Source: Lentibacillus sp. Marseille-P4043 (lineage in GTDB: Bacteria > Bacillota > Bacilli > Bacillales > Amphibacillaceae). From it: DNA of 64,000 nt. Under the pieces are notes generated by a model. It worked only from the letters and a program-made list of their open reading frames with translations, had not been told where the DNA came from and did not search any database. Shown one piece after another: positions 1-64,000 of the stretch. How positions within the stretch are numbered: the first letter of the stretch is position 1; each line of letters opens with the position of its first letter. The position numbers and the translations under genes were made by a program. The stretch is from assembly GCF_900258515.1 (NCBI RefSeq), contig NZ_LT984884.1, forward strand, positions 2,329,353 to 2,393,352, written 5' to 3'.

Positions 1-292
1 TAACTTCCGCTAAATATGTTGTTCCTTGGATAAATTCCGTAATTAATAAAATAATACTACCAAGAACGAAAGCAAATACGGATATGATAATGGTTACTGC
101 AGCTAATGTCCGCGGGAATTTTAATTTCCTTTCTAAAAATGTGACTGCAGGGTTAATCATAAATGAAAATAGGGTGGCAAGGAAAATTGGATAAAGATAC
201 ATAAAAGTGTATTTTAGAAAGAAAATGATAGATAGGATAATAGCTAAGACAAACAGGGATCTTAATAGTTGAAAAGTGAGTTGCTTGTACAT
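1..292 (-). CDS. ytvI: YtvI-like AI-2E family permease, N-terminal part (runs off window)
   Basis: The minus strand carries an open frame from an ATG at 292 down to base 1, about 97 codons, preceded by an AGGTGA ribosome site six bases upstream. The protein begins MYKQLTFQLL and shows three hydrophobic segments separated by a short polar piece with an NPAVTFLERKLKFPR stretch, typical of the first part of AI-2E/YtvI sporulation permeases. In B. subtilis ytvI lies just upstream of citZ in the opposite orientation, as here. It should be an integral membrane protein; its transport substrate is not known. The C-terminal part lies outside the window. Confidence 0.8.
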   Translation of the reverse strand, partial: MYKQLTFQLLRSLFVLAIILSIIFFLKYTFMYLYPIFLATLFSFMINPAVTFLERKLKFPRTLAAVTIIISVFAFVLGSIILLITEFIQGTTYLAEV

Positions 293-476
293 TCTTTCAC
301 CTCATTACAACGTCAATTCGTTTAAACCTTGTACTTATTTACTTATGAATTAATACCGGGAATTAGACGTATGAAAGAGGTTATGTGTCAGTGAATCTGA
401 TTAACAGTTGTAAACAAATGGATATTTACCCGGTATTTAGTTAAAAAGTGAACGTTTCGTGAAAAATATTGCTGAA

Positions 477-490
477 TTTAATCGCTTTCG
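477..490 (-). promoter_or_regulatory. cre-like site upstream of citZ
   Basis: Read on the minus strand, CGAAAGCGATTAAA matches 12 of 14 positions of the CcpA catabolite-responsive element TGWAANCGNTNWCA. It sits two bases upstream of the -35 box of the citZ promoter. Carbon catabolite control of citZ is established in B. subtilis; binding here is inferred from position and partial match only. Confidence 0.35.
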
Positions 491-491
491 A

Positions 492-520
492 TTCACATTG
501 CTTTCAGATTACTTTATAAT
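492..520 (+). promoter_or_regulatory. Probable sigma-A promoter of citZ
   Basis: TTCACA (492-497), a 17-base spacer and TATAAT (515-520) form a good SigA promoter about 110 bases upstream of the citZ start. The rest of the 293-630 gap is AT-rich. It contains ATAA/TTAT-type elements at about 550-580 that could suit CcpC, but I could not define a clear CcpC dyad. Confidence 0.6.
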
Positions 521-630
521 TGTTCATGGGGATGACAATGTTGTATTTTTATAAGAAATATTGTAAAACATATTTTATAACGATTTGTCATAAGCGAATG
601 AGTAAATTATAGAAAAGGAGAGGGTTTGTT

Positions 631-1749
631 ATGACAACAACTAAAGGGCTTGAAGGGGTTGTAGCAACTCAATCGTCAATTAGTTCTATTATTGATGATC
701 AACTTACATATGTTGGTTATAGAATTGATGATCTAGCAGAGAATTCCAGTTTTGAAGAAGTGGTTTATTTATTATGGAATTTAAAACTACCAACTAAAAC
801 GGAATTGAATGCATTTAAAGCAGATCTTGCTGAAAATATGGAGCTTCCAGAAGCAGTTATTGAACATTTACGCTCTTATGATCTATCCACTGTTCATCCC
901 ATGGCAGCATTAAGAACAGCTGTATCCATTTTAGGGTTGTATGACGAAGAAGCAGATGTAATGGAAGAAGCTGCAAATAAACGAAAAGCAGTTCGTCTGC
1001 AAGCAAAAATGGCTACAATTGTTGCAGCCTTTGCACGTATTCGTCAAGGAAAAGATCCGGTTAAACCGAAAAAAGAATTAGGTTACGCTGCTAATTTTCT
1101 TTATATGATGAATGGTGAAGAAGCAAAAGACATTGAAGTAGAGGCAGTAAATAAGGCACTTGTGCTACATGCTGATCATGAATTAAATGCATCAACATTT
1201 ACTGCACGTGTCTGTGTCGCAACATTATCAGATGTTTATTCTGGTGTTACTGCAGCAATCGGAGCACTTAAAGGCCCGCTTCATGGTGGAGCCAATGAAC
1301 GTGTAATGAAAATGTTAACGGAAATTGGCGAAGAAGAAAATGCGATTCCATATATTAAAGAGAAAATTGCGAATAAGGAAAAAATCATGGGTATGGGTCA
1401 CCGTGTATACCGCAGTGGCGATCCACGTGCGAAACATTTAAAGAAAATGTCAGAAGAACTAACGAAGATAACAGGTCAACCGAAATGGTATAACATGTCG
1501 GTTAAAATTGAAGAATACATCAAAGAAAATAAAGGTCTTCCTGCTAACGTTGACTTCTATTCAGCATCTGTTTATCACAGTTTAGGAATTGACCACGATC
1601 TATTCACACCAATTTTTGCCACAAGCCGTGTTTCCGGCTGGTTAGCACATATTTTGGAACAATATGCAAATAACCGCTTGATCCGTCCACGTGCTGAATA
1701 TGTTGGACCAAAGACACAAGACTATGTAGCAATTGAAAATCGTAAATAA
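631..1749 (+). CDS. citZ: Citrate synthase
   Basis: Condenses oxaloacetate and acetyl-CoA to citrate, the first step of the TCA cycle, in the cytoplasm. The 372-residue protein has the length of B. subtilis CitZ. The catalytic triad of the family is visible: His218 in GPLHGGANE, His257 in GMGHRVYRSGDP and Asp308 in NVDFYSAS. The ATG follows an AAAGGAGAGG ribosome site. icd follows after 150 bases that hold a small hairpin, matching the citZ-icd order of Bacillus. Identification is secure. Confidence 0.97.
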   Translation: MTTTKGLEGVVATQSSISSIIDDQLTYVGYRIDDLAENSSFEEVVYLLWNLKLPTKTELNAFKADLAENMELPEAVIEHLRSYDLSTVHPMAALRTAVSILGLYDEEADVMEEAANKRKAVRLQAKMATIVAAFARIRQGKDPVKPKKELGYAANFLYMMNGEEAKDIEVEAVNKALVLHADHELNASTFTARVCVATLSDVYSGVTAAIGALKGPLHGGANERVMKMLTEIGEEENAIPYIKEKIANKEKIMGMGHRVYRSGDPRAKHLKKMSEELTKITGQPKWYNMSVKIEEYIKENKGLPANVDFYSASVYHSLGIDHDLFTPIFATSRVSGWLAHILEQYANNRLIRPRAEYVGPKTQDYVAIENRK

Positions 1750-1816
1750 CATTTTTAACAGAATAAAGACGTTTTAAACAGCAAAGGTCTATTTAAGTAT
1801 TTTTTATGGCATAAAG

Positions 1817-1837
1817 TAGCCGGTGTGTTGCCGGCTA
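1817..1837 (+). terminator. Hairpin between citZ and icd
   Basis: TAGCCGG and CCGGCTA form a 7-bp stem with a 7-base loop between citZ and icd. There is no T-run after it, so it may act as a weak or partial terminator or an mRNA 3' stabiliser rather than a full stop. Confidence 0.4.
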
Positions 1838-1901
1838 TTATCACGTATGAACGAAATATGATAGAATGTAGTTGTACAAGATGAACTAGGAGGTAAATGT
1901 T

Positions 1902-3173
1902 ATGTCACAAGGAGAAAAAATCACAGTTGAGAATGGAAAAATGAACGTTCCAGATCGTCCGATTATCCCATTTATTGAAGGAGATGGAATTGGTCCGGAT
2001 ATTTGGGCTGCTGCACGTAAAGTTATCGAAGCTGCAGTTAAAAAAGCATATAATGATACAAAATCAATCGAATGGACTGAAGTATATGCAGGTCAAAAAG
2101 CATTCGATAAAACAGGTGAATGGTTGCCAAACGAAACACTTAAAACAATTGATGAGTATAAAATTGCAATTAAGGGACCACTTACAACTCCAATTGGCGG
2201 AGGAATTCGTTCTTTAAACGTTGCATTACGTCAAGAATTGGATTTATTTACATGCTTGCGTCCAGTTCGCTATTTCGACGGTGTACCATCACCGGTTAAA
2301 CGTCCTGAAGATGTGGACATGGTTATTTTCCGTGAAAACACAGAGGACATTTATGCTGGTATTGAATGGCAAAAAGGATCCCCTGAAGTGAAAAAAGTAA
2401 TTGATTTCCTTGAAAATGAAATGGATGTACATAATATCCGCTTCCCAGAGACTTCTGGTATTGGTGTTAAGCCTGTGTCTGAAGAAGGTACAAAACGTCT
2501 AGTGCGCGCTAGTATTCAGTATGCACTAAACGAAGGGCGCAAAAGTGTTACACTTGTTCATAAAGGTAACATCATGAAATTTACAGAAGGTGCTTTTAAG
2601 GCGTGGGGATATGAAGTTGCTGAACAGGAATTCAGTGACAAAGTGTTCACATGGGCAGAGTATGATCGCATTGTTGAAAAAGACGGTAAAGATGCAGCTA
2701 ATAAAGCACAAGATGAGGCTGTTTCTGCAGGTAAGATCATCGTAAAAGATGCGATTGCTGATATTTTCTTACAACAAATTTTAACTCGTCCAAAAGAATT
2801 TGACGTTGTAGCAACAATGAACTTGAACGGTGATTATATTTCTGACGCATTGGCAGCACAAGTTGGTGGCATTGGCATTGCACCAGGAGCAAATATTAAC
2901 TATGATACTGGACATGCCATTTTTGAAGCAACACATGGTACAGCACCAAAATATGCTGGAATGGACAAAGTAAATCCATCATCTGTTATTCTTTCTGCAG
3001 TGTTAATGCTAGAGCATTTAGAATGGAGAGAAGCAGCAGATTTAATCGCAAAAGCTATGGATAAAACAATTGCATCTAAAGTTGTTACGTATGACTTTGC
3101 TCGTCTAATGGATGGTGCAAAAGAAGTCAAATGCTCTGAATTTGGTAATGAATTAATTAAAAATATGGACTAA
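1902..3173 (+). CDS. icd: Isocitrate dehydrogenase (NADP+)
   Basis: Oxidatively decarboxylates isocitrate to 2-oxoglutarate with NADP+. The 423 residues match the bacterial homodimeric family. Isocitrate-binding residues lie in GGIRSLN (Ser104) and the arginines of [16 protein letters not shown]; the [12 protein letters not shown] signature is at about 144-155, and the [21 protein letters not shown] region forms the nucleotide pocket. A consensus AGGAGG precedes the ATG. It is probably read from the citZ promoter plus its own. Malate dehydrogenase, which follows icd in B. subtilis, is absent: a terminator and phoP come next. Confidence 0.97.
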
Positions 3174-3191
3174 ATCATAATGAATTGTTTG

Positions 3192-3224
3192 AGGCTGCTT
3201 CCTATACTCGGAGCAGCCTTTTTC
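3192..3224 (+). terminator. Terminator after icd
   Basis: AGGCTGCT and AGCAGCCT form a GC-rich stem with an internal loop, followed directly by TTTTTCT. It closes the citZ-icd unit and separates it from phoPR. Confidence 0.85.
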
Positions 3225-3350
3225 TATGTGATATTTTTTATAGCTTATGCCTTTGTAAAAAATTCTTTACGATCTTAGCTATTCACATAATCAACACTTC
3301 CATGTAAGATAAACATATCACGGGTTGTTCATTAAAATGGGGGCAATGAT

Positions 3351-4043
3351 ATGAAGCAAACTATTCTGATTGTTGATGATGAAAAATCAATTGTTACGTT
3401 ATTAAAATTTAATATTGAACAGGCGGGATTTCAAACTGAGGTTGCTTTCGATGGATTGGCTGCAATCGAAAAAGTAAAACAGCAAGCCTTTGACCTGATT
3501 GTGCTTGATCTGATGCTTCCCAAAATGGATGGGATGGAGGTTTGTGAGTATTTAAGGCAAAATAAAATAGATACACCTATTTTAATGTTGACAGCCAAAG
3601 ATGACGAGTCAGATAAAATAGCTGGCTTGGAGTTAGGTGCAGATGATTATTTAACAAAACCGTTTAGCCCTAAAGAAGTAATTGCCAGGATAAATGCGAT
3701 ATTGAGAAGGACTAGAATAGGACCAGCCGCCCATCATAGGTTTATCCGGATTGGGGATCTTACAATTTTTCCCGAGCGATATGAGGCTGAAATGCATGAT
3801 CGGGTGTTAACCTTTACTCGTAAAGAATTTGAGCTTTTGCATTATTTGGCCAATCACAGAGGAAAAGTATTATCAAGGGACCAATTATTAAGTGCCGTCT
3901 GGAATTACGACTATGCAGGGGATACACGAATTGTTGATGTACATGTCAGCCATCTGCGGGAAAAAATTGAGCCAGATACAAAACGTCCAATGTACCTGAA
4001 AACAGTTCGGGGACTTGGTTATAAAATGGAGGGGCCGAGTTAA
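3351..4043 (+). CDS. phoP: Phosphate-responsive response regulator PhoP
   Basis: OmpR/PhoB-class response regulator of 230 residues. The receiver domain (about 1-120) has the acidic pair Asp9/Asp10, the phospho-acceptor Asp53 in VLDLMLP and Lys103 in LTKPF. The C-terminal winged-helix domain carries FTRKEFELLHYLANHRGKVL and the recognition helix RIVDVHVSHLREKIE. It is followed two bases later by phoR, its cognate kinase. Assignment as PhoP rests on close family resemblance and the conserved place between icd and polA. It would control phosphate-starvation genes, including wall teichoic acid replacement in Bacillus. Confidence 0.92.
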   Translation: MKQTILIVDDEKSIVTLLKFNIEQAGFQTEVAFDGLAAIEKVKQQAFDLIVLDLMLPKMDGMEVCEYLRQNKIDTPILMLTAKDDESDKIAGLELGADDYLTKPFSPKEVIARINAILRRTRIGPAAHHRFIRIGDLTIFPERYEAEMHDRVLTFTRKEFELLHYLANHRGKVLSRDQLLSAVWNYDYAGDTRIVDVHVSHLREKIEPDTKRPMYLKTVRGLGYKMEGPS

Positions 4044-4045
4044 AC

Positions 4046-5413
4046 GTGCGTGCACTATTTAGTAAACCACTTCGTACATATATGATTGGTATTTTATTGC
4101 TTGTCATTGCCACTGGTGCAGTAATTAGCCAATTAACAAATGCATATATTATTTTATTCTCTGTTTTAATCATTGAATTTATTGTTTTAGTTATTATATT
4201 ACTACATGTTTTCGAAAAATATATGAAGCCAATTAAGAAAGCTACAAGAACGGTTGATGAACTTGTAAAAGGAAATTACCGTGCGCGTATTCATCATCCG
4301 GCAGTTGGCAGTGTTGGTGAGCTGAGCAGTAAAATAAACATTTTAGCTCGAAACCTTAGCGAACTCTCTATTCAGGAAGAAATGCAAGAGAAACAATTAT
4401 TTACTGTTATTGATAACACGCAAAGTGGTTTAGTTTTAATTGATGAAAAAGGCTATGTACACCTTGTGAATCGGAAATTTATATCAATGTTTGGCGGAAC
4501 ATCACGTGATTACGTTGGTTACTTATATTATGATGTATTAGAGAATGAAAAGATTCATCAGACTGTTCAACAAACGTATCTATATGAGGAAACCGTCAAA
4601 GTGTCATTTACGCAAATAAAGGGCTTAGACAAAAAGTATATCGAAATAGTTGGTGCACCTATCTTTAATGAAAAGAAGATGTTAAAAGGATCTGTACTCG
4701 TTTTTTACGATATTACAGAATTAAAAAAATTGGAGATCATGCGCAAAGATTTTGTAGCAAATGTCTCCCATGAACTAAAAACGCCGATTACCTCGATCAA
4801 GGGATTTGCTGAAACATTATTGGATGGTGCGGCAAATGATGCTGCAACGCGTGAAAACTTTTTAGGTATTATCTTTGAGGAAAGTAAGCGGCTGCAAGTA
4901 TTAATTGAGGATTTGTTAACACTATCAAAGTTGGAAAAAGATGAATTCCGTTTACATGTTACAGAAGTAAATATGGAAGAACTAGCTCACAAGGTTCTTC
5001 CAATGATTAAACAACAAGCGGAAAGAAAACAAATCCAATTAACCGTTTCTCTAGCAGAAGGATTGGCAATTATGGCTGATGAAGATCGCATCAAGCAGGT
5101 GATTCTTAATCTTTTGGCTAATGCGATCAGCTATACATCAGAACATGGGAAGATATCTTTTATGATAAGTGAAGGTGAAGAACATATTCGAATTTCTGTT
5201 GCAGATACTGGTATAGGTATTCCACAGGACGCGATACCACGAATATTTGAACGCTTTTACCGTGTTGATAAAGCTCGAAGTCGGAATACTGGGGGAACTG
5301 GGTTAGGGCTAGCCATTGTGAAGCACATTGTAGAAGTTCACAATGGTGAGATAAAAGCAGCTAGTGAGCTAAATAAGGGTACAACCTTTGATGTTTATAT
5401 TCCTAAAAAATAA
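4046..5413 (+). CDS. phoR: Sensor histidine kinase PhoR, short form lacking the extracytoplasmic domain
   Basis: Partner kinase of PhoP. The GTG start lies two bases after the phoP stop, with GGAGGGG as ribosome site. Visible order: two adjacent membrane helices (about 12-30 and 34-54), a HAMP-like linker (about 55-110), a PAS domain (about 115-225), the dimerisation/H-box with His242 in SHELKTP, the N-box with Asn359, and the G boxes DTGIGI (387-392) and GGTGLGL (416-422). At 455 residues it is about 120 shorter than B. subtilis PhoR. The missing part is the large extracytoplasmic domain normally between the two helices; only a few residues separate them here. All catalytic boxes are intact, so it should be an active kinase sensing through its membrane or cytoplasmic PAS part. 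Confidence 0.9.
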   Translation: MRALFSKPLRTYMIGILLLVIATGAVISQLTNAYIILFSVLIIEFIVLVIILLHVFEKYMKPIKKATRTVDELVKGNYRARIHHPAVGSVGELSSKINILARNLSELSIQEEMQEKQLFTVIDNTQSGLVLIDEKGYVHLVNRKFISMFGGTSRDYVGYLYYDVLENEKIHQTVQQTYLYEETVKVSFTQIKGLDKKYIEIVGAPIFNEKKMLKGSVLVFYDITELKKLEIMRKDFVANVSHELKTPITSIKGFAETLLDGAANDAATRENFLGIIFEESKRLQVLIEDLLTLSKLEKDEFRLHVTEVNMEELAHKVLPMIKQQAERKQIQLTVSLAEGLAIMADEDRIKQVILNLLANAISYTSEHGKISFMISEGEEHIRISVADTGIGIPQDAIPRIFERFYRVDKARSRNTGGTGLGLAIVKHIVEVHNGEIKAASELNKGTTFDVYIPKK

Positions 5414-5416
5414 CTT

Positions 5417-5455
5417 AAGGCTAACTTTACTACGGAAATAAAGTTAGCCTTTTTA
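5417..5455 (+). terminator. Terminator after phoPR
   Basis: A perfect 13-bp stem (AAGGCTAACTTTA with its complement) runs into TTTTT. It is a strong intrinsic terminator that isolates phoPR from the polA unit. Confidence 0.92.
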
Positions 5456-5527
5456 CATTAAAAAGCTTAGCGAAACTGGTATAATGAAATAAATAGTGCA
5501 TGTTACATGAGAGGAGTCACTCAGGAC

Positions 5528-5653
5528 ATGGAGATAAATGGAATCGGAATAATAATTATCATCATCATTGCATATTTACCGATTGTTTATAACTTACAAA
5601 AACGAATCCGTAAATTGGAGAACCAGGTAAATGAATTACAAAAACGCAGATAA
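5528..5653 (+). CDS. Small single-span membrane protein, 41 aa
   Basis: A short ORF sits between phoR and polA: ATG at 5528, stop TAA at 5651-5653, with GAGAGGAG about ten bases upstream. The product begins MEINGIG, continues as an uninterrupted run of isoleucines to AYLPIVY (one membrane helix, about residues 5-20) and ends in a charged heptad-like tail rich in Lys, Arg, Leu and Asn (about 22-41) that could form a short coiled coil. No function is recognised. Good ribosome site, clear membrane topology and position after the phoR terminator favour a real gene, probably cotranscribed with polA, whose start is 38 bases downstream. Confidence 0.65.
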   Translation: MEINGIGIIIIIIIAYLPIVYNLQKRIRKLENQVNELQKRR

Positions 5654-5691
5654 AATTTGCAAATATATAACTGGACAGAGGAGGCAGTAGT

Positions 5692-8331
5692 GTGTCAAAA
5701 AAACTAGTACTAATTGATGGAAACAGTATTATTTATCGCGCTTTTTTTGCATTGCCATTACTAAATAACGATAAAGGTGTTTATACGAACGCGGTTTATG
5801 GTTTTACAACAATGTTATTAAAAATTTTAGAAGACGAAAAGCCTACACACATGCTTGTGGCATTTGATGCAGGGAAAACGACATTTCGCCACAAAACATA
5901 TAAAGAGTATAAAGGCGGGAGACAGAAAACACCACCAGAATTGTCGGAACAGTTTCCAATCCTAAAAGAACTACTCGATGTCTTCCATATTTCTCATTAT
6001 GAACTTGACCAATATGAGGCAGATGATATTATCGGAACTTTATCAAAAAAAGGCAATGAGGAAGATTGGGACGTCACGGTGATCTCGGGTGATAAAGATT
6101 TATTGCAACTCGTTTCAGATAATGTAACCGTAAATTTAACGAAAAAAGGGATTAGTGATGTCGAATCCTTTACACCAACATTTATGATGGAAAAAATGGA
6201 AGTGACACCAGATCAGATTATTGATCTAAAGGCATTGATGGGGGATAATTCCGATAATATCCCAGGAGTACCAGGTGTTGGACAAAAAACAGCAACAAAG
6301 CTAGTGAAACAATATAAGACGTTAGAAGAAGTGTACAATCATATTGACGAGATTAGTGGTAAAAAGTTGAAAGAGAATTTAACTAATCATCAAGAAGAAG
6401 CTTTTATGAGTAAGGAGCTTGTTACGATTAACCGTGATTCACCGATCGATGTAACAGTTAACGACATTGTTTATGATGGCTACGAACAGAACAAAGTCAG
6501 TGCTATGTTTAAGGATTTGGGATTTCAGTCTTTATTAAATAGACTGACAGGGGAAGCAGATGAAGTAACCGAACAAGCTGTAGAATTGACTGCTATTGAT
6601 TATACGGTAGTCGATGAATTAACACCGGATAGTTTTACAGGTGAAGAAGCGATCGTTGTAGAAATGCTTAGTGACAACTACCATCAGGCGCCAGTTGAAG
6701 GAATCGGAATCGTTAATGATAAGCAAGCATATTTTGTTCCAACAGAAATAGCAGCACAATCGAAAGTATTCAAAGAATGGGCAGAAGATCCAGCAAAGAA
6801 AAAGTATGTATTTGATGCGAAAAAAACATTAGTAGCATTATTGAATCTTGATATGGAAATAAAGGGAATCACATTTGATATGTTGCTTGCTTCCTATTTA
6901 CTAAATCCAGCAGAGAATCATCATGACATACCAGCGATTGGGCATCGAATGGGGAATCAATCGATTTTATTTGATGAAGAGGTCTATGGAAAAGGTGCAA
7001 AACTTAAAGTACCTGAGCAAGAAAAGCTCGCAGACCATGTTGTTCGAAAAACAAATCTTTTATTTGCGATCAAAGCGGACATGGAAAAGCAGTTGAAGCA
7101 AAATGAGCAATATGAATTGTTTAGGGAACTAGAAATGCCACTTGCTATCATCCTTGGAGAAATGGAGCATACTGGTGTTTTAGTAGATGTAAAACGTCTT
7201 GAAAATATGGGGATTGAATTAAAACAACGATTACATGACATCGAAAACAAAGTGTATGAACTTGCAGGTGAAACATTTAATTTAAATTCACCTAAACAGC
7301 TCGGACCAATTCTATTTGAAAAGCTTGGACTGCCCGTAATTAAAAAGACGAAAACAGGCTACTCGACCGCTGCAGATGTATTAGAACAATTAAGGGACGA
7401 GCATGAGATCATTCCTAAACTGTTGCTATATCGACAATTGGGTAAATTGCAATCAACATATGTGGAAGGACTATTGAAAGTTGTCGATAAGGATTCCCAT
7501 AAAATTCATACACGATTCAATCAAGCTCTAACCCAAACAGGACGATTAAGTTCAATTGACCCTAACCTGCAAAACATTCCCATTCGTTTAGAAGAAGGAA
7601 GAAAAATTCGTCAAGCTTTTGTACCCATAAAAGAGGATTGGATCATGTTTGCTGCTGATTATTCGCAAATTGAGCTGCGTGTTTTAGCCCACATTGCGAA
7701 AGATGAAAAATTGATTGATGCGTTTCAGCATAATACGGACATCCATACACAAACAGCGATGGAAGTGTTTCATGCCGGAAAAGACGAAATAACCGCAAAT
7801 ATGCGACGTCATGCAAAAGCGGTAAACTTTGGCATTGTATATGGTATTAGTGACTTCGGACTTTCACAAAGCCTAGGAATTACCAGGAAAGAGGCTAAAC
7901 AGTTTATTGAACGCTATTTGGATAGTTATCCAGGTGTTCGCAAATACATGGATGAAATTGTTCAGGACGCGAAACATAAAGGCTATGTAACAACATTAAT
8001 GAATCGCAGAAGATATTTGCCGGAAATTACAAGTCGAAATTTTAATAAACGGAGATTTGCGGAACGAACAGCTATGAATACGCCAATACAGGGAAGTGCA
8101 GCAGATATTATTAAAAAAGCTATGATAGACCTACACGAAAGGTTAATTGACGAAAAGTTAACTGCAAGAATGCTACTACAAGTACATGATGAACTCATTC
8201 TTGAAGCACCTAAAGATGAAGTAGAAAAGCTAAAGAATATTGTACCAGCTGTCATGGAAAATACCGTTGAACTTGATGTACCACTGAAAGTAGAGTATGA
8301 ATATGGAAAAAGCTGGTTTGATGCAAAATAG
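5692..8331 (+). CDS. polA: DNA polymerase I
   Basis: Fills gaps and removes RNA primers during replication and repair. The 879-residue protein has an N-terminal 5' nuclease domain (about 1-290, with YRAFFALP, DKDLLQLV and LMGDNSDNIPGVPGVGQKTA), a central 3'-5' exonuclease-like domain (about 300-470) and a family A polymerase domain. Polymerase motif A is DYSQIELR with Asp656, motif B RRHAKAVNFGIVYG, motif C QVHDE with Asp833. The exonuclease acidic residues are not conserved (the first motif reads VEM instead of DxE), as in other Bacillus Pol I enzymes, so proofreading is probably lost. GTG start with GAGGAGG seven bases upstream. mutM follows after 17 bases. Confidence 0.97.
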   Translation: MSKKLVLIDGNSIIYRAFFALPLLNNDKGVYTNAVYGFTTMLLKILEDEKPTHMLVAFDAGKTTFRHKTYKEYKGGRQKTPPELSEQFPILKELLDVFHISHYELDQYEADDIIGTLSKKGNEEDWDVTVISGDKDLLQLVSDNVTVNLTKKGISDVESFTPTFMMEKMEVTPDQIIDLKALMGDNSDNIPGVPGVGQKTATKLVKQYKTLEEVYNHIDEISGKKLKENLTNHQEEAFMSKELVTINRDSPIDVTVNDIVYDGYEQNKVSAMFKDLGFQSLLNRLTGEADEVTEQAVELTAIDYTVVDELTPDSFTGEEAIVVEMLSDNYHQAPVEGIGIVNDKQAYFVPTEIAAQSKVFKEWAEDPAKKKYVFDAKKTLVALLNLDMEIKGITFDMLLASYLLNPAENHHDIPAIGHRMGNQSILFDEEVYGKGAKLKVPEQEKLADHVVRKTNLLFAIKADMEKQLKQNEQYELFRELEMPLAIILGEMEHTGVLVDVKRLENMGIELKQRLHDIENKVYELAGETFNLNSPKQLGPILFEKLGLPVIKKTKTGYSTAADVLEQLRDEHEIIPKLLLYRQLGKLQSTYVEGLLKVVDKDSHKIHTRFNQALTQTGRLSSIDPNLQNIPIRLEEGRKIRQAFVPIKEDWIMFAADYSQIELRVLAHIAKDEKLIDAFQHNTDIHTQTAMEVFHAGKDEITANMRRHAKAVNFGIVYGISDFGLSQSLGITRKEAKQFIERYLDSYPGVRKYMDEIVQDAKHKGYVTTLMNRRRYLPEITSRNFNKRRFAERTAMNTPIQGSAADIIKKAMIDLHERLIDEKLTARMLLQVHDELILEAPKDEVEKLKNIVPAVMENTVELDVPLKVEYEYGKSWFDAK

Positions 8332-8348
8332 TAAGGGGAAAAGACGAC

Positions 8349-9173
8349 ATGCCAGAATTACCAGAGGTAGAAACAGTTAAAAATACATTAAAACGATTAG
8401 TAATGGGGAAAACAATTGAATATGTATCCGTCTTGTGGCCAAATATCGTGAAACAACCTGATGACGTAGAGCAATTTAAACTTATTTTACAGGGTCAGAC
8501 GATTCACGATATAACTCGTAAGGGAAAGTTTTTGCTTTTCCAGTTAGATGATTATGTCCTTGTTTCTCATTTACGTATGGAGGGGAAATACAGTGTCCAT
8601 CAAAAAACTGAACCTTTAACAAAACATACACATGTCATCTTTAGCTTCTCAGATGATACAGAGCTGCATTATAATGACGTTCGTAAATTTGGAACGATGC
8701 ATGTTTTTCTTAAAGGGGAAGAGTTTGACCAGAAACCACTTAATCAATTAGGACCAGATCCATTTGATGAGCGTTTCACATTTGACTATTTTTATAACAA
8801 ATTAAAGAAAACGGACCGTGTTATTAAATCTGTATTGTTGGACCAAACAATCGTTGCAGGACTGGGTAATATCTACGTTGATGAAACACTGTTTAAAGCA
8901 GGGGTCCATCCGCTGAAAAAAGCGAGTAAATTAAGCAAAAAAGAAGTATCAACAATCCAAATAGCATCGATTGCAACCTTGAAAGAAGCAGTTGCTCAAG
9001 GTGGTACAACGATCCGTTCATATGTAAACGGACAAGGTGAAATGGGAATGTTTCAACAAGAGTTATTTGTATATGGTCAGGAAAACCGGGCATGCAAGAA
9101 ATGTGGCAAACCGATCGTCAAAATGAAAATCGGTGGCAGAGGAACACATCTTTGTATGTCATGTCAAAAATAG
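8349..9173 (+). CDS. mutM: Formamidopyrimidine-DNA glycosylase
   Basis: Base-excision enzyme that removes 8-oxoguanine and other oxidised purines and nicks the abasic site. The mature N-terminus PELPEVETV supplies the catalytic Pro2 and Glu3; Lys60 in KGKFLLF is the conserved lysine. The C-terminal zinc finger is complete (Cys249, Cys252, Cys269, Cys272) with Arg264 in GGRGTHLC. 274 residues is the usual length. The gene lies between polA and coaE in one unit; ytaF, which separates mutM and coaE in B. subtilis, is absent. Confidence 0.97.
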   Translation: MPELPEVETVKNTLKRLVMGKTIEYVSVLWPNIVKQPDDVEQFKLILQGQTIHDITRKGKFLLFQLDDYVLVSHLRMEGKYSVHQKTEPLTKHTHVIFSFSDDTELHYNDVRKFGTMHVFLKGEEFDQKPLNQLGPDPFDERFTFDYFYNKLKKTDRVIKSVLLDQTIVAGLGNIYVDETLFKAGVHPLKKASKLSKKEVSTIQIASIATLKEAVAQGGTTIRSYVNGQGEMGMFQQELFVYGQENRACKKCGKPIVKMKIGGRGTHLCMSCQK

Positions 9174-9188
9174 TAAGGAGATGATGAA

Positions 9189-9788
9189 ATGGCGCTAATC
9201 ATCGGTTTAACTGGGAGTATTGCGAGCGGAAAAAGTACTGTTTCTCTAATGTTCGATGACCATAATATTCCAGTAGTTGATGCAGATAAACTATCTCGAG
9301 AAGTCGTGAACCCTGGAGAAAAAGCGTATAACCAAATAGTGGAGATGTTTGGACAAGATGTGTTACGTGATGATAAAACTATTGATCGAGAGAAATTGGG
9401 TTCTATTATTTTTGCGGATGAAGGAAAACGAAAACTGTTAAATAATATTGTTCATCCTGCCGTCCGAGAAAAGATGTTGCAGAGAAGAGACGGATTTGTA
9501 GAAGCAGGTGCAACGTGTGTTGTTCTTGATATACCATTACTTTTTGAAAGTAAATTAACCCATTACGTTGATAAAACGTTGGTTGTATATGTTGATGAGC
9601 ATGTTCAGTTAGAACGGTTAATGAATCGTAACCATTATTCAGAAGAAGAAGCAAGGCAGCGAATTGAGTCACAAATTCCAGTGTCAAAAAAAGCCGCGAT
9701 GGCTGATGCGGTAATTGATAACAATGGAACAAAGTACCAGTCTTATGAACAATTAGAGAAATTTTTAAGTGAATGGAACGCGATATAA
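9189..9788 (+). CDS. coaE: Dephospho-CoA kinase
   Basis: Phosphorylates the 3'-hydroxyl of dephospho-CoA, the last step of coenzyme A synthesis. It has a P-loop GLTGSIASGKST at 6-17, the LVDADKLSRE-type motif (here VVDADKLSREV) and the DIPLLFES segment of the CoA-binding lid. 199 residues fits the family. It ends the polA-mutM-coaE unit and is followed by a strong terminator. Confidence 0.96.
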   Translation: MALIIGLTGSIASGKSTVSLMFDDHNIPVVDADKLSREVVNPGEKAYNQIVEMFGQDVLRDDKTIDREKLGSIIFADEGKRKLLNNIVHPAVREKMLQRRDGFVEAGATCVVLDIPLLFESKLTHYVDKTLVVYVDEHVQLERLMNRNHYSEEEARQRIESQIPVSKKAAMADAVIDNNGTKYQSYEQLEKFLSEWNAI

Positions 9789-9792
9789 CTGG

Positions 9793-9824
9793 AAAAGCTC
9801 AGGTCCCGTAGCCTGAGCTTTTTT
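9793..9824 (+). terminator. Terminator after coaE
   Basis: AAAAGCTCAGG and CCTGAGCTTTT pair as an 11-bp stem with an 8-base loop, and the stem runs into a T-tract. Confidence 0.92.
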
Positions 9825-9861
9825 AATATCGTAATGTTTGTTGCTTTTTTATTTCGTAGTT

Positions 9862-10275
9862 GATATAAAATGCGACACAAATTGAGATGATGGACTACCG
9901 TTCCGGAAAAACACTTCGCTTTCCGCGGGCTCGCGCTGAGCCTCCTCGTGAGAAAACCGTTCACTGCGGGGTCTCATCGTCTTCGCTTTCCCGCAGGAGT
10001 CTTCGTGTTTTCCTTCACTGGTGTTGTATTTTGTCATCTTAATTCAATTATTTTGATGCTTGTCAAGGAAGTTTTAAAGCATAAATTTTCACTCACAAGC
10101 AGCCCGTATACACGTAGACTCCTGGGGGATGAGAGGCATAGGTGAGACCCCGCAGTGCGTTAGCACGAGGAGGCTCTCCAGCCGCCCCCCCGGAAAGCGA
10201 AGTGTATACGGGCTGCGGGGCGGATAGCGACAATCTATGCGAAATCACCATAGCACTTATTTCGCATTATATATC
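9862..10275. repeat. Palindromic repeat cluster 1 (two inverted units)
   Basis: This fills the gap between coaE and gapB. Unit A (9905-10013) starts GGAAAAACAC and ends GTGTTTTCC; inside are GCTTTCCGCGGGC on the left and CCCGCAGGAGTC on the right. Unit B (10101-10214) is the same plan in the opposite orientation, with GACTCCTGGGGG first and GGAAAGCG last, and is bounded by a perfect 13-bp inverted repeat AGCCCGTATACAC. The pair is flanked by imperfect outer inverted repeats GATATAAAATGCGA (from 9862) and TCGCATTATATATC (to 10275). No protein frame is credible here. I recognise the style as an intergenic repeat frequent in halotolerant Bacillaceae; its function is unknown to me. Confidence 0.8.
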
Positions 10276-10348
10276 TATTGTGTAAAACAACAATCGTTTA
10301 GAAGGTAGTCAAAAACAATTAAATTTAATAAGCACATTCTTCGATTAA

Positions 10349-10359
10349 TGTGTTATACT
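10349..10359 (+). promoter_or_regulatory. CcpN-type operator 1 upstream of gapB
   Basis: TGTGTTATACT matches the CcpN consensus TRTGHYATAYW at all positions (consensus from memory of the B. subtilis literature). It overlaps a probable -10 element TATACT (10354-10359) about 50 bases before the gapB start. CcpN represses gluconeogenic gapB and pckA on glucose in B. subtilis. Confidence 0.65.
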
Positions 10360-10381
10360 ATTTGTAACAATTGATAAAAAG

Positions 10382-10392
10382 AGTATAACATA
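10382..10392 (-). promoter_or_regulatory. CcpN-type operator 2 upstream of gapB
   Basis: Read on the minus strand, TATGTTATACT again fits TRTGHYATAYW exactly. It faces the first box in inverted orientation, 22 bases further downstream, between promoter and ribosome site. Two sites suit a CcpN repressor covering the transcription start. Confidence 0.6.
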
Positions 10393-10408
10393 TATAGGAG
10401 GACTACAA

Positions 10409-11440
10409 ATGAATAAAACACGAATTGCTATTAATGGATTTGGTCGTATTGGGCGGATGGTTTTCCGTCAGGCGATTAAGGATAACCAATTAGATGTTGT
10501 TGCGATTAATGCAAATTATCCTCCAGAAACACTTGCCCATTTAATTAAGTATGACAGTGTTCACGGAATTTTTGACGGGGAAGTGAAAGCGCTTCATAAT
10601 ATGCTTGAAGTCGATGGGAAAGAAGTATTACTTGTCAATTCTCGAGAACCAGAAACACTTCCATGGAATGATTTTGCCATTGACATCGTAGTTGAAGCAA
10701 CTGGAAAATTTAATTCCAAACAAGGAGCAGGATTGCATTTACAGGCAGGAGCTAAAAAAGTAGTTATCACTGCCCCTGGTAAACAGGTAGATAAAACGAT
10801 TGTAATGGGTGTTAATCAAGACACTTATAACCCGGCAGAAGATCATATTATTTCCAATGCATCTTGTACAACAAACTGTCTAGCGCCTGTTGTAAAAGTA
10901 TTAGATGATCACTTTGGTATTAAGAATGGTTTGATGACAACGGTTCATGCGTTTACCAACGATCAAAAAAACATTGACAATCCACATAAAGATTTACGTA
11001 GAGCAAGAGGGTGCACACAATCGATTATACCAACATCAACAGGGGCAGCGAAGGCGTTAGGTGAAGTATTACCGCATTTAAATGGAAAATTACATGGGAT
11101 GGCATTGCGAGTACCTACACCTGATGTGTCATTAGTTGATTTGGTTGTAGATGTTAAACGATCGGTGACAATTGAAGATATAAATCATGTGTTTAAACAA
11201 GTAGCCGAAAATGAACTTAAAGGAATCCTAAAATACAGTGAAGAACCACTTGTTTCAATTGATTATACAACAACCGATTATTCTGCAATTATTGATGGAT
11301 TAACCACAATGGTAATGGAAGATAATAAGGTGAAAGTATTAGCCTGGTATGACAACGAGTGGGGTTATTCACATCGGGTGATCGATTTAACAAAATTCAT
11401 CGGGAGCTGTTTGCAACAGGAACAAGTAAAAATCTCTTAA
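10409..11440 (+). CDS. gapB: Gluconeogenic glyceraldehyde-3-phosphate dehydrogenase GapB
   Basis: Reduces 1,3-bisphosphoglycerate to glyceraldehyde-3-phosphate, favouring NADP(H), during gluconeogenesis. It has the Rossmann motif GFGRIG at 10-15, catalytic Cys153 in NASCTTNCL and His180 in TTVHAFTND. After the second beta strand the sequence is AINANY, without the acidic residue of NAD-specific GapA, as expected for a GapB type. The region from TLAHLIKYD through DNEWGYS closely resembles B. subtilis GapB. AGGAGG lies seven bases before the ATG. Two CcpN-type boxes in the promoter support glucose repression, and speD follows as in B. subtilis. Confidence 0.95.
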   Translation: MNKTRIAINGFGRIGRMVFRQAIKDNQLDVVAINANYPPETLAHLIKYDSVHGIFDGEVKALHNMLEVDGKEVLLVNSREPETLPWNDFAIDIVVEATGKFNSKQGAGLHLQAGAKKVVITAPGKQVDKTIVMGVNQDTYNPAEDHIISNASCTTNCLAPVVKVLDDHFGIKNGLMTTVHAFTNDQKNIDNPHKDLRRARGCTQSIIPTSTGAAKALGEVLPHLNGKLHGMALRVPTPDVSLVDLVVDVKRSVTIEDINHVFKQVAENELKGILKYSEEPLVSIDYTTTDYSAIIDGLTTMVMEDNKVKVLAWYDNEWGYSHRVIDLTKFIGSCLQQEQVKIS

Positions 11441-11459
11441 TTATTTAGTGAATGTAGTG

Positions 11460-11503
11460 GCAAAGGAAATTCAGTCATAGTACTGATTTTCCTTTGCTTT
11501 CTT
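11460..11503 (+). terminator. Terminator after gapB
   Basis: GCAAAGGAAATTCAGT pairs with ACTGATTTTCCTTTGC with one mismatch, followed by TTTCTTC. It suggests gapB and speD are at least partly separate units. Confidence 0.85.
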
Positions 11504-11679
11504 CATTGCAAAAACCCTTGAAACAGTTTATACTTCTTCATAAACTTCTATGAAATTATGAAATGTTAAACATTTGCTTAAGGATTAGGACCTTTTTGGA
11601 CTAACGATCCCCCGTGGCAGGATGTTTATAACATATAGGAGTCTTTTTAACCATATATGTTTTGAGGGGAAAATTAATT

Positions 11680-12078
11680 ATGGATACAATGGGTAGGCAT
11701 GTAATTGCTGAATTATGGGAATGCAATATTGATAAATTAAATGACATGGGTCTTATTGAACAAATTTTTGTTGATGCAGCATTAAAAGCAGGAGCAGAGA
11801 TTCGCGAAGTTACTTTTCATAAATTTGCGCCTCATGGTGTAAGTGGGGCTGTGATTATCTCTGAGTCACACTTAACCATTCATAGTTTTCCGGAACATGG
11901 TTATGCAAGTATTGACGTCTATACATGTGGTAGCATTATTGACCCAAATGTTGCAGTACTTCATATTGTTGAATCGTTGGAAGCAAAAACATATGAAAAA
12001 TTGGAAATTTCGCGTGGAATGGGTCCTGTTAAGGTAAATCAATTTCGCTGCTTTGTACAAAATAATACTGATTTATAA
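11680..12078 (+). CDS. speD: S-adenosylmethionine decarboxylase proenzyme
   Basis: Pyruvoyl enzyme that decarboxylates AdoMet to supply aminopropyl groups for spermidine. The chosen ATG gives [13 protein letters not shown], the usual N-terminus, with GAGGGG 11 bases upstream; a frame-open TTG at 11662 would lie on the ribosome site and is rejected. Self-cleavage is expected between Glu62 and Ser63 in [10 protein letters not shown], Ser63 becoming the pyruvoyl group. His68 and Cys83-region residues (VYTCG) are conserved. The 132-residue protein is of class 1B bacterial length. The 176-base leader after the gapB terminator contains a possible TTGAAA-N17-TAAACT promoter (11518-11546) and a small hairpin around 11581-11610. 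Confidence 0.95.
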
Positions 12079-12084
12079 AATAGG

Positions 12085-12115
12085 GTTGATCATCCTGATG
12101 TGTGATCAACTTTTT
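12085..12115 (+). terminator. Terminator after speD
   Basis: GTTGATCA and TGATCAAC form an 8-bp stem followed by five T residues. Confidence 0.85.
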
Positions 12116-12212
12116 ATTTATGATTTTTGATAGTCGATTTTCATAAAACATGTTAAAATAAAAGGTAATATAGAATTTCTAAGTGATACGTTATCGTTTA
12201 AAATGGGGTGTA

Positions 12213-12596
12213 ATGATGTCATTTAAACAGAGAGTAGTTAAATATTTTAACAATCATGCAGAAACAAGTGAAAACCATTGGGATTCATTACTACAAACCC
12301 ATTATTATAAAACGACGAAAGATAAAGGATTGGATACGGTTGAACAATTTTTTATGCAATCTGACGCTTTTAAAATTAACGCAGTCTCTAAAGAGCATGG
12401 AGAATTAAGTGTATCAGTAGTAAAAGGGAAAAAAGCGTTTATTGTTGTGACGATCATTATGGTTAGACCTTATCAGACTGCCATTGATTTCTCCGTTACA
12501 ACAGAGTCTTTATTGCCTTTTGATTTTGCATATAGTTCAAGATTAATTCAACGATTATATAATGAGTTTAATGAAATATTTCCATTAATCGAATAA
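12213..12596 (+). CDS. Uncharacterised cytosolic protein
   Basis: A 127-residue soluble protein with no membrane segment or signal peptide; family not recognised. Two tandem ATGs (12213 and 12216) follow GGGGTG; spacing slightly favours the second, and an upstream GTG at 12183 lacks a ribosome site. The sequence is aromatic and basic at the N-terminus (SFKQRVVKYFNNH) and continues with alternating hydrophobic strands such as SVSVVKGKKAFIVVTIIMVRP, suggesting an alpha/beta fold. It lies between speD and nrdR, where I recall no gene in B. subtilis, and its codon use looks like the neighbours. It is 38 bases from nrdR and may share its transcript. Confidence 0.75.
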   Translation: MMSFKQRVVKYFNNHAETSENHWDSLLQTHYYKTTKDKGLDTVEQFFMQSDAFKINAVSKEHGELSVSVVKGKKAFIVVTIIMVRPYQTAIDFSVTTESLLPFDFAYSSRLIQRLYNEFNEIFPLIE

Positions 12597-12634
12597 ATTA
12601 TGAGAATAGGTCTATCGAAATGAGGTTGAACTAG

Positions 12635-13093
12635 ATGCGGTGTTCAAATTGCCAAAATAAAAGTACCAAGGTTTTAGATTCGCGACCAATCGAGGAAGGG
12701 CAATCTATTCGCAGGCGCAGAGAGTGCGAACAGTGTGGATTTCGTTTTACGACATTTGAACGAATTGAGGAAGTTCCATTAATTGTTGTGAAAAAGGACG
12801 GAGCAAGACAAGAATTTAGTAGGGAAAAGCTAATTCGTGGATTAATCAAGGCATGCGAAAAGCGACCGGTACCACTAGAGAAAATCGAGGGTATTGCAAT
12901 TGAAGTGGAAAGAGAATTGCGTCACTCAGGGGTTTCTGAAATTCCTAGTAATGATATTGGAGAAATGGTTATGGACCGGCTTTCAAAAGTTGATGAAGTA
13001 GCATATGTGCGCTTTGCTTCTGTCTATCGCCAATTCAAAGATATAAGTGTTTTCTTAGATGAACTAAAAGATTTAATTAAGACAGACAAATAG
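12635..13093 (+). CDS. nrdR: Transcriptional repressor NrdR
   Basis: Represses ribonucleotide reductase genes in response to ATP/dATP. A zinc ribbon at the N-terminus uses CSNC and CEQC (Cys3, Cys6, Cys31, Cys34), followed by [18 protein letters not shown] and an ATP-cone domain (about 49-139) beginning [16 protein letters not shown]. 152 residues is the standard size. dnaB and dnaI follow, as in B. subtilis. A perfect 17-bp hairpin spans the stop codon. Confidence 0.96.
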
Positions 13094-13124
13094 AAAAGCG
13101 ACTTGGAGCTTTTCTATTTGTCTG
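13083..13124 (+). other. 17-bp hairpin spanning the nrdR stop codon
   Basis: CAGACAAATAGAAAAGC (13083-13099) and its exact complement (13108-13124) enclose an 8-base loop. The stem contains the last codons and the TAG stop of nrdR (13091-13093) and ends seven bases before the dnaB ribosome site. Only TTT follows, so complete termination is unlikely; attenuation, RNase protection or control of dnaB initiation are possible. Confidence 0.75.
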
Positions 13125-13142
13125 TTTATAGAGGTGAGAGGA

Positions 13143-14507
13143 TTGAGTTTTATTGGAAAGATTTTGCCTATTGAAGGGTATATTGTTTTGCAAAAAGGGG
13201 ATTTGCCGGAAGGGTATGCAAAATCATTAACCCATTTATACCAACCTCTGATTGGGATAACTGCTGTCATGTTGTACCAGACACTTCTGCATGAAATAGA
13301 GTTGCAACAAGATCATGAGCCACAAACTCATCATACATTAATGAATTATTTAGATTTACCGTTAGACGATATTTATCGAGCAAGACGAAAGCTAGAGGGA
13401 ATTGGGCTCTTAAAGACTTATAAACATCAAACAGACGAAAATGATTATTTTACGTATGAACTTTTACAACCATTTTCACCAAGTGATTTTTTCAAAGATC
13501 CCATGCTTACTCAGCTATTGTATCATCACCTTGGAGAAGATAAGTATCATGTGTTAAGAGGTCACTATTTTAAGCAGCCGGCAAAACAAAACGGCGAAAA
13601 TATAACTGCTTCATTTAATGATGTCTTTCAAACATTTCAACCACATTTTCAACCTGTTGACCATGTAAAGTCCGAAGCTTCTTATAATGAAGATGAAGTA
13701 CAACTCGATTTTACCTGGATGAAGCAAATGCTCAAGCAACGCATGATTCCAGAAAAATATATCTTAACGGCTGTAAATCGAAAATTGATATCACAGATGA
13801 TGGTATTGTATGATTTAGCAGAACATGAAGTAGAAAAAGCTGTAATGTGGGCTTTAACAGACGAAAACCGGTTAGATGTTGATGAATTTAAGGGTGCATG
13901 TCACGACTTGTTTAAAACAAAACATAATCAAGCCGTTGTAAAATTAACGGACAAATTAAATCAACCAATAGAAAATCAAGCAAATAGTAAACCAGCTACA
14001 AAGGAAGAACAACTAGTTCATGAGCTAGAGACAATATCACCAAAGCAATTACTAGAGGATTTATCAAGCGGAAATCATGCATCAGCACAGGATTTGAAGA
14101 TAATTAGTGAAATTATGACGACACAAGGTTTACCATCACCAGTCATGAATGTGCTCATTCATTATGTTTTACTTCAATCGAACATGAAATTATCAAAAGC
14201 ATACTTAGAAAAGATTGCTAGTCATTGGTCACGGGCAAATTTGAGAACAGCAAAAGAAGCGATGGCATTTGCCAAGAAAGAGAAAAATAAATACCAAACA
14301 GGATACTCCAAAAAGCAAAATTATCGAAAACCCGTTTCAAATGAGGTCGTCCCCGATTGGTTTAAAGAGCGGGAAGACAAGCAGGCAAAACCGGTAAAAC
14401 AAAAAGAGAATATGAACCAAGTTGATGATGAAAAAGAAAAAGAAGAAATTTTAGCACTTCTACGCAAACATTCAAATAGCAACAAAAATAATCATTTGCA
14501 AGGATGA
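13143..14507 (+). CDS. dnaB: Replication initiation and membrane attachment protein DnaB
   Basis: Helicase-loading co-factor of Bacillaceae that works with DnaD and DnaI at oriC and at restart sites. The TTG at 13143 is preferred because GAGGTGA lies five bases upstream; the GTG at 13134 overlaps that site. The protein (about 455 residues) has the N-terminal DnaB/DnaD winged-helix region (LTHLYQPLIG, then RRKLEGIGLLKTY) and a C-terminal DnaB_2/DnaD-like domain (about 340-400, with LSKAYLEKIASHWSRANLRTAKEAM) followed by a charged tail. dnaI starts five bases after the stop, so the two are translationally linked. Confidence 0.93.
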   Translation: MSFIGKILPIEGYIVLQKGDLPEGYAKSLTHLYQPLIGITAVMLYQTLLHEIELQQDHEPQTHHTLMNYLDLPLDDIYRARRKLEGIGLLKTYKHQTDENDYFTYELLQPFSPSDFFKDPMLTQLLYHHLGEDKYHVLRGHYFKQPAKQNGENITASFNDVFQTFQPHFQPVDHVKSEASYNEDEVQLDFTWMKQMLKQRMIPEKYILTAVNRKLISQMMVLYDLAEHEVEKAVMWALTDENRLDVDEFKGACHDLFKTKHNQAVVKLTDKLNQPIENQANSKPATKEEQLVHELETISPKQLLEDLSSGNHASAQDLKIISEIMTTQGLPSPVMNVLIHYVLLQSNMKLSKAYLEKIASHWSRANLRTAKEAMAFAKKEKNKYQTGYSKKQNYRKPVSNEVVPDWFKEREDKQAKPVKQKENMNQVDDEKEKEEILALLRKHSNSNKNNHLQG

Positions 14508-14512
14508 TGTTA

Positions 14513-15442
14513 GTGGAACCGATTCAATCAAGTTTAAAGAAATGGCTGCAGAATAACCAAAATTTTCAAGAAAACTATTCCAGAATTAAGCAGGAGGTTC
14601 TTGCAGATCCAGAAATCAAGGAATTTATTGCACTAAATCCCCAGTTAACAACGAAAGAAATTAATAAAAATCTTATGAAACTGTATGAAAGTAAAACACA
14701 ATCTAAGCAATGTGACAGATGTCCATCTTTTGATAAATGTATCAATATGATTAAAGGATATTCGCCGATTTTGGCAGTGGAAAACAATGAAATACATCTA
14801 TCTTATGAAAAATGCTATAGACTTGTAGCACATGAAAAGCAAAAAGATCAGCAAAATCTGATCCAGAGCTTATACATGCCTAAAGAAATTCTTGATGCTG
14901 CATATGAAAATATCGAGTTTGATCTAGCGAGAAAAGACGCAATCCGCGAAACAAGTAATTTTTTAGATCAAATACACGCGGGTGTACCTGCAAAAGGGAT
15001 CTATTTTTCCGGTCCGTTTGGTGTTGGGAAAACGTACTTCCTTGGGGCGATAGCAAATAAACTAAAGGAAGCAAACATTTCATCGATGCTCATTTATATG
15101 CCGGAGTTTGTTAGAGAAATGAAAGGCTCAATCAAGGATGACTCTATTAATAAGAAAATAGACTTTTTCAAAAAAACGGATGTTCTTATGCTTGATGACA
15201 TTGGAGCTGAAACACAATCTGCCTGGTTCCGGGATGAAATTTTGGGATCCATTTTACAGTATCGGATGATGGAACGGTTACCTGTCTTCTTTACGTCCAA
15301 TTATAGTATAAAGCAATTAGGTGAGCAGCTAGCGATATCTAATCGTGGTGGTGTGGAAAAAGTGAAAGCCGGTAGAATTATTGAGCGTATTAAGCAAGTG
15401 AGTAAAGAAGTATCCATGTTTGGTGAGAATCGACGTGATTAA
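14513..15442 (+). CDS. dnaI: Primosomal helicase loader DnaI
   Basis: AAA+ ATPase that loads the replicative helicase DnaC onto DNA. A GTG at 14513 gives the N-terminus MEPIQSSL, very like B. subtilis DnaI (MEPIGRSL), with AAGGATG as ribosome site inside the end of dnaB; the upstream tandem ATG at 14504 is less likely. The N-terminal zinc-binding domain shows Cys67, Cys70, Cys76 and Cys101. Walker A is GPFGVGKT (167-174), Walker B VLMLDDIG, sensor region PVFFTSNYS. About 310 residues, normal length. A terminator follows. Confidence 0.95.
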   Translation: MEPIQSSLKKWLQNNQNFQENYSRIKQEVLADPEIKEFIALNPQLTTKEINKNLMKLYESKTQSKQCDRCPSFDKCINMIKGYSPILAVENNEIHLSYEKCYRLVAHEKQKDQQNLIQSLYMPKEILDAAYENIEFDLARKDAIRETSNFLDQIHAGVPAKGIYFSGPFGVGKTYFLGAIANKLKEANISSMLIYMPEFVREMKGSIKDDSINKKIDFFKKTDVLMLDDIGAETQSAWFRDEILGSILQYRMMERLPVFFTSNYSIKQLGEQLAISNRGGVEKVKAGRIIERIKQVSKEVSMFGENRRD

Positions 15443-15448
15443 CTGCAA

Positions 15449-15491
15449 AAGCTAACAGAGAATGGTACAACCGTTCTTGTTAGCTTATTTT
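15449..15491 (+). terminator. Terminator after dnaI
   Basis: AAGCTAACA pairs with TGTTAGCTT, extended by AGAA/TTCT across one mismatch, and is followed by ATTTTATT. Confidence 0.75.
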
Positions 15492-15605
15492 ATTATTACA
15501 AAGTTTTCAGCCGACACTTTTGCTATTGTTACTAGTTTATCTGGATCATACATTTTTTTAAGTATTTGTCCATATAATGTAACAGTTTGGTCTTGGGTGA
15601 GGGTG

Positions 15606-16463
15606 ATGTTGTTGCTGGAAGTTTATTTTGGTTCTGACAAAGAAGTAATCAGTTTTTGCGAGCATTTATTTCGTTATAACAAACAAATTGAGTTGCATTG
15701 GAAAACAGATAAAGATTGGGGGAATCAGTTACAACTGGAATATCATTTACCAGGCAATGAATCAATAGAAACAATCGCAAAAGCAATGGCTGATGTTTTT
15801 CTGATTCATCGGTTACAAGCAATGATAAAACACATTATTGAAGATTATTATTATTATACGAGCACAGACGAGATCGAGCGCATTATGGAGTTAACACATT
15901 GGATTTTTTCTGGCGAGGATGATGATAGTCTACAGGTTAGAAAAAACAAGGATCCGAGTAAATTATTAAACTCCTTATTCATTGCAAATATAAAAAACAC
16001 GACAACAATCCATTATGATTCGATTGTTAAGTTCCGCTTGAAGGTTTTCAAAGATCAATTAGTCCATTATGTAGGCCTTGCAATTGATGAATTTAAACGA
16101 GAAGAAGATCATCAAGCATTTGTAAATATGTTGCGTGAATATATCGCAAAGAAAGAGTCGGCACATCATGTTGTCCATGTTTTACAAGGTAGTACATTTT
16201 CGTTTTTTAGAGCAAATGGAAAACGATTCTCTCAAATGGAACTGCGTACATTAATGCAGAAAGAGCCTTTGTATATTGTTGGGCTTGATGAAGATGAATT
16301 GAATTTAGCACCATTGGTAGCGATGGCACCACGGAAAATAAAGATATATGGCGATCATCCGTCAGAACCAAAAACATTAACTGTAATCAATGTTTTTGAG
16401 GAAAAGGTGGATTTTGAGCCAGTTAAAAATTTTCCATTCTCATTTCATTCGAAAAAACGATGA
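15606..16463 (+). CDS. ytxC: YtxC-like sporulation-associated protein
   Basis: A protein of about 285 residues matching the position (dnaI-ytxC-thrS) and type of B. subtilis YtxC; biochemical function unknown. The frame is open back to 15462, but that part overlaps the dnaI terminator. GGTGAGGGTG lies right before ATG-TTG-TTG at 15606-15614, so the start is within this triplet group. The product is soluble and rich in acidic helices (VISFCEHLFRYNKQIEL, DYYYYTSTDEIERIMEL), ending with a beta-rich region (IKIYGDHPSEPKTLTVINVFEEKV). No known catalytic motif was seen. Confidence 0.75.
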   Translation: MLLLEVYFGSDKEVISFCEHLFRYNKQIELHWKTDKDWGNQLQLEYHLPGNESIETIAKAMADVFLIHRLQAMIKHIIEDYYYYTSTDEIERIMELTHWIFSGEDDDSLQVRKNKDPSKLLNSLFIANIKNTTTIHYDSIVKFRLKVFKDQLVHYVGLAIDEFKREEDHQAFVNMLREYIAKKESAHHVVHVLQGSTFSFFRANGKRFSQMELRTLMQKEPLYIVGLDEDELNLAPLVAMAPRKIKIYGDHPSEPKTLTVINVFEEKVDFEPVKNFPFSFHSKKR

Positions 16464-16471
16464 AAAAGGGC

Positions 16472-16500
16472 TTGATTTTCCTTTGTTGAAAGGCTATAAT
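16472..16500 (+). promoter_or_regulatory. Sigma-A promoter of thrS
   Basis: TTGATT (16472-16477), a 17-base spacer and TATAAT (16495-16500) lie directly upstream of the T-box leader. Confidence 0.8.
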
Positions 16501-16506
16501 ACAATT

Positions 16507-16775
16507 TATATATTATTTATCACTGAAACAGTAACGATAAGGATATGATCGTTTGATTATTGTATAAAGAAGAGAATGGAAGTCAAACGGCTGAAAGCTT
16601 CCAATATACAACCAAATGATTACCACCTTTGAACTCTGCTATTGAACTATAGTAAATAGTGGCGTATCATCTGCGTTAAAGATTTATGAAGCCGTAGTAA
16701 CTACGGGAATTAGGGTGGAACCACGTGACCAACGCTCGTCCCTTTGCAAATGTGCAGAGGGATGGGCGTTTTTTA
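16507..16775 (+). ncRNA. T-box riboswitch, threonyl-tRNA responsive
   Basis: A leader of about 270 bases between the promoter and thrS. The T-box AGGGTGGAACCACG is at 16712-16725. It is followed by the terminator stem AACGCTCGTCCCTTTGCA/TGCAGAGGGATGGGCGTT (with G-U pairs) and TTTTTT. Uncharged tRNA-Thr should pair through the specifier codon and stabilise the antiterminator. The likely specifier is ACC in GATTACCACC near 16620, assigned from gene context rather than a full fold. Confidence 0.93.
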
Positions 16776-16799
16776 ATTCGATAAAAAGGAGCGATAATC

Positions 16800-18746
16800 A
16801 TGGCAGCAGAAATGACAATTATTTTTCCAGATGGAGCTGAGAAAAAATTTCCCGTGGGAACAACTGGAGAAGAAATAGCTAGTTCCATTTCTCCAGGATT
16901 AAAAAAACAGGCGTTAGCCATTAAGTTAGATGGTAAATTGTATGATTTAAAGCGTGAATTATCTCAAGGTGGAACAATGGAGATTATTACGTATAAAAAT
17001 CAAGAAGGAATTGAAATTGAACGACATTCAGCAGCACATTTGATGGCACAAGCAATTAAACGTCTATATAAGAATGTTAATTTTGGTGTTGGCCCAGTAA
17101 TTGAGGAAGGTTTTTATTATGATATGGATATGGAACATACCTTAACACCTGAAGATCTTCCGAAAATCGAGAAAGAAATGAAACGGATTGTTGATGAGAA
17201 TTTAGAAATTGAGCGAGTTGAAGTATCTAGGCAAGAGGCAAAAGAAATGTTTCGTGAAATTGGCGATGATCTAAAACTTGAATTAATTGATGCCATTCCG
17301 GAAGATGAACAAGTGACGATTTATAAGCAAGGGGAATTCTTCGATCTATGTCGCGGCGTCCATGTCCCATCAACTAGCAAGATTAAAGCGTTTAAGCTAT
17401 TAAGCATCTCTGGGGCTTATTGGCGTGGGGATAGTAACAATCAACAACTTCAGCGGATTTACGGCACAGCTTTTGAAAAACAAAGCCAAGTTGATGAATA
17501 TTTACGTGTGTTAGAAGAACGAAAAGAACGTGATCACCGTAAGCTAGGTAAAGAATTGGGGATATTTACAGTTTCACAAAAGGTTGGTCAAGGATTACCA
17601 CTATGGCTACCGAAAGGCGCAACGATTCGCCGCACAGTTGAACGGTATATCGTTGATCTAGAAGAGCGATTAGGTTACGACCATGTATATACACCAGTAC
17701 TTGCTAATGTCGATCTTTATAAAACAAGCGGACATTGGGATCATTATCAGGATGATATGTTCCCTGTAATGGAAATGGATAACGAGGAATTAGTGTTACG
17801 TCCCATGAATTGCCCGCATCACATGATGGTATTTAAAAATCAATTGTGGAGTTATCGTAATTTGCCTGTTCGAATTGCTGAGCTGGGTACGATGCATCGC
17901 TACGAAATGTCTGGTGCTTTAGCAGGTTTGCAACGAGTCCGCGCCATGACATTAAATGATGCCCATATTTTTGCCCGGCCAGATCAGTTGAAAGATGAGT
18001 TCGTCCGTGTTGTTGAACTTGTACAAAAGGTTTATCAAGACTTTGGAATTGAAGACTATTACTTCCGCCTGTCCTACCGTGATCCCGAAGATAAAGAAAA
18101 ATATATCGATAATGATGAAATGTGGGAAAAAGCTCAATCAATGCTGAAAGAAACCATGGAAGAAATGGGCGTCGATTATGTGGAAGCAATTGGTGAGGCA
18201 GCATTTTATGGTCCGAAGCTTGATGTACAAGTGAAAACAGCTATTGGTAAAGATGAAACATTATCAACTGTTCAGATTGACTACCAGTTACCAGAACGCT
18301 TTGATCTAACATATATCGGTGAGGACGGAAAAGAACATCGCCCAGTCGTTATCCATCGTGGGGTTGTTTCGACAATGGAACGATTTGTTGCCTTTTTATT
18401 AGAAGAATACAAAGGCGCATTTCCAACATGGCTAGCACCAGTACAAGCAAAAGTTATTCCGGTATCCCCACAAGCACACTTAGACTATGCCAAAAAAGTT
18501 GTCGATAAACTAAAGTTTGGTGGAGTACGTGTTGAGGCGGATGAACGTGATGAGAAGATTGGCTATAAAATACGTGAAGCTCAAACACAAAAAATTCCGT
18601 TTGCTTTAGTTGTAGGGGATGATGAAGTAAATAACAATGCAGTTAACGTGAGAAGATATGGTGAAAAACAATCGGAAACAATGCCATATGATGAGTTTGA
18701 ACAATTGATTAGAACAGAAATTGCAGAGAAAACATTACGAAAATAA
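16800..18746 (+). CDS. thrS: Threonyl-tRNA synthetase
   Basis: Charges tRNA-Thr. The 648 residues hold a TGS domain (about 1-63), the editing domain (about 64-240) with [10 protein letters not shown], a class II catalytic core and a C-terminal anticodon-binding domain (about 545-640). Zinc ligands Cys338 (RPMNCPHH), His389 (NDAHIF) and His519 (VVIHRG) agree with the family. AAAGGAGCG precedes the ATG. Expression is governed by the T-box upstream, and a terminator follows. Confidence 0.98.
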
Positions 18747-18752
18747 TTCAGA

Positions 18753-18826
18753 GGGGGTCTTGCTTCTATCACATGAATGTTTTAATTATTCGTGTGAAGG
18801 GACGGACCCCATTATTTTGTTTTTTA
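18753..18826 (+). terminator. Terminator after thrS
   Basis: GGGGTC/GACCCC encloses a second hairpin (TCACATGAAT with ATTCGTGTGA). T-rich sequence ending in TTTTTT follows. Confidence 0.75.
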
Positions 18827-18877
18827 GCAGAAAGTATGGTATTATAGTTAAGCAATAGGGTAATAAAAAGATTTTGG

Positions 18878-18906
18878 TTGACGAACTTAATGATGGATGT
18901 TATTCT
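18878..18906 (+). promoter_or_regulatory. Promoter of the infC-rpmI-rplT operon
   Basis: TTGACG (18878-18883), a 17-base spacer and TATTCT (18901-18906) lie just upstream of the L20 leader. Confidence 0.6.
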
Positions 18907-18912
18907 ATAAAA

Positions 18913-19057
18913 GTTGAATAAAAACTTAATGATCTGAGACAAGTAGGAGCACCCGCTTCTCACCTGCTCGACGCATATATTGCTGTTGACTGGTACCGAA
19001 TTTCTTTGAATAGATAAATGGAGAACGTGTGGGTGCATATTGTACCGGCACTTTTTT
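18913..19057 (+). ncRNA. Ribosomal protein L20 leader (autoregulatory attenuator)
   Basis: Leader of the infC operon. GCACCCGC (18949-18956) can pair with GTGGGTGC (19029-19036). The same 3' segment is the left arm of a terminator, GTGTGGGTGC/GTACCGGCAC with one mismatch, followed by TTTTTT (19052-19057). Such mutually exclusive pairing is the plan of the L20 leader of Bacillus, where L20 binding favours termination. Identified from position and pairing; no covariance search was run. Confidence 0.8.
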
Positions 19058-19117
19058 AATGTAAACAGAACTTGTCAACGATTATCAGCTTTAAAAATAT
19101 GATGGAGGTGGCTGGCT

Positions 19118-19633
19118 ATTAGCAAAGATATGAACGTTAATGAAAAAATTCGTGCTAGAGAGGTACGCTTAATTGACGCAAATGGTGATCAGCTTGGAGT
19201 GAAATCACGTAATGAAGCATTGGATATTGCTTCAACTAGAAACTTAGATTTAGTTCTTGTAGCTCCAAATGCAAAACCACCAGTATGTCGAATCATGGAT
19301 TATGGTAAATACCGCTATGAGCAACAGAAAAAAGAAAAAGAAGCACGTAAGAAACAAAAAGTCATTAATGTCAAAGAAGTACGCTTTACACCAGGAATTG
19401 GTGATCATGATTTTAATACAAAATTAAAGAACGCTAGAAAATTCCTTGAAAAAGGCGATAAAGTAAAAGCATCGGTTCGCTTTCGCGGTCGTGCAATTAC
19501 GCATAAGGAGCTTGGCCAGGAAGTTTTAGACCGCTTAGCTGAGGAAGTAAAAGATATTTCCACAATTGAGTCTAAAGCGAAAATGGAAGGTCGTAATATG
19601 TTTATGATGCTCGCTCCAGTTAATGAAAAATAA
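19118..19633 (+). CDS. infC: Translation initiation factor IF-3 (ATT start)
   Basis: Binds the 30S subunit and proofreads initiator tRNA-start codon pairing. The natural start is ATT at 19118: it gives [18 protein letters not shown], matching Bacillus IF-3 (MSKDM...), and GGAGGTGG lies six bases upstream. The in-frame ATG at 19130 would remove conserved residues and has worse spacing. The N-terminal domain includes [27 protein letters not shown], then a lysine-rich linker and the C-terminal domain with [18 protein letters not shown]. About 171 residues. A rare start codon is conserved for infC and allows IF-3 to limit its own synthesis. Confidence 0.95.
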
Positions 19634-19651
19634 TTCTAGGAGGAAAACTAT

Positions 19652-19849
19652 ATGCCTAAAATGAAAACCCATAAAGGTTCACAAAAACGTTTTAAACGAA
19701 CTGGTTCAGGAAAGTTGAAACGTTCACACGCTTATACAAGTCACATGTTTGCACATAAATCACAAAAGCAAAAACGCAAATTACGTAAATCTGCACTTGT
19801 ATCTTCAAGTGACTACAAACGTATTGAACAAATGCTTCCTTATAAATAA
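19652..19849 (+). CDS. rpmI: 50S ribosomal protein L35
   Basis: 65-residue basic protein beginning [20 protein letters not shown] after the start Met, typical of bL35. AGGAGG lies upstream; it sits between infC and rplT in the conserved operon, controlled by the L20 leader. Confidence 0.98.
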
Positions 19850-19917
19850 GAGATGTACAAATGAAAATCTAAACTAAATTTGAGATACAATTGGATTTGT
19901 ATTAGGAGGGTAAACAT

Positions 19918-20274
19918 ATGCCACGTGTAAAAGGTGGAACAGTTACGCGCAGACGTCGTAAACGCGTATTAAAACTAGCAAAAGGTTATTATGGTTCAAA
20001 AAGAACACTATTTAAAACAGCGAAACAACAAGTAATGAAATCAGGTCAGTATGCATATCGTGACCGTAAACAAAAGAAACGGGAATTCCGTAAACTTTGG
20101 ATCGCACGTATTAATGCTGCTGCACGTTTGAATGATATTTCTTACAGCAAATTAATGCACGGATTAAAAGTTGCTGGGATTGAAGTGAATCGTAAAATGC
20201 TTTCTGATCTTGCAATTAATGATGAGCAGGCGTTTACACAATTAGCAGATAAAGCTAAAGCAGCACTTAAGTAA
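19918..20274 (+). CDS. rplT: 50S ribosomal protein L20
   Basis: 118-residue bL20 protein ([15 protein letters not shown], then [14 protein letters not shown]), needed for early assembly of the 50S subunit. In Bacillus it also binds the infC leader to repress the operon. AGGAGGG precedes the ATG; a terminator follows immediately after the stop. Confidence 0.98.
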
Positions 20275-20281
20275 ATGATAG

Positions 20282-20317
20282 AAAATGACCAAGCTCTTGC
20301 AGGGTTTGGTCATTTTT
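20282..20317 (+). terminator. Terminator after rplT
   Basis: AATGACCAA and TTGGTCATT form a 9-bp stem with a 12-base loop, ending in TTTTT. Confidence 0.8.
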
Positions 20318-20337
20318 ACATATGTGAGGGGAAACAA

Positions 20338-20610
20338 ATGGAAGAAATTAGTCTATATTATGTTTGTTGGTTCATTATAAATGTATTTGGCTTTGGCTTG
20401 ATGGGTTTAGATAAGCAAAAGGCAAGAAAGCACCAATGGCGGATCTCTGAAAAAATGTTATGGTTAACAATCATTATTGGAGGATCTATAGGTTCCTATC
20501 TTGGGATGAAGCTATTTCATCATAAAACAAAACATCTTTCATTTAAACTAGGTGTCCCAATTTTTATCGTTCTTCATGTTGCGCTAGCTATTCTTCTATC
20601 CGTGTCATAA
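20338..20610 (+). CDS. ysdA: DUF1294 membrane protein (YsdA-like)
   Basis: A 90-residue membrane protein. The frame is open from 20275, but GAGGGGAA lies directly before the ATG at 20338, so that is the start. Three hydrophobic segments (about 5-22, 40-57, 68-86) surround the DUF1294 motif GLMGLDKQKARKHQWRISE and GGSIGSYLGMKLFHHKT. The gene follows rplT as ysdA does in B. subtilis. Function unknown. Confidence 0.85.
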   Translation: MEEISLYYVCWFIINVFGFGLMGLDKQKARKHQWRISEKMLWLTIIIGGSIGSYLGMKLFHHKTKHLSFKLGVPIFIVLHVALAILLSVS

Positions 20611-20690
20611 AGGCTCGTCTCTTGTCATATACATGTACTAATCGTTATGGAAAAAGTATGCCATATGCTTGGTTGTAAAGGAGGCAGGTT

Positions 20691-21263
20691 ATGGAACTTC
20701 TTGGCAATTATCTCCTGACGATTATCGGAACAGGTGGACTATTTGCCCCCATTTTATTCATTAGCTTTCATTTATTACGTCCATTATTTTTTCTTCCTGT
20801 TGTATTTATCTGTGTTTCTGGGGGTGTTTTATTTGGAGCCGTAGCTGGTACCGTATATTCGCTCATTGGGATTACTTTATCAAGTGTTATCTTTTATGGA
20901 ATCATTCGCCGGATGCCTAAAACATTTAACAGACTTACAAACATGAAGCAAAAAATAATTGGGAAACATTCGGATTTTACAACTTCACAAATTGCTGTGT
21001 TAAGGCTTGTACCATTTATTCATTTTCATCTTCTATCACTATGTCTTATCCAAATCACAGAGGGCTTTAAAGACTATGCAAAATCCTCATTACTATCAAA
21101 TATTCCATTAGCATTTGTTTATACATCGATCGGCCAATGGATAGCAAGCTTATCCCCTTTATATATCTCCATATTTTTAGTTGCGCTGCTACCACTTATT
21201 TACTTACTAAGAAAAAAGGAAATTATTATTAAATGGCAGGACTTTTTCCAAGTAAGCACGTAA
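20691..21263 (+). CDS. VTT/DedA-type (TVP38/TMEM64) membrane protein
   Basis: A 190-residue integral membrane protein with about five hydrophobic helices. The central part SGGVLFGAVAGTVYSLIGITLSS, followed by the basic loop and LRLVPFIHFHLLS, is the SNARE-associated/VTT pattern of the TVP38/TMEM64 family, proteins linked to lipid scrambling or transport. It resembles B. subtilis YtxB, which there lies between dnaI and ytxC. GGAGG is seven bases before the ATG. Assignment to the superfamily is firm; substrate is unknown. Confidence 0.8.
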   Translation: MELLGNYLLTIIGTGGLFAPILFISFHLLRPLFFLPVVFICVSGGVLFGAVAGTVYSLIGITLSSVIFYGIIRRMPKTFNRLTNMKQKIIGKHSDFTTSQIAVLRLVPFIHFHLLSLCLIQITEGFKDYAKSSLLSNIPLAFVYTSIGQWIASLSPLYISIFLVALLPLIYLLRKKEIIIKWQDFFQVST

Positions 21264-21296
21264 AAAAATGCTCACAAGATGTGAGCATTTTTTTAC
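21260..21296. terminator. Bidirectional terminator between the VTT gene and ysdB
   Basis: A near-perfect stem with ATGCTCAC/GTGAGCAT core and A and T tracts on its two sides serves both convergent genes. The stop codon of the plus-strand gene lies in the A tract. Confidence 0.9.
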
Positions 21297-21319
21297 GAAG
21301 TTGTAGCTTAAGACAGTTC

Positions 21320-21712
21320 TTAGTCTACAGGGGTTATCAGTAACTTATTAATCGGATGCTTCCATTCGATTTGGGCATAGGGGTAGCGGATTAATAATTC
21401 CTTTTCCAGGAAATATAAATCATCACGGGTTAATCCACGCAATTCGATTGGTTCAGGTGTAGATATATGAATATCAACAACCTCAAATGATTGTTCCGTT
21501 GCCCCCAAATATTTTTCACCTTCGAATAAACAGCCCTTATAAACAAATTGCAAATTCTTTTTGCTATTCTGTTCCTCGTCAAGTATAAAAAAACCCATAT
21601 TGTCCTTAGCGATCCTTAATTTACGCATTGGATTTTGAAAATAGAGAAAAACCGTGTATGCAAGAAAGGCTAGCGCGATAAGAATCAATATCCGAAACAA
21701 TAGTACAATCAT
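21320..21712 (-). CDS. ysdB: Sigma-W pathway protein YsdB
   Basis: A 130-residue protein with one N-terminal membrane helix (about 3-26, IVLLFRILILIALAFLAYTVFLYF) and a cytoplasmic beta-rich domain (MRKLRIAKDNMGFFILDEEQNSKKN, then FVYKGCLFEGEKYLGA). It matches B. subtilis YsdB, reported to influence the SigW stress response. Convergent to the VTT gene. Confidence 0.85.
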   Translation of the reverse strand: MIVLLFRILILIALAFLAYTVFLYFQNPMRKLRIAKDNMGFFILDEEQNSKKNLQFVYKGCLFEGEKYLGATEQSFEVVDIHISTPEPIELRGLTRDDLYFLEKELLIRYPYAQIEWKHPINKLLITPVD

Positions 21713-21831
21713 TTTACCCGTCTCCCTTTCTTCGTTATCATCTTGTACGTATTAGAATTCATTCAGGTTTCACTAATACCGTAAATTTCGTGTTACAATC
21801 GTAGAAAATAGTGTAAAGGGGTAATACTATC

Positions 21832-22317
21832 ATGAATTGGCAAAAATTATTTACCATGCAAAAACAGTTGGATTCTTATATTGAAACAAACCAAAATGTA
21901 GTAGGAAAGGATTTATTTCAGGAAAAAATACTTGCACTTTTTGTTGAAATTGGTGAACTTGCCAATGAAACTCGCTGCTTTAAATTTTGGAGTACAAAAT
22001 CAAAAAGTGAAGAAGAAGTTATTTTAGCTGAATATGTGGATGGTCTCCATTTTATTTTGTCATTAGGAATCGATAGTGGATACCAATACGAACCGCTTGC
22101 TACAGAGCAAAATTCAAACAATGAAACAGAACAATTTAATCAAGTGTTTGAGGCATGTAATTCATTTAAACAGGATCCGACACAAACAAATTATCAAAAC
22201 ATGTTCAAATGTTATTTACAACTTGGTCAAACAATCGGATTTGACGAAAAATCAGTATATACAGCCTATCTAAAGAAAAATGAAGTAAACTACGAACGAC
22301 AGGATCAAGGATATTAA
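21832..22317 (+). CDS. dUTP diphosphatase, dimeric all-alpha type
   Basis: Hydrolyses dUTP to dUMP and pyrophosphate, keeping uracil out of DNA. The metal-binding helices of the dUTPase_2/MazG-like fold are visible: FVEIGELANETRCFKFWS (ExxE pattern, about 41-58) and EEVILAEYVDGLHFILSLGI (ExxD pattern, about 64-83). 161 residues, no signal peptide. It stands alone between ysdB and the M42 peptidase, with GGGG ten bases upstream of the ATG. The family call is firm; whether dUTP is the only substrate is inferred. Confidence 0.85.
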   Translation: MNWQKLFTMQKQLDSYIETNQNVVGKDLFQEKILALFVEIGELANETRCFKFWSTKSKSEEEVILAEYVDGLHFILSLGIDSGYQYEPLATEQNSNNETEQFNQVFEACNSFKQDPTQTNYQNMFKCYLQLGQTIGFDEKSVYTAYLKKNEVNYERQDQGY

Positions 22318-22390
22318 AGCAAAATTGTTTTGTTATTTTTCACAATAAAGTTATAATAATAATATACTAAAAAGGGAGGATTTCGTACAT

Positions 22391-23476
22391 ATGGCAAAAT
22401 TAGATGAAACATTGACCATGTTAAAAGACCTGACAGATGCTAGGGGAATTCCTGGTAATGAAAAAGAAGTAAGAGATGTGATGGAAGGATACATTAAACC
22501 ATTTGCTGATGAAGTTTATACAGATAACTTAGGAAGTCTCATTGCTAAAAAGGCAGGCGATGAAAATGGTCCTAAAATAATGGTTGCGGGTCATTTAGAT
22601 GAAGTTGGTTTTATGGTAACTCGAATCGATGACAATGGTTACATATATTTTCAAACTACAGGTGGCTGGTGGAGTCAAGTAATGCTAGCTCAACGTGTAA
22701 CAATTATGTCGGGTAAAGGCGATGTAACTGGAATTATTGGTTCAAAACCACCACATATTTTATCGGCGGAAGCTCGGAAAAAACCTGTCGAAATTAAAGA
22801 TATGTTTATCGATATTGGTGCAGTAAGTAAAGAGGAAGCAATGGATTTCGGTGTTCGTCCTGGAGATTCAATTGTACCTTACTTTGAATTCACACCATTA
22901 AAAAATGAAAAAATGTTGCTGGCTAAAGCTTGGGACAACAGAATTGGCTGTGCAATAGCAATCGAAGTATTAAAGCAGTTAAAAGATCAAGATCATCCTA
23001 ACATTGTCTATGGTGTTGGCACCATTCAAGAAGAAGTCGGTTTACGTGGTGCACGGACTGCGGCACATAAAATAAATCCGGATATCGGTTTTGGTGTTGA
23101 TGTTGGTATTGCAGGAGACATGCCAGGGGTTTCAGATAAGGACGCAGACAGCAAGCTTGGTGAAGGCCCACAAATCGTTTTATATGATGCATCAATGGTT
23201 TCCCATAAGGGTGTTCGTGATTTCATTGTGGACACAGCTGATGAGAACAATATTCCATATCAGTTTACTTCAATGGCAGGAGGCGGAACAGACTCTGGAT
23301 CTATCCATTTAACAGCAAATGGCGTGCCATCTTTGTCGATTACGATTGCTACACGGTATATTCATTCGCACGCAGCAATTTTACACCGTGATGATTTTGA
23401 AAACGCGGTTAAGTTAATTGTGGAAGCAATTAAAAAATTAGATCGGGATAAAGTAGACGAAATAATTTTAGCTTAA
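22391..23476 (+). CDS. ysdC: M42 family metallo-aminopeptidase (YsdC-like)
   Basis: Cytosolic dinuclear metal aminopeptidase of the M42 (glutamyl aminopeptidase/TET) family. Metal and catalytic residues are visible: His68 and Asp70 in AGHLDEVGF, Asp182 in AWDNRIG, Glu214/Glu215 in QEEVGLRGA, Asp236-region DVGIAGD, and the late His in RYIHSHAAI. 361 residues is standard. AGGGAGG precedes the ATG. The gene has the same place as B. subtilis ysdC. The terminator downstream is shared with the convergent lytic transglycosylase gene. Confidence 0.92.
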
Positions 23477-23480
23477 ATAA

Positions 23481-23518
23481 AAAGGATCGATAGCATCGGC
23501 AGCTATCGATCTTTTTTT
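23481..23518. terminator. Bidirectional terminator between ysdC and the SLT gene
   Basis: GATCGATAGC and GCTATCGATC form a 10-bp stem with A-rich left and T-rich right flanks, usable from both strands. Confidence 0.9.
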
Positions 23519-23532
23519 ATTTACCATCATTG

Positions 23533-24162
23533 TTAGGCAAAATAGGAGTTCATAACCTTTTTTACGTAATTCTGCGTTTCTCCAAACGGTGGGATCCCTT
23601 GATGTTTATCAACATTGCCAGGTCCGGCGTTATAAGCTGCAATAGCTAATTCCGTGTTGCCATTATAGCGTTCAAGCATTTGACTTATGTATTTTGTCCC
23701 GCCTTCAATATTTTGACGTGGATCGTACGGATTGGTAACACCGAGACCTCGGGCAGTTCCCGGCATTAATTGCATTAGTCCTTGTGCTCCAGCATTACTT
23801 TTGGCATTAGTATTATAGTTCGATTCCGCTTTGATGATAGAATGGATAAGTTTTGGATCAATACCATACTTTTTAGCTGTTGTAGCAATAAGAGAATCGT
23901 AATCAGCTGGTGATACGGGATTCTTATTGATAGCAGAAAATGGATCCATCGTTGCAGATGACATTGCTTGTTGGTAATTTGGTTTATTTGTTGGCCGATC
24001 TGCGTTATCACGTAATTCTGCACTGTTGTTTAGCTGTTCTTGTAACATTTGTTTAAAAGCTAAGTCAACGATAGGGGAGTTAACGGAAAACGAATGATCA
24101 GCTGATCTGAGAATCGACATTGCTTGGTACTGCATCATTGCTTGTAACTCGTTTATTTCCAT
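23533..24162 (-). CDS. Lytic transglycosylase (SLT domain, CwlQ/YjbJ-like)
   Basis: Cleaves peptidoglycan glycan strands. The SLT domain (about 85-205) has catalytic Glu113 in IIKAESNYN, then [18 protein letters not shown] and [12 protein letters not shown]. The first 80 residues are polar and low in complexity, and there is no signal peptide or membrane anchor, as in B. subtilis YjbJ (CwlQ). 209 residues. It lies 67 bases downstream of the ABC ATPase gene on the same strand and could share its transcript, or have its own promoter. Confidence 0.88.
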
Positions 24163-24229
24163 ACTTAAAAATCCCCCTTCTAAACTATATTTAGTTTACT
24201 CTCAAACGATGATAAAGGCAATATCTTTG

Positions 24230-24901
24230 TTACAATTTAATCGTTTCCTTACCAGCCTCTTGTAATACTTGCTGGTAAAATGGGTCATTACCAACACAGT
24301 AAACATGGTCACATAGATTAATAATTTCATCCATGTCATGGGATGTATAAAGAACTATCTTATCATTCTTTTTGGCCAAATCACTTAAGTAAGCACCTAT
24401 TTCTTTTCGAGATTTTAAATCAATTCCAACGGTTGGCTCATCTAAAAGTAATAATGATGGGTCATGGATTAAGCTGATTGCCAAGTTTAATTTGCGTTTC
24501 ATCCCACCAGACAATGCTTTAACAGGTTCTTTCCATTTTTCTAATTTCATGTCCAAGCAAAGCTGTCTCAACTCTTGTCTGTTTTTATGTTTCCAGGCTA
24601 ATCGTTCAAAAAAGACCATATTCTCTTCCACACTAAATTCATCCCATAATGCAATATCTTGCGGGACAAAGCCAATTTGTTTTCGGACTTTTTTTCGGCT
24701 CTGTTTGTATGTATCGTGATTTAACTTGATTGATCCAGCTGTTGGATTCAGCAAGGTGGCTAAAATTTTTAACATCGTTGATTTTCCTGCACCATTCTCT
24801 CCCACAAGCCCAACAATTTCACCTGGTTTGACTGAAAAAGAAACAGCGTTCAAAATTTGCTTTTTGCCGTATTTCATTGATAATGAATCAATATTAAGCA
24901 T
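24230..24901 (-). CDS. ABC transporter ATP-binding protein
   Basis: Nucleotide-binding subunit of an ABC-2 type exporter. Walker A is GENGAGKST (34-42), the Q-loop lies in FVPQD, the signature is LSGGM (130-134), Walker B LLLLDEPTVGID (150-161), and the switch His is in YTSHDMDE. 223 residues, without fused membrane parts. It overlaps the upstream permease gene by 8 bases, so the two are translationally coupled. It lacks the long C-terminal extension seen in some drug-efflux ATPases. The exported substrate cannot be read from the sequence. Confidence 0.93.
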   Translation of the reverse strand: MLNIDSLSMKYGKKQILNAVSFSVKPGEIVGLVGENGAGKSTMLKILATLLNPTAGSIKLNHDTYKQSRKKVRKQIGFVPQDIALWDEFSVEENMVFFERLAWKHKNRQELRQLCLDMKLEKWKEPVKALSGGMKRKLNLAISLIHDPSLLLLDEPTVGIDLKSRKEIGAYLSDLAKKNDKIVLYTSHDMDEIINLCDHVYCVGNDPFYQQVLQEAGKETIKL

Positions 24902-26015
24902 CGGTTTTCTCCTTCCTTACATACCACCATATTGCGAGTATTATGATGATCAATGATGAAAGATTCATCACGCCACCTGTCAGAAATGGTTCAATGGGGT
25001 TAAACATATGAATCCATGCCGATTTATCAACAATGCCTGTGGTTGGTAAGATTGCCCCACTAAAAATTGCAACAAACAGTGTTATTGCAAAAGAGAATGT
25101 ATAATAAATGAATGGATGTTTGAATTGACTTGCCAGTAAAAATGCTACTAAATTCAAGATAATTCGAAAGCTCAACAAACTCCACAGAGAAATTTGCTCT
25201 TGAAACAAAATATAAAAAAGACTAATGCTTAGTAAATCGGTAATGAAAAATAGTATCGTATACAGAAAAAAGTTTCCTGTAAGATAGTTTTTCCATGAAT
25301 AACGGGTAAAAGCGAACCGTTGTAGTACGTTTGCACGTTGTTCCGTAATAACCCAGTCAAATAATAATAGTGTTGCTAACAGGCAGAAAATAGCCCACAA
25401 GCCCCAAAGATTTAACGTCTGCATTTTATCTGTCGGTACAGTGGTTGTGTTACCAAAGGAAAATGATGTTCCTAATAAGTTCTCCTCCTCTTGAATTTCT
25501 TTGGATTTTGTTACAATTTCATCCCAAGTCCACTGCTTGTTTGACTGGTAATGCCCGATGAGTTCCTGAACAACATACGCCGCCTTTGATCTTCCTGTTT
25601 CCTGCTGTACGTAGGATAGTATCATTTCTTTCACAGGGGTATAGGCGAATGAAAGGTCAGACTGATAACTTGTCAGTAACCGATTGCGATTACTGTTTCG
25701 AATTTTTTGTTCAAAATCATCATGAATCACAAAGACACTATCTAATTCATGTTTTTTTAATTGGTACAAGGCGTTTGCTTCGTCAAATTGAGAAACGCTT
25801 ATGAATGGAGTCGCTTTGATTTCACGAAGCAACTCCAATGCCGCATCAGTTTCATTTTCTAAAACAATGCCAACGGGAACTTTGCTATCATCTTTAATTG
25901 TGTCGGTTACCTTTGTGATTCCAACCGTTGCAACAATTGGGATCAAGAGCCAAAATAAAATGCTTAACCAATGTTTTTTCCAATGGATTAAGCGTGTCTC
26001 TATAATAGGTTTCAT
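24894..26015 (-). CDS. ABC-2 type permease subunit
   Basis: A 373-residue membrane protein of the ABC-2 (YhgE/LolCE-unrelated) layout: one N-terminal helix (about 15-33), a large external domain (about 34-205) and a C-terminal bundle of about five helices. The external part has the VPVGIVLENETDAALELL pattern found in ABC-2 permeases. It overlaps the second permease gene by 4 bases (ATGA type) and the ATPase gene by 8. The pair of different permeases suggests a heterodimeric exporter. Confidence 0.85.
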   Translation of the reverse strand: MKPIIETRLIHWKKHWLSILFWLLIPIVATVGITKVTDTIKDDSKVPVGIVLENETDAALELLREIKATPFISVSQFDEANALYQLKKHELDSVFVIHDDFEQKIRNSNRNRLLTSYQSDLSFAYTPVKEMILSYVQQETGRSKAAYVVQELIGHYQSNKQWTWDEIVTKSKEIQEEENLLGTSFSFGNTTTVPTDKMQTLNLWGLWAIFCLLATLLLFDWVITEQRANVLQRFAFTRYSWKNYLTGNFFLYTILFFITDLLSISLFYILFQEQISLWSLLSFRIILNLVAFLLASQFKHPFIYYTFSFAITLFVAIFSGAILPTTGIVDKSAWIHMFNPIEPFLTGGVMNLSSLIIIILAIWWYVRKEKTDA

Positions 26016-27235
26016 CGATTAACACGCTCCTTCCACAAAGACACACCAGATAAAAGGAAGAAACCAGCCAATGTTAGACATAAAAGTGGCAAATAATCAG
26101 CATAAAAACGCTCATTTAAAACAATTTCTTGTAACCAATGGAAAGCTTGGTTAGAGAAACTGTATGGTAAGTATGTTTGTAAATAGGTTGGAAAATACAA
26201 TGACGGAATAATAGCGCCACTAATGAATAAAGTAAATCCTGTAAACAGTGATTGCATAAGCAAACGTAACTTTTGTGTTTGGATTATCGTTTCGATCAGT
26301 GCCAAACCTTGTAAAAAGATGAAACTATATAAAAGTGTAATGATGGCTATTCGACCATAGTCTTCTTTATATAATGTAATGTCTGTAAATTGTTGGAATG
26401 CATATAGGACAAATGCCGCACAAAATGCAGTAACAGTAAGCGTCGTTATGATTTTCGCCAGTAGCTGTTGCAAAGCTGAAACGCCATATAGACGCATCCG
26501 CTGTTTCATTCGTACATGGTCATCACGCGTTAGAAATGAATAGAAGGCAATCAACCAAATGGTTACGATAATAAACCAGCTCGCGAGTGCGTAATAATGT
26601 AATGGTGTATTTGTTGCCCGGTTGGTTACAGTTTCTTCATCAAGTATCTTATCTTTGCCTATTGTATAAAGGACAAAACTAGTAAATTGGTCAAATAACA
26701 TGTCATTAAGTTCATCAGTCCCCATTGGTAATTGTTTTGCAAAAAAATTAATGGTTAAAATATTCGCCTGTGCAGCTCGAATATGTCGGGAAACGCTATC
26801 AAGTAGTTCTTTGATCACAAAGCTTTCCGTTGGTTTATTCGGGTTTCCAGTAATATGTAAAGCAACAGATTTACCGTGATAAAGATGTTCAGTAAAGTCT
26901 TGTGGAAACGTTATGTATGCACTAAGGTTATTTTGCTTCAAATCGCTGTCGGCTTTTTCTTTAGATAATGCGTTAATCGAAATATAGTTGCCTAATTGAG
27001 AGGATTCTTCAATTAATTTTACAACCAATTGCGTTTCTTTGGATTGATCCAAATCGACTAACCCTATCTGAATCGGATCCCTTTCATCTTGGTCAATAAA
27101 CGAAACAATCATGATTGAACATAAAGTGATGATGACAATAGGGAAAAGCAAAAGAAGAGGAAGTGATGGCCACTTCCTCCGTAGTTTTTTAAAATCGTGT
27201 TTGATAAACAGAAATAAATGGTTTATAAACAGCAT
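26012..27235 (-). CDS. ABC-2 type permease subunit
   Basis: A 407-residue protein with the same plan as its neighbour: N-terminal helix (about 24-48), external domain (about 50-210, with DPIQIGLVDLDQSKETQLVVKL) and six C-terminal membrane segments. The sequence is only distantly similar to the other permease. It is encoded 22 bases downstream of the DUF-domain gene and overlaps the next permease, so the four genes form one operon. Confidence 0.85.
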   Translation of the reverse strand: MLFINHLFLFIKHDFKKLRRKWPSLPLLLLFPIVIITLCSIMIVSFIDQDERDPIQIGLVDLDQSKETQLVVKLIEESSQLGNYISINALSKEKADSDLKQNNLSAYITFPQDFTEHLYHGKSVALHITGNPNKPTESFVIKELLDSVSRHIRAAQANILTINFFAKQLPMGTDELNDMLFDQFTSFVLYTIGKDKILDEETVTNRATNTPLHYYALASWFIIVTIWLIAFYSFLTRDDHVRMKQRMRLYGVSALQQLLAKIITTLTVTAFCAAFVLYAFQQFTDITLYKEDYGRIAIITLLYSFIFLQGLALIETIIQTQKLRLLMQSLFTGFTLFISGAIIPSLYFPTYLQTYLPYSFSNQAFHWLQEIVLNERFYADYLPLLCLTLAGFFLLSGVSLWKERVNR

Positions 27236-27257
27236 GGTGCCACTTCCTTGTTAAAAC

Positions 27258-28847
27258 TTAAAGCCCGTTAAGACCGCCGCCAGCCCCCAAAATGCCCATA
27301 AGCCATTGTTGGTATTGTGGCATTACGTCTGATTCAAAATATTGCATCATCTCATTTACTGACATACTGCCAAGATCTTTTAAGCTGGAATTATCAGGTG
27401 CTTCCACTTTTTTAATTGTTTTTGCATCTTTTGCTACATGAAGGCTGAACATATCCTGCGTCACACCTGGCGCTTCAACTGCAAACGTATTTTCTGAGTT
27501 CATTTTATCATTATCATACGTTGCTACACCAGACCAATTTAAGCTACCCATTCCAAAGTCCGGACTGTTTATGGAAAATACACGTTCATAGTCGCGTTTA
27601 CCGTCCTTTAATGTCTCCGTTCCATCATAGCTTAATTCTGTGTTTCCTGCTACTAGTTTAATAGTATCGTCAGCTTTATTATCCTTCCATGATAGATCTC
27701 CCGTTAAAGTCATGGACTCCTTACTTGTAGCATCGCCCGCTGTAAATTCATAGTCGAATTTTTGCGTTTCATCGTTTAATAAGTGTGTACCTGTAATTGT
27801 TAGGGTACCAATTTCATCCTTATTTGGACCTGCACCGATCGTGAAATCTCTTTTAACAATTAAATCATTTTTGACCCAGATAATTGACGTCAATCCTTTG
27901 GGAATATGAGCGTCTTTTAGGCCTTTAATTGCTTCATCAAGATCTTTTTCAAAATTTTTGATTTCTTGATCAATGTCGACGCCAGCAAATTCTGAGCTTA
28001 AACCAAATTGTTGTATTTCCATTTGCTCTTTGATGATCTTTTTTAATCGTTTATCGTCTTTCGCTTTTTTCAAGGTTGATGATAGGATATCTTTTACCTC
28101 TTGCTCTGAAAGGTGAAGGGTAATCTTCTTCGTATCAAAACTTTCTTTGTCAACCTTCACTGTTTCATCTGTTGAATCAAATGCTTCGTCAGGGATTTCA
28201 TCATAAATGGTTGTGATATATTCCTCTGTTAAATACTCTTGATCATCTTCCGGTAAGCCTTTTGCCATTTCAAAAAAAGAATTAAAGTCAATTGTTTCGT
28301 CTTCTGGGAATGTCGGATCTGCTTCATGTAGTAACTTACCCAAATCTTTATCTTTTAATTGTAGTGTTTCTTGAAGAAAAGGAAGACCGAGCATTAACTT
28401 ATCTGCATCAAGGAAAAAGTTAATATCACCAATTTCCATTTCACCTAAGTTCGCTTGAATATCAGCTGCAACTTGATTTTCTTGTAAGTCTGTTTGTGTT
28501 GTCAGCGTAAGTGATGAATTATTGATAATTTCCTGTGGGTTCATCATCCCGTAACCCCCACTAGTTGGGTCGTTATAATCAGCTGATAATTCGATTGTTG
28601 CTTCGATTGGATTTTCTTCTGTTTGCTTCCGCCAATCAAATTCTGATTGATATCGTTCATTTATTCTTTCCTTCATAAATTCGATTGTGTTTTTCTCGGC
28701 TGTAAAGTATTGTGCTTTGTCAGAACCAGTAATTAATACGAAAGCAGCCACACTGCCACCAACTACTAGTAACGCTGCAACAATTATTGCAATAATTTTT
28801 TTGGAAAACCCTTTCTTTTTTTCTTCTGCATTGTACGTTTCATCCAT
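27258..28847 (-). CDS. Membrane-anchored extracellular protein, possibly DUF6583 family
   Basis: A 529-residue protein with a short charged cytoplasmic start (MDETYNAEEKKKGFSKK), one membrane helix (about 18-41) and a large extracytoplasmic domain rich in Asp, Glu and Lys. The external domain contains repeated beta-strand phrases such as TLTITGTHLLND and SMTLTGDLSWKD. There is no lipobox or enzyme motif. I associate this layout with proteins labelled DUF6583, from memory and not verified. It is the first gene of the minus-strand operon with the two permeases and the ATPase, so it is probably the external partner or substrate-handling subunit of that exporter. The acidic exterior suits a halotolerant host. 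Confidence 0.7.
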   Translation of the reverse strand: MDETYNAEEKKKGFSKKIIAIIVAALLVVGGSVAAFVLITGSDKAQYFTAEKNTIEFMKERINERYQSEFDWRKQTEENPIEATIELSADYNDPTSGGYGMMNPQEIINNSSLTLTTQTDLQENQVAADIQANLGEMEIGDINFFLDADKLMLGLPFLQETLQLKDKDLGKLLHEADPTFPEDETIDFNSFFEMAKGLPEDDQEYLTEEYITTIYDEIPDEAFDSTDETVKVDKESFDTKKITLHLSEQEVKDILSSTLKKAKDDKRLKKIIKEQMEIQQFGLSSEFAGVDIDQEIKNFEKDLDEAIKGLKDAHIPKGLTSIIWVKNDLIVKRDFTIGAGPNKDEIGTLTITGTHLLNDETQKFDYEFTAGDATSKESMTLTGDLSWKDNKADDTIKLVAGNTELSYDGTETLKDGKRDYERVFSINSPDFGMGSLNWSGVATYDNDKMNSENTFAVEAPGVTQDMFSLHVAKDAKTIKKVEAPDNSSLKDLGSMSVNEMMQYFESDVMPQYQQWLMGILGAGGGLNGL

Positions 28848-29155
28848 TGTACAAATTCCCCTCGCTTTCTCTACCCTCTTACTATTTTATTATTAAGCAA
28901 TTAGCCTATAACAATAATGTATGAATAATTATATATCATTCATAAAAAAATTGGTCAAATTGTTCCATATTTTAATAAAAATTAACTAGGTCTTAAGATG
29001 CTATGATATTTTGAATTAAAAATGATAAACTAATTCTTTATACCTGCCATTAAGTAATTTATTGGAAATTGCACTAAAAAGAGCTGGTGATTTTTGAGGT
29101 GTTTTAGATTGTGAAGGATATTTGCGGGACTAATTATTTATTTTGAGAAAATAAA
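28848..29155. other. AT-rich intergenic region between the DUF gene and sspI
   Basis: No convincing ORF or RNA gene was seen. It must hold the promoter of the minus-strand operon. A 7-bp inverted repeat TATGAAT/ATTCATA (28920-28926 and 28938-28944, 11-base spacer) lies about 75 bases from the operon start and may be an operator. The remainder is AT-rich without clear structure. Confidence 0.5.
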
Positions 29156-29186
29156 ATGATAGATGCTTGTTTGTGCATCTATCATT
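29156..29186 (-). terminator. Terminator of sspI
   Basis: ATGATAGATGC and GCATCTATCAT form an 11-bp stem; on the minus strand it runs into TTTTATTTT. It serves the minus-strand sspI gene. Confidence 0.85.
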
Positions 29187-29199
29187 ATATAACACCATG

Positions 29200-29424
29200 T
29201 TAACCTGTAGCGGTTGCGTTTTTGACACCTTGTTCTAAAGCGTCAACCATTTCCTGTTTTTCCTGTTGGTCTGAATGTTTCCAGATTAATTCAAAGAGAA
29301 CACCTAAACCAGGAAGCATTTTTTCCTCGCCATTCTGAACAGCATCAACGATTGTTGCTTCTAATTGTTCTTGATCATTTTTAGCGATATTCGATAAAAT
29401 AGCTTTCCGTAAATTTAAATCCAA
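29200..29424 (-). CDS. sspI: Small acid-soluble spore protein SspI
   Basis: A 74-residue protein beginning [42 protein letters not shown], a clear match to SspI, a minor spore protein made in the forespore (SigG control in B. subtilis). GGGGTGA precedes the start on the minus strand. It marks the organism as a spore former and sits beside the rRNA methyltransferase gene as in B. subtilis. Confidence 0.95.
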
Positions 29425-29523
29425 TCATTTCACCCCTTTATTTCATATAGGATTATGGATAGTTTGACCGATTTATGGTGGAATATGTATGATTAACATA
29501 CAATAAATGAAGGATGCGATGGA

Positions 29524-30261
29524 ATGATTACGTCGGTGCAAAATGATAAAGTAAAACTTTGGAATAAATTGAAAAGGAAAAAAGATCGAAACCAAACAAA
29601 AACATTTTTAATTGAAGGTTTTCATTTGGTAGAAGAAGTACATTCAAGTGACTGGGAGATAAAGGAGATCATTCTGCAAGAGGGGATACCAATGCCTGAT
29701 TTTGCAGTGGAATATCCTGTTGCTGTTGTAAGCTCACCTGTTTTTAACCATATTTCAAACACGCAAACACCACAAGGAATTGCAGCAGTAGTAAAGATGA
29801 AAAATTACAATCAAGAAATGTTCGAACAAGTGTTAATTCTTGATGCCATACAAGATCCCGGAAATTTGGGAACAATGATCCGAACTGCAGATGCGGCAGG
29901 GTTTGATGCTGTTGTGTTAGGTGATAATACTGTTGATATGTACAATGATAAAGTGGTTCGTTCTACACAAGGGTCGTTATTTCATATTCCCATTTTTCAA
30001 ACAAACTTATTAACAAAAATCCCTCAATTAAAGATGGATGGCTTCACAGTTTGGGCATCTGCTTTAACGAACTCATCTTCTTATTTAGAAATAAAGCCTA
30101 GTCCGAAAACAGCATTAATCATTGGAAATGAAGGATCAGGTATTCATGAAGATGTGCTGGAATTGGCAGATAGTTGTGTGAAAATCCCGATTTATGGAAA
30201 AGCAGAGTCCCTAAACGCCAGTGTTGCAGCAGGAATATTAATGTATTATATTAAGAGTTAA
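29524..30261 (+). CDS. ysgA: SpoU/TrmH family RNA methyltransferase (YsgA-like)
   Basis: S-adenosylmethionine-dependent 2'-O-methyltransferase of the SPOUT class, probably acting on rRNA. The N-terminal substrate-binding part (about 1-95) starts MITSVQNDKVKLWNKLKRKKDR. SPOUT motifs: LDAIQDPGNLGTMIRTADAAG (motif 1), ALIIGNEGSGI (motif 2) and IPIYGKAESLNASVAAGIL (motif 3), which form the knotted cofactor site. 245 residues. The exact nucleotide target is not known from sequence. Confidence 0.9.
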   Translation: MITSVQNDKVKLWNKLKRKKDRNQTKTFLIEGFHLVEEVHSSDWEIKEIILQEGIPMPDFAVEYPVAVVSSPVFNHISNTQTPQGIAAVVKMKNYNQEMFEQVLILDAIQDPGNLGTMIRTADAAGFDAVVLGDNTVDMYNDKVVRSTQGSLFHIPIFQTNLLTKIPQLKMDGFTVWASALTNSSSYLEIKPSPKTALIIGNEGSGIHEDVLELADSCVKIPIYGKAESLNASVAAGILMYYIKS

Positions 30262-30264
30262 CGA

Positions 30265-30293
30265 TTGCAACATCCTGAAATTTTATCTATAAT
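30265..30293 (+). promoter_or_regulatory. Sigma-A promoter of pheST
   Basis: TTGCAA (30265-30270), a 17-base spacer and TATAAT (30288-30293), immediately before the pheS T-box leader. Confidence 0.8.
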
Positions 30294-30299
30294 AAAAGA

Positions 30300-30560
30300 A
30301 ATTTGTAAATGAAGCTATGAAAGAGCCTGTTAACAAGAGAAAAAAGCGGTTTTAGGGAGGAAATGTCTAGACTGAAAGCATTTCTACTGTTTACTTGTTA
30401 ATGTTTCACTCTGGAGCTGACACTTGGACCTTGTTCTCAAGTAAAGGTGTACCGGATCTTATCCGTTATCAAGCTTAAGTTGGACACAGTAGTATTGTGT
30501 CAACAAGGGTGGTACCGCGAATTCAAAGCCTCGTCCCTTTTTGTGGATGGAGGCTTTTTT
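30300..30560 (+). ncRNA. T-box riboswitch, phenylalanyl-tRNA responsive
   Basis: T-box AGGGTGGTACCGCG is at 30506-30519. The terminator stem AAAGCCTCGTCC/GGATGGAGGCTTT with TTTTTT follows (to 30560). A UUC specifier (30405-30407) fits tRNA-Phe. It controls the pheS-pheT operon by antitermination on uncharged tRNA. Confidence 0.93.
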
Positions 30561-30590
30561 GCTTTTGCTATTAAAAAGGAGGTTTGTTCA

Positions 30591-31625
30591 ATGAAGGAAC
30601 AATTAGAAGCGTTACAAACAGAAGCACTAGCACGTATTGCTGAAACGAGTAACAGCAAGGAACTTCAAGCTATTCGTGTTACTTATTTAGGAAAAAAAGG
30701 ATCGATTACAGGGATCTTAAAAGGTATGGGGAAATTATCTAAGGAAGAGCGTCCGGTAGTAGGGGAGATTGCTAACCGTGTTCGTGAATCAATCACGGAG
30801 GCAATTGAGCAAAAAAGTGAGACACTTGAACAACAAGCCTTAGAGCAACAGCTGGAAAAAGAAACAATTGATGTGACACTGCCAGGTCGTCCTGTTCAAG
30901 TTGGTGGTTCACATTTATTAACCAACCTGATCGAGGAAATTGAAGATTTATTTATTGGTATGGGATTTGAAGTAAGGGAAGGTCCGGAAGTAGAAACGGA
31001 TTATTTTAACTTTGAAGCATTAAACTTACCTAAAGATCATCCTGCCCGCGATATGCAAGATACATTTTATATCACAAACGAATTATTATTAAGAACACAT
31101 ACGTCACCGGTACAGGCGCGAACAATGCGGGCATATGAAGGAAAAAAATCAGTTAAAATGATATGTCCAGGTAAAGTTTATCGTCGAGACACTGATGATG
31201 CAACACACTCCCATCAATTTACCCAAATTGAAGGACTATATGTTGATAAGGATGTACGGATGAGTGATCTTAAGGGAATTTTAGATGTATTTGCTAAAAA
31301 AATGTTCGGGGAAGATAGAGAAATCCGCCTACGTCCAAGCTTTTTCCCGTTTACGGAGCCATCGGTAGAAATGGATATTTCCTGTAAAGTTTGTCATGGT
31401 GAGGGATGTTCCGTTTGTAAAGGCACAGGCTGGATTGAAATTTTAGGCGCTGGTATGGTTCATCCAAATGTACTGGAAATGGCCGGATATGACCCAAACG
31501 TTTACACTGGTTTTGCTTTTGGTATGGGACCGGAACGAATTGCAATGCTGAAATACGGAATTGATGATATTCGTCAATTTTACACAAATGACAAACGATT
31601 CTTAAAACAATATCATAATGCTTAA
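30591..31625 (+). CDS. pheS: Phenylalanyl-tRNA synthetase, alpha subunit
   Basis: Catalytic subunit of the (alpha-beta)2 enzyme. The start is ATG 30591 with AAAAGGAGG upstream; the frame is open through the T-box leader, but that extension is not translated. The 344 residues begin with a coiled-coil ([18 protein letters not shown]), then class II motifs: [23 protein letters not shown] (motif 2) and [14 protein letters not shown] (motif 3). pheT follows after 14 bases. Confidence 0.97.
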
Positions 31626-31639
31626 GGAGGTATAAAGCT

Positions 31640-34069
31640 GTGTTAGTTTCATTAAATTGGTTAAAAAATTATGTAGATATCGACAATAATACACCGGAAG
31701 AACTTGCAGAGAAAATAACGAAAAGCGGTATTGAAGTGGAAGGCATTGAATATGTCGCTGAAAAAAGCAAGGATGTTGTTGTTGGGTATGTGAAAGAATG
31801 TGATAAACATCCAAACGCAGATAAATTGAATCTCTGTCAAGTTGATGTAGGTGAAGACGAATTGCTGCAAATTATTTGTGGTGCACCAAATATTCAACAA
31901 GGACAAAAAGTTGCAGTGGCAAAGCCAGGAGCCGTTTTACCTGGGAATTTCAAAATTAAAAAAGTAAAATTGCGAGGCATTGAATCAAACGGCATGATTT
32001 GTTCATTGCAAGAACTGGGAATTCAGGAGAAGTACGTTCCTAAGGATGTGGCAGATGGAATATTTGTTTTCCCAAATCATCTAGAAATTGGCCAGGATGT
32101 TACACCACTTTTAAATCTTGATGATGCTATTTTAGATTTAGGATTAACACCTAACAGAGCAGATTGTTTAAGCATGTTAGGAGTTGCTTATGAAGTGGCG
32201 GCCATTTTGGATAAGCCAATCCATTTGCCAGAAGAAAAAGTTAATCAAGCAGACGAACATGCTGATGATTATGTTTCGGTTCAGGTAGAAGATAAGGAAT
32301 TGAATCCTTTTTATGGTGCCTTTATCGTGAAGGACATACAAATTCAATCATCACCACTTTGGATGCGCAATTATTTAATGGCAGCAGGGATACGACCAAT
32401 CAATAATGTCGTTGATATTACGAATTATGTATTGCTTGAATATGGTCAACCATTACACGCTTTTGATTATGATCGTTTGAATTCAAATGAGATTGTCGTT
32501 CGACGTGCAACTGAAAATGAGACAATTGTGACACTAGATGAACAAGAACGTAAATTATCACCTGAAAATTTGGTCATTACCAATGGAGAAGACCCAGTTG
32601 CGCTTGCTGGAGTAATGGGTGGTGCAAACACAGAAGTACACAACGAAACGAAAACGATTTTATTAGAAGCGGCATATTTCGCCTCTACGTCAGTCAGAAA
32701 AACTGTAAAGGAGACTGGCTTACGTGGTGAGTCTAGCTCACGATATGAAAAAGGCGTTGATCCAAATCGTGTGAAACGTGCAGGTGTCCGGGCATGTCAA
32801 CTTTTAGAAACATATGCAGGTGGGACTGTGTTAAATAGTCCAGTAGTTGTTGACGAGTTAGATCATTCGGAAAAGGAAGTTGATATTAATACGGATGAAA
32901 TAAACAAACGACTTGGTACAACGATTACAACGGAGGAAATTGCAAACATTTTAACGAAATTACGTTTTTCGTATGGCCAACAAAATGACCATTTCCATAT
33001 CAACATACCTACTCGTCGCGGAGACATTACTATTTTTGAAGATATGCTTGAAGAAGTGGCACGAATTTATGGATATGATAACTTGCCATTCACATTACCA
33101 GCTGGGGCCTCACAAGCAGGTGCACTAACACAACGTCAATGGCTTAAACGACAAGTTAAAAATTTCATGCAAGGTGCCGGCCTGATGGAGACCATCACAT
33201 ATTCACTGACAAGCGATGATTATGTTTCGAAGTTAATCAGCCCAGAAGTTAGAGATGATAATTTGTCACCAGTTAAGCTGGCCATGCCGATGAGTGAAGA
33301 TCATAAATATTTGCGTTTAAGTGTACTTCCTGAGTTATTACAGACTGTATCGTATAACCTGGCTAGAAATCAGGCAGATATTGCTTATTTTGAACTTGGT
33401 TCGATTTTTATTTCAAATGAGCAAGAAACGACGAAACAACCAGCTGAAAAATTACGTTTAGCCGGTGTGTTATCTGGCCTTTGGGAAGAAAACGAATGGC
33501 AGCAAGAAAAGAAATTAGTTGATTTTTATGTGGCAAAAGGAATTATTGAAGGCCTGTTTAATTTCTTAGAGGTTCCAGTTACCTTTGAACAAGCAAAATT
33601 ACCTGATATGCATCCTGGTCGTTGTGCGAAAATTGTCATGAATAACAATGTGATTGGATTTATCGGTCAACTTCATCCAACACAAGAAAAACAAATGGAT
33701 TTAAATGAAACATATGTTTTTGATATCAATATGGATGAAGTAATTAACGAATATGATAACAATCAAAGTTATCAACCAATACCAAAATATCCATCAATCG
33801 TCCGTGACATTGCTTTTGTATTGGATGAAGATGTACAAGCTGGTGATGTTGTAAACGTGATTCAAAAGACAGATCAAGATTTGGTGAAAGATATTCAGAT
33901 TTTTGACGTGTATACAGGAGAACATTTACCAGATGGGAAAAAATCGGTTGCTTATCGATTGCTTTATCAGGATCCTGAACGAACATTGAAAGATGAAGAA
34001 GTAGAAGAATCCTATCAAGCAATCGTTGCAGCAGTTAATGAAGCATGTCATGCATATGTGAGGTCGTAA
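31640..34069 (+). CDS. pheT: Phenylalanyl-tRNA synthetase, beta subunit
   Basis: An 809-residue subunit with an N-terminal EMAP/OB tRNA-binding domain (about 40-150), the B3/B4 editing domain (about 205-400), B5 (about 405-475), a catalytic-like core and the C-terminal ferredoxin-like anticodon-binding domain (about 715-805, YPSIVRDIAFVLDEDV). GTG start with AAGGAGG nine bases upstream. A strong terminator closes the operon. Confidence 0.97.
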   Translation: MLVSLNWLKNYVDIDNNTPEELAEKITKSGIEVEGIEYVAEKSKDVVVGYVKECDKHPNADKLNLCQVDVGEDELLQIICGAPNIQQGQKVAVAKPGAVLPGNFKIKKVKLRGIESNGMICSLQELGIQEKYVPKDVADGIFVFPNHLEIGQDVTPLLNLDDAILDLGLTPNRADCLSMLGVAYEVAAILDKPIHLPEEKVNQADEHADDYVSVQVEDKELNPFYGAFIVKDIQIQSSPLWMRNYLMAAGIRPINNVVDITNYVLLEYGQPLHAFDYDRLNSNEIVVRRATENETIVTLDEQERKLSPENLVITNGEDPVALAGVMGGANTEVHNETKTILLEAAYFASTSVRKTVKETGLRGESSSRYEKGVDPNRVKRAGVRACQLLETYAGGTVLNSPVVVDELDHSEKEVDINTDEINKRLGTTITTEEIANILTKLRFSYGQQNDHFHINIPTRRGDITIFEDMLEEVARIYGYDNLPFTLPAGASQAGALTQRQWLKRQVKNFMQGAGLMETITYSLTSDDYVSKLISPEVRDDNLSPVKLAMPMSEDHKYLRLSVLPELLQTVSYNLARNQADIAYFELGSIFISNEQETTKQPAEKLRLAGVLSGLWEENEWQQEKKLVDFYVAKGIIEGLFNFLEVPVTFEQAKLPDMHPGRCAKIVMNNNVIGFIGQLHPTQEKQMDLNETYVFDINMDEVINEYDNNQSYQPIPKYPSIVRDIAFVLDEDVQAGDVVNVIQKTDQDLVKDIQIFDVYTGEHLPDGKKSVAYRLLYQDPERTLKDEEVEESYQAIVAAVNEACHAYVRS

Positions 34070-34075
34070 AAAATA

Positions 34076-34115
34076 AACCTGGTAAGGGCAATTCACTGCC
34101 CATACCAGGTTTTTT
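34076..34115 (+). terminator. Terminator after pheT
   Basis: AACCTGGTA and TACCAGGTT flank an inner GGGCA/TGCCC stem, with TTTTTT at the end. Confidence 0.93.
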
Positions 34116-34223
34116 CATCTATTTCACTCAACTTTCGCAGCGTGAAATGGACAAATAAGCCTTGATAAAATGAGGAAGGATGGAGATTCACTGCTCAAGT
34201 TGACTTTGGATTAATCACATTTT

Positions 34224-34761
34224 GATATAAACTACGACACAGTGAAAATTTTCTTTCGGGACGTTTTTTGTTCTTATGATGTTGAGTGCTTGGACTTTCG
34301 CTCCGGCAGAATACTTCGCTTTCCGTGGGCACGGCCTCAGCCTCCTCACGGAAAACCGCCGTTGCGGGGTCTTCGGACACGTGCTGTTCCCACAGGAGTC
34401 TACGTATTCTGCCTACGCTGGTAGTGGTGCTCTGATTATCGACAGGGGAAAGCCATGGAATCTAAGTAATGTTATACAGACTTTTACTCCCTTGAACAGA
34501 AAGCTATTCCAAGCTGCGGAAAAATGCGAGACTCCTCGAAAATGAAATACACATTTTCTTCGTGCGGTGAAGATTCAAGGATGCCTTTTCAAAGTTCAAT
34601 GGAACAAGGAACAGTCTGAAGACACCAAAGGAAGTGGTTTTCTTCCGAGGAGGCTGAAGCGTTCCCCATGGAAAGCGAGTATTTTTCCGCAGCGCTGGAT
34701 TAGCACTCATCTTATATAGAATGAGGGGGAGTCACGCAAAAGTTGTGTCGTATTCTATATC
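34224..34761. repeat. Palindromic repeat cluster 2 (two inverted units)
   Basis: Between pheT and rnhC (convergent). Unit C (34305-34413) is bounded by the perfect 10-bp inverted repeat GGCAGAATAC/GTATTCTGCC and contains CTTCGCTTTCCGTGGGC on the left and CCCACAGGAGTC on the right. Unit D (34513-34693) has the opposite orientation and a perfect 13-bp terminal inverted repeat GCTGCGGAAAAAT. The pair is flanked by outer inverted repeats GATATAAACTACGACAC (34224-34240) and GTGTCGTATTCTATATC (34745-34761), complementary at 15 of 17 positions. Short frames across it are artefacts. Confidence 0.82.
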
Positions 34762-34775
34762 TTTTGTGCACAAAA

Positions 34776-34821
34776 CCACAAATACTTTCGATGGGGCGAG
34801 TAATCGCAGTTCCAATCTTTT
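34776..34821 (-). repeat. Repeat module shared with cluster 3 (copy beside rnhC)
   Basis: Read on the minus strand, this holds AAAAGATTGGAACTGCGATT followed by ACTCGCCCCATCGAAA, nearly identical to 53783-53825. It lies just outside the right outer repeat of cluster 2. The rest of 34822-34930 is plain AT-rich sequence before the end of rnhC. Confidence 0.75.
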
Positions 34822-34931
34822 AGAAAACAATCTTTATGTTTACCAAGGTTGTCAAGGCAATTATTAGAACGTTCCAATTTTGCCTCAGCTAACTGTTTGA
34901 TCCTATTTTATTGCTCCGAAAGTTGAATGAT

Positions 34932-35867
34932 TTATAAATATTTTTCTGCTTTCTTTGTATTAATAAAATGTGTTTTGGCACAAGTCGTTAGTATATCGTG
35001 TCCTTTTTCGTTTATTATGTTAGCAATTACTTGGTCAACACGATTAGAAGCGCCTTTTGGCAATGTGATGCCGAGTTTATCGGATAGTTTATCCATTTCA
35101 TTTAAAAAACTAGTTCGAGCTATAATTGAGCCAGCGGCAACTGCGATGGAATAGGACTCAGCTTTCGTCATGAAATATGTCTTATCCGTGATTTTTTCTT
35201 GTTCACTGGCAATATACTTCTTATACAAACTTGGTTCACAAAACTGGTCGATAAGGATTCCTTCAAATTTCAATCCGTCAACTTTTTCCAATACATTTTG
35301 AATAGCATGATGATGGAGCATGGCTTTCATTTTCCCTTGGGACCAACCTTTGTTTTTTAGTGCATTATACTTTTCATTACGCAATACTAACAGTGAATAG
35401 GGAACATCAAGCTTTACTATTTCTTTTGCTATTCGTTTAATCGTTTTATCTGTCAGATTTTTAGAGTCTTGGACACCAATTTGTTTTAATCTTTCAATTT
35501 GATTTGCATTAACAGCTGCACATGCTACGGTTATTGGACCAAAATAGTCACCTGTTCCAGCCTCGTCTGACCCAATATGGGAAGCTTTAAATAAACTAGT
35601 TGGTGGTGAGTTTTTGTGGGCTGAATTTGTAATATGCTTCTTCTTTTTCGCAGATTTCTCTCCATTGTCTTTCGCCCATTTTGTTGATTCTTTTTCCGGA
35701 TCTTTGCCCTGAAAGAGGACCTTTCCAGACCGGTAAGCGGTTATAACTGCATTTGGTGTTTTAGCCCGAAAGACAGCACCCTGTGGCGTATCAGTGACTG
35801 AATTTGCATAATATTGCTGCATTTCTTTAATGGTTGTAAGCGGAATAACGTGAACGCTTTGTGGCAT
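34932..35867 (-). CDS. rnhC: Ribonuclease HIII
   Basis: Degrades the RNA strand of RNA-DNA hybrids. The chosen ATG (35867) gives MPQSVHVIPL with GGAGAG upstream; an ATG six codons earlier overlaps that site. The N-terminal TBP-like substrate-binding domain is at about 1-85 (PQGAVFRAKTPNAVITAYRSGKVLFQG). The catalytic domain has GSDEAGTGDYFGPITVACA, where DE are the first metal ligands, then ILIDQF and the late KAESYSIAVAAGSIIAR. About 311 residues. It lies opposite zapA-cvpA as in B. subtilis. Confidence 0.95.
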   Translation of the reverse strand: MPQSVHVIPLTTIKEMQQYYANSVTDTPQGAVFRAKTPNAVITAYRSGKVLFQGKDPEKESTKWAKDNGEKSAKKKKHITNSAHKNSPPTSLFKASHIGSDEAGTGDYFGPITVACAAVNANQIERLKQIGVQDSKNLTDKTIKRIAKEIVKLDVPYSLLVLRNEKYNALKNKGWSQGKMKAMLHHHAIQNVLEKVDGLKFEGILIDQFCEPSLYKKYIASEQEKITDKTYFMTKAESYSIAVAAGSIIARTSFLNEMDKLSDKLGITLPKGASNRVDQVIANIINEKGHDILTTCAKTHFINTKKAEKYL

Positions 35868-36004
35868 ATTTATCTCTCCATTCAATTGCTTATGACCACT
35901 ATAGCAAAGGATTTAACATTTTTAAAAGGTTTATTCTTTAGTTTCCTAAATGCATTCTTCATGTTAAGATAAAGTGAATAATTTTTTTCTGAGGGGGTAG
36001 CCGT

Positions 36005-36268
36005 GTGACCCAGAATGATAGAACACGAATAACGGTCGAAATACATAATAAATCATATACAATTGTAGGAACTGAACCAGCACACCATGTTCGTCTTGTT
36101 GCTAGTTTAGTCGATCAAAAAATGCATGAAATCCAAGCGGCCAATAAAGATTTGGATACGACTCAATTAGCTGTTTTAACAGCAGTTAATTCAATGAATG
36201 ATTATTTAAAACTAAAAGAAGACTACGCTAAACTGTTAGGTTCAATAAATAAGAAAGAGGATAAGTAA
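36005..36268 (+). CDS. zapA: Cell division protein ZapA
   Basis: An 87-residue FtsZ-ring associated protein that promotes FtsZ bundling. It contains RITVEIHNKSYTIVG, ASLVDQKMHEIQAAN and a C-terminal helix (QLAVLTAVNSMNDYLKLKEDYAKLL) for coiled-coil dimerisation. GTG start with GAGGGGG nine bases upstream. Followed four bases later by cvpA. Confidence 0.93.
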   Translation: MTQNDRTRITVEIHNKSYTIVGTEPAHHVRLVASLVDQKMHEIQAANKDLDTTQLAVLTAVNSMNDYLKLKEDYAKLLGSINKKEDK

Positions 36269-36271
36269 CAT

Positions 36272-36826
36272 ATGGTCGATTTCATTTTAATAATATTATT
36301 ACTTTTTGGATTTTTAATCGGGTTAAAAAGAGGTTTCATTTTACAAGCATTTCATTTAATCGGCTTTATTGTATCATTTATTGTTGCGGTAATTTATTAT
36401 GATGATTTGGCATCAAAATTATCACTTTGGATACCATATCCAGAACTTTCCGGTGATAGTTCATGGGCTGTTTTTTTACAATCGCTGCCACTTGAAGTTG
36501 CTTTTTACAACGCAATCGCTTTTGCTATTATCTTTTTCGCAGTAAAAATTATTTTGCAAATTATCGCCTCCATGCTTGATTTTGTAGCCGAATTACCTAT
36601 ATTGCATTCCGTTAATCGTATATTGGGCGCGGTTTTGGGGTTTCTAGAAATATATTTGCTACTGTTTATCGTATTGTATATATTAGCGCTAACTCCTGTT
36701 GGCAATGTGCAATCTTGGATAAGTAATTCATTTATTGCACAGCTGATTATTGAACATACGCCAATATTATCTGAGCAATTAAAAGATTTGTGGTTTACAC
36801 ACATAGAAAGTTTGTTTGATTTTTAG
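36272..36826 (+). CDS. CvpA family membrane protein (YshB-like)
   Basis: A 184-residue integral membrane protein with about four helices: MVDFILIILLLFGFLIGLKRGFILQ at the start, then AFHLIGFIVSFIVAVIYY, FYNAIAFAIIFFAVKIILQII and a last one near 120-140. The LIGLKRGF turn is the CvpA signature. In other bacteria CvpA is linked to colicin V production and envelope resistance; its molecular role is unclear. It is cotranscribed with zapA. Confidence 0.85.
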   Translation: MVDFILIILLLFGFLIGLKRGFILQAFHLIGFIVSFIVAVIYYDDLASKLSLWIPYPELSGDSSWAVFLQSLPLEVAFYNAIAFAIIFFAVKIILQIIASMLDFVAELPILHSVNRILGAVLGFLEIYLLLFIVLYILALTPVGNVQSWISNSFIAQLIIEHTPILSEQLKDLWFTHIESLFDF

Positions 36827-36835
36827 ACGATAAAG

Positions 36836-36910
36836 AGGCTGATTCAAAATACTAGGCTATCCATTTGTATCTCATGTACAATAGATATACCTAAAATGAA
36901 TCAGTCTTTT
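36836..36910 (+). terminator. Possible terminator after cvpA
   Basis: AGGCTGATTCA and TGAATCAGTC pair across a 50-base loop, with TTTTT following. The large loop makes it a doubtful terminator. Confidence 0.4.
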
Positions 36911-36948
36911 TGCGTAAAGATGAACGAGTGAAGCGGGTGAAATTTAAT

Positions 36949-38667
36949 ATGACAAAAAATAAAAAAGATGTATTGAAGTTACTTGAACAAATTGCAGTAT
37001 ATTTAGAATTAAAGGGGGAAAATCCATTTAAGATTTCCGCCTATAGAAAAGCAGCACAAGCTCTTGAGCGGGACGATCGGTCATTAGCTGAAATAGATGA
37101 CTTTACGAAAATAAAAGGCATTGGTAAAGGTACGGGCGATGTTATAACTGAATTTCTAGAGCAAGGAGAATCTGCAACACTAAGTCAATTGGAAAAAGAA
37201 GTTCCAAATGGATTAATACCGCTACTAAACCTGCCAGGCCTTGGTGGTAAAAAACTGGCGAAATTGTACCAGGAACTTGGTGTGACAGATGCTGACTCAT
37301 TAAAAACAGCTTGTGTAAGTGGACAGGTAGAACAGCTTGCTGGTTTTGGTAAAAAGTCAGTTGAAAAAATTATACAAGCATTGGAAGACGCAAATAATCG
37401 GCCAGAACGGTTGCCAATAGCCACAATGCTTCCACTTGCTGAACAAGTGGAAGCACAATTAAAAGAAATCCCAGCAATCGAAATATTTTCACAAGCTGGG
37501 AGTTTACGACGCATGCGTGAGACGATCAAGGACTTAGATTTTATCATTGCAACGACTAAACCACTTGAAGTTAGGGATGCACTGTTGGGAATCGACAATA
37601 TCAAGGATGTAATAGCAAGTGGGGAAACCAAAGTATCGGTTACCATTGATGATGTTTTTGATATAAATATAGACTTTCGAATTGTGAAACCAGAAGAATT
37701 TGCGTCAACCCTTCACCATTTTACCGGATCAAAAGATCATAATGTTGCTATGAGACAATTAGCAAAATCCCGTGGGGAAAAAATCAATGAGTATGGGATT
37801 GAACTTGATGAAATAGGTGAAATTTTGACGTTTAAAACGGAGGAGCAATTTTTTCAGCATTTCGGATTAACCTACATACCTCCAGAACTCAGAGAGAATA
37901 CTGGTGAGGTTGATGCCTTCTCGAAAAAAATGGACCTTGTTCAACTAGCGGATATTCGTGGTGATTTGCATATGCATACAACATGGAGTGATGGTGCGCA
38001 ATCGCTAGAAGAAATGGTGAATCAAGCCCGAACAAAAGGATATGACTATATTGCTATTACCGATCACTCTAAATTTTTACGTGTGGCAAATGGCTTGAAT
38101 GAAGCAAAACTACGAAAGCAACGGGAAGAAATTGCGAAGTTAAACGAAAAATACGCAGATATTCATATTTTTGCTGGGGTAGAAATGGATATTCTACCAG
38201 ATGCGACACTGGACTTTAGTAATGAATTTTTGCAAGAAATGGATTTCGTTATCGGTGCTATCCATTCTAGCTTCAGTCAGTCCAAAGAAAAAATTATGGC
38301 ACGGTTATATACTGCGTTGGAAAACCCATACGTGTCGTTGATTGCACATCCGACTGGAAGACTGATCGGCAGACGTGATGGTTATGCTATTGATATTGAT
38401 AAATTAATCGAACGTGCAAGTGAGACGGGGACGGCGTTGGAGATAAACGCAAATCCAAATCGGTTAGATTTATCTGCTGAATGGGTACGAAAAGCACAGG
38501 AACAGGGTGTGGCAATCGCAATAGATACAGATGCACACAGCTTTCATATGCTTGAACATATGAAGTATGGCGTTGGTACTGCAAGACGCGGTTGGTTACG
38601 GAAAGAAACAATTATCAACACATGGTCAAAAGAGAAACTAATGGAATTTATGAGCCGTAAGAAATGA
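36949..38667 (+). CDS. polX: DNA polymerase/3'-5' exonuclease PolX
   Basis: Family X repair polymerase fused to a PHP exonuclease. The chosen ATG gives MTKNKKDVLKLLEQIAVYLE, aligned with the start of B. subtilis PolX. Order: helix-hairpin-helix and 8-kDa domain (1-140, with KIKGIGKGTG and LPGLGGKKLAKLYQELG), nucleotidyltransferase core (AGSLRRMRETIKDLDFII with catalytic Asp residues), then the PHP domain (about 325-570) with GDLHMHTTWSDG, GVEMDILPD, AIHSSF, AHPTGR and DTDAHS as metal ligands. 572 residues, complete. mutS2 follows after 17 bases. Confidence 0.95.
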   Translation: MTKNKKDVLKLLEQIAVYLELKGENPFKISAYRKAAQALERDDRSLAEIDDFTKIKGIGKGTGDVITEFLEQGESATLSQLEKEVPNGLIPLLNLPGLGGKKLAKLYQELGVTDADSLKTACVSGQVEQLAGFGKKSVEKIIQALEDANNRPERLPIATMLPLAEQVEAQLKEIPAIEIFSQAGSLRRMRETIKDLDFIIATTKPLEVRDALLGIDNIKDVIASGETKVSVTIDDVFDINIDFRIVKPEEFASTLHHFTGSKDHNVAMRQLAKSRGEKINEYGIELDEIGEILTFKTEEQFFQHFGLTYIPPELRENTGEVDAFSKKMDLVQLADIRGDLHMHTTWSDGAQSLEEMVNQARTKGYDYIAITDHSKFLRVANGLNEAKLRKQREEIAKLNEKYADIHIFAGVEMDILPDATLDFSNEFLQEMDFVIGAIHSSFSQSKEKIMARLYTALENPYVSLIAHPTGRLIGRRDGYAIDIDKLIERASETGTALEINANPNRLDLSAEWVRKAQEQGVAIAIDTDAHSFHMLEHMKYGVGTARRGWLRKETIINTWSKEKLMEFMSRKK

Positions 38668-38684
38668 TAAAGGAGTAAGCAGGA

Positions 38685-41030
38685 ATGAATGAACGTATTC
38701 TCCAAGTACTTGAATTTAATAAAATATTGGAATATCTATCTAACCAGGCCGCAACATCACTGGGAAAGGATCTTGTGTCCTTATTAAAGCCAGCAACAGG
38801 TTTGCAGGAAGTGAAAACTTTGCAACAAGAAACGGATGAAGCTGGACAAGTAGAACGACTAAATTTATCGATCCCACTTGGTGGTATATCTGATATACGG
38901 GCAAGCGTTAAGCGAAGCGTCATTGGTGGTATATTAAATACTAGTGAATGCCTTGATGTTGCCAATACGATTTATGGTGGGAGACAAGTCAAAGAGTTTG
39001 TCATAAAACTAGAGAAAAATCTGCCCATTTTAGAGGGACTAGTTGAACAGATTACACCTTTACGTGAGTTGGAACGTCAGATAAAAAGCTGTATCGATGA
39101 TCATGGACAAGTGATGGACAGTGCATCAGTTAAATTGCGTAGTATTCGCTCTTCCATTCGCACGTATGAATCAAGGGTTCGCGATAAACTAGATAATTAC
39201 ACAAAATCAAATAGTAACATGCTTTCTGACGCGATCATAACGATTCGAAATGACCGTTATGTGTTGCCGGTTAAGCAAGAGTACCGAGGGGCAATTGGTG
39301 GGATTGTGCATGATCAGTCTGCATCAGGACAAACGTTGTTCATGGAACCAAAAGCTGTTGTTGATCTTAATAATCAATTGCAAGAAGCTAAAGTGGCAGA
39401 AAAACAGGAAATAGAGCGTATTTTGCGTGAGTTAAGTGAATATATTGCTGGAGCCGAAACATTTTTACTCGAAAATGTTTCTGTGCTAGCTAAAATTGAT
39501 TTTATGTTTGCCCGCGCTAAGCTAGGTAAGCAAATGAAAGCAGCAATGCCGAAGATGAATGATCAAGGTTTTATTAAGATGAGGCAGGCACATCATCCCT
39601 TGATTTCGACTGATAATGTGGTTGCCAACGATATTGAAATAGGGAAAGATTATACATCAATCGTAATTACTGGACCTAATACTGGTGGGAAAACAGTAAC
39701 TTTGAAGATGATTGGTTTATGTACTTTAATGGCGCAATCCGGGCTGCAAATCCCTGCATATGATGGATGCGAAATGGCTGTTTTTGAAAATGTTTTTGCT
39801 GATATTGGTGATGAACAATCGATTGAACAAAACTTAAGTACTTTTTCTTCACACATGACAAACATCGTTAATATTATCGAACAAGTTGATAATAAGACAT
39901 TGGTATTATTTGATGAACTTGGTGCAGGAACAGACCCACAAGAAGGTGCAGCACTTGCAATGTCTATTTTAGATGAAGTGGTATCAAGGGATGCGCGTGT
40001 GATAGCAACGACTCATTATCCAGAATTAAAAGCATATGGCTATAACAGAGAAAATGTGATTAATGCCTCGGTGGAATTTAATGTGGAAACATTGCAGCCG
40101 ACTTATCGATTATTAATCGGTGTTCCTGGAAGAAGTAATGCATTTGAAATTTCTAAGCGGTTAGGATTAAATGATTCCATAATAGAACGCGCAAAAGATC
40201 AAGTTGGTGTCGATTCGAAAAGTGTTGAAAATATGATTGCTTCGTTGGAACGATCACAAATACAAGCTGAGAAGGACTATGAAGAAGCTCATCAGACATT
40301 AATGAAAAGTGAAGAACTGCGTAATGAAATTCAAAAAGAGTGGAAGCAGTTTGAACATAAGCGTGAAGAATTATACAAAAAGGCTGAGAAAAAGGCTGAA
40401 AAAGCATTACAAAAAGCAAGGGAAGAAGCAGAACTTATTATCGATGAGATTCGTGGCATGAAATCCGCCGCTGATTTAAAAGAGCATGAATGGATCGAAG
40501 CGAAAAAGATGCTTGAAGAGGCAAAACCGAACCTTTCCTCCAAGCAATCAACACAAGCAAACAAACCAAAAAAACAGTCCAAAAATGTACTGCATCCTGG
40601 TGATGAGATTAAATTGCTAACCGTGAACCAACAAGGAACGGTTTTGGAAAAAGTGAATGAAGACGAGTACCTTGTTCAGGTAGGGATTATGAAGGTAAAG
40701 GTAAAACGAAATGATCTTCAGGCTGTTGGAAAGCAAAAGAAAACGATGGAAAAACCATTAACAACTGTTAAAGGGTCAAACTATCACGTGCGTCCAGAAC
40801 TTGATTTGCGTGGGGAGCGCTATGAAGAAGCCCTACTCCGTTTAGAAAAGTATATTGATGATGTATTACTAGCTGGTTATGCGAAAGTATCAATTATACA
40901 CGGGAAAGGAACAGGAGCACTTCGGACAGGTGTGCAGGAATTTGCGAAGCGGCATCCAAGAATCAAGAATAGTCGTTATGGATCGATGGGTGAAGGTGGA
41001 AGCGGTGTAACGATCATAGAATTACAATAA
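38685..41030 (+). CDS. mutS2: MutS2 family protein with Smr domain
   Basis: A 781-residue MutS-like ATPase without a mismatch-binding domain. Walker A GPNTGGKT is at 330-337, the ABC-like ATPase continues with [19 protein letters not shown], a long coiled-coil follows (about 510-635), and the C-terminal Smr nuclease domain (about 705-781) has [11 protein letters not shown] and [11 protein letters not shown]. In B. subtilis it is implicated in recombination and rescue of collided ribosomes. No mismatch-repair partner is encoded nearby. Confidence 0.95.
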
Positions 41031-41069
41031 CACACAGCGTAACGTGGGTGGGGAATGGAGTGTTCAAAG

Positions 41070-41477
41070 ATGAATGGTTTTTGGGAAAACGTTTTTGTTG
41101 AGACTGCAGCACGCTATAGTGTGGTTATTTTATGTACGATTGTATTTTTGGCGGTGTTCGAGCTAGTTACATCTTATAAGAATTGGGAACAAATCAAGAA
41201 AGGAAATTTTGCGGTAGCAATGGCAACAGGCGGGAAAATATTTGGTATTGCCAACATTTTTCGCTACTCCATCGAACACAATGATACGCTTTTACAAAGT
41301 ATCGGCTGGGGAGTATTTGGATTTTTATTGTTGTTGGTTGGTTATTTCATTTTTGAATTTCTAACACCAACAATAAAAATCGATAAAGAGATTGGAAAAG
41401 GAAATAAGGCAGTGGGATTTATTTCCATGTTGATTTCAGTGGGATTATCCTTCGTGATTGGGGCAAGTATAGGATAA
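41070..41477 (+). CDS. DUF350 membrane protein (YshE-like)
   Basis: A membrane protein of about 135 residues with four hydrophobic segments and the DUF350 pattern (GNFAVAMATGGKIFGIANIFRYSI, and EIGKGNKAVGFISMLISVGLSF). The second ATG (41070) is preferred: GGAGTG is seven bases upstream and MNGFWENVFVETAARYS resembles B. subtilis YshE. Function unknown. A 24-codon membrane peptide gene follows 13 bases later. Confidence 0.85.
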   Translation: MNGFWENVFVETAARYSVVILCTIVFLAVFELVTSYKNWEQIKKGNFAVAMATGGKIFGIANIFRYSIEHNDTLLQSIGWGVFGFLLLLVGYFIFEFLTPTIKIDKEIGKGNKAVGFISMLISVGLSFVIGASIG

Positions 41478-41490
41478 GGGGAGAACGAGA

Positions 41491-41565
41491 GTGGAAACGT
41501 TAGCTAAAGTATTACTTGTTGTAGCGGTTATTTTTATTGTTGTAGGCGTTGTGTATTTATTATAA
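41491..41565 (+). CDS. Very small membrane peptide, 24 aa
   Basis: GTG at 41491 to TAA at 41565, with AAGGGGAG about nine bases upstream. The peptide starts METLAKVL, and residues 7-24 are almost all Val, Leu, Ile and Ala, forming one membrane helix ending at the stop. It follows the DUF350 gene closely, so translation from the same mRNA is likely. It matches no family I know. Confidence 0.55.
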   Translation: METLAKVLLVVAVIFIVVGVVYLL

Positions 41566-41600
41566 AACTTAAATATTTTCAGTAAATTGAACAAAAATAT

Positions 41601-41629
41601 TTCAAAAAAGACAAATGAATCGTTATACT
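41601..41629 (+). promoter_or_regulatory. Promoter of lcfA
   Basis: TTCAAA (41601-41606), 17 bases, TATACT (41624-41629), 30 bases before the lcfA start. The spacer contains one TGAAT half-site, but no complete FadR palindrome was found here. Confidence 0.7.
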
Positions 41630-41658
41630 GTAAATATATAGTATAAGGAGGAGATTAA

Positions 41659-43356
41659 ATGGGGGAGGAAAAAATATGGCATTCTCATTATCCAAAGGAA
41701 ATACCAACAAGTATTTCCTATGATGAGAAGCCATTACACGCTTTTTTGATAGAAGGTGCTAAACGATACAAAGAAAAGAAAGCGCTTCATTTTATGGGGA
41801 AAGAAATTTCATTTGCGGAAGTCTATTTACAAGCAAAGAAAATGGCTCATTACATGCAGCAGCTTGGTTTGAAAAAAGGTGACCGTGTTGCGGTAATGTT
41901 ACCGAACAGTCCACAGTCTGTAATTAGCTATTATGGAGCATTGATGGCTGGGGCAACCGTAGTACAAACAAATCCTTTATATAAAGAACGGGAACTTGAA
42001 TATCAATTGAACGATTCAGGTGCTACGTTTATCGTTTGCATGGATATCTTATTACCAAGGGTTAATAACGTAAAAGAAGCAACGTCTGTTAAACATACAA
42101 TCGTTACAGCTATTAAGAATTATTTGCCATTTCCAAAAAACATTGTTTATCCGTTTATCCAAAAAAAGCAATATAATATGGTTGTTAAAGTTGAGCATAC
42201 CGAGGATACCCATGTATGGAAGGATATTATTGCAAACACATCAGATAACTACACAGAAGTCGAGGTAAACCCTAAAGAAGATTTAGCTTTATTACAATAT
42301 ACTGGTGGAACGACAGGACATCCAAAAGGTGTTATGTTGACACACTTCAATCTCGTTGCAAATGTTCAAATGTGTCAAGCTTGGTTATACAAAGCAAAGC
42401 AAGGAAAAGAAGTTGTGTTAGGTGTGTTACCATTTTTCCATGTTTATGGTATGACAACAGTCATGAACATGTCGATTATGTTTGGATCGAAGATGGTTTT
42501 ACTACCAAAATTCGATGCGGAAGAAGTTCTAAAAACAATCCAAAAGCAAAAAGCTACGTTATTTCCAGGAGCACCGACAATTTATGTTGGTTTATTAAAT
42601 CATCCCAATTTAAAAAAATATGATCTATCATCAATAGAAGCCTGTATAAGTGGTTCAGCTCCACTACCGGTTGAGGTACAGGAGCAGTTTGAAAAAGTAA
42701 CCAAAGGCCGGTTAGTTGAAGGATATGGATTGACCGAATCATCTCCTGTAACCCATGCCAATTTCGTTTGGACAGAACGTGTGAACGGAAGTATTGGAAT
42801 TCCATGGCCTGATACACACGCTAAAATTTTCTTGCCGGATTCATTAGATGAGGCAGAAATCGGTGATGTTGGTGAACTAGCAGTGAAGGGACCGCAAGTA
42901 ATGAAAGGCTATTGGAACAACCCCGAAGAAACTGAAAAGGTACTGAAGGATGGATGGCTTTTCACAGGCGATCTCGGCTATATGGATGAACAGGGTTATT
43001 TTTATATTGTCGATCGTAAAAAGGATATGATAATTGCTGGAGGATACAATATTTATCCAAGGGAAGTAGAGGAAGTTTTATATGAACATGAAGGTGTTCA
43101 GGAAGCTGTTGTTGCAGGTGTACCTGATGCGTATCGTGGTGAGACCGTTAAAGCCTACGTGGTATTGAAATCAGGTTATAAACTTAAAGAGGAAGATCTG
43201 AATAAATATTGCCGTAAACATCTAGCGGCATATAAAGTACCCAAAATATACGAGTTCCGTGATGAATTGCCAAAAACGGCAGTTGGTAAAATTTTAAGAA
43301 GAAGTTTAGTTGATGAAGAAAAAGAAAAAATGCAAGAAAACAGCAAAACTGTCTGA
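41659..43356 (+). CDS. lcfA: Long-chain fatty acid-CoA ligase
   Basis: Activates fatty acids to acyl-CoA with ATP, the entry to beta-oxidation. Adenylate-forming motifs are visible: YTGGTTGHPKG (214-224) as P-loop, EGYGLTESSP, GWLFTGDLGYMDEQGYFYIVDRKKDMI and the catalytic Lys in AVGKILRR near the end. 565 residues is standard. AAGGAGG lies before the ATG. It heads the lcfA-fadR-fadB-etfB-etfA cluster, as in B. subtilis. Confidence 0.96.
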   Translation: MGEEKIWHSHYPKEIPTSISYDEKPLHAFLIEGAKRYKEKKALHFMGKEISFAEVYLQAKKMAHYMQQLGLKKGDRVAVMLPNSPQSVISYYGALMAGATVVQTNPLYKERELEYQLNDSGATFIVCMDILLPRVNNVKEATSVKHTIVTAIKNYLPFPKNIVYPFIQKKQYNMVVKVEHTEDTHVWKDIIANTSDNYTEVEVNPKEDLALLQYTGGTTGHPKGVMLTHFNLVANVQMCQAWLYKAKQGKEVVLGVLPFFHVYGMTTVMNMSIMFGSKMVLLPKFDAEEVLKTIQKQKATLFPGAPTIYVGLLNHPNLKKYDLSSIEACISGSAPLPVEVQEQFEKVTKGRLVEGYGLTESSPVTHANFVWTERVNGSIGIPWPDTHAKIFLPDSLDEAEIGDVGELAVKGPQVMKGYWNNPEETEKVLKDGWLFTGDLGYMDEQGYFYIVDRKKDMIIAGGYNIYPREVEEVLYEHEGVQEAVVAGVPDAYRGETVKAYVVLKSGYKLKEEDLNKYCRKHLAAYKVPKIYEFRDELPKTAVGKILRRSLVDEEKEKMQENSKTV

Positions 43357-43400
43357 GCTTCGTGCTCCCTTTTTTCCTGAAAAATAAGACAAGTTCTATA

Positions 43401-43429
43401 TTGACATAATCTATTTGTATCGGTACAAT
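43401..43429 (+). promoter_or_regulatory. Promoter of fadR
   Basis: TTGACA (43401-43406), 17 bases, TACAAT (43424-43429): near-consensus SigA promoter, with the FadR operator nine bases downstream. Confidence 0.85.
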
Positions 43430-43437
43430 ATAAAATA

Positions 43438-43455
43438 TGAATGATCATTCATTCA
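43438..43455. promoter_or_regulatory. FadR operator
   Basis: TGAATGATCATTCATTCA is a perfect inverted repeat TGAATGA-N4-TCATTCA, the FadR (YsiA) box known from B. subtilis. It lies between the fadR -10 box and the start codon, so FadR should repress its own transcription and release it with acyl-CoA. Confidence 0.88.
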
Positions 43456-43489
43456 TATTTTATGCCAAGGTAGCACTAAGGAGATAGAA

Positions 43490-44074
43490 ATGAAGAAAAA
43501 TAAGCCAAAATACAAACAAATTATTGAAGCAGCTGTTGAAGTTATCGCGGAAAACGGTTACCATGCGTCACAAGTTTCTAAAATTGCCAAAAAGGCTGGC
43601 GTCGCTGATGGAACAATATATTTATATTTTGCAAACAAAGAAGATATTTTAGTTTCTTTGTTTGAAGAGAAAATGGGACAGTTTGTTGAACAAATCGCCA
43701 TCAGTATTGATAAAAAACATAATGCGAGTGAAAAACTGCATACATTAATTGAAATGCACTTTCATCAACTTGCGCAAGATCATAATTTGGCAATTGTAAC
43801 ACAATTAGAACTACGCCAATCAAATACAGATTTACGTTTAAAGATTAATAGTGTTTTAAAACCTTATTTAGCTGTTATTGATAATCTCATTTTGGAAGGC
43901 ATTGAAGAACATATTTTTCAAGAAAGTTTAAACCTTCCACTAGTGCGACAGATGATTTTCGGCACCTTGGATGAAATTGTAACAAACTGGGTTATGAAGG
44001 AACAAAAATATGATTTAGTAAGTCAAGCTCCACAAGTCCATCGATTATTAATAAATGGACTTTCTGTAAAATAG
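43490..44074 (+). CDS. fadR: TetR-family fatty acid degradation repressor FadR
   Basis: A 194-residue TetR regulator. The N-terminal helix-turn-helix reads AAVEVIAENGYHASQVSKIAKKAGVADGTIYLYFANKEDIL. The C-terminal ligand domain contains LLINGLS at its end. Its place between lcfA and fadB and the perfect FadR box upstream identify it. Ligands in B. subtilis are long-chain acyl-CoAs. AAGGAGA precedes the ATG. Confidence 0.95.
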   Translation: MKKNKPKYKQIIEAAVEVIAENGYHASQVSKIAKKAGVADGTIYLYFANKEDILVSLFEEKMGQFVEQIAISIDKKHNASEKLHTLIEMHFHQLAQDHNLAIVTQLELRQSNTDLRLKINSVLKPYLAVIDNLILEGIEEHIFQESLNLPLVRQMIFGTLDEIVTNWVMKEQKYDLVSQAPQVHRLLINGLSVK

Positions 44075-44088
44075 GAAAAGCGCTTTCA
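44075..44088 (-). promoter_or_regulatory. cre-like site between fadR and fadB
   Basis: Read on the minus strand, TGAAAGCGCTTTTC matches 12 of 14 positions of the CcpA cre consensus, with an ideal AAAGCGCTTT core. It starts one base after the fadR stop and 63 bases before fadB, suggesting glucose repression of fadB-etfBA. Confidence 0.55.
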
Positions 44089-44150
44089 CATTTTTCTAGT
44101 TAGTCGTTTTATTTTCTGCTATGATAGTAATAGAAAGGGAGGATTAAACT

Positions 44151-44924
44151 TTGGGAACCTTAGCTTATGAAACAGACAATCACATTGCAACATTAACAAT
44201 TAAAAGTCCGCCTGCGAACGCTTTATCAAGTGCATTAATAAATGATCTAGCTGAAAAACTTGATGAAATAGAACAGGATGAAGCAATCAAAGCAGTTGTT
44301 CTAAAAGGCGAAGGGAAGTTTTTCTCTGCAGGCGCTGATATCAAGGAATTTACTTCTTTACAAGACGCCACGGATTATCAATCGTTGTCTGAAAAAGGCC
44401 AGCAATTGTTTGATCGAATCGAGCATTTTCATGTACCTGTAATTGCGGCAATTCATGGTGCGGCTTTAGGTGGGGGCTTAGAACTTGCTATGTCCTGTCA
44501 TATTCGAATCGCTTCGGAAAATGCTAAACTAGGATTACCTGAATCAACGCTCGGAATTATTCCCGGATTTGCCGGAACTCAGCGGTTACCACGATATGTC
44601 GGAACTGCGAAGGCGTACGAGATGATTTTAACTGGGGAACCTATTCGTGCGCATGAAGCTCAAGCTTTGGGCCTTGTAAATCGAGTAGTTGAAAATGAAG
44701 AAGTTTTCGCCGAAGCTATGAAACTAGCAGAAAAAATCGTAGCTAAAAGTAAATTAACAATTAATCGAATAATGAAGTTAATTCCGTATTCGATCGTTGA
44801 TCAGTTTGCAACAGGAGCGAAAGCGGAGGCGAAAGCTTTTGGCGAAATATTTGGTTCTAATGATGCAAAGGAAGGCGTACAAGCGTTTATCGAAAAGCGT
44901 AAGCCTAATTTCCAGGATAAATAA
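44151..44924 (+). CDS. fadB: Enoyl-CoA hydratase
   Basis: Hydrates 2-enoyl-CoA in beta-oxidation. It is a 257-residue crotonase-fold protein with the oxyanion motif KFFSAGADIKEF and HGAALGGGLELAMSC. Glu residues in GGLELAM and LPESTLGIIPGFAGTQRLPR correspond to the catalytic pair. TTG start with AAGGGAGG eight bases upstream. It precedes etfB/etfA in the order of B. subtilis. Confidence 0.94.
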   Translation: MGTLAYETDNHIATLTIKSPPANALSSALINDLAEKLDEIEQDEAIKAVVLKGEGKFFSAGADIKEFTSLQDATDYQSLSEKGQQLFDRIEHFHVPVIAAIHGAALGGGLELAMSCHIRIASENAKLGLPESTLGIIPGFAGTQRLPRYVGTAKAYEMILTGEPIRAHEAQALGLVNRVVENEEVFAEAMKLAEKIVAKSKLTINRIMKLIPYSIVDQFATGAKAEAKAFGEIFGSNDAKEGVQAFIEKRKPNFQDK

Positions 44925-44960
44925 TATCGGTTGAACACGAATTAAAGAGGAGGATATCGC

Positions 44961-45734
44961 ATGAATATCTATGTTTTATTAAAAAAGACGTTTGATACAG
45001 AAGAAAAAATTGTTGTATCTAACGGTCAAATTGAAGATGATGGTGCAGAATTTATTATTAATCCTTACGATGAATATGCAGTAGAAGAAGCAATCAATCA
45101 GCGTGATGCACATGGCGGAGAAGTTACAGTTGTGACTATTGGTGATGAAGAGTCAGAGAAACAACTTCGTACAGCACTTGCCATGGGCGCTGATAAAGCA
45201 GTTTTAATCAATACGGAAGATGATTTGGAAGACGGCGACCAATTTACGACAACCAAAATTTTGGAAGCGTTTTTTGAAGATAAAGATGCTGACTTAATCT
45301 TAGCTGGGAACGTGGCGATTGATGAAGCGAGCGGTCAGGTTGGGCCTAGACTAGCAGAACGTCTTGGAATTTCATATGTAACGACTATTACTAACCTTAC
45401 TATTGATGGTGACAAAGTAAATATTGATAAGGATGTTGAAGGTGACGTTGAAAAAATCGAAACGACTTTACCTGTTCTTGTCACATGTCAACAAGGATTG
45501 AATGATCCGCGTTATCCATCACTTCCGGGGATTATGAAAGCGAAGAAAAAACCATTAGAAGAGTTAGAGATAGATGATCTTGACCTTGACGAAGATGAGT
45601 TGGAACCGAAAACAAAGACAATCGATATATTTTTACCACCAGAAAAAGAGGCTGGTAAGGTACTTGAAGGTGAACTTGATGCCCAAGTTCAAGAATTAGT
45701 TTCTTTACTTAAAAACGATGCAAAAGTACTGTAA
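44961..45734 (+). CDS. etfB: Electron transfer flavoprotein, beta subunit
   Basis: With EtfA it takes electrons from acyl-CoA dehydrogenases to the quinone pool. A 257-residue AMP-binding subunit beginning MNIYVLLKKTFDTEEKIV, with NPYDEYAVEEAINQRD and the signature AGNVAIDEASGQVGPRLAERLGI. AGAGGAGG precedes the ATG; etfA follows after 28 bases. Confidence 0.95.
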   Translation: MNIYVLLKKTFDTEEKIVVSNGQIEDDGAEFIINPYDEYAVEEAINQRDAHGGEVTVVTIGDEESEKQLRTALAMGADKAVLINTEDDLEDGDQFTTTKILEAFFEDKDADLILAGNVAIDEASGQVGPRLAERLGISYVTTITNLTIDGDKVNIDKDVEGDVEKIETTLPVLVTCQQGLNDPRYPSLPGIMKAKKKPLEELEIDDLDLDEDELEPKTKTIDIFLPPEKEAGKVLEGELDAQVQELVSLLKNDAKVL

Positions 45735-45762
45735 ACCTTTATATTAGAAAGGAGAAAAACTT

Positions 45763-46737
45763 ATGAGTGATAAACTACTAGTTATTGGTGAAACAAGAGA
45801 TGGTTCATTGCGTAATGTTACATTTGAAGCAATCGCTGCAGCGAAAAAAATAAATTCAGATGGTGAAATTGTTGGGGTTGTATGTGGCGATAATGAATTA
45901 GAGTCAATTGCCCAGGAAATGGTATACTATGGAGCGGATCGTGTTATCACGATTAAACACGACGATTTAAAAATGTATACATCAGAAGGATATGGTCAAG
46001 CTGTTTTGGCGGTGATTAATGAAGAATCACCTAGTGGAATTGTAATGGGTCATACATCAATCGGGAAGGATTTAACACCGAAACTTGCAAGTAAATTAGA
46101 AAGTGGCTTAATTTCAGATGTGACAGATATTGAATTGGACGGGGACAAAGCGGTTTTCGTAAGACCTATTTATTCAGGAAAAGCTTTTGAAAAGAAAATT
46201 AACACGAGTGATCCCGCGTTTATTACAATTCGCCCGAACAACATTCCGGCACTTGATCGTGATGAATCTAGAACAGGTGAAATCACTGCAAAAGATGTAG
46301 ACATTTCGGATGTTCGCACGGTTATTAAAGAAGTGATACGTAAAGCTTCGGAAGGTGTTGATCTATCTGAAGCCAAAGTAATTGTAGCTGGTGGCCGCGG
46401 TGTGAAAAGTGAAGAAGGCTTTAAACCGTTACAGGAACTTGCCGACCTATTAGGTGGTGCGGTAGGAGCATCACGTGGCGCGTGTGACGCAGAGTACTGT
46501 GATTACTCTCTGCAAATTGGACAAACAGGGAAAGTGGTAACACCGGATTTATACATTGCTTGTGGAATCTCGGGTGCAATCCAGCATTTAGCGGGGATGT
46601 CCAATTCGAAAGTAATCGTTGCAATCAATAAAGATCCAGAGGCAAACATATTTAACGTTGCCGACTATGGTATCGTTGGGGATCTGTTTGATGTAATTCC
46701 AATGCTAATTGAAGAACTCGAAAAGGTTAAGGTATAA
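45763..46737 (+). CDS. etfA: Electron transfer flavoprotein, alpha subunit
   Basis: FAD-binding subunit, 324 residues. The N-terminal domain is like EtfB; the C-terminal FAD domain (about 200-324) has VAGGRGVKSEEGF, GGAVGASRGACDAEYCDYSLQIGQTGKVVTPDLYIACGISGAIQHLAGM and NKDPEANIF. Complete. A hairpin with weak T-run follows. Confidence 0.96.
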   Translation: MSDKLLVIGETRDGSLRNVTFEAIAAAKKINSDGEIVGVVCGDNELESIAQEMVYYGADRVITIKHDDLKMYTSEGYGQAVLAVINEESPSGIVMGHTSIGKDLTPKLASKLESGLISDVTDIELDGDKAVFVRPIYSGKAFEKKINTSDPAFITIRPNNIPALDRDESRTGEITAKDVDISDVRTVIKEVIRKASEGVDLSEAKVIVAGGRGVKSEEGFKPLQELADLLGGAVGASRGACDAEYCDYSLQIGQTGKVVTPDLYIACGISGAIQHLAGMSNSKVIVAINKDPEANIFNVADYGIVGDLFDVIPMLIEELEKVKV

Positions 46738-46743
46738 TTAATT

Positions 46744-46775
46744 ATAGAGCCTGCCCAATAATTGGGAAGGCTCTA
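46744..46775 (+). terminator. Hairpin after etfA
   Basis: TAGAGCCT pairs with AGGCTCTA, with an inner CCAAT/ATTGG stem. Few T residues follow, so termination may be partial. Confidence 0.65.
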
Positions 46776-46888
46776 TTACGTATGAATGTGAATAAATACT
46801 GGCATTACAAGCAAACTATTCGCAAGGTTCAACGAACGATGTTATACTCATGAAAAGAGTTAATGTTTGATTGAGGAGGAAAAATAAA

Positions 46889-47203
46889 ATGGCAATTTCA
46901 CATGTAACAGATCAAAATTTCGCAAAGGAAACAGCTGAAGGGTTAGTTTTAGCTGACTTTTGGGCTCCGTGGTGTGGACCTTGTAAAATGATTGCACCAG
47001 TGTTAGAAGAAATTGATGGCGAAATGAGCGAAAAAGTGCAAATCGTAAAACTTGATGTAGATGAAAACCAGGAAACAGCTGGTAAGTTTGGCGTCATGAG
47101 TATCCCAACATTATTGTTATTTAAAGATGGAAATGTTGTAGATCAAGTAATTGGTTTTCAGCCAAAAGAAGCATTGGTTGAACTAATTAATAAACATGCG
47201 TAA
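46889..47203 (+). CDS. trxA: Thioredoxin
   Basis: A 104-residue thioredoxin with active site WCGPC (in [11 protein letters not shown]) and the cis-proline loop MSIPTLLLF. Reduces disulfides in cytoplasmic proteins. ATG 46889 has GAGGAGG upstream; the frame opening six codons earlier is not used. A possible -10 TATACT is at 46843-46848. Located between etfA and uvrC as in B. subtilis. Confidence 0.97.
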
Positions 47204-47282
47204 GTAGTAAATTAATTTAAAGCTGGGCATACTTGTTATCTTTTGTTAACGTGTCCACAATATACCGATTGATACCATAGAA

Positions 47283-47318
47283 AATCCCTTGTTACGATTG
47301 TGGCAAGGGATTATCTTT
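47283..47318 (+). terminator. Terminator after trxA
   Basis: AATCCCTTG and CAAGGGATT form a 9-bp stem with a 12-base loop, followed by ATCTTTC. Confidence 0.6.
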
Positions 47319-47362
47319 CGTTATACTAATTTGTATTAGGTGTTCTTTAAGAGGGGGATATA

Positions 47363-49144
47363 ATGAATCAAATAATAAAAGAAAAATTAGCTGTTCTCCC
47401 TGCATTACCAGGTTGCTATTTAATGAAAGATAGACAAAATACAGTTATTTATGTTGGAAAATCGAAATTGTTAAAAAATCGAGTCCGATCTTATTTTACA
47501 GGCGCTAACGATCGTAAAACACAGCGGTTGGTTCAAGAAATTGAAAACTTTGAGTACATTGTGACGTCATCGGAAATTGAGGCACTTATTTTGGAAATGA
47601 ATTTAATCAAAAAGTATGACCCTAAATACAATGTCTTATTGAAAGATGATAAAACATACCCATATTTAAAAATTACACATGAACGACATCCGCGACTGCT
47701 TATTACACGGAAAGTTAAAAAGGACAAAGGTAAATATTTTGGCCCTTATCCTAATGTATTGGCGGCTAGGGAAACGAAAAAGCTGCTCGACCGATTATAT
47801 CCATTGAGAAAATGCAATAACCCGTCCGGTCGTTTTTGTTTGTATTACCATATGGGTCAATGTCTAGCATGCTCGGAAACACCTCCGTCTGAAGAAACAT
47901 ATAAAGAGATTGTCCAAAGCATTACCTCCTTTTTAAATGGTGGTCACAAGGAAATAAAAAATGACCTCAATCGTAAAATGTTAGAAGCGAGTGAACAGTT
48001 GAATTTTGAACGTGCAAAAGAAATGCGCGATCAAATCCATCATATTGAGGCTGTGATGGAACAACAGAAAATCACCTTAAATGATCAAGTGAACCGTGAT
48101 ATATTTGGGTATAGTTTTGATAAAGGTTGGATGTGTATTCAGGTCTTTTTTGTAAGACAAGGAAAACTTATCGAACGGGATGTGTCTGTTTTTCCATTTT
48201 TCGATGAACCAGAGGAAACATTTATCAGTTATATTGGTAGGTTTTATTTACATCAAAATCATCCTAAACCAAAACAAATTTTAGTTCCTGTTGGTAGTGA
48301 TACTGATATATTAAAGGAACTATTAGAAATTGATGTCCATGTACCATTACGTGGCAGAAAGAAAGAGCTAGTAGAATTGGCAACGAAAAATGCTGGCATT
48401 TCCTTGAAAGAAAAATTCTCATTGATTGAACGTGATGAGTCTAGAACTATTAAGGCAGTCGAGCAATTGGGAGAGATTTTAAATGTGGAAACGCCTCACC
48501 GGATTGAGGCATTTGATAATTCCAACATTCAAGGAACTGACCCAGTTTCAGCAATGATCGTTTTCATTGATGGTCGCGCAAATAAAAAAGACTATCGGAA
48601 ATACAAGATAAAAAATGTTGAAGGTCCAGACGATTATGAGACGATGAGGGAAGTTATTCGCCGGCGTTATTCACGTGTTTTAAAAGATAAATTACCACTT
48701 CCTGATTTAATTATTGTCGATGGAGGCAAAGGGCAGATGAGTGCCGCTTTAGATGTGTTGGAGAATGAATTGGGGTTGGATGTTCCTTTGTGTGGATTGG
48801 CAAAAGATGATAAACATAAAACAAGTGAATTGTTATATGGTTTTCCACCAACAGTAGTTCCTTTATCTAGACAATCACAGGAATTCTACCTCGTACAGCG
48901 AATTCAGGATGAGGTTCACCGATTCGCGATTTCGTTTCATCGACAGCTTCGCGGGAAAAACTTAGTCCAATCTGAGTTGGACAAAATACCAGGTGTTGGC
49001 GAAAAGAGAAGGCGTTTGCTGTTAACCCATTTCAAATCAGTTGGAGAAATCAAACAAGCGTCACTTGAGGATTTAACAAAACTTGGTATACCAAAAAATA
49101 CTGCAGAACAAATTATTACACGTTTAAATGATCAAGAAAATTAA
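47363..49144 (+). CDS. uvrC: Excinuclease ABC subunit C
   Basis: Makes the two incisions in nucleotide excision repair. Order in the 593 residues: GIY-YIG nuclease (about 12-95; [18 protein letters not shown]), Cys cluster ([20 protein letters not shown]), UVR helix pair (about 205-235; [17 protein letters not shown]), RNase H-like nuclease with [14 protein letters not shown] and [10 protein letters not shown], and a C-terminal helix-hairpin-helix ([18 protein letters not shown]). Complete. lysC, which follows in B. subtilis, is absent. Confidence 0.97.
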
Positions 49145-49151
49145 AAAAGGT

Positions 49152-49179
49152 GGTACTGTTTTTTAAGAACAGTACCTTT
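49152..49179. terminator. Terminator between uvrC and yslB
   Basis: GGTACTGTT/AACAGTACC, a 9-bp stem with a 7-base loop; T-run short on plus, A-rich flank gives a T-run on minus. It can serve both convergent genes. Confidence 0.75.
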
Positions 49180-49199
49180 CGTCTATTTAAAAACTATTT

Positions 49200-49634
49200 T
49201 CATGTATAAATCACTGAAAATTCAACTTGCAGGATTTTCTTGTTGATTTCTTCTAGGCATTCACATGATATACCTTTAATTAATTGTAGTGATTCTGCAA
49301 GAAAGCCTGCCTCAATACGGAACTCAGTGGGAAATGGAGCATTTAATCGGTTTGCAACTGAATCAGCCATAAGATTAAAAATAAGCTCTTTTCTTTTTTC
49401 TTTTACCAGTTCCAACCTTCCCCATCCTAATTTCTCAAAAATATGATAGACATCTTCCAATGATTGTATTTCCAGTTTTCGAGCCAAATCTTTTCCTATG
49501 TAATAGAGGAGTGTGTTTGCCTCAGAGCCTAATAATTCAGGTAAACTTATGTATCTTAACACATTATAACCAGCACCAGATGATTGCAACTCGTCAAGTA
49601 AGGTAATGGATAGTGAATTTTGATCCTTTGCCAT
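49200..49634 (-). CDS. yslB: DUF2507 protein YslB
   Basis: A soluble protein of about 144 residues with the DUF2507 pattern (LRYISLPELLGSEANTLLYYIGKDLARKL, then GWGRLELVKEKRKELIFNL and FRIEAGFLAESLQ). The start is taken at MAKDQ, where AAAGGATG lies at good distance; an ATG three codons upstream overlaps it. It lies between uvrC and sdhC on the minus strand. Function unknown. Confidence 0.85.
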   Translation of the reverse strand: MAKDQNSLSITLLDELQSSGAGYNVLRYISLPELLGSEANTLLYYIGKDLARKLEIQSLEDVYHIFEKLGWGRLELVKEKRKELIFNLMADSVANRLNAPFPTEFRIEAGFLAESLQLIKGISCECLEEINKKILQVEFSVIYT

Positions 49635-49849
49635 TGATGTCATCCTTTCTTTCTAAAAAAGCGATCTATTTTGCACCCCAAAAATTGATGAGATTTGTTT
49701 ATTTTTATTATCCATTTAATTATGGAGTTGCGCAAGGGTTCATTTCTTCTTTTCTATTCCTTTTGAGCTTTTGCTGATCGAAATAACAAGCTATACATAA
49801 CCGAAAACATGCGAATAATCACAGAGAGAAAAATTTATGTCTTGTTTTC

Positions 49850-49878
49850 TTGACGGTCATTGTAGATAGAAGTACAAT
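49850..49878 (+). promoter_or_regulatory. Promoter of sdhCAB
   Basis: TTGACG (49850-49855), 17 bases, TACAAT (49873-49878), giving a 5' leader of about 115 bases with a small hairpin TAAACA/TGTTTA. The rest of the 49635-49999 gap shows no gene. Confidence 0.75.
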
Positions 49879-49999
49879 AAATGTGTCACAAATTGTACAT
49901 TTTTAGGCAGTAAAGGGGAACAACTAATAAACAATGGCATTACTGTTTAGAAACAAGTGCAGACCAAAATAATATTACATAACTTAAGGGGGGTAACAC

Positions 50000-50620
50000 A
50001 TGGCGGAACAACGCGAGTTTGGCTATCGCAGACTTCACTCACTATTAGGAGTAATTCCGATCGGGTTATTTTTGATTGTTCACTTAGTGGTGAACCATTT
50101 TGCTGTGTATGGAGCAGAAAGCTTTAACGATGCAGCAGGATTTATGGAAAGTCTGCCATTCTTGATTGTACTGGAAATAGTAGTCATTTATCTGCCAATT
50201 TTGTTTCATGCAATATTAGGGGTATATATTGTATTCGTAACAAAGAGTAATACGAAAAGATATGGTTATTTCCGAAATTGGATGTATTTGCTACAGCGTG
50301 TAAGTGGAATTATCACACTTATCTTCATTGCATGGCATGTTTGGGAAACACGTATTCAAATTTGGCTTGGCAATGCAACGCTAAACTTTGATCTAATGGA
50401 AGGTATTTTAACAAATCCTGCAATGTTCTGGTTTTATATTGTGGGTGTTATTTCAACTACATTCCATTTCGCAAACGGATTGTGGAGTTTTTTGGTGTCA
50501 TGGGGTATTACACAATCACCAAGGTCACAAAAAATTGCTACATATGCTACACTAATCGTATTCTTACTAATTAGTTATATCGGTGTACGCGCTTTAATTA
50601 CATTTGCTTATGGAGTTTAA
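50000..50620 (+). CDS. sdhC: Succinate dehydrogenase cytochrome b558 subunit
   Basis: Membrane anchor of succinate:menaquinone reductase (complex II), 206 residues with five membrane helices. His28, His70, His113 and His156 match the four axial ligands of the two hemes of B. subtilis SdhC. GGGGGG lies upstream of the ATG. First gene of sdhCAB. Confidence 0.96.
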   Translation: MAEQREFGYRRLHSLLGVIPIGLFLIVHLVVNHFAVYGAESFNDAAGFMESLPFLIVLEIVVIYLPILFHAILGVYIVFVTKSNTKRYGYFRNWMYLLQRVSGIITLIFIAWHVWETRIQIWLGNATLNFDLMEGILTNPAMFWFYIVGVISTTFHFANGLWSFLVSWGITQSPRSQKIATYATLIVFLLISYIGVRALITFAYGV

Positions 50621-50648
50621 GACAATTAACAGGGAGTGAGTTTTAATT

Positions 50649-52400
50649 ATGAGTAATCGCAAAGTCATTGTTGTCGGCGGTGGACTGGCTGGTCTTATGG
50701 CAACAATAAAAGCAGCTGAAGCAGGTGTGCGTGTAGATTTATTTTCTCTCGTGCCTGTAAAACGTTCTCACTCTGTATGTGCCCAAGGCGGTATAAATGG
50801 TGCCGTTAATACAAAAGGTGAAGGGGATTCAACCTGGAGACACTTTGATGATACAGTATATGGTGGCGACTTTTTGGCAAACCAGCCACCTGTAAAAGCT
50901 ATGTGTGATGCTGCACCAAGTATCATAAACATGCTTGACCGGATGGGAGTTATGTTTAACCGTACTCCAGAAGGTCTACTAGATTTCCGACGCTTTGGCG
51001 GAACAGAGCATCATCGTACGGCATATGCAGGGGCAACTACTGGACAACAGTTATTGTATGCATTAGATGAACAAGTAAGACGCTATGAAGTAGATGGTTT
51101 GGTAACAAAATATGAAAACTGGGAATTCCTTGGAGCAATCCTTGATGACGAAGGTGTTGGCAAAGGAATTGTCGGACAAAATATTAAATCACATGAAATT
51201 AAATCATTCCCTTCAGATGCAACCATTATGGCAACTGGTGGTCCTGGAATTATTTTTGGTAAATCAACGAATTCCATGATTAATACAGGATCTGCAGCTA
51301 GTACGTTGTATCAACAAGGTGCAAAATATGCTAATGGTGAATTTATCCAAATTCATCCGACAGCAATTCCTGGTGATGATAAACTACGATTAATGAGTGA
51401 ATCTGCACGTGGTGAAGGCGGTCGTATTTGGACTTATAAAGATGGTGAACCTTGGTACTTCCTAGAAGAAAAATACCCTGCTTATGGAAACTTGGTAACT
51501 CGCGACATTGCAACACGTGAAATATTTGATGTTTGTGTAAACCAGAAATTAGGTATTAACGGTGAAAATATGGTTTACCTTGATTTATCTCATAAGGATC
51601 CAAAAGAATTAGATGTTAAACTTGGTGGTATCATCGAAATTTATGAAAAATTCGTCGGTGATGATCCGCGTAAAGTTCCAATGAAAATTTTCCCTGCTGT
51701 TCACTATTCAATGGGTGGACTTTGGGTAGACTTTGATCAAATGACTAGCATTCCGGGGGTTTTTGCTTGTGGAGAATGTGATTATTCACAACATGGTGGA
51801 AACCGTTTAGGTGCTAACTCATTACTGTCAGCTATTTATGGCGGTTCCGTTGCAGGACCAAACGCAATTAAATATATTGACGGACTTGATACACATGTAG
51901 AAGATATGTCATCCGAACTTTTTGATGCTAAACAAAAAGAAGAACAGGATAAATTTGAAGAGCTTATGAACATGAAGGGCGAAGAAAACGCTTATCAGCT
52001 TCATAAAGAGCTTGGAGAATTAATGACAGAAAACGTTACAGTAGTTCGCTACAATGATAAATTGCTTGAAACTAATGAAAAAATTAAAGAGCTACAAGAG
52101 CGTTGGAACAATATTAATATTAATGACACATCACGCTGGAGCAACCAGGGTGTTATGTTCACACGTCAATTGAAAAATATGCTTCATTTAGCTCGTGTAA
52201 TAACAATGGGTGCTTACAACCGTAATGAAAGTCGCGGTGCACACTATAAACCTGATTTCCCTGACCGTAATGATGAGGAATGGTTGAAAACAACAATTGC
52301 ACAATTTGATAAAGAAAACAATGCTCCAACGATTTCTTATGAAGAAGTAGATACTTCATTAATTGAACCGAGATTGCGGGATTACTCTAAAAAACACTAA
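50649..52400 (+). CDS. sdhA: Succinate dehydrogenase flavoprotein subunit
   Basis: Oxidises succinate to fumarate. The 583-residue protein has the FAD Rossmann motif VVGGGLAGLMATIKAAEAG, His41 in RSHSVCAQGG as the covalent FAD site and the HRTAYAG region with the substrate arginine network (SARGEGGRIW, HYSMGGLWVD). Complete; 28 bases after sdhC. Confidence 0.97.
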   Translation: MSNRKVIVVGGGLAGLMATIKAAEAGVRVDLFSLVPVKRSHSVCAQGGINGAVNTKGEGDSTWRHFDDTVYGGDFLANQPPVKAMCDAAPSIINMLDRMGVMFNRTPEGLLDFRRFGGTEHHRTAYAGATTGQQLLYALDEQVRRYEVDGLVTKYENWEFLGAILDDEGVGKGIVGQNIKSHEIKSFPSDATIMATGGPGIIFGKSTNSMINTGSAASTLYQQGAKYANGEFIQIHPTAIPGDDKLRLMSESARGEGGRIWTYKDGEPWYFLEEKYPAYGNLVTRDIATREIFDVCVNQKLGINGENMVYLDLSHKDPKELDVKLGGIIEIYEKFVGDDPRKVPMKIFPAVHYSMGGLWVDFDQMTSIPGVFACGECDYSQHGGNRLGANSLLSAIYGGSVAGPNAIKYIDGLDTHVEDMSSELFDAKQKEEQDKFEELMNMKGEENAYQLHKELGELMTENVTVVRYNDKLLETNEKIKELQERWNNININDTSRWSNQGVMFTRQLKNMLHLARVITMGAYNRNESRGAHYKPDFPDRNDEEWLKTTIAQFDKENNAPTISYEEVDTSLIEPRLRDYSKKH

Positions 52401-52416
52401 GGGGAGAAAATAAAAG

Positions 52417-53181
52417 ATGGCTGAACAAAAAACAGTTACATTTATCATAACTCGACAAGACAGCCCAGATTCTGCTCCTTATGAGGAAACATTTAATATT
52501 CCTTATAAAACAAATATGAATGTTATTTCTGGGTTGATGGAAATACGGCAAAATCCGATTAATGCAAATGGGGAGAAAACAACACCAGTTTATTGGGAAA
52601 TGAACTGTTTGGAAGAAGTTTGTGGTGCATGTTCGATGGTTATAAATGGAACAGCACGTCAATCTTGTGCGGCATTGGTTGATAAACTAGAACAACCAAT
52701 TCGTTTAGAACCAATGAGTACATTTCCGGTTGTTCGTGATTTAATTGTTGATCGCGAGCGTATGTTTGATGATTTAAAACGAATCAAAGCATGGATTCCG
52801 ATTGATGGTACGTATGATCTAGGTCCAGGACCACGTATGCCTGAGAAAAAACGCCAATGGGCATATGAATTGTCCAAGTGTATGACTTGTGGTGTTTGTC
52901 TGGAAGCTTGTCCAAATGTTAACGATAAATCAGACTTTATTGGACCAGCACTACTTTCATTACCACGTCTATATAATGCGCATCCAACTGGAGAAATGAA
53001 CAAGAGTGAACGGCTAGAAGCATTAATGGAAGACGGCGGTGTAACAGGATGTTCAAACGCACAAAACTGTGTGCAAGTATGTCCTAAAGGTATTCCATTG
53101 ACGACCTCTATCGCAGCAATGAACCGGGCAACAAATATACAAGCTTTCAAAAACTTCTTTGGCAGTGACAATGCGCAATAA
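52417..53181 (+). CDS. sdhB: Succinate dehydrogenase iron-sulfur subunit
   Basis: Electron-transfer subunit with three clusters, 254 residues. The 2Fe-2S ligands are in CLEEVCGACSMVING and the following RQSC; the C-terminal domain has CMTCGVCLEACP and CSNAQNCVQVCPKG for the 4Fe-4S and 3Fe-4S clusters. AAGGGGAG-type site precedes the ATG. A strong terminator follows. Confidence 0.97.
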   Translation: MAEQKTVTFIITRQDSPDSAPYEETFNIPYKTNMNVISGLMEIRQNPINANGEKTTPVYWEMNCLEEVCGACSMVINGTARQSCAALVDKLEQPIRLEPMSTFPVVRDLIVDRERMFDDLKRIKAWIPIDGTYDLGPGPRMPEKKRQWAYELSKCMTCGVCLEACPNVNDKSDFIGPALLSLPRLYNAHPTGEMNKSERLEALMEDGGVTGCSNAQNCVQVCPKGIPLTTSIAAMNRATNIQAFKNFFGSDNAQ

Positions 53182-53207
53182 TAAGTTTTTAAGTTTATAA
53201 ATACCAT

Positions 53208-53240
53208 GGTCCTTACCTCTAAATGGTAAGGGCCTTTTTT
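53208..53240 (+). terminator. Terminator after sdhCAB
   Basis: GGTCCTTACC pairs with GGTAAGGGCC (one G-U), then TTTTTT. Confidence 0.92.
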
Positions 53241-53326
53241 AGAGAGTAAAATTAAATGGTGTACAAAAAGTTACCGTTTACATTTTTAGTGACTGTTTTT
53301 ACAACAAAATTGGAAAGGAGAAAGTG

Positions 53327-53767
53327 ATGAAATCAATTTCGTACATTGAGGATATGGAAAAGTGGAGAGAATCGTTTTCTTTTTTTATTCCAATTAAGAT
53401 CCGCTTCTCAGAGACTGACATGTATGGTCATGTTAATAATGTATCCCCATTTATTTACTTCGAGGAAGCTCGTATTGAATTTTTGAAGTCGATTGGATTA
53501 TTCAATAATGCACAGAATGAAGATGGCATACCAGTTGTCGCAGACTTACAATGTGATTACCATAAACAAATGTTTTTTAATGATAAGATAAACTTGTATG
53601 TAAAAGCGAATAGCATTGGAAACACTTCTGTAGACATTCACTATATGGCATTAGATGATAAAGAAGAACTAACATTGACTGGAAGAGGACGATTAGTACA
53701 TATTCATCCAGAAACCGGTAAACCAGTTGCATTAACTGAATCTATGAAACAAAAACTGAAACGTTGA
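53327..53767 (+). CDS. ysmA: Acyl-CoA thioesterase, 4HBT hot-dog fold (YsmA-like)
   Basis: A 146-residue hot-dog thioesterase. The catalytic loop reads IRFSETDMYGHVNNVSPFIYFEEARIEFL, with the Asp of the 4HBT family in ETDMYGHVNN. AAGGAG is seven bases before ATG 53327. Located between sdhB and gerE as ysmA in B. subtilis. The acyl substrate is unknown. Confidence 0.88.
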   Translation: MKSISYIEDMEKWRESFSFFIPIKIRFSETDMYGHVNNVSPFIYFEEARIEFLKSIGLFNNAQNEDGIPVVADLQCDYHKQMFFNDKINLYVKANSIGNTSVDIHYMALDDKEELTLTGRGRLVHIHPETGKPVALTESMKQKLKR

Positions 53768-53782
53768 TAAAGAGTGTTTACT

Positions 53783-53825
53783 AAAAGATTGGGACTGCGA
53801 TTACTCGCCCCATCGAAAACATTTG
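53783..53825 (+). repeat. Repeat module shared with 34776-34821
   Basis: AAAAGATTGGGACTGCGATT followed by ACTCGCCCCATCGAAAAC, repeated almost exactly in inverse orientation beside rnhC. Diverged forms lie inside both units of cluster 3 (54067-54110 and 54288-54331 minus). It lies directly left of cluster 3. Confidence 0.75.
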
Positions 53826-53842
53826 TTGTTTGTTACACAATA

Positions 53843-54461
53843 GCTATATAATGCGCAGTAATGAAGTTCTCTTTGGTGACACTTTCTTCCCGTTCCAATG
53901 GTATATGAGTACTTGGATTCGCTCCGTCAGAATACTTCGCTTTCCATGGGCACGGCCTCAGCCTCCTCGGAAGCAAAGAGCGCTTCCTTGAAAAAGAAAA
54001 CCACTTTTTCTGCGTGCGATGTAATACCACTGAAGTTTTCCTTGTCCTGCGGGGTCTTCGGGCTCGTGCTGGGGCTGCGCTAACTCGCCCCACCGAAGAC
54101 CATTGTTCTCATAGGACAAGGAATGCTTCGGCAGCATTACATCGCACGCAGAAAATCGAACTGTATTTTCAAGGAGTCTACGTATTCTGACTCCGCTAGT
54201 AGAAGTTCCCTAATTTTTGTGTAGATATAGCATGTATATCAAGTAATAGCACCTACTAGCGAAGGGAAAACACGTAGACTCCTGCGGGAACAATGGTTTT
54301 CGGTGGGGCGAGTTAGCGCAGCCCCAGCACGTGTCTGAAGACTTCGAAGCGGCGGTTTTCCGCTTCGGAGGCTGAAGCCGTGCCCGCGGAAAGCGTAGTG
54401 TTTTCCCGTAGCGGTTGTCAAAGCTCCGAACTTGATTTCTAGTTATTGCACATAATATATC
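53843..54461. repeat. Palindromic repeat cluster 3 (two inverted units, one nested)
   Basis: Between ysmA and gerE (convergent). Unit E (53926-54191) has the perfect 10-bp terminal repeat GTCAGAATAC/GTATTCTGAC and contains a nested 20-bp perfect inverted repeat, TTTTCTGCGTGCGATGTAAT (54006-54025) with its complement at 54136-54155. Unit F (54264-54407), in opposite orientation, is bounded by GGGAAAACAC/GTGTTTTCCC. Both contain an extra hairpin module GGGGCTGCG...CGCCCC. Outer inverted repeats: GCTATATAATGCGCAGTAAT at 53843 and TTATTGCACATAATATATC ending 54461. Frames across it encode low-complexity Arg/Pro/Ser and are not genes. Confidence 0.82.
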
Positions 54462-54508
54462 AACTACGCAATTAAAAAGTAATAAACATTACGAAAAGAG
54501 TTTTGATA

Positions 54509-54546
54509 CAAAAAACCGGCTTTCGTTAAGCGAAAGCCGGTTTTTG
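54509..54546. terminator. Bidirectional terminator beside gerE
   Basis: A perfect 15-bp stem, AAAAACCGGCTTTCG with its complement, loop TTAAG. T-runs on both strands; it mainly serves minus-strand gerE. Confidence 0.93.
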
Positions 54547-54771
54547 TTAGAGCTTTAATTCCCCCATACGAAGGAGCTCTACTACTGCTTGTGAACGCCC
54601 CTTGACTCCTAATTTTTGCATAGCATTTGAAATATGGTTTCGGACAGTCTTCTCAGATATAAACAATTCCTGGGCAATTTCTTTTGTTGTTTTGTCTTGT
54701 ACTAAGAGTTCGAATACTTCCTTTTCCCGTTTTGTTAATAGTTGCTTCGGTTTATACTCGTTGTCCTTCAA
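54547..54771 (-). CDS. gerE: Spore germination/late sporulation regulator GerE
   Basis: A 74-residue LuxR-type DNA-binding protein made only of the helix-turn-helix domain: LLTKREKEVFELLVQDKTTKEIAQELFISEKTVRNHISNAMQKLGVKGRSQAVVELLRMGEL. In B. subtilis it acts in the mother cell with SigK to time spore-coat gene expression. AAGGAGGGG lies upstream on the minus strand. Confidence 0.96.
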   Translation of the reverse strand: MKDNEYKPKQLLTKREKEVFELLVQDKTTKEIAQELFISEKTVRNHISNAMQKLGVKGRSQAVVELLRMGELKL

Positions 54772-55042
54772 ATGTTAACCCCTCCTTACTGTCATAGAGC
54801 TGCAGAATGAAGGGCAATTATTTAGTCATTAATAGCTTATGAAAATGTATGTAATCGGTGAGCACAAATTGAAATGGCAGCTAGAAATATTCCAGCAAAT
54901 TAACAGTTATTCCGCTTAAGCAGGTAATAACTGCAACCCTATGTAATACAGTAGCAGTTTGTATGTTGCTAAATGGGCGCTTATACTATTCTTGTGTTAA
55001 AATAAGAAAAGAGTTTGAGCATATGTACGGGAGGTAACCCAC

Positions 55043-55495
55043 TTGAAAAATGAAATCTCAACAGAATCGGTAGCTGATTTAGAAAAAAGATTGCGTTATA
55101 TAGCAGGTGTTATCAAGCAAAATGGTCGGAAAATATTAGCGAATTATCCCATCACCTCTCCGCAGTTTATTGCTCTACAGTGGCTAATTGATGAAGGTGA
55201 TTTAACAATAGGAGAACTATCGAGAAAGAATGGATTGGCATTTAGTACGACAACTGACTTAGTCGATCGGATGGAAAAAAACAAACTAGTGGAACGAAAG
55301 CGAGATACCAATGATCGACGTGTTGTACGGATACGTGTTTTAAAAAAAGGAAAAACCATTATTGAAGAGGTTATTACGAAACGACAAGAGTATTTAGGTG
55401 AAGTTTTAAAAAGTTTCTCACTTGAACAGACAAGTGCCCTAAACGAGCTATTAACAATATTATATGAACAAATGAAAAGCATACACGAAAACTAA
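55043..55495 (+). CDS. ysmB: MarR-family transcriptional regulator (YsmB-like)
   Basis: A 150-residue winged-helix regulator. The DNA-binding part is LTIGELSRKNGLAFSTTTDLVDRMEKNKLVERKRDTNDRRVVRIRVLKKG, with the DRR wing typical of MarR. TTG start, GGAGG eight bases upstream. It precedes murI by 22 bases as ysmB precedes racE in B. subtilis; its targets are unknown. Confidence 0.9.
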   Translation: MKNEISTESVADLEKRLRYIAGVIKQNGRKILANYPITSPQFIALQWLIDEGDLTIGELSRKNGLAFSTTTDLVDRMEKNKLVERKRDTNDRRVVRIRVLKKGKTIIEEVITKRQEYLGEVLKSFSLEQTSALNELLTILYEQMKSIHEN

Positions 55496-55517
55496 CAGCA
55501 AAGATGAGGCGATTTTT

Positions 55518-56333
55518 TTGGATTCGGCAATTGGAGTTATTGATTCGGGAGTTGGAGGCTTAACAGTTGCGCATGAGCTTATGCGTCAGCTGCCAAAAGA
55601 AAAATTAATTTATCTGGGTGATACATTGAGATGCCCATATGGACCGAGGTCAAAAGAAGAAGTAAAAAAATTCACCTGGGAAATGGTCGAATTTTTATTA
55701 AAGAAGAAGATAAAAATGTTAGTTGTAGCTTGTAATACTGCTACCGCTTTTACACTAACAGAGCTACAAGAAGAATTACCAATTCCGGTAATAGGTGTTA
55801 TCCAGCCTGGAGCACGGGCAGCGATCAAATCTACGGAAAATGGCTATATTGGTGTAATTGGAACAGAAGGGACAATTAACAGTAATGCATACCCGGAATC
55901 TTTAAAGAACATTCGGGCAGATATCCATGTGAACGCCTTAGCATGTCCGATGTTTGTTCCAATGGTGGAGCGAGGAATAATAGCAGGTAAAAAAGCACAG
56001 CAAGTCGTTAAGGAAGCGTTACAACCGTTACAAGAAAAAAATCATATGGATACATTGATACTTGGGTGTACACACTATCCATTACTTAAAAATACTATTC
56101 AAGAAGTAATAGGCAGCCATGTAACTGTTATTTCCTCAAGTGAAGAAACTGCCAGGGAAATAAGTACAATTTTAGAATTCCGCAATTTGTTATATAGAGG
56201 TAATCGGTTTCCAAATCATCAATTTTATACGACAGGGGATTTAACAATTTTTAGTAGAATAGCGAAAGAAATTTTTAAAACATCCATAAGTGATTTTAAA
56301 ACCGTTTCAATTGAAAAAGCAGTCATTAGTTAA
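55518..56333 (+). CDS. murI: Glutamate racemase
   Basis: Makes D-glutamate for peptidoglycan. The 271-residue protein has DSGVGGLTV at the N-terminus and the two catalytic cysteines Cys72 (ACNTATA) and Cys184 (GCTHYPLL). The TTG start follows GAGG at eight bases. It corresponds to racE of B. subtilis. A terminator follows directly after the stop. Confidence 0.96.
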   Translation: MDSAIGVIDSGVGGLTVAHELMRQLPKEKLIYLGDTLRCPYGPRSKEEVKKFTWEMVEFLLKKKIKMLVVACNTATAFTLTELQEELPIPVIGVIQPGARAAIKSTENGYIGVIGTEGTINSNAYPESLKNIRADIHVNALACPMFVPMVERGIIAGKKAQQVVKEALQPLQEKNHMDTLILGCTHYPLLKNTIQEVIGSHVTVISSSEETAREISTILEFRNLLYRGNRFPNHQFYTTGDLTIFSRIAKEIFKTSISDFKTVSIEKAVIS

Positions 56334-56363
56334 TATCAAGATTATGCAATCTTGATATTTTTT
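56332..56363 (+). terminator. Terminator after murI
   Basis: AATATCAAGATT and AATCTTGATATT, a 12-bp perfect stem with a 4-base loop, then TTTTTT; the left arm includes the stop codon end. Confidence 0.92.
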
Positions 56364-56435
56364 CTGTAATGATTGGTCTAATTTTACGATGGGCTCGTAT
56401 ATATAATAGTACAAACCATCGTAGGAGGGAAAATC

Positions 56436-57521
56436 ATGAAGAAGCGCGGCATATTACTTTTGGCTGGAATAATGAGCATTTCCATCATATTGACAGGCTG
56501 TTTTGAGGGGGAACAATCATTAGAGAAGATGGATCCGCCACAAGATGCAGAAAAGGTAAATAACCTAGAAAATGCAAAGTCAGATGGGAAGGCTGAAAAT
56601 GGAAAGGATAAGGCAGATGAAAATGAGGACGCAACCGAAGAAACGGTTGAGCGGCAATTATTTTTGATTGATGCAAATGGAATGGTTGCACCTCAAACAT
56701 TGGAAATACCGAAAAACGATTCAAAAGAAGTTGCTTCACAGGCGCTGGAGTATTTAGTTAAAGATGGTCCAGTCGCTAATTTGTTGCCAAATGGATTTCA
56801 AGCAGTTCTGCCAGTAGGAACCGAAATTCTAGGATTGGATTTAGAAGAAAATGGCACATTAATCGTAGATGTCTCGAAGGAATTTGAGGATTATGAAGCA
56901 AAAAATGAATTGAAAATACTGCAAGCAATGACATATACATTAACACAATTTGATAGTGTCGATAAAATCCAGTTGCGCATAAATGGATATCCTCAAGAAG
57001 AAATGCCTGTAAATGGAACGCCAATTGGGGAAGGCTATTCAAGAGCAAATGGTATTAATTTAACGGATACAGATACAATTGATCTGATTGATAGTAAAGC
57101 AGTAACCATGTATTATCCTACTGAATATAATGATTCAAAATACTTTGTCCCAATAACCGAACATATAAAAGCGGATGAAGAGGAACTTTATCGTTCGATA
57201 GTTACTTCGTTATTCAATGGTCCGGGGTATAATGTCAATACAAAACAGGTTTTTAATTCCGGCGTATCTCTGACTGCTGATCCGACACTAGACAGTGGAG
57301 TTCTGGAATTGGTTTTTAACAAAAAAATTATGGAAGATGCGGAAAAAACAATGATATCGAATGATGTTATGGGTACGCTCGTTCGAACCCTAACGGAACA
57401 GCAGAATGTTGAAGCTGTACAGGTAAAAGTAGAGAATGTGGAGAAACTATTTAATGAAAATGGGGAAGAATATAATAAACCGGTAACCAAGGAAATGATT
57501 TCACCAACTGAAAAATTATAA
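56436..57521 (+). CDS. gerM: Germination/sporulation lipoprotein GerM
   Basis: A 361-residue exported lipoprotein. The signal MKKRGILLLAGIMSISIILTGC has a lipobox (ILTGC) with Cys22 as lipidation site. A charged linker (about 23-70) leads to two GerMN domains (about 75-200 and 225-345), each with the VASQALEYLVKDGP or ELYRSIVTSLFNGPGY start. In B. subtilis GerM is needed for normal sporulation and germination. GAGGG precedes the ATG; gene order murI-gerM-rph is conserved. Confidence 0.94.
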   Translation: MKKRGILLLAGIMSISIILTGCFEGEQSLEKMDPPQDAEKVNNLENAKSDGKAENGKDKADENEDATEETVERQLFLIDANGMVAPQTLEIPKNDSKEVASQALEYLVKDGPVANLLPNGFQAVLPVGTEILGLDLEENGTLIVDVSKEFEDYEAKNELKILQAMTYTLTQFDSVDKIQLRINGYPQEEMPVNGTPIGEGYSRANGINLTDTDTIDLIDSKAVTMYYPTEYNDSKYFVPITEHIKADEEELYRSIVTSLFNGPGYNVNTKQVFNSGVSLTADPTLDSGVLELVFNKKIMEDAEKTMISNDVMGTLVRTLTEQQNVEAVQVKVENVEKLFNENGEEYNKPVTKEMISPTEKL

Positions 57522-57524
57522 ACA

Positions 57525-57556
57525 GGGATGGCTGGATTGAACAGCCTCCTTTTTTA
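57525..57556 (+). terminator. Terminator after gerM
   Basis: GGATGGCTG and CAGCCTCC pair with one bulge, followed by TTTTTT. Confidence 0.75.
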
Positions 57557-57691
57557 TTTGGAAATTAAGAGGTATGCAGAATAGGGAAATATAAAAGTTG
57601 AACTGATTTCTAATTCAGCTCTGATGTATGATCGTGTTGCGATAGTGAAAAATATGTTACGATAATGGTTGATACAAGGAGGAGTTATTAT

Positions 57692-58465
57692 ATGAGAAAT
57701 GACCAGCGTAGTACAAATAGTTTACGACCAATTACCATCATATCTGATTTTGTAAAACATCCGGAGGGATCCGTTTTAATACAAGTTGGTGACACGAAAG
57801 TAATATGTAATGCAAGCATCGAAGACAAAGTTCCTCCATTTATGCGCGGACAGGGGAAGGGCTGGATAACAGCAGAGTATGCAATGTTACCTCGAGCCAC
57901 TGACCGACGGAATATTCGTGAATCATCTAAGGGTAAAGTAAGTGGCAGGACAATGGAAATCCAACGATTAATTGGCAGGTCATTACGAGCAGTTGTTGAC
58001 TTAGAAAAGATTGGGGAACGCACCGTCTGGGTGGATTGTGATGTTATTCAAGCAGACGGCGGGACACGAACTGCGTCAATTACAGGGGCGTTTGTTGCTG
58101 TTGTACAAGCTTTTGGTAAACTTTTGGAGAATAAAACGTTAACTAAAATGCCGGTTACAGATTATTTGGCTGCAACTTCTGTAGGAGTTTTACCTGACAG
58201 GACAGAAATATTAGATTTGAATTATGAAGAAGATGCAAAAGCAGATGTTGATATGAATATAGTCATGACGGGCGCCGGTGAATTTGTCGAAATCCAAGGG
58301 ACAGGTGAAGAGGCAACATTTACAATGAATCAATTGCAAACAATGCTTGAACTTGCATCAGATGGATTGTCGGAAATTATTGAAAAACAAAAAGAAATAT
58401 TAGGTGAATTAGCAAATAGAATTGGAGAGACAGCACCAAATAATTCTACAGGAGCAGGCAGATGA
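57692..58465 (+). CDS. rph: Ribonuclease PH
   Basis: Phosphorolytic 3' exonuclease that trims tRNA precursors. Residues from ATG 57692 read [16 protein letters not shown], with GGAGGAG upstream; an earlier in-frame start at 57665 lacks a site. The phosphate-binding arginine cluster lies in [36 protein letters not shown], and [19 protein letters not shown] is the active-site segment. 257 residues. The stop overlaps the rdgB start by 4 bases. Confidence 0.96.
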
Positions 58466-59052
58466 ACCAAATAATTATTGCGACAAAAAATCAAGGAAAA
58501 GCAAAAGAGTTTAATGATTTTTTCGCGCCGTTTGGCTGGAATGCAATTTCGCTCTTGGATCTGCCTGAAACAATACCAGATGTGGAAGAAACAGGTACTA
58601 CTTTTGAAGAAAACGCTGCTCTAAAGGCAGAAACTATTGCAAACAGAATGGGGACTCCTGTTCTGGCCGATGATTCGGGATTGGTGATTGATGCATTGGA
58701 TGGACAACCAGGCATCTACTCTGCGCGATATGCAGGACTGGAAAAAAATGATCAAGCAAACATTAATAAGGTATTAAAGGAATTAGATAACGTCCAACTT
58801 AATCAGCGGCGCGCACGTTTTGTTTGTGTACTCGCCATTGCCCGACCAAATCAACAAACTACATTTCACAAAGGAGTTTGTGAAGGGAAAATCGCACTTT
58901 CACCTAAAGGTTCACATGGCTTCGGCTATGATCCAATTTTTATTCCCGAAGGCTATATGAAAACAATGGCTCAATTAACACCAGATGAGAAAAATAAAAT
59001 AAGTCATCGTCAGAAGGCGATTTCCCAATTAGAGCCTGGATTTTTAACGTAG
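58462..59052 (+). CDS. rdgB: XTP/dITP diphosphatase
   Basis: Removes non-canonical purine nucleotides (dITP, XTP) from the pool. It is a 196-residue Ham1/RdgB-like protein with [53 protein letters not shown] and [11 protein letters not shown]. It overlaps rph by ATGA and is followed by ysnB; equals ysnA of B. subtilis. Confidence 0.95.
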
Positions 59053-59101
59053 TTTTTCAAGAGAATGATGTCATTATATGTATTAAAAGAGGTGGATTGT
59101 A

Positions 59102-59611
59102 TTGCCAAAAATTTTAATAGTTAGTGATAGCCATGGTCTAACGAACGAACTTGAACAAATAAAAGAAAACTTAGCAGTTGATTATATGATCCATTGTGGC
59201 GATTCTGAACTGGATTTAGATGCGCCAGAACTTTCAGGATTTGTTAAAGTAGCAGGAAACTGTGATTTTGACACTAGATTTCCCGATGAACAGCTTGTAA
59301 CAGTAGCAAATATAAATGTCTATATAACGCATGGACATCTGTATCAAGTAAAGAGAAATCTAATGCCACTTTCGTATCGTGCTCAAGAAACAGGAGCTCG
59401 TGTTGTCTGTTTTGGACATACCCATATTGCTGGAGCTGAGAAATCTGGTGATCAATTGTTTATTAATCCCGGAAGTATTCGCCTTCCTAAAGGTAGACAA
59501 GAAAAAACGTATGCGCTTATGGAATGGAGCACAGAAGACGATGTAACTGTATTTTTTTACACAGTTGCTGGAGAAATAGTGGATGAGCTTACATACCACA
59601 CCACTTTTTAA
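59102..59611 (+). CDS. ysnB: YsnB-like metallophosphoesterase
   Basis: A 169-residue calcineurin-like phosphoesterase of the YfcE/MJ0936 type. Metal ligands are Asp9 and His11 (SDSHG), Asp34 (HCGDSE), Asn in VAGNCD, His in YITHGH and the GHTH pair. TTG start with GAGGTGG seven bases upstream. Substrate unknown, cyclic or simple phosphodiesters in related proteins. It ends the rph-rdgB-ysnB unit. Confidence 0.9.
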   Translation: MPKILIVSDSHGLTNELEQIKENLAVDYMIHCGDSELDLDAPELSGFVKVAGNCDFDTRFPDEQLVTVANINVYITHGHLYQVKRNLMPLSYRAQETGARVVCFGHTHIAGAEKSGDQLFINPGSIRLPKGRQEKTYALMEWSTEDDVTVFFYTVAGEIVDELTYHTTF

Positions 59612-59613
59612 AC

Positions 59614-59669
59614 TGTGTAAAGGCTTATCAATAGCTAGAGGAACATCTGAAATTGGTAAGCCTTTACAG
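59614..59669 (+). terminator. Hairpin after ysnB
   Basis: GTAAAGGCTTATCAAT and ATTGGTAAGCCTTTAC form a long stem with a G-U or mismatch pair and a 19-base loop. The following T-run is broken (TTATTTTG). Confidence 0.7.
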
Positions 59670-59687
59670 TTATTTTGAATTTATGTA

Positions 59688-59716
59688 TTGACAAAAAAGC
59701 CATTAGTAGATATAAT
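59688..59716 (+). promoter_or_regulatory. Promoter of the tRNA-Gly/tRNA-Arg transcript
   Basis: TTGACA (59688-59693), exactly 17 bases, TATAAT (59711-59716): full consensus. It stands upstream of both the truncated and the intact tRNA-Gly copy. Confidence 0.9.
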
Positions 59717-59765
59717 AATTCTTGTCTCTTAAAAAAGTATCTATAGTTACTAATTCTTAGATATG

Positions 59766-60004
59766 TTAGAAGATGCCGGGCTACGTTGAACTCGAATAAT
59801 ATTTAATTGATACTAAATGCGGGTGTAGTTTAGTGGTAAAACCTCAGCCACGAGCAAAACATCCACCGAGTAAACTGCGAGTTGCCCCGAAGCACAAAAC
59901 AGCCTTGAATAAACTAGAAGATGTAGGGGCATGTTGAACGTAAATAAAATTTAATATTTAATTGATACTAAATGCGGGTGTAGTTTAGTGGTAAAACCTC
60001 AGCC
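59766..60004. repeat. Direct duplication covering the 5' half of tRNA-Gly
   Basis: Two copies, 59766-59849 and 59914-60004. The last 52 bases of each (59798-59849 and 59953-60004) are identical and end at the same tRNA position; the earlier part is similar (TAGAAGATG, then GTTGAAC) but diverged. The 64 bases between the copies have no recognised gene. Confidence 0.85.
59819..59849 (+). pseudogene. Truncated tRNA-Gly (5' half only)
   Basis: 31 bases identical to the start of the intact tRNA-Gly: 5' acceptor strand, D arm and left side of the anticodon stem. After CAGCC the sequence continues as ACGAGCAAAA, without anticodon, T arm or 3' acceptor strand, so no tRNA can form. It is transcribed from the same promoter. 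Confidence 0.85.
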
Positions 60005-60047
60005 TTCCAAGCTGATGATGAGGGTTCGATTCCCTTCACCCGCTCCA
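59974..60047 (+). tRNA. tRNA-Gly (anticodon TCC)
   Basis: Complete cloverleaf: acceptor GCGGGTG/CACCCGC, D arm GTTTAGTGGTAAAAC, anticodon loop CTTCCAA with TCC at 60006-60008, T arm AGGGTTCGATTCCCT. The 3' CCA is encoded (60045-60047). Reads GGA and probably other Gly codons. Confidence 0.97.
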
Positions 60048-60061
60048 TACATAATTGAAAT

Positions 60062-60135
60062 GTCCCAGTAGCTCAGCAGGATAGAGCAACAGCCTTCTAA
60101 GCTGTGGGTCGCAGGTTCGAATCCTGCCTGGGACG
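60062..60135 (+). tRNA. tRNA-Arg (anticodon TCT)
   Basis: Cloverleaf with acceptor GTCCCAG/CTGGGAC, anticodon loop CTTCTAA with TCT at 60096-60098 and T arm GCAGGTTCGAATCCTGC, ending in discriminator G. The next bases are TCA, so CCA must be added after transcription. Reads AGA/AGG. Confidence 0.96.
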
Positions 60136-60147
60136 TCACCGAGCAAG

Positions 60148-60183
60148 AGAAACCTATACTGATTTAGATAGGTTTCTTTTTTT
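60148..60183 (+). terminator. Terminator after the tRNA pair
   Basis: AGAAACCTAT and ATAGGTTTCT, a 10-bp stem with T7 following. A partial echo, AGATAGGTTTCGTTTTT, is present 30 bases further on. Confidence 0.92.
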
Positions 60184-60282
60184 ACATATAAAAGAAACGC
60201 AGATAGGTTTCGTTTTTATTGCGTTCGGGTATGTATATTCCGTATTATAATATAACATAGTAAAAACGAAAGGGGTGATGGG

Positions 60283-61260
60283 ATGCACGAACACGATAAT
60301 GTAATACTCTTTCCTAAATGGAAAGTAATACTTGAAGAAGAGAGTTTAGTTGCGCTTAAAGAAAAAAGATATGATGAAGCATTAAAAAAATTAAATAAGT
60401 TATTAGATTATCACGTTAATAACCATGAAATTATTATTGGGAAATTGATTTGTTTGATGGAATTAGCTTATTATGATGAAGCACAAGACTTGTGTGAGGA
60501 GCTACTTGTTCAGAAAGATGAGAATTATTTTCAATATGTACATATTTATTTAACTTTGCTGTTCCAGACAAGCCAGTATAATTTACTACTAGAACAAGTA
60601 GATTATGAATTTCAAACAGAAAAAGTACCAAGTCCATATCGAGAACAATTTGAGCAGTTATACGATATGAGTCAAAAAATGAATGATCAATTGAAAGATG
60701 AAAAAATGATGAAGTACATAAATGAATTTGTGCAAGCAATTGAAGATCAGGATCATATGAAACAATGGCGGTTGGTCGAGAATATGCGAAATATAAAGGC
60801 TCAGCCAAAACAAAAAATGATTGTTCCACTACTGACCGACGATACGATTCATCCAGTTACAAAAACAGCGATTTTTCAATGGTTGCAGGAGATGAATATT
60901 GCGCAATCGTTTGATATACATAAACTAGGTTTGCAACTAACCGTAAACCCAGTAGACATTGCCGAATTAAACATACACACAATGGTTAAACAAACGTTCT
61001 TATTAATCATCGAGTTGGAACAAACTAATCCAACACTATTTCATTTACTAGAAAAAATACTACATCAATATGCCTATGTCCGTTATCCAATTATGCCACC
61101 GGGCGGAGATGCAGCTGCAATTGCTGATGCATTGATAACTATTGGTGAACAGTATTTGAATCTACCAGACAAGAATGAAGTAAAAAATGACAAAACGTTA
61201 CATTACATAGAAGAAATTAAAATGTGTGAAGCATTATATTTATCGATCATTGACGAATAG
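60283..61260 (+). CDS. ysoA: YsoA-like TPR-type protein
   Basis: A 325-residue soluble helical protein. The N-terminal half has tetratricopeptide-like helix pairs (ALKEKRYDEALKKLNKLLDYHVNN, then LICLMELAYYDEAQDLCEELLVQ), fitting a protein-interaction scaffold. The C-terminal half is helical without motif. It precedes tig as ysoA does in B. subtilis. GGGGTGATGGG precedes the ATG. Partners are unknown. Confidence 0.85.
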   Translation: MHEHDNVILFPKWKVILEEESLVALKEKRYDEALKKLNKLLDYHVNNHEIIIGKLICLMELAYYDEAQDLCEELLVQKDENYFQYVHIYLTLLFQTSQYNLLLEQVDYEFQTEKVPSPYREQFEQLYDMSQKMNDQLKDEKMMKYINEFVQAIEDQDHMKQWRLVENMRNIKAQPKQKMIVPLLTDDTIHPVTKTAIFQWLQEMNIAQSFDIHKLGLQLTVNPVDIAELNIHTMVKQTFLLIIELEQTNPTLFHLLEKILHQYAYVRYPIMPPGGDAAAIADALITIGEQYLNLPDKNEVKNDKTLHYIEEIKMCEALYLSIIDE

Positions 61261-61275
61261 ACCGTTAGTAAATGC

Positions 61276-61303
61276 TTGAAAGGGTTAGTAAATATGTTAT
61301 AAT
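61276..61303 (+). promoter_or_regulatory. Promoter of tig
   Basis: TTGAAA (61276-61281), 16 bases, TATAAT (61298-61303), about 100 bases before the tig start. Confidence 0.75.
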
Positions 61304-61406
61304 AAAATGGTTGTAAATTTGCAAGACATATAGCATATATGTAATTTGAAAATTAATGATTGTGAACAATTAATTAATGGGAATAATAGATTTTGGAGGG
61401 AATAGT

Positions 61407-62693
61407 ATGTCAGCAAAATGGGAAAAACAAGAGGGAAATGAAGGAGTATTAACGTTTGACGTTAGTGCCGAAGAATTTGATCGTGCATTAGATCAAGCAT
61501 TTAAGAAAGTCGTCAAAGAGGTACAAATTCCAGGATTTCGTAAGGGGAAAATACCTCGTAAAATTTTTGAAAATCGCTTTGGCGTAGAATCACTTTATCA
61601 AGATGCAGTTGACATTGTTTTACCTGATGCCTATATGAAGGCAGTGGAAACGACCGGTATTGAACCGATTGAACAACCATCAGTCGATATCGAAGAAATT
61701 GAAAAAGGAAAAGACCTTGTTTTTACAGCAAAAGTTACTGTTAAACCGGAAGTGACCCTTGGTGAATATAAAGGTCTTGAAGTGGAAGAGCAAGATGTAA
61801 CGGTGACGAATGAGGATGTTGATCATGAAATAGAACATCAACGTGAACATCATGCAGAGCTAATTGTCAAAGAAGAAGGAAAAATAGAACAAGGTGACAC
61901 TGTTGTGATGGACTTTGAAGGATTTATCGACGGTGAAGCATTTGACGGTGGAAAAGGTGAAAATCATTCATTAGAAATTGGTTCAGGTCAGTTTATTCCA
62001 GGATTTGAAGAAGAACTAGTTGGTAAAGAGTCGGGAGAAGATACTGAAATTGAAGTCACATTCCCGGAAGATTACCATGCAGAAGAATTGGCAGGTAAAA
62101 AAGCCACATTTAAAGTAACAATCCATGAAGTTAAAACAAAAGAGTTACCAGAACTTGATGATGAATTCGCAAAAGACGTTGATGAAGAAGTAGAAACATT
62201 AGATGAACTAAAAGCTAAGAAAAAGGAAGAATTAGAAGCACAGAAGAAACAAGATGCCGAAAATCAAAAGCGTGAAACATTAATTGAAAAAGCATCTGAA
62301 AACGCAGAAGTAGATATCCCGTCTGCAATGGTTGATACAGAACTTGATCGCATGTTAAAAGAGTTTGAACAGCGTCTGCAAATGCAAGGCATGACATTGG
62401 AAATGTACTTCCAATTCTCTGGACAAGACGAAAATGCATTGCGTGAACAAATGAAAGAAGATGCAGAAAAGCGTGTGAAAACAAATCTTACATTGGAAGC
62501 TATTTTCAATAATGAAGGACTAGAAGTAACCGATGCGGATGCAGATGCAGAACTTGAAAAAATGGCATCTATGTACGGTACAGATGTTGAACAGCTTAAA
62601 CAAATGTTGGGTGGAAACACGGACGCAATTAAAGAAGATCTTAAGTTCCAAAAGGCACTTGATTTCTTAGTTGATCAAAGCAAAACTGTATAA
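61407..62693 (+). CDS. tig: Trigger factor
   Basis: Ribosome-bound chaperone and prolyl isomerase for nascent chains. ATG 61407 has GGAGGG upstream; the frame open 10 codons earlier is not used. Order in the 428 residues: ribosome-binding domain with GFRKGK (43-48), FKBP-type PPIase domain (about 150-245; [26 protein letters not shown]) and the C-terminal helical chaperone domain. Strongly acidic composition. clpX follows. Confidence 0.97.
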
Positions 62694-62741
62694 ACAACGA
62701 TAAAGAACAACGTTTATTTACAATTAAAAAAGGAAAAATAG

Positions 62742-62774
62742 AAACAAGGTGCGAAGTTTTCGCGCCTTGTTTTC
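62742..62774 (+). terminator. Terminator after tig
   Basis: AACAAGGTGCGAA and TTCGCGCCTTGTT pair with one mismatch, followed by TTC. Confidence 0.75.
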
Positions 62775-62920
62775 ACTTAAAAAAATAAAAAATGTTGGAA
62801 TGAAGTAAAAAATACAATCTAGGCATTTGTTTTTGTCTGTGGAAAAGGATTTAGAGAGACTTTCTCTTTTGATTAGATTATTGTATTTGCCAATGCATAT
62901 AGTAAATACAGGCTTATGAT

Positions 62921-62948
62921 TTGACATTTTTATGAATTTCTCCATAAT
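62921..62948 (+). promoter_or_regulatory. Possible promoter of clpX
   Basis: TTGACA (62921-62926), 16 bases, CATAAT (62943-62948), giving a 5' leader of about 155 bases. The remaining 62775-63110 gap is AT-rich; no CIRCE or CtsR operator was recognised. Confidence 0.5.
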
Positions 62949-63110
62949 TAAAAAATAAAGATTAAAGTGAAGGTTATTTTTCCATGAGTAACTGGAAAAG
63001 GGATATTATTTTGTTTTCTATTTATGATCTGATATGATTGGCTAAGAAAGTTGAAACCGACGTAATAAAATCTCAGGAGCAAAGTGAAGTGAACTTTTAG
63101 GGGTGAAAAA

Positions 63111-64000
63111 ATGTTTAAATTTAATGAAGAAAAAGGACAATTAAAATGTTCGTTTTGTGGAAAGAGTCAGGATCAGGTTCGTAAGCTAGTGGCTGGGCCT
63201 GGTGTTTATATATGTGATGAATGTATTGATCTTTGTACAGAAATAGTAGAAGAAGAACTTGGTACAGAAGAAGAAACGGAATTCAAAGAAGTCCCAAAGC
63301 CAAAGGAAATTTGTGAAATTCTTGATGATTATGTGATTGGGCAGGAAAAAGCGAAGAAAAATTTATCAGTAGCCGTCTATAATCATTACAAACGAATTAA
63401 TGCACCAAAAAATGCCGATGATGTTGAATTGGCTAAAAGTAACATAGCAATGATAGGTCCAACTGGAAGTGGTAAAACATTGCTTGCCCAAACATTGGCA
63501 CGAATTCTTAATGTTCCATTTGCAATTGCAGATGCGACTTCCTTAACTGAAGCAGGTTATGTGGGTGAAGATGTCGAGAATATTCTGTTGAAATTAATCC
63601 AATCAGCGGATTACGATGTGGAGAAAGCTGAAAAAGGGATTATTTATATCGATGAAATTGATAAAGTTGCTCGCAAATCAGAGAATCCTTCAATTACACG
63701 AGATGTGTCTGGTGAAGGTGTCCAACAAGCATTATTAAAAATCCTTGAAGGTACTGTTGCAAGTGTTCCACCACAAGGCGGACGTAAACACCCACATCAA
63801 GAGTTTATCCAAATCGATACAACCAATGTATTATTTATATGTGGTGGTGCATTTGATGGAATTGATCAGATCATCAAACGCCGACTTGGTAAAAAAGTTA
63901 TCGGATTTGGTTCAAATGAAAGTCAGCAGGATTTAGATAAAGGGGAATTACTGTCAAAAGTATTACCTGAGGATCTACTCCGCTACGGACTTATTCCGGA
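63111..64000 (+). CDS. clpX: ATP-dependent Clp protease ATP-binding subunit ClpX (runs off window)
   Basis: AAA+ unfoldase that feeds substrates to ClpP. About 296 codons are present. The N-terminal zinc domain has Cys13, Cys16, Cys35 and Cys38 ([16 protein letters not shown]). Walker A is GPTGSGKT (116-123), the pore loop GYVG lies in [10 protein letters not shown], Walker [10 protein letters not shown], and the RKH loop is in [17 protein letters not shown] lies six bases before the ATG. The C-terminal part lies beyond the window. Confidence 0.97.

Follow-up and report, generated by a model that had tools for sequence, protein, structure and literature searches.

Several kinds of bacterial repeat bear comparison with the elements analysed here. 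In the REP and REPIN systems with their RAYT, as described in PMC3116915 and PMC3733652, two inverted palindromic units together form a replicating entity that is extragenic and present in high copy number. PMC11109978 reports MRSC-65-2, a mobile/repeat sequence candidate with over 20,000 representatives in diverse phyla and a conserved UYCCGG repeat; like the family described below, it has one long covarying stem and dozens of copies per genome, and in that account it is thought to be selfish and may act as DNA. The bcr repeats of Bacillus genomes are 100-400 bp long and reach tens to over a hundred copies (PMC6542083). A further parallel comes from RNA hairpins shaped by template switching, in which matched double changes arise in the stems, often without a G-U step (PMC8794818).

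Hairpin units in the window

We analysed a 64,000-nucleotide stretch (the window) of the genome of Lentibacillus sp. Marseille-P4043 (the host). An earlier note on this DNA had reported six repeat units in three clusters, with ends that are self-complementary within each unit. We find all six, distributed over three intergenic clusters (the range 9862-10275 quoted in that note spans only cluster 1), and their ends match exactly in five of the six, with unit A carrying one extra A on the left, as the note stated. Each unit is a long imperfect hairpin whose outer arms vary between units and match within a unit. Inside the arms, the strands CGCTTTCC and GGAGTCT give an internal loop and an inner stem, and a variable tip follows.

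Cluster 1 contains unit A (9905..10013, plus strand), with arms GGAAAAACAC (9905-9914, including the extra A) and GTGTTTTCC (10005-10013), and unit B (10099..10216, minus strand), with exact 15-bp arms GCAGCCCGTATACAC (10099-10113) and GTGTATACGGGCTGC (10202-10216). In cluster 2, unit C (34305..34413, plus) has exact arms GGCAGAATAC (34305-34314) and GTATTCTGCC (34404-34413), and unit D (34513..34693, minus) has exact 13-bp arms GCTGCGGAAAAAT (34513-34525) and ATTTTTCCGCAGC (34681-34693). Cluster 3 consists of unit E (53926..54191, plus), with exact arms GTCAGAATAC (53926-53935) and GTATTCTGAC (54182-54191), and unit F (54264..54407, minus), with exact arms GGGAAAACAC (54264-54273) and GTGTTTTCCC (54398-54407). 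Unit A was delimited from the sequence and a genome search, unit B from the sequence and its inverted repeat, and the other four from the sequence. The tip of unit E holds a nested palindrome (54006-54155) with 43-bp arms that are 86% complementary, and the tips of other units carry interchangeable hairpin modules.

Outside the units lie inverted end zones of three kinds, to which no strand is assigned. The alpha-type zone of the cluster 1 element (9829..9888) is the inverted partner of that of the cluster 3 element (54435..54494, aligned with its siblings), and it adjoins a T-tract after the upstream gene, which we take from sequence and gene order to be coaE; the genes gapB and gerE were named presumptively in the same way. 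The beta-type zone of the cluster 2 element (34749..34837) is likewise the inverted partner of one in the cluster 3 element (53767..53855, aligned with its siblings). The third kind, CTCAACTTTCGCA at 34127-34139 and CGAAAGTTGA at 34917-34926, spans 34127..34926 and has the cluster 2 element nested inside it; sibling elements are enclosed in the same way.

A search of the whole window against Rfam 15 at the gathering score gave four matches, none of them at the hairpin units, and a search of cluster 1 (9820-10320) with E-values up to 1 gave a single irrelevant match (E = 0.9). Elsewhere in the window there is a 53-bp exact direct repeat (59797-59849 and 59952-60004). The second copy extends into a tRNA gene (59974-60044), so the first, lying upstream, resembles a partial copy of a tRNA.

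Copies in the host genome and in other bacteria

The host genome contains about a hundred or more copies of a short, apparently gene-free mobile element. A 14-base core, with at most one mismatch, has 187 matches in this genome and none for the reversed pattern, and a 16-base pattern with up to three mismatches occurs at 273 places in the 3.9-Mb genome, against 28 for the reversed pattern. By comparison, two genus-mates of the host have only 4 and 2 core matches. At least one core match is found in 150 of 159 genomes of the host's family, with a range of 0 to 255 per genome, the genomes with few matches being near the control; in a survey of the class, 248 of 398 genomes have at least one match, and counts of one to five are often at control level. 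Outside the host's family, 19 genomes have 20 or more matches where the control has at most 3 (judged by eye from the counts alone), and one of these 19, G287, has no exact core match. Only 5 of 72,556 plasmid records match (three from Priestia, one each from Radiobacillus and Bacillus); a longer query again gave 5 records, one of them in Niallia. Phage records gave no matches to the hairpin units.

To follow the arms through the genome we fetched 94 stretches besides the window, which yielded 198 left-motif matches; these loci come from the best 100 of the 273 places and are therefore biased towards a well-conserved left motif. When a unit offered more than one right-hand motif, the best-pairing one was taken, which favours pairing, and per-position shuffles served as the control. 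Counted in this way, 87 of the 198 have Watson-Crick pairs at 10 of 10 arm positions, so the complementarity within copies that the earlier note saw in six units goes beyond chance genome-wide. A further 41 have 9 of 10 pairs and 11 have 7-8; six or fewer pairs are seen in 43, and the right-hand motif is missing in 16. Among the 142 units with a near-exact right motif, approximately 19 low scorers fall into a single arm class, the CGGGTGG type, which scores low because its right-hand neighbour differs and the anchor missed the arm; by eye, this class also pairs (GTCCGGG ... CCCGGAC). Clearly non-complementary ends, which in large numbers would have spoken against the note's interpretation, are few. 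At least two units are true chimeras in which arms of different types are combined and pairing is lost, at genome positions 95396 and 2579079 (L034 and L084).

Covariation extends beyond the unit ends to the inner stem, whose two-base core matches in 115 of the 139 units that have at least 7 arm pairs (shuffled mean 39, maximum 54). Arm types fall into discrete subfamilies, and many copies are siblings.

Head-to-head pairs inside short transposons

The earlier note did not mention that the units form head-to-head pairs within transposons that have target duplications. Among neighbouring units less than 750 bp apart, the order is plus-minus in 87 cases, minus-minus in 6, plus-plus in 5 and minus-plus in 1. 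The two partners have the same arm type in only 1 of the 87 pairs, compared with a mean of 14 and a minimum of 5 in 2000 shuffles; this count makes no use of the A and B arm classes, and since several pairs are siblings the 87 are not independent cases. An A arm is paired with a B arm in 81 of the 87, a figure that is descriptive only because the two classes were drawn after the pairs had been viewed. The order recurs in other genera, where the arm types are different; in genome G059, for example, GGAAATACCCC is paired with GGGCAGC. Two loci of that genome (L238 and L239) are exceptions: each pairs two GGAAATAC-like units that can be told apart only at the inner end of the arm.

The hairpin pairs are the body of short, apparently non-coding transposons, with inverted ends of the MITE type and target duplications. 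These elements are approximately 600-800 bp long, and some that are 98-99% identical lie at unrelated sites. The commoner end type is GGCTSTTTTC, for which both ends were recognised in 35 of the 87 pairs and not in the other 52. Exact 8-bp target duplications flank 11 of the 35 two-ended pairs, where 0.06 would be expected from the flanks of different elements, and at least 7 of the 8 bases are duplicated in 15 of the 35 (0.47 expected). One set of elements ends in TAACGGGTTCTC and has duplications of 9-10 bp, by eye; TAACGGG ends occur in a set other than the GGCTSTTTTC elements, and a third inverted end, CTCAACTTTCGC, encloses some elements including cluster 2 of the window. The same hairpins thus occur inside elements with different outer ends. 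At the three elements of the window we saw no clean target duplication. In the youngest subfamily, conservation is about as high in the spacer as in the units on either side of it.

Related genomes provide empty sites. The gap between the presumed coaE and gapB genes, which is 620 bp in the host, is 120-145 bp and holds no unit in all three relatives compared (G057, G058 and G150). The sites of clusters 2 and 3 are short gaps in G150, and the cluster 3 site in G057 contains half a unit. For an element in G068, none of the matches listed in 27 other genomes of its genus spans both flank and element.

Some further observations concern the layout of the elements. Those with GGCTSTTTTC ends mostly combine an alpha end with a beta end (a crude rule assigns 26 of 35 in this way). 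The core can lie in either orientation between the ends, as if inverted across short GATATAWAATGCG repeats (L085 and L093 versus L031, L036, L043 and L052; subfamily 2+5). At the sites of clusters 2 and 3, G058 has other long repeats that share hairpin modules (L213 7450-8198 and L214 10778-11326).

Searches for two kinds of transposase, ISL3 (PF01610) and Y1 (PF01797), identified no mobilising enzyme. We rejected an ISL3 transposase as the mover, as PF01610 is absent from the host genome. RAYT was rejected because the Y1 transposase is missing from several copy-rich genomes: PF01797 is present in 119 of 159 genomes, the host included, and was not found in G035 (134 matches), G078 (150), G066 (95), G028 (72) or G034 (54). 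Beside a TAACGGG end at genome position 1733089 there are three ORFs of 81-168 codons, none of them transposase-like by eye; the 168-codon ORF downstream of that end (L219 809-1315) presumably resembles a rifampin ADP-ribosyltransferase.

Covariation and rates of change in the stems

An RNAalifold structure from 67 distinct units of five genomes has 26 pairs, 18 of them with two-sided changes. On this structure 95.2% of cells are paired, compared with 78.9% after shuffling, and 268 cells have double changes (94.5 shuffled). When the partners are slid by 1-3 columns, pairing falls to 35-59%. Complementarity spans the whole stem in several genera, and the sequence of the internal loop and bulge is conserved. 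At two of the pairs almost every unit has T-G (66/67 and 58/67), and further pair types are no more numerous than in shuffles (40 versus 39.3).

We handled relatedness by comparing only nearest copies; changes were counted within groups of units of identical length, leaving out any unit that contained an N or had too few arm pairs. Nearest copies in the host differ by 79 single changes at 4128 stem sites and by 174 changes at 2487 unpaired sites, so that the single-change rate in stems is approximately a quarter of that at unpaired bases, and compensated doubles number 36 against an expectation of 0.92. G059 has 8 compensated doubles, along with 3 single changes in 882 stem sites and 49 changes in 555 unpaired ones. 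Covariation, whose disappearance once phylogeny is accounted for would have told against the earlier note, therefore persists in the nearest-copy comparison as well as against slid partners.

Changes found in a single copy (private changes) are likewise less frequent in stems than in loops, with odds ratios of 0.18-0.49 and P between 2.7e-6 and 0.015 in 20 of 20 filter settings. Groups of fewer than four were left out of this test, as were both motif windows, because the fetched loci favour a conserved left motif. Two other settings gave P = 4e-8 and, when the grouping was wider and a less strict arm filter admitted chimeric units, P = 0.11. Private compensated doubles are few (three).

Maintenance of the fold is thus well supported. 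The earlier note had offered two possibilities, selection for a folded structure and a copying process by which palindromic ends are restored. The first part holds up well; for the second, template switching fits the compensated doubles, but switching alone leaves the rarity of uncompensated changes unexplained.

What keeps the arms matched

The reading that we prefer, tentatively and with somewhat less than even confidence, is that the units are head-to-head imperfect hairpins forming the body of an apparently non-coding transposon with inverted ends and 8-bp target duplications, whose stems probably stay complementary because only copies that fold can move. The fold is suggested as a determinant of mobility because copy number differs sharply between relatives, insertions are unshared where examined, and the fold stays while the arms drift. 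It would act as DNA, either extruded or single-stranded, and a mobilising protein might read the invariant internal-loop strands CGCTTTCC and GGAGTC. Having different arms in one element would let each hairpin fold on itself rather than with its inverted neighbour. Selection would act when copies are made, and might fall on source copies or on every copy. The depletion of private changes leans towards maintenance of every copy after insertion rather than selection at copying; because siblings were left unsampled, the private-change test cannot prove selection on every copy. Also weighing against the preferred reading are the fruitless search for a mobilising enzyme among ISL3 and Y1 transposases, the lack of clean duplications at the three window elements, the 52 of 87 pairs in which both ends were not recognised, and the similar conservation of units and spacer in the youngest subfamily. 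As a helper step, template switching between the arms might turn one mutation into a matched pair.

Template switching during replication might also act by itself, rewriting one arm from the other so that palindromes stay matched without any selection on the fold. The process is one described in PMC8794818, and several features of the doubles agree with it: they are seen even between copies that differ at only 4-7 sites, 10 of the 36 in the host adjoin another double, and 19 of the 36 are transversion swaps with no wobble route, the other 17 (47%) being wobble-capable. In the rRNA data of PMC8794818, the wobble-capable kind makes up 61% of instantaneous compensations. The doubles of G059, however, are wobble-capable in 7 of 8 cases. 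Unbiased rewriting moreover predicts about as many doubles as reversions, whereas the unpaired rate of 7.0% applied to 4128 stem sites gives approximately 289 changes, and only 79 singles and 36 doubles are seen. The single changes that are missing greatly outnumber the doubles, so template switching is unlikely to be the whole explanation, and rewriting of the arms does not account for the conserved sequence of the internal loop and bulge. We regard it as an unlikely explanation when taken alone.

It is equally doubtful that the hairpins are RNA elements (terminators, processing signals or stability signals) in transcripts of either strand, with each copy kept by the host. Such a role would account for the depletion of private changes in stems in all 20 settings, and of the clusters checked only one does not look intergenic. 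The head-to-head arrangement also means that a transcript of either strand would present the hairpins in one and the same order. Against this, the gene context is mixed: of 100 clusters, a crude ORF caller places 60 between codirectional genes, 23 between convergent and 12 between divergent ones, with 5 not assigned, and the same caller puts 10 clusters inside ORFs of 75-258 codons. The insertions are unshared between species where examined, the Rfam searches of the window and of cluster 1 found no match to the units, and there is no wobble bias.

This last point bears on which molecule folds, a matter on which the earlier note had spoken of DNA or RNA. Uncompensated changes comprise 21 G-T and 32 A-C mismatches (P = 0.17); one functional RNA strand should favour its own wobble, so this balance speaks against a single RNA strand. 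Of 96 units, 76 give a more stable RNA fold on the minus strand than on the plus strand. Taking folding energies and mismatch balance together, we found no convincing RNA strand bias, and the data leave DNA, or RNA from both strands, as the folding molecule. The greater stability of the minus strand and the two near-invariant T-G (in RNA, U-G) pairs keep a role for RNA in consideration.

That the matched ends were simply inherited, from a handful of palindromic subfamilies that expanded and that no process now maintains, agrees with the discrete arm-type subfamilies and their many sibling copies, but it is very improbable. Compensated doubles and the depletion of stem changes persist when the nearest-copy and private-change tests remove common descent, although one private-change setting fell to P = 0.11; the nearest-copy result refutes mere inheritance unless copies have recombined and so misled the nearest-copy trees.

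Going beyond the preferred reading of a transposon whose copies must fold to move, one could picture a genetic parasite coded by shape: a two-hairpin module, identified by its fold round a short invariant internal loop, that has spread through Bacillales by settling in transposon backbones whose ends are unrelated. Its hairpins would be orthogonal and would not cross-pair, and both arms would be rewritten by single template switches, so that the sequence drifts and the shape does not. We think it improbable that this whole picture is right.

Comparison with known systems

Among the top matches of open-access literature on intergenic repeats of Bacillaceae, Bacillus MITEs and structured repeats, we did not find this hairpin family described, and a description elsewhere is possible; a C. 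elegans study that contains the core strings was taken as a chance match. The family is widespread, and its covariation could mislead searches for structured RNAs. With its many sibling copies, and with loops and spacers as internal clocks, it offers a natural experiment in which selection on a fold can be set against copying from arm to arm. Another question it poses is which enzyme, if any, recognises one and the same hairpin in differently ended transposons.

The closest published item is MRSC-65-2, compared here by description alone, and the two may be kin. The CGCTTTCC strand is invariant in our 67 units, and the next bases are GG (TTCCGG) in only approximately 8 of the 67. The account of MRSC-65-2 that we compared (in PMC11109978) describes neither head-to-head heterotypic pairing nor target duplications. 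The bcr repeats are set apart, by description only, by a TTTAT motif and their restriction to the B. cereus group (PMC6542083). The template switches of PMC8794818 were described in RNA genes by ancestral reconstruction, whereas the stems here belong to a mobile repeat.

REPs are approximately 20-60 bp long with a GTAG or CGTC end tag, as described in PMC3116915 and PMC3733652, whereas our units exceed 100 bp. By eye, the unit listings show no constant tetranucleotide beside the arms. Membership of the REP/REPIN family with RAYT fails on this end tag and on the absence of Y1 from copy-rich genomes. A transposon of this size and inverted pairs of hairpins are nevertheless known kinds, and the hairpin element may still work like a REPIN.
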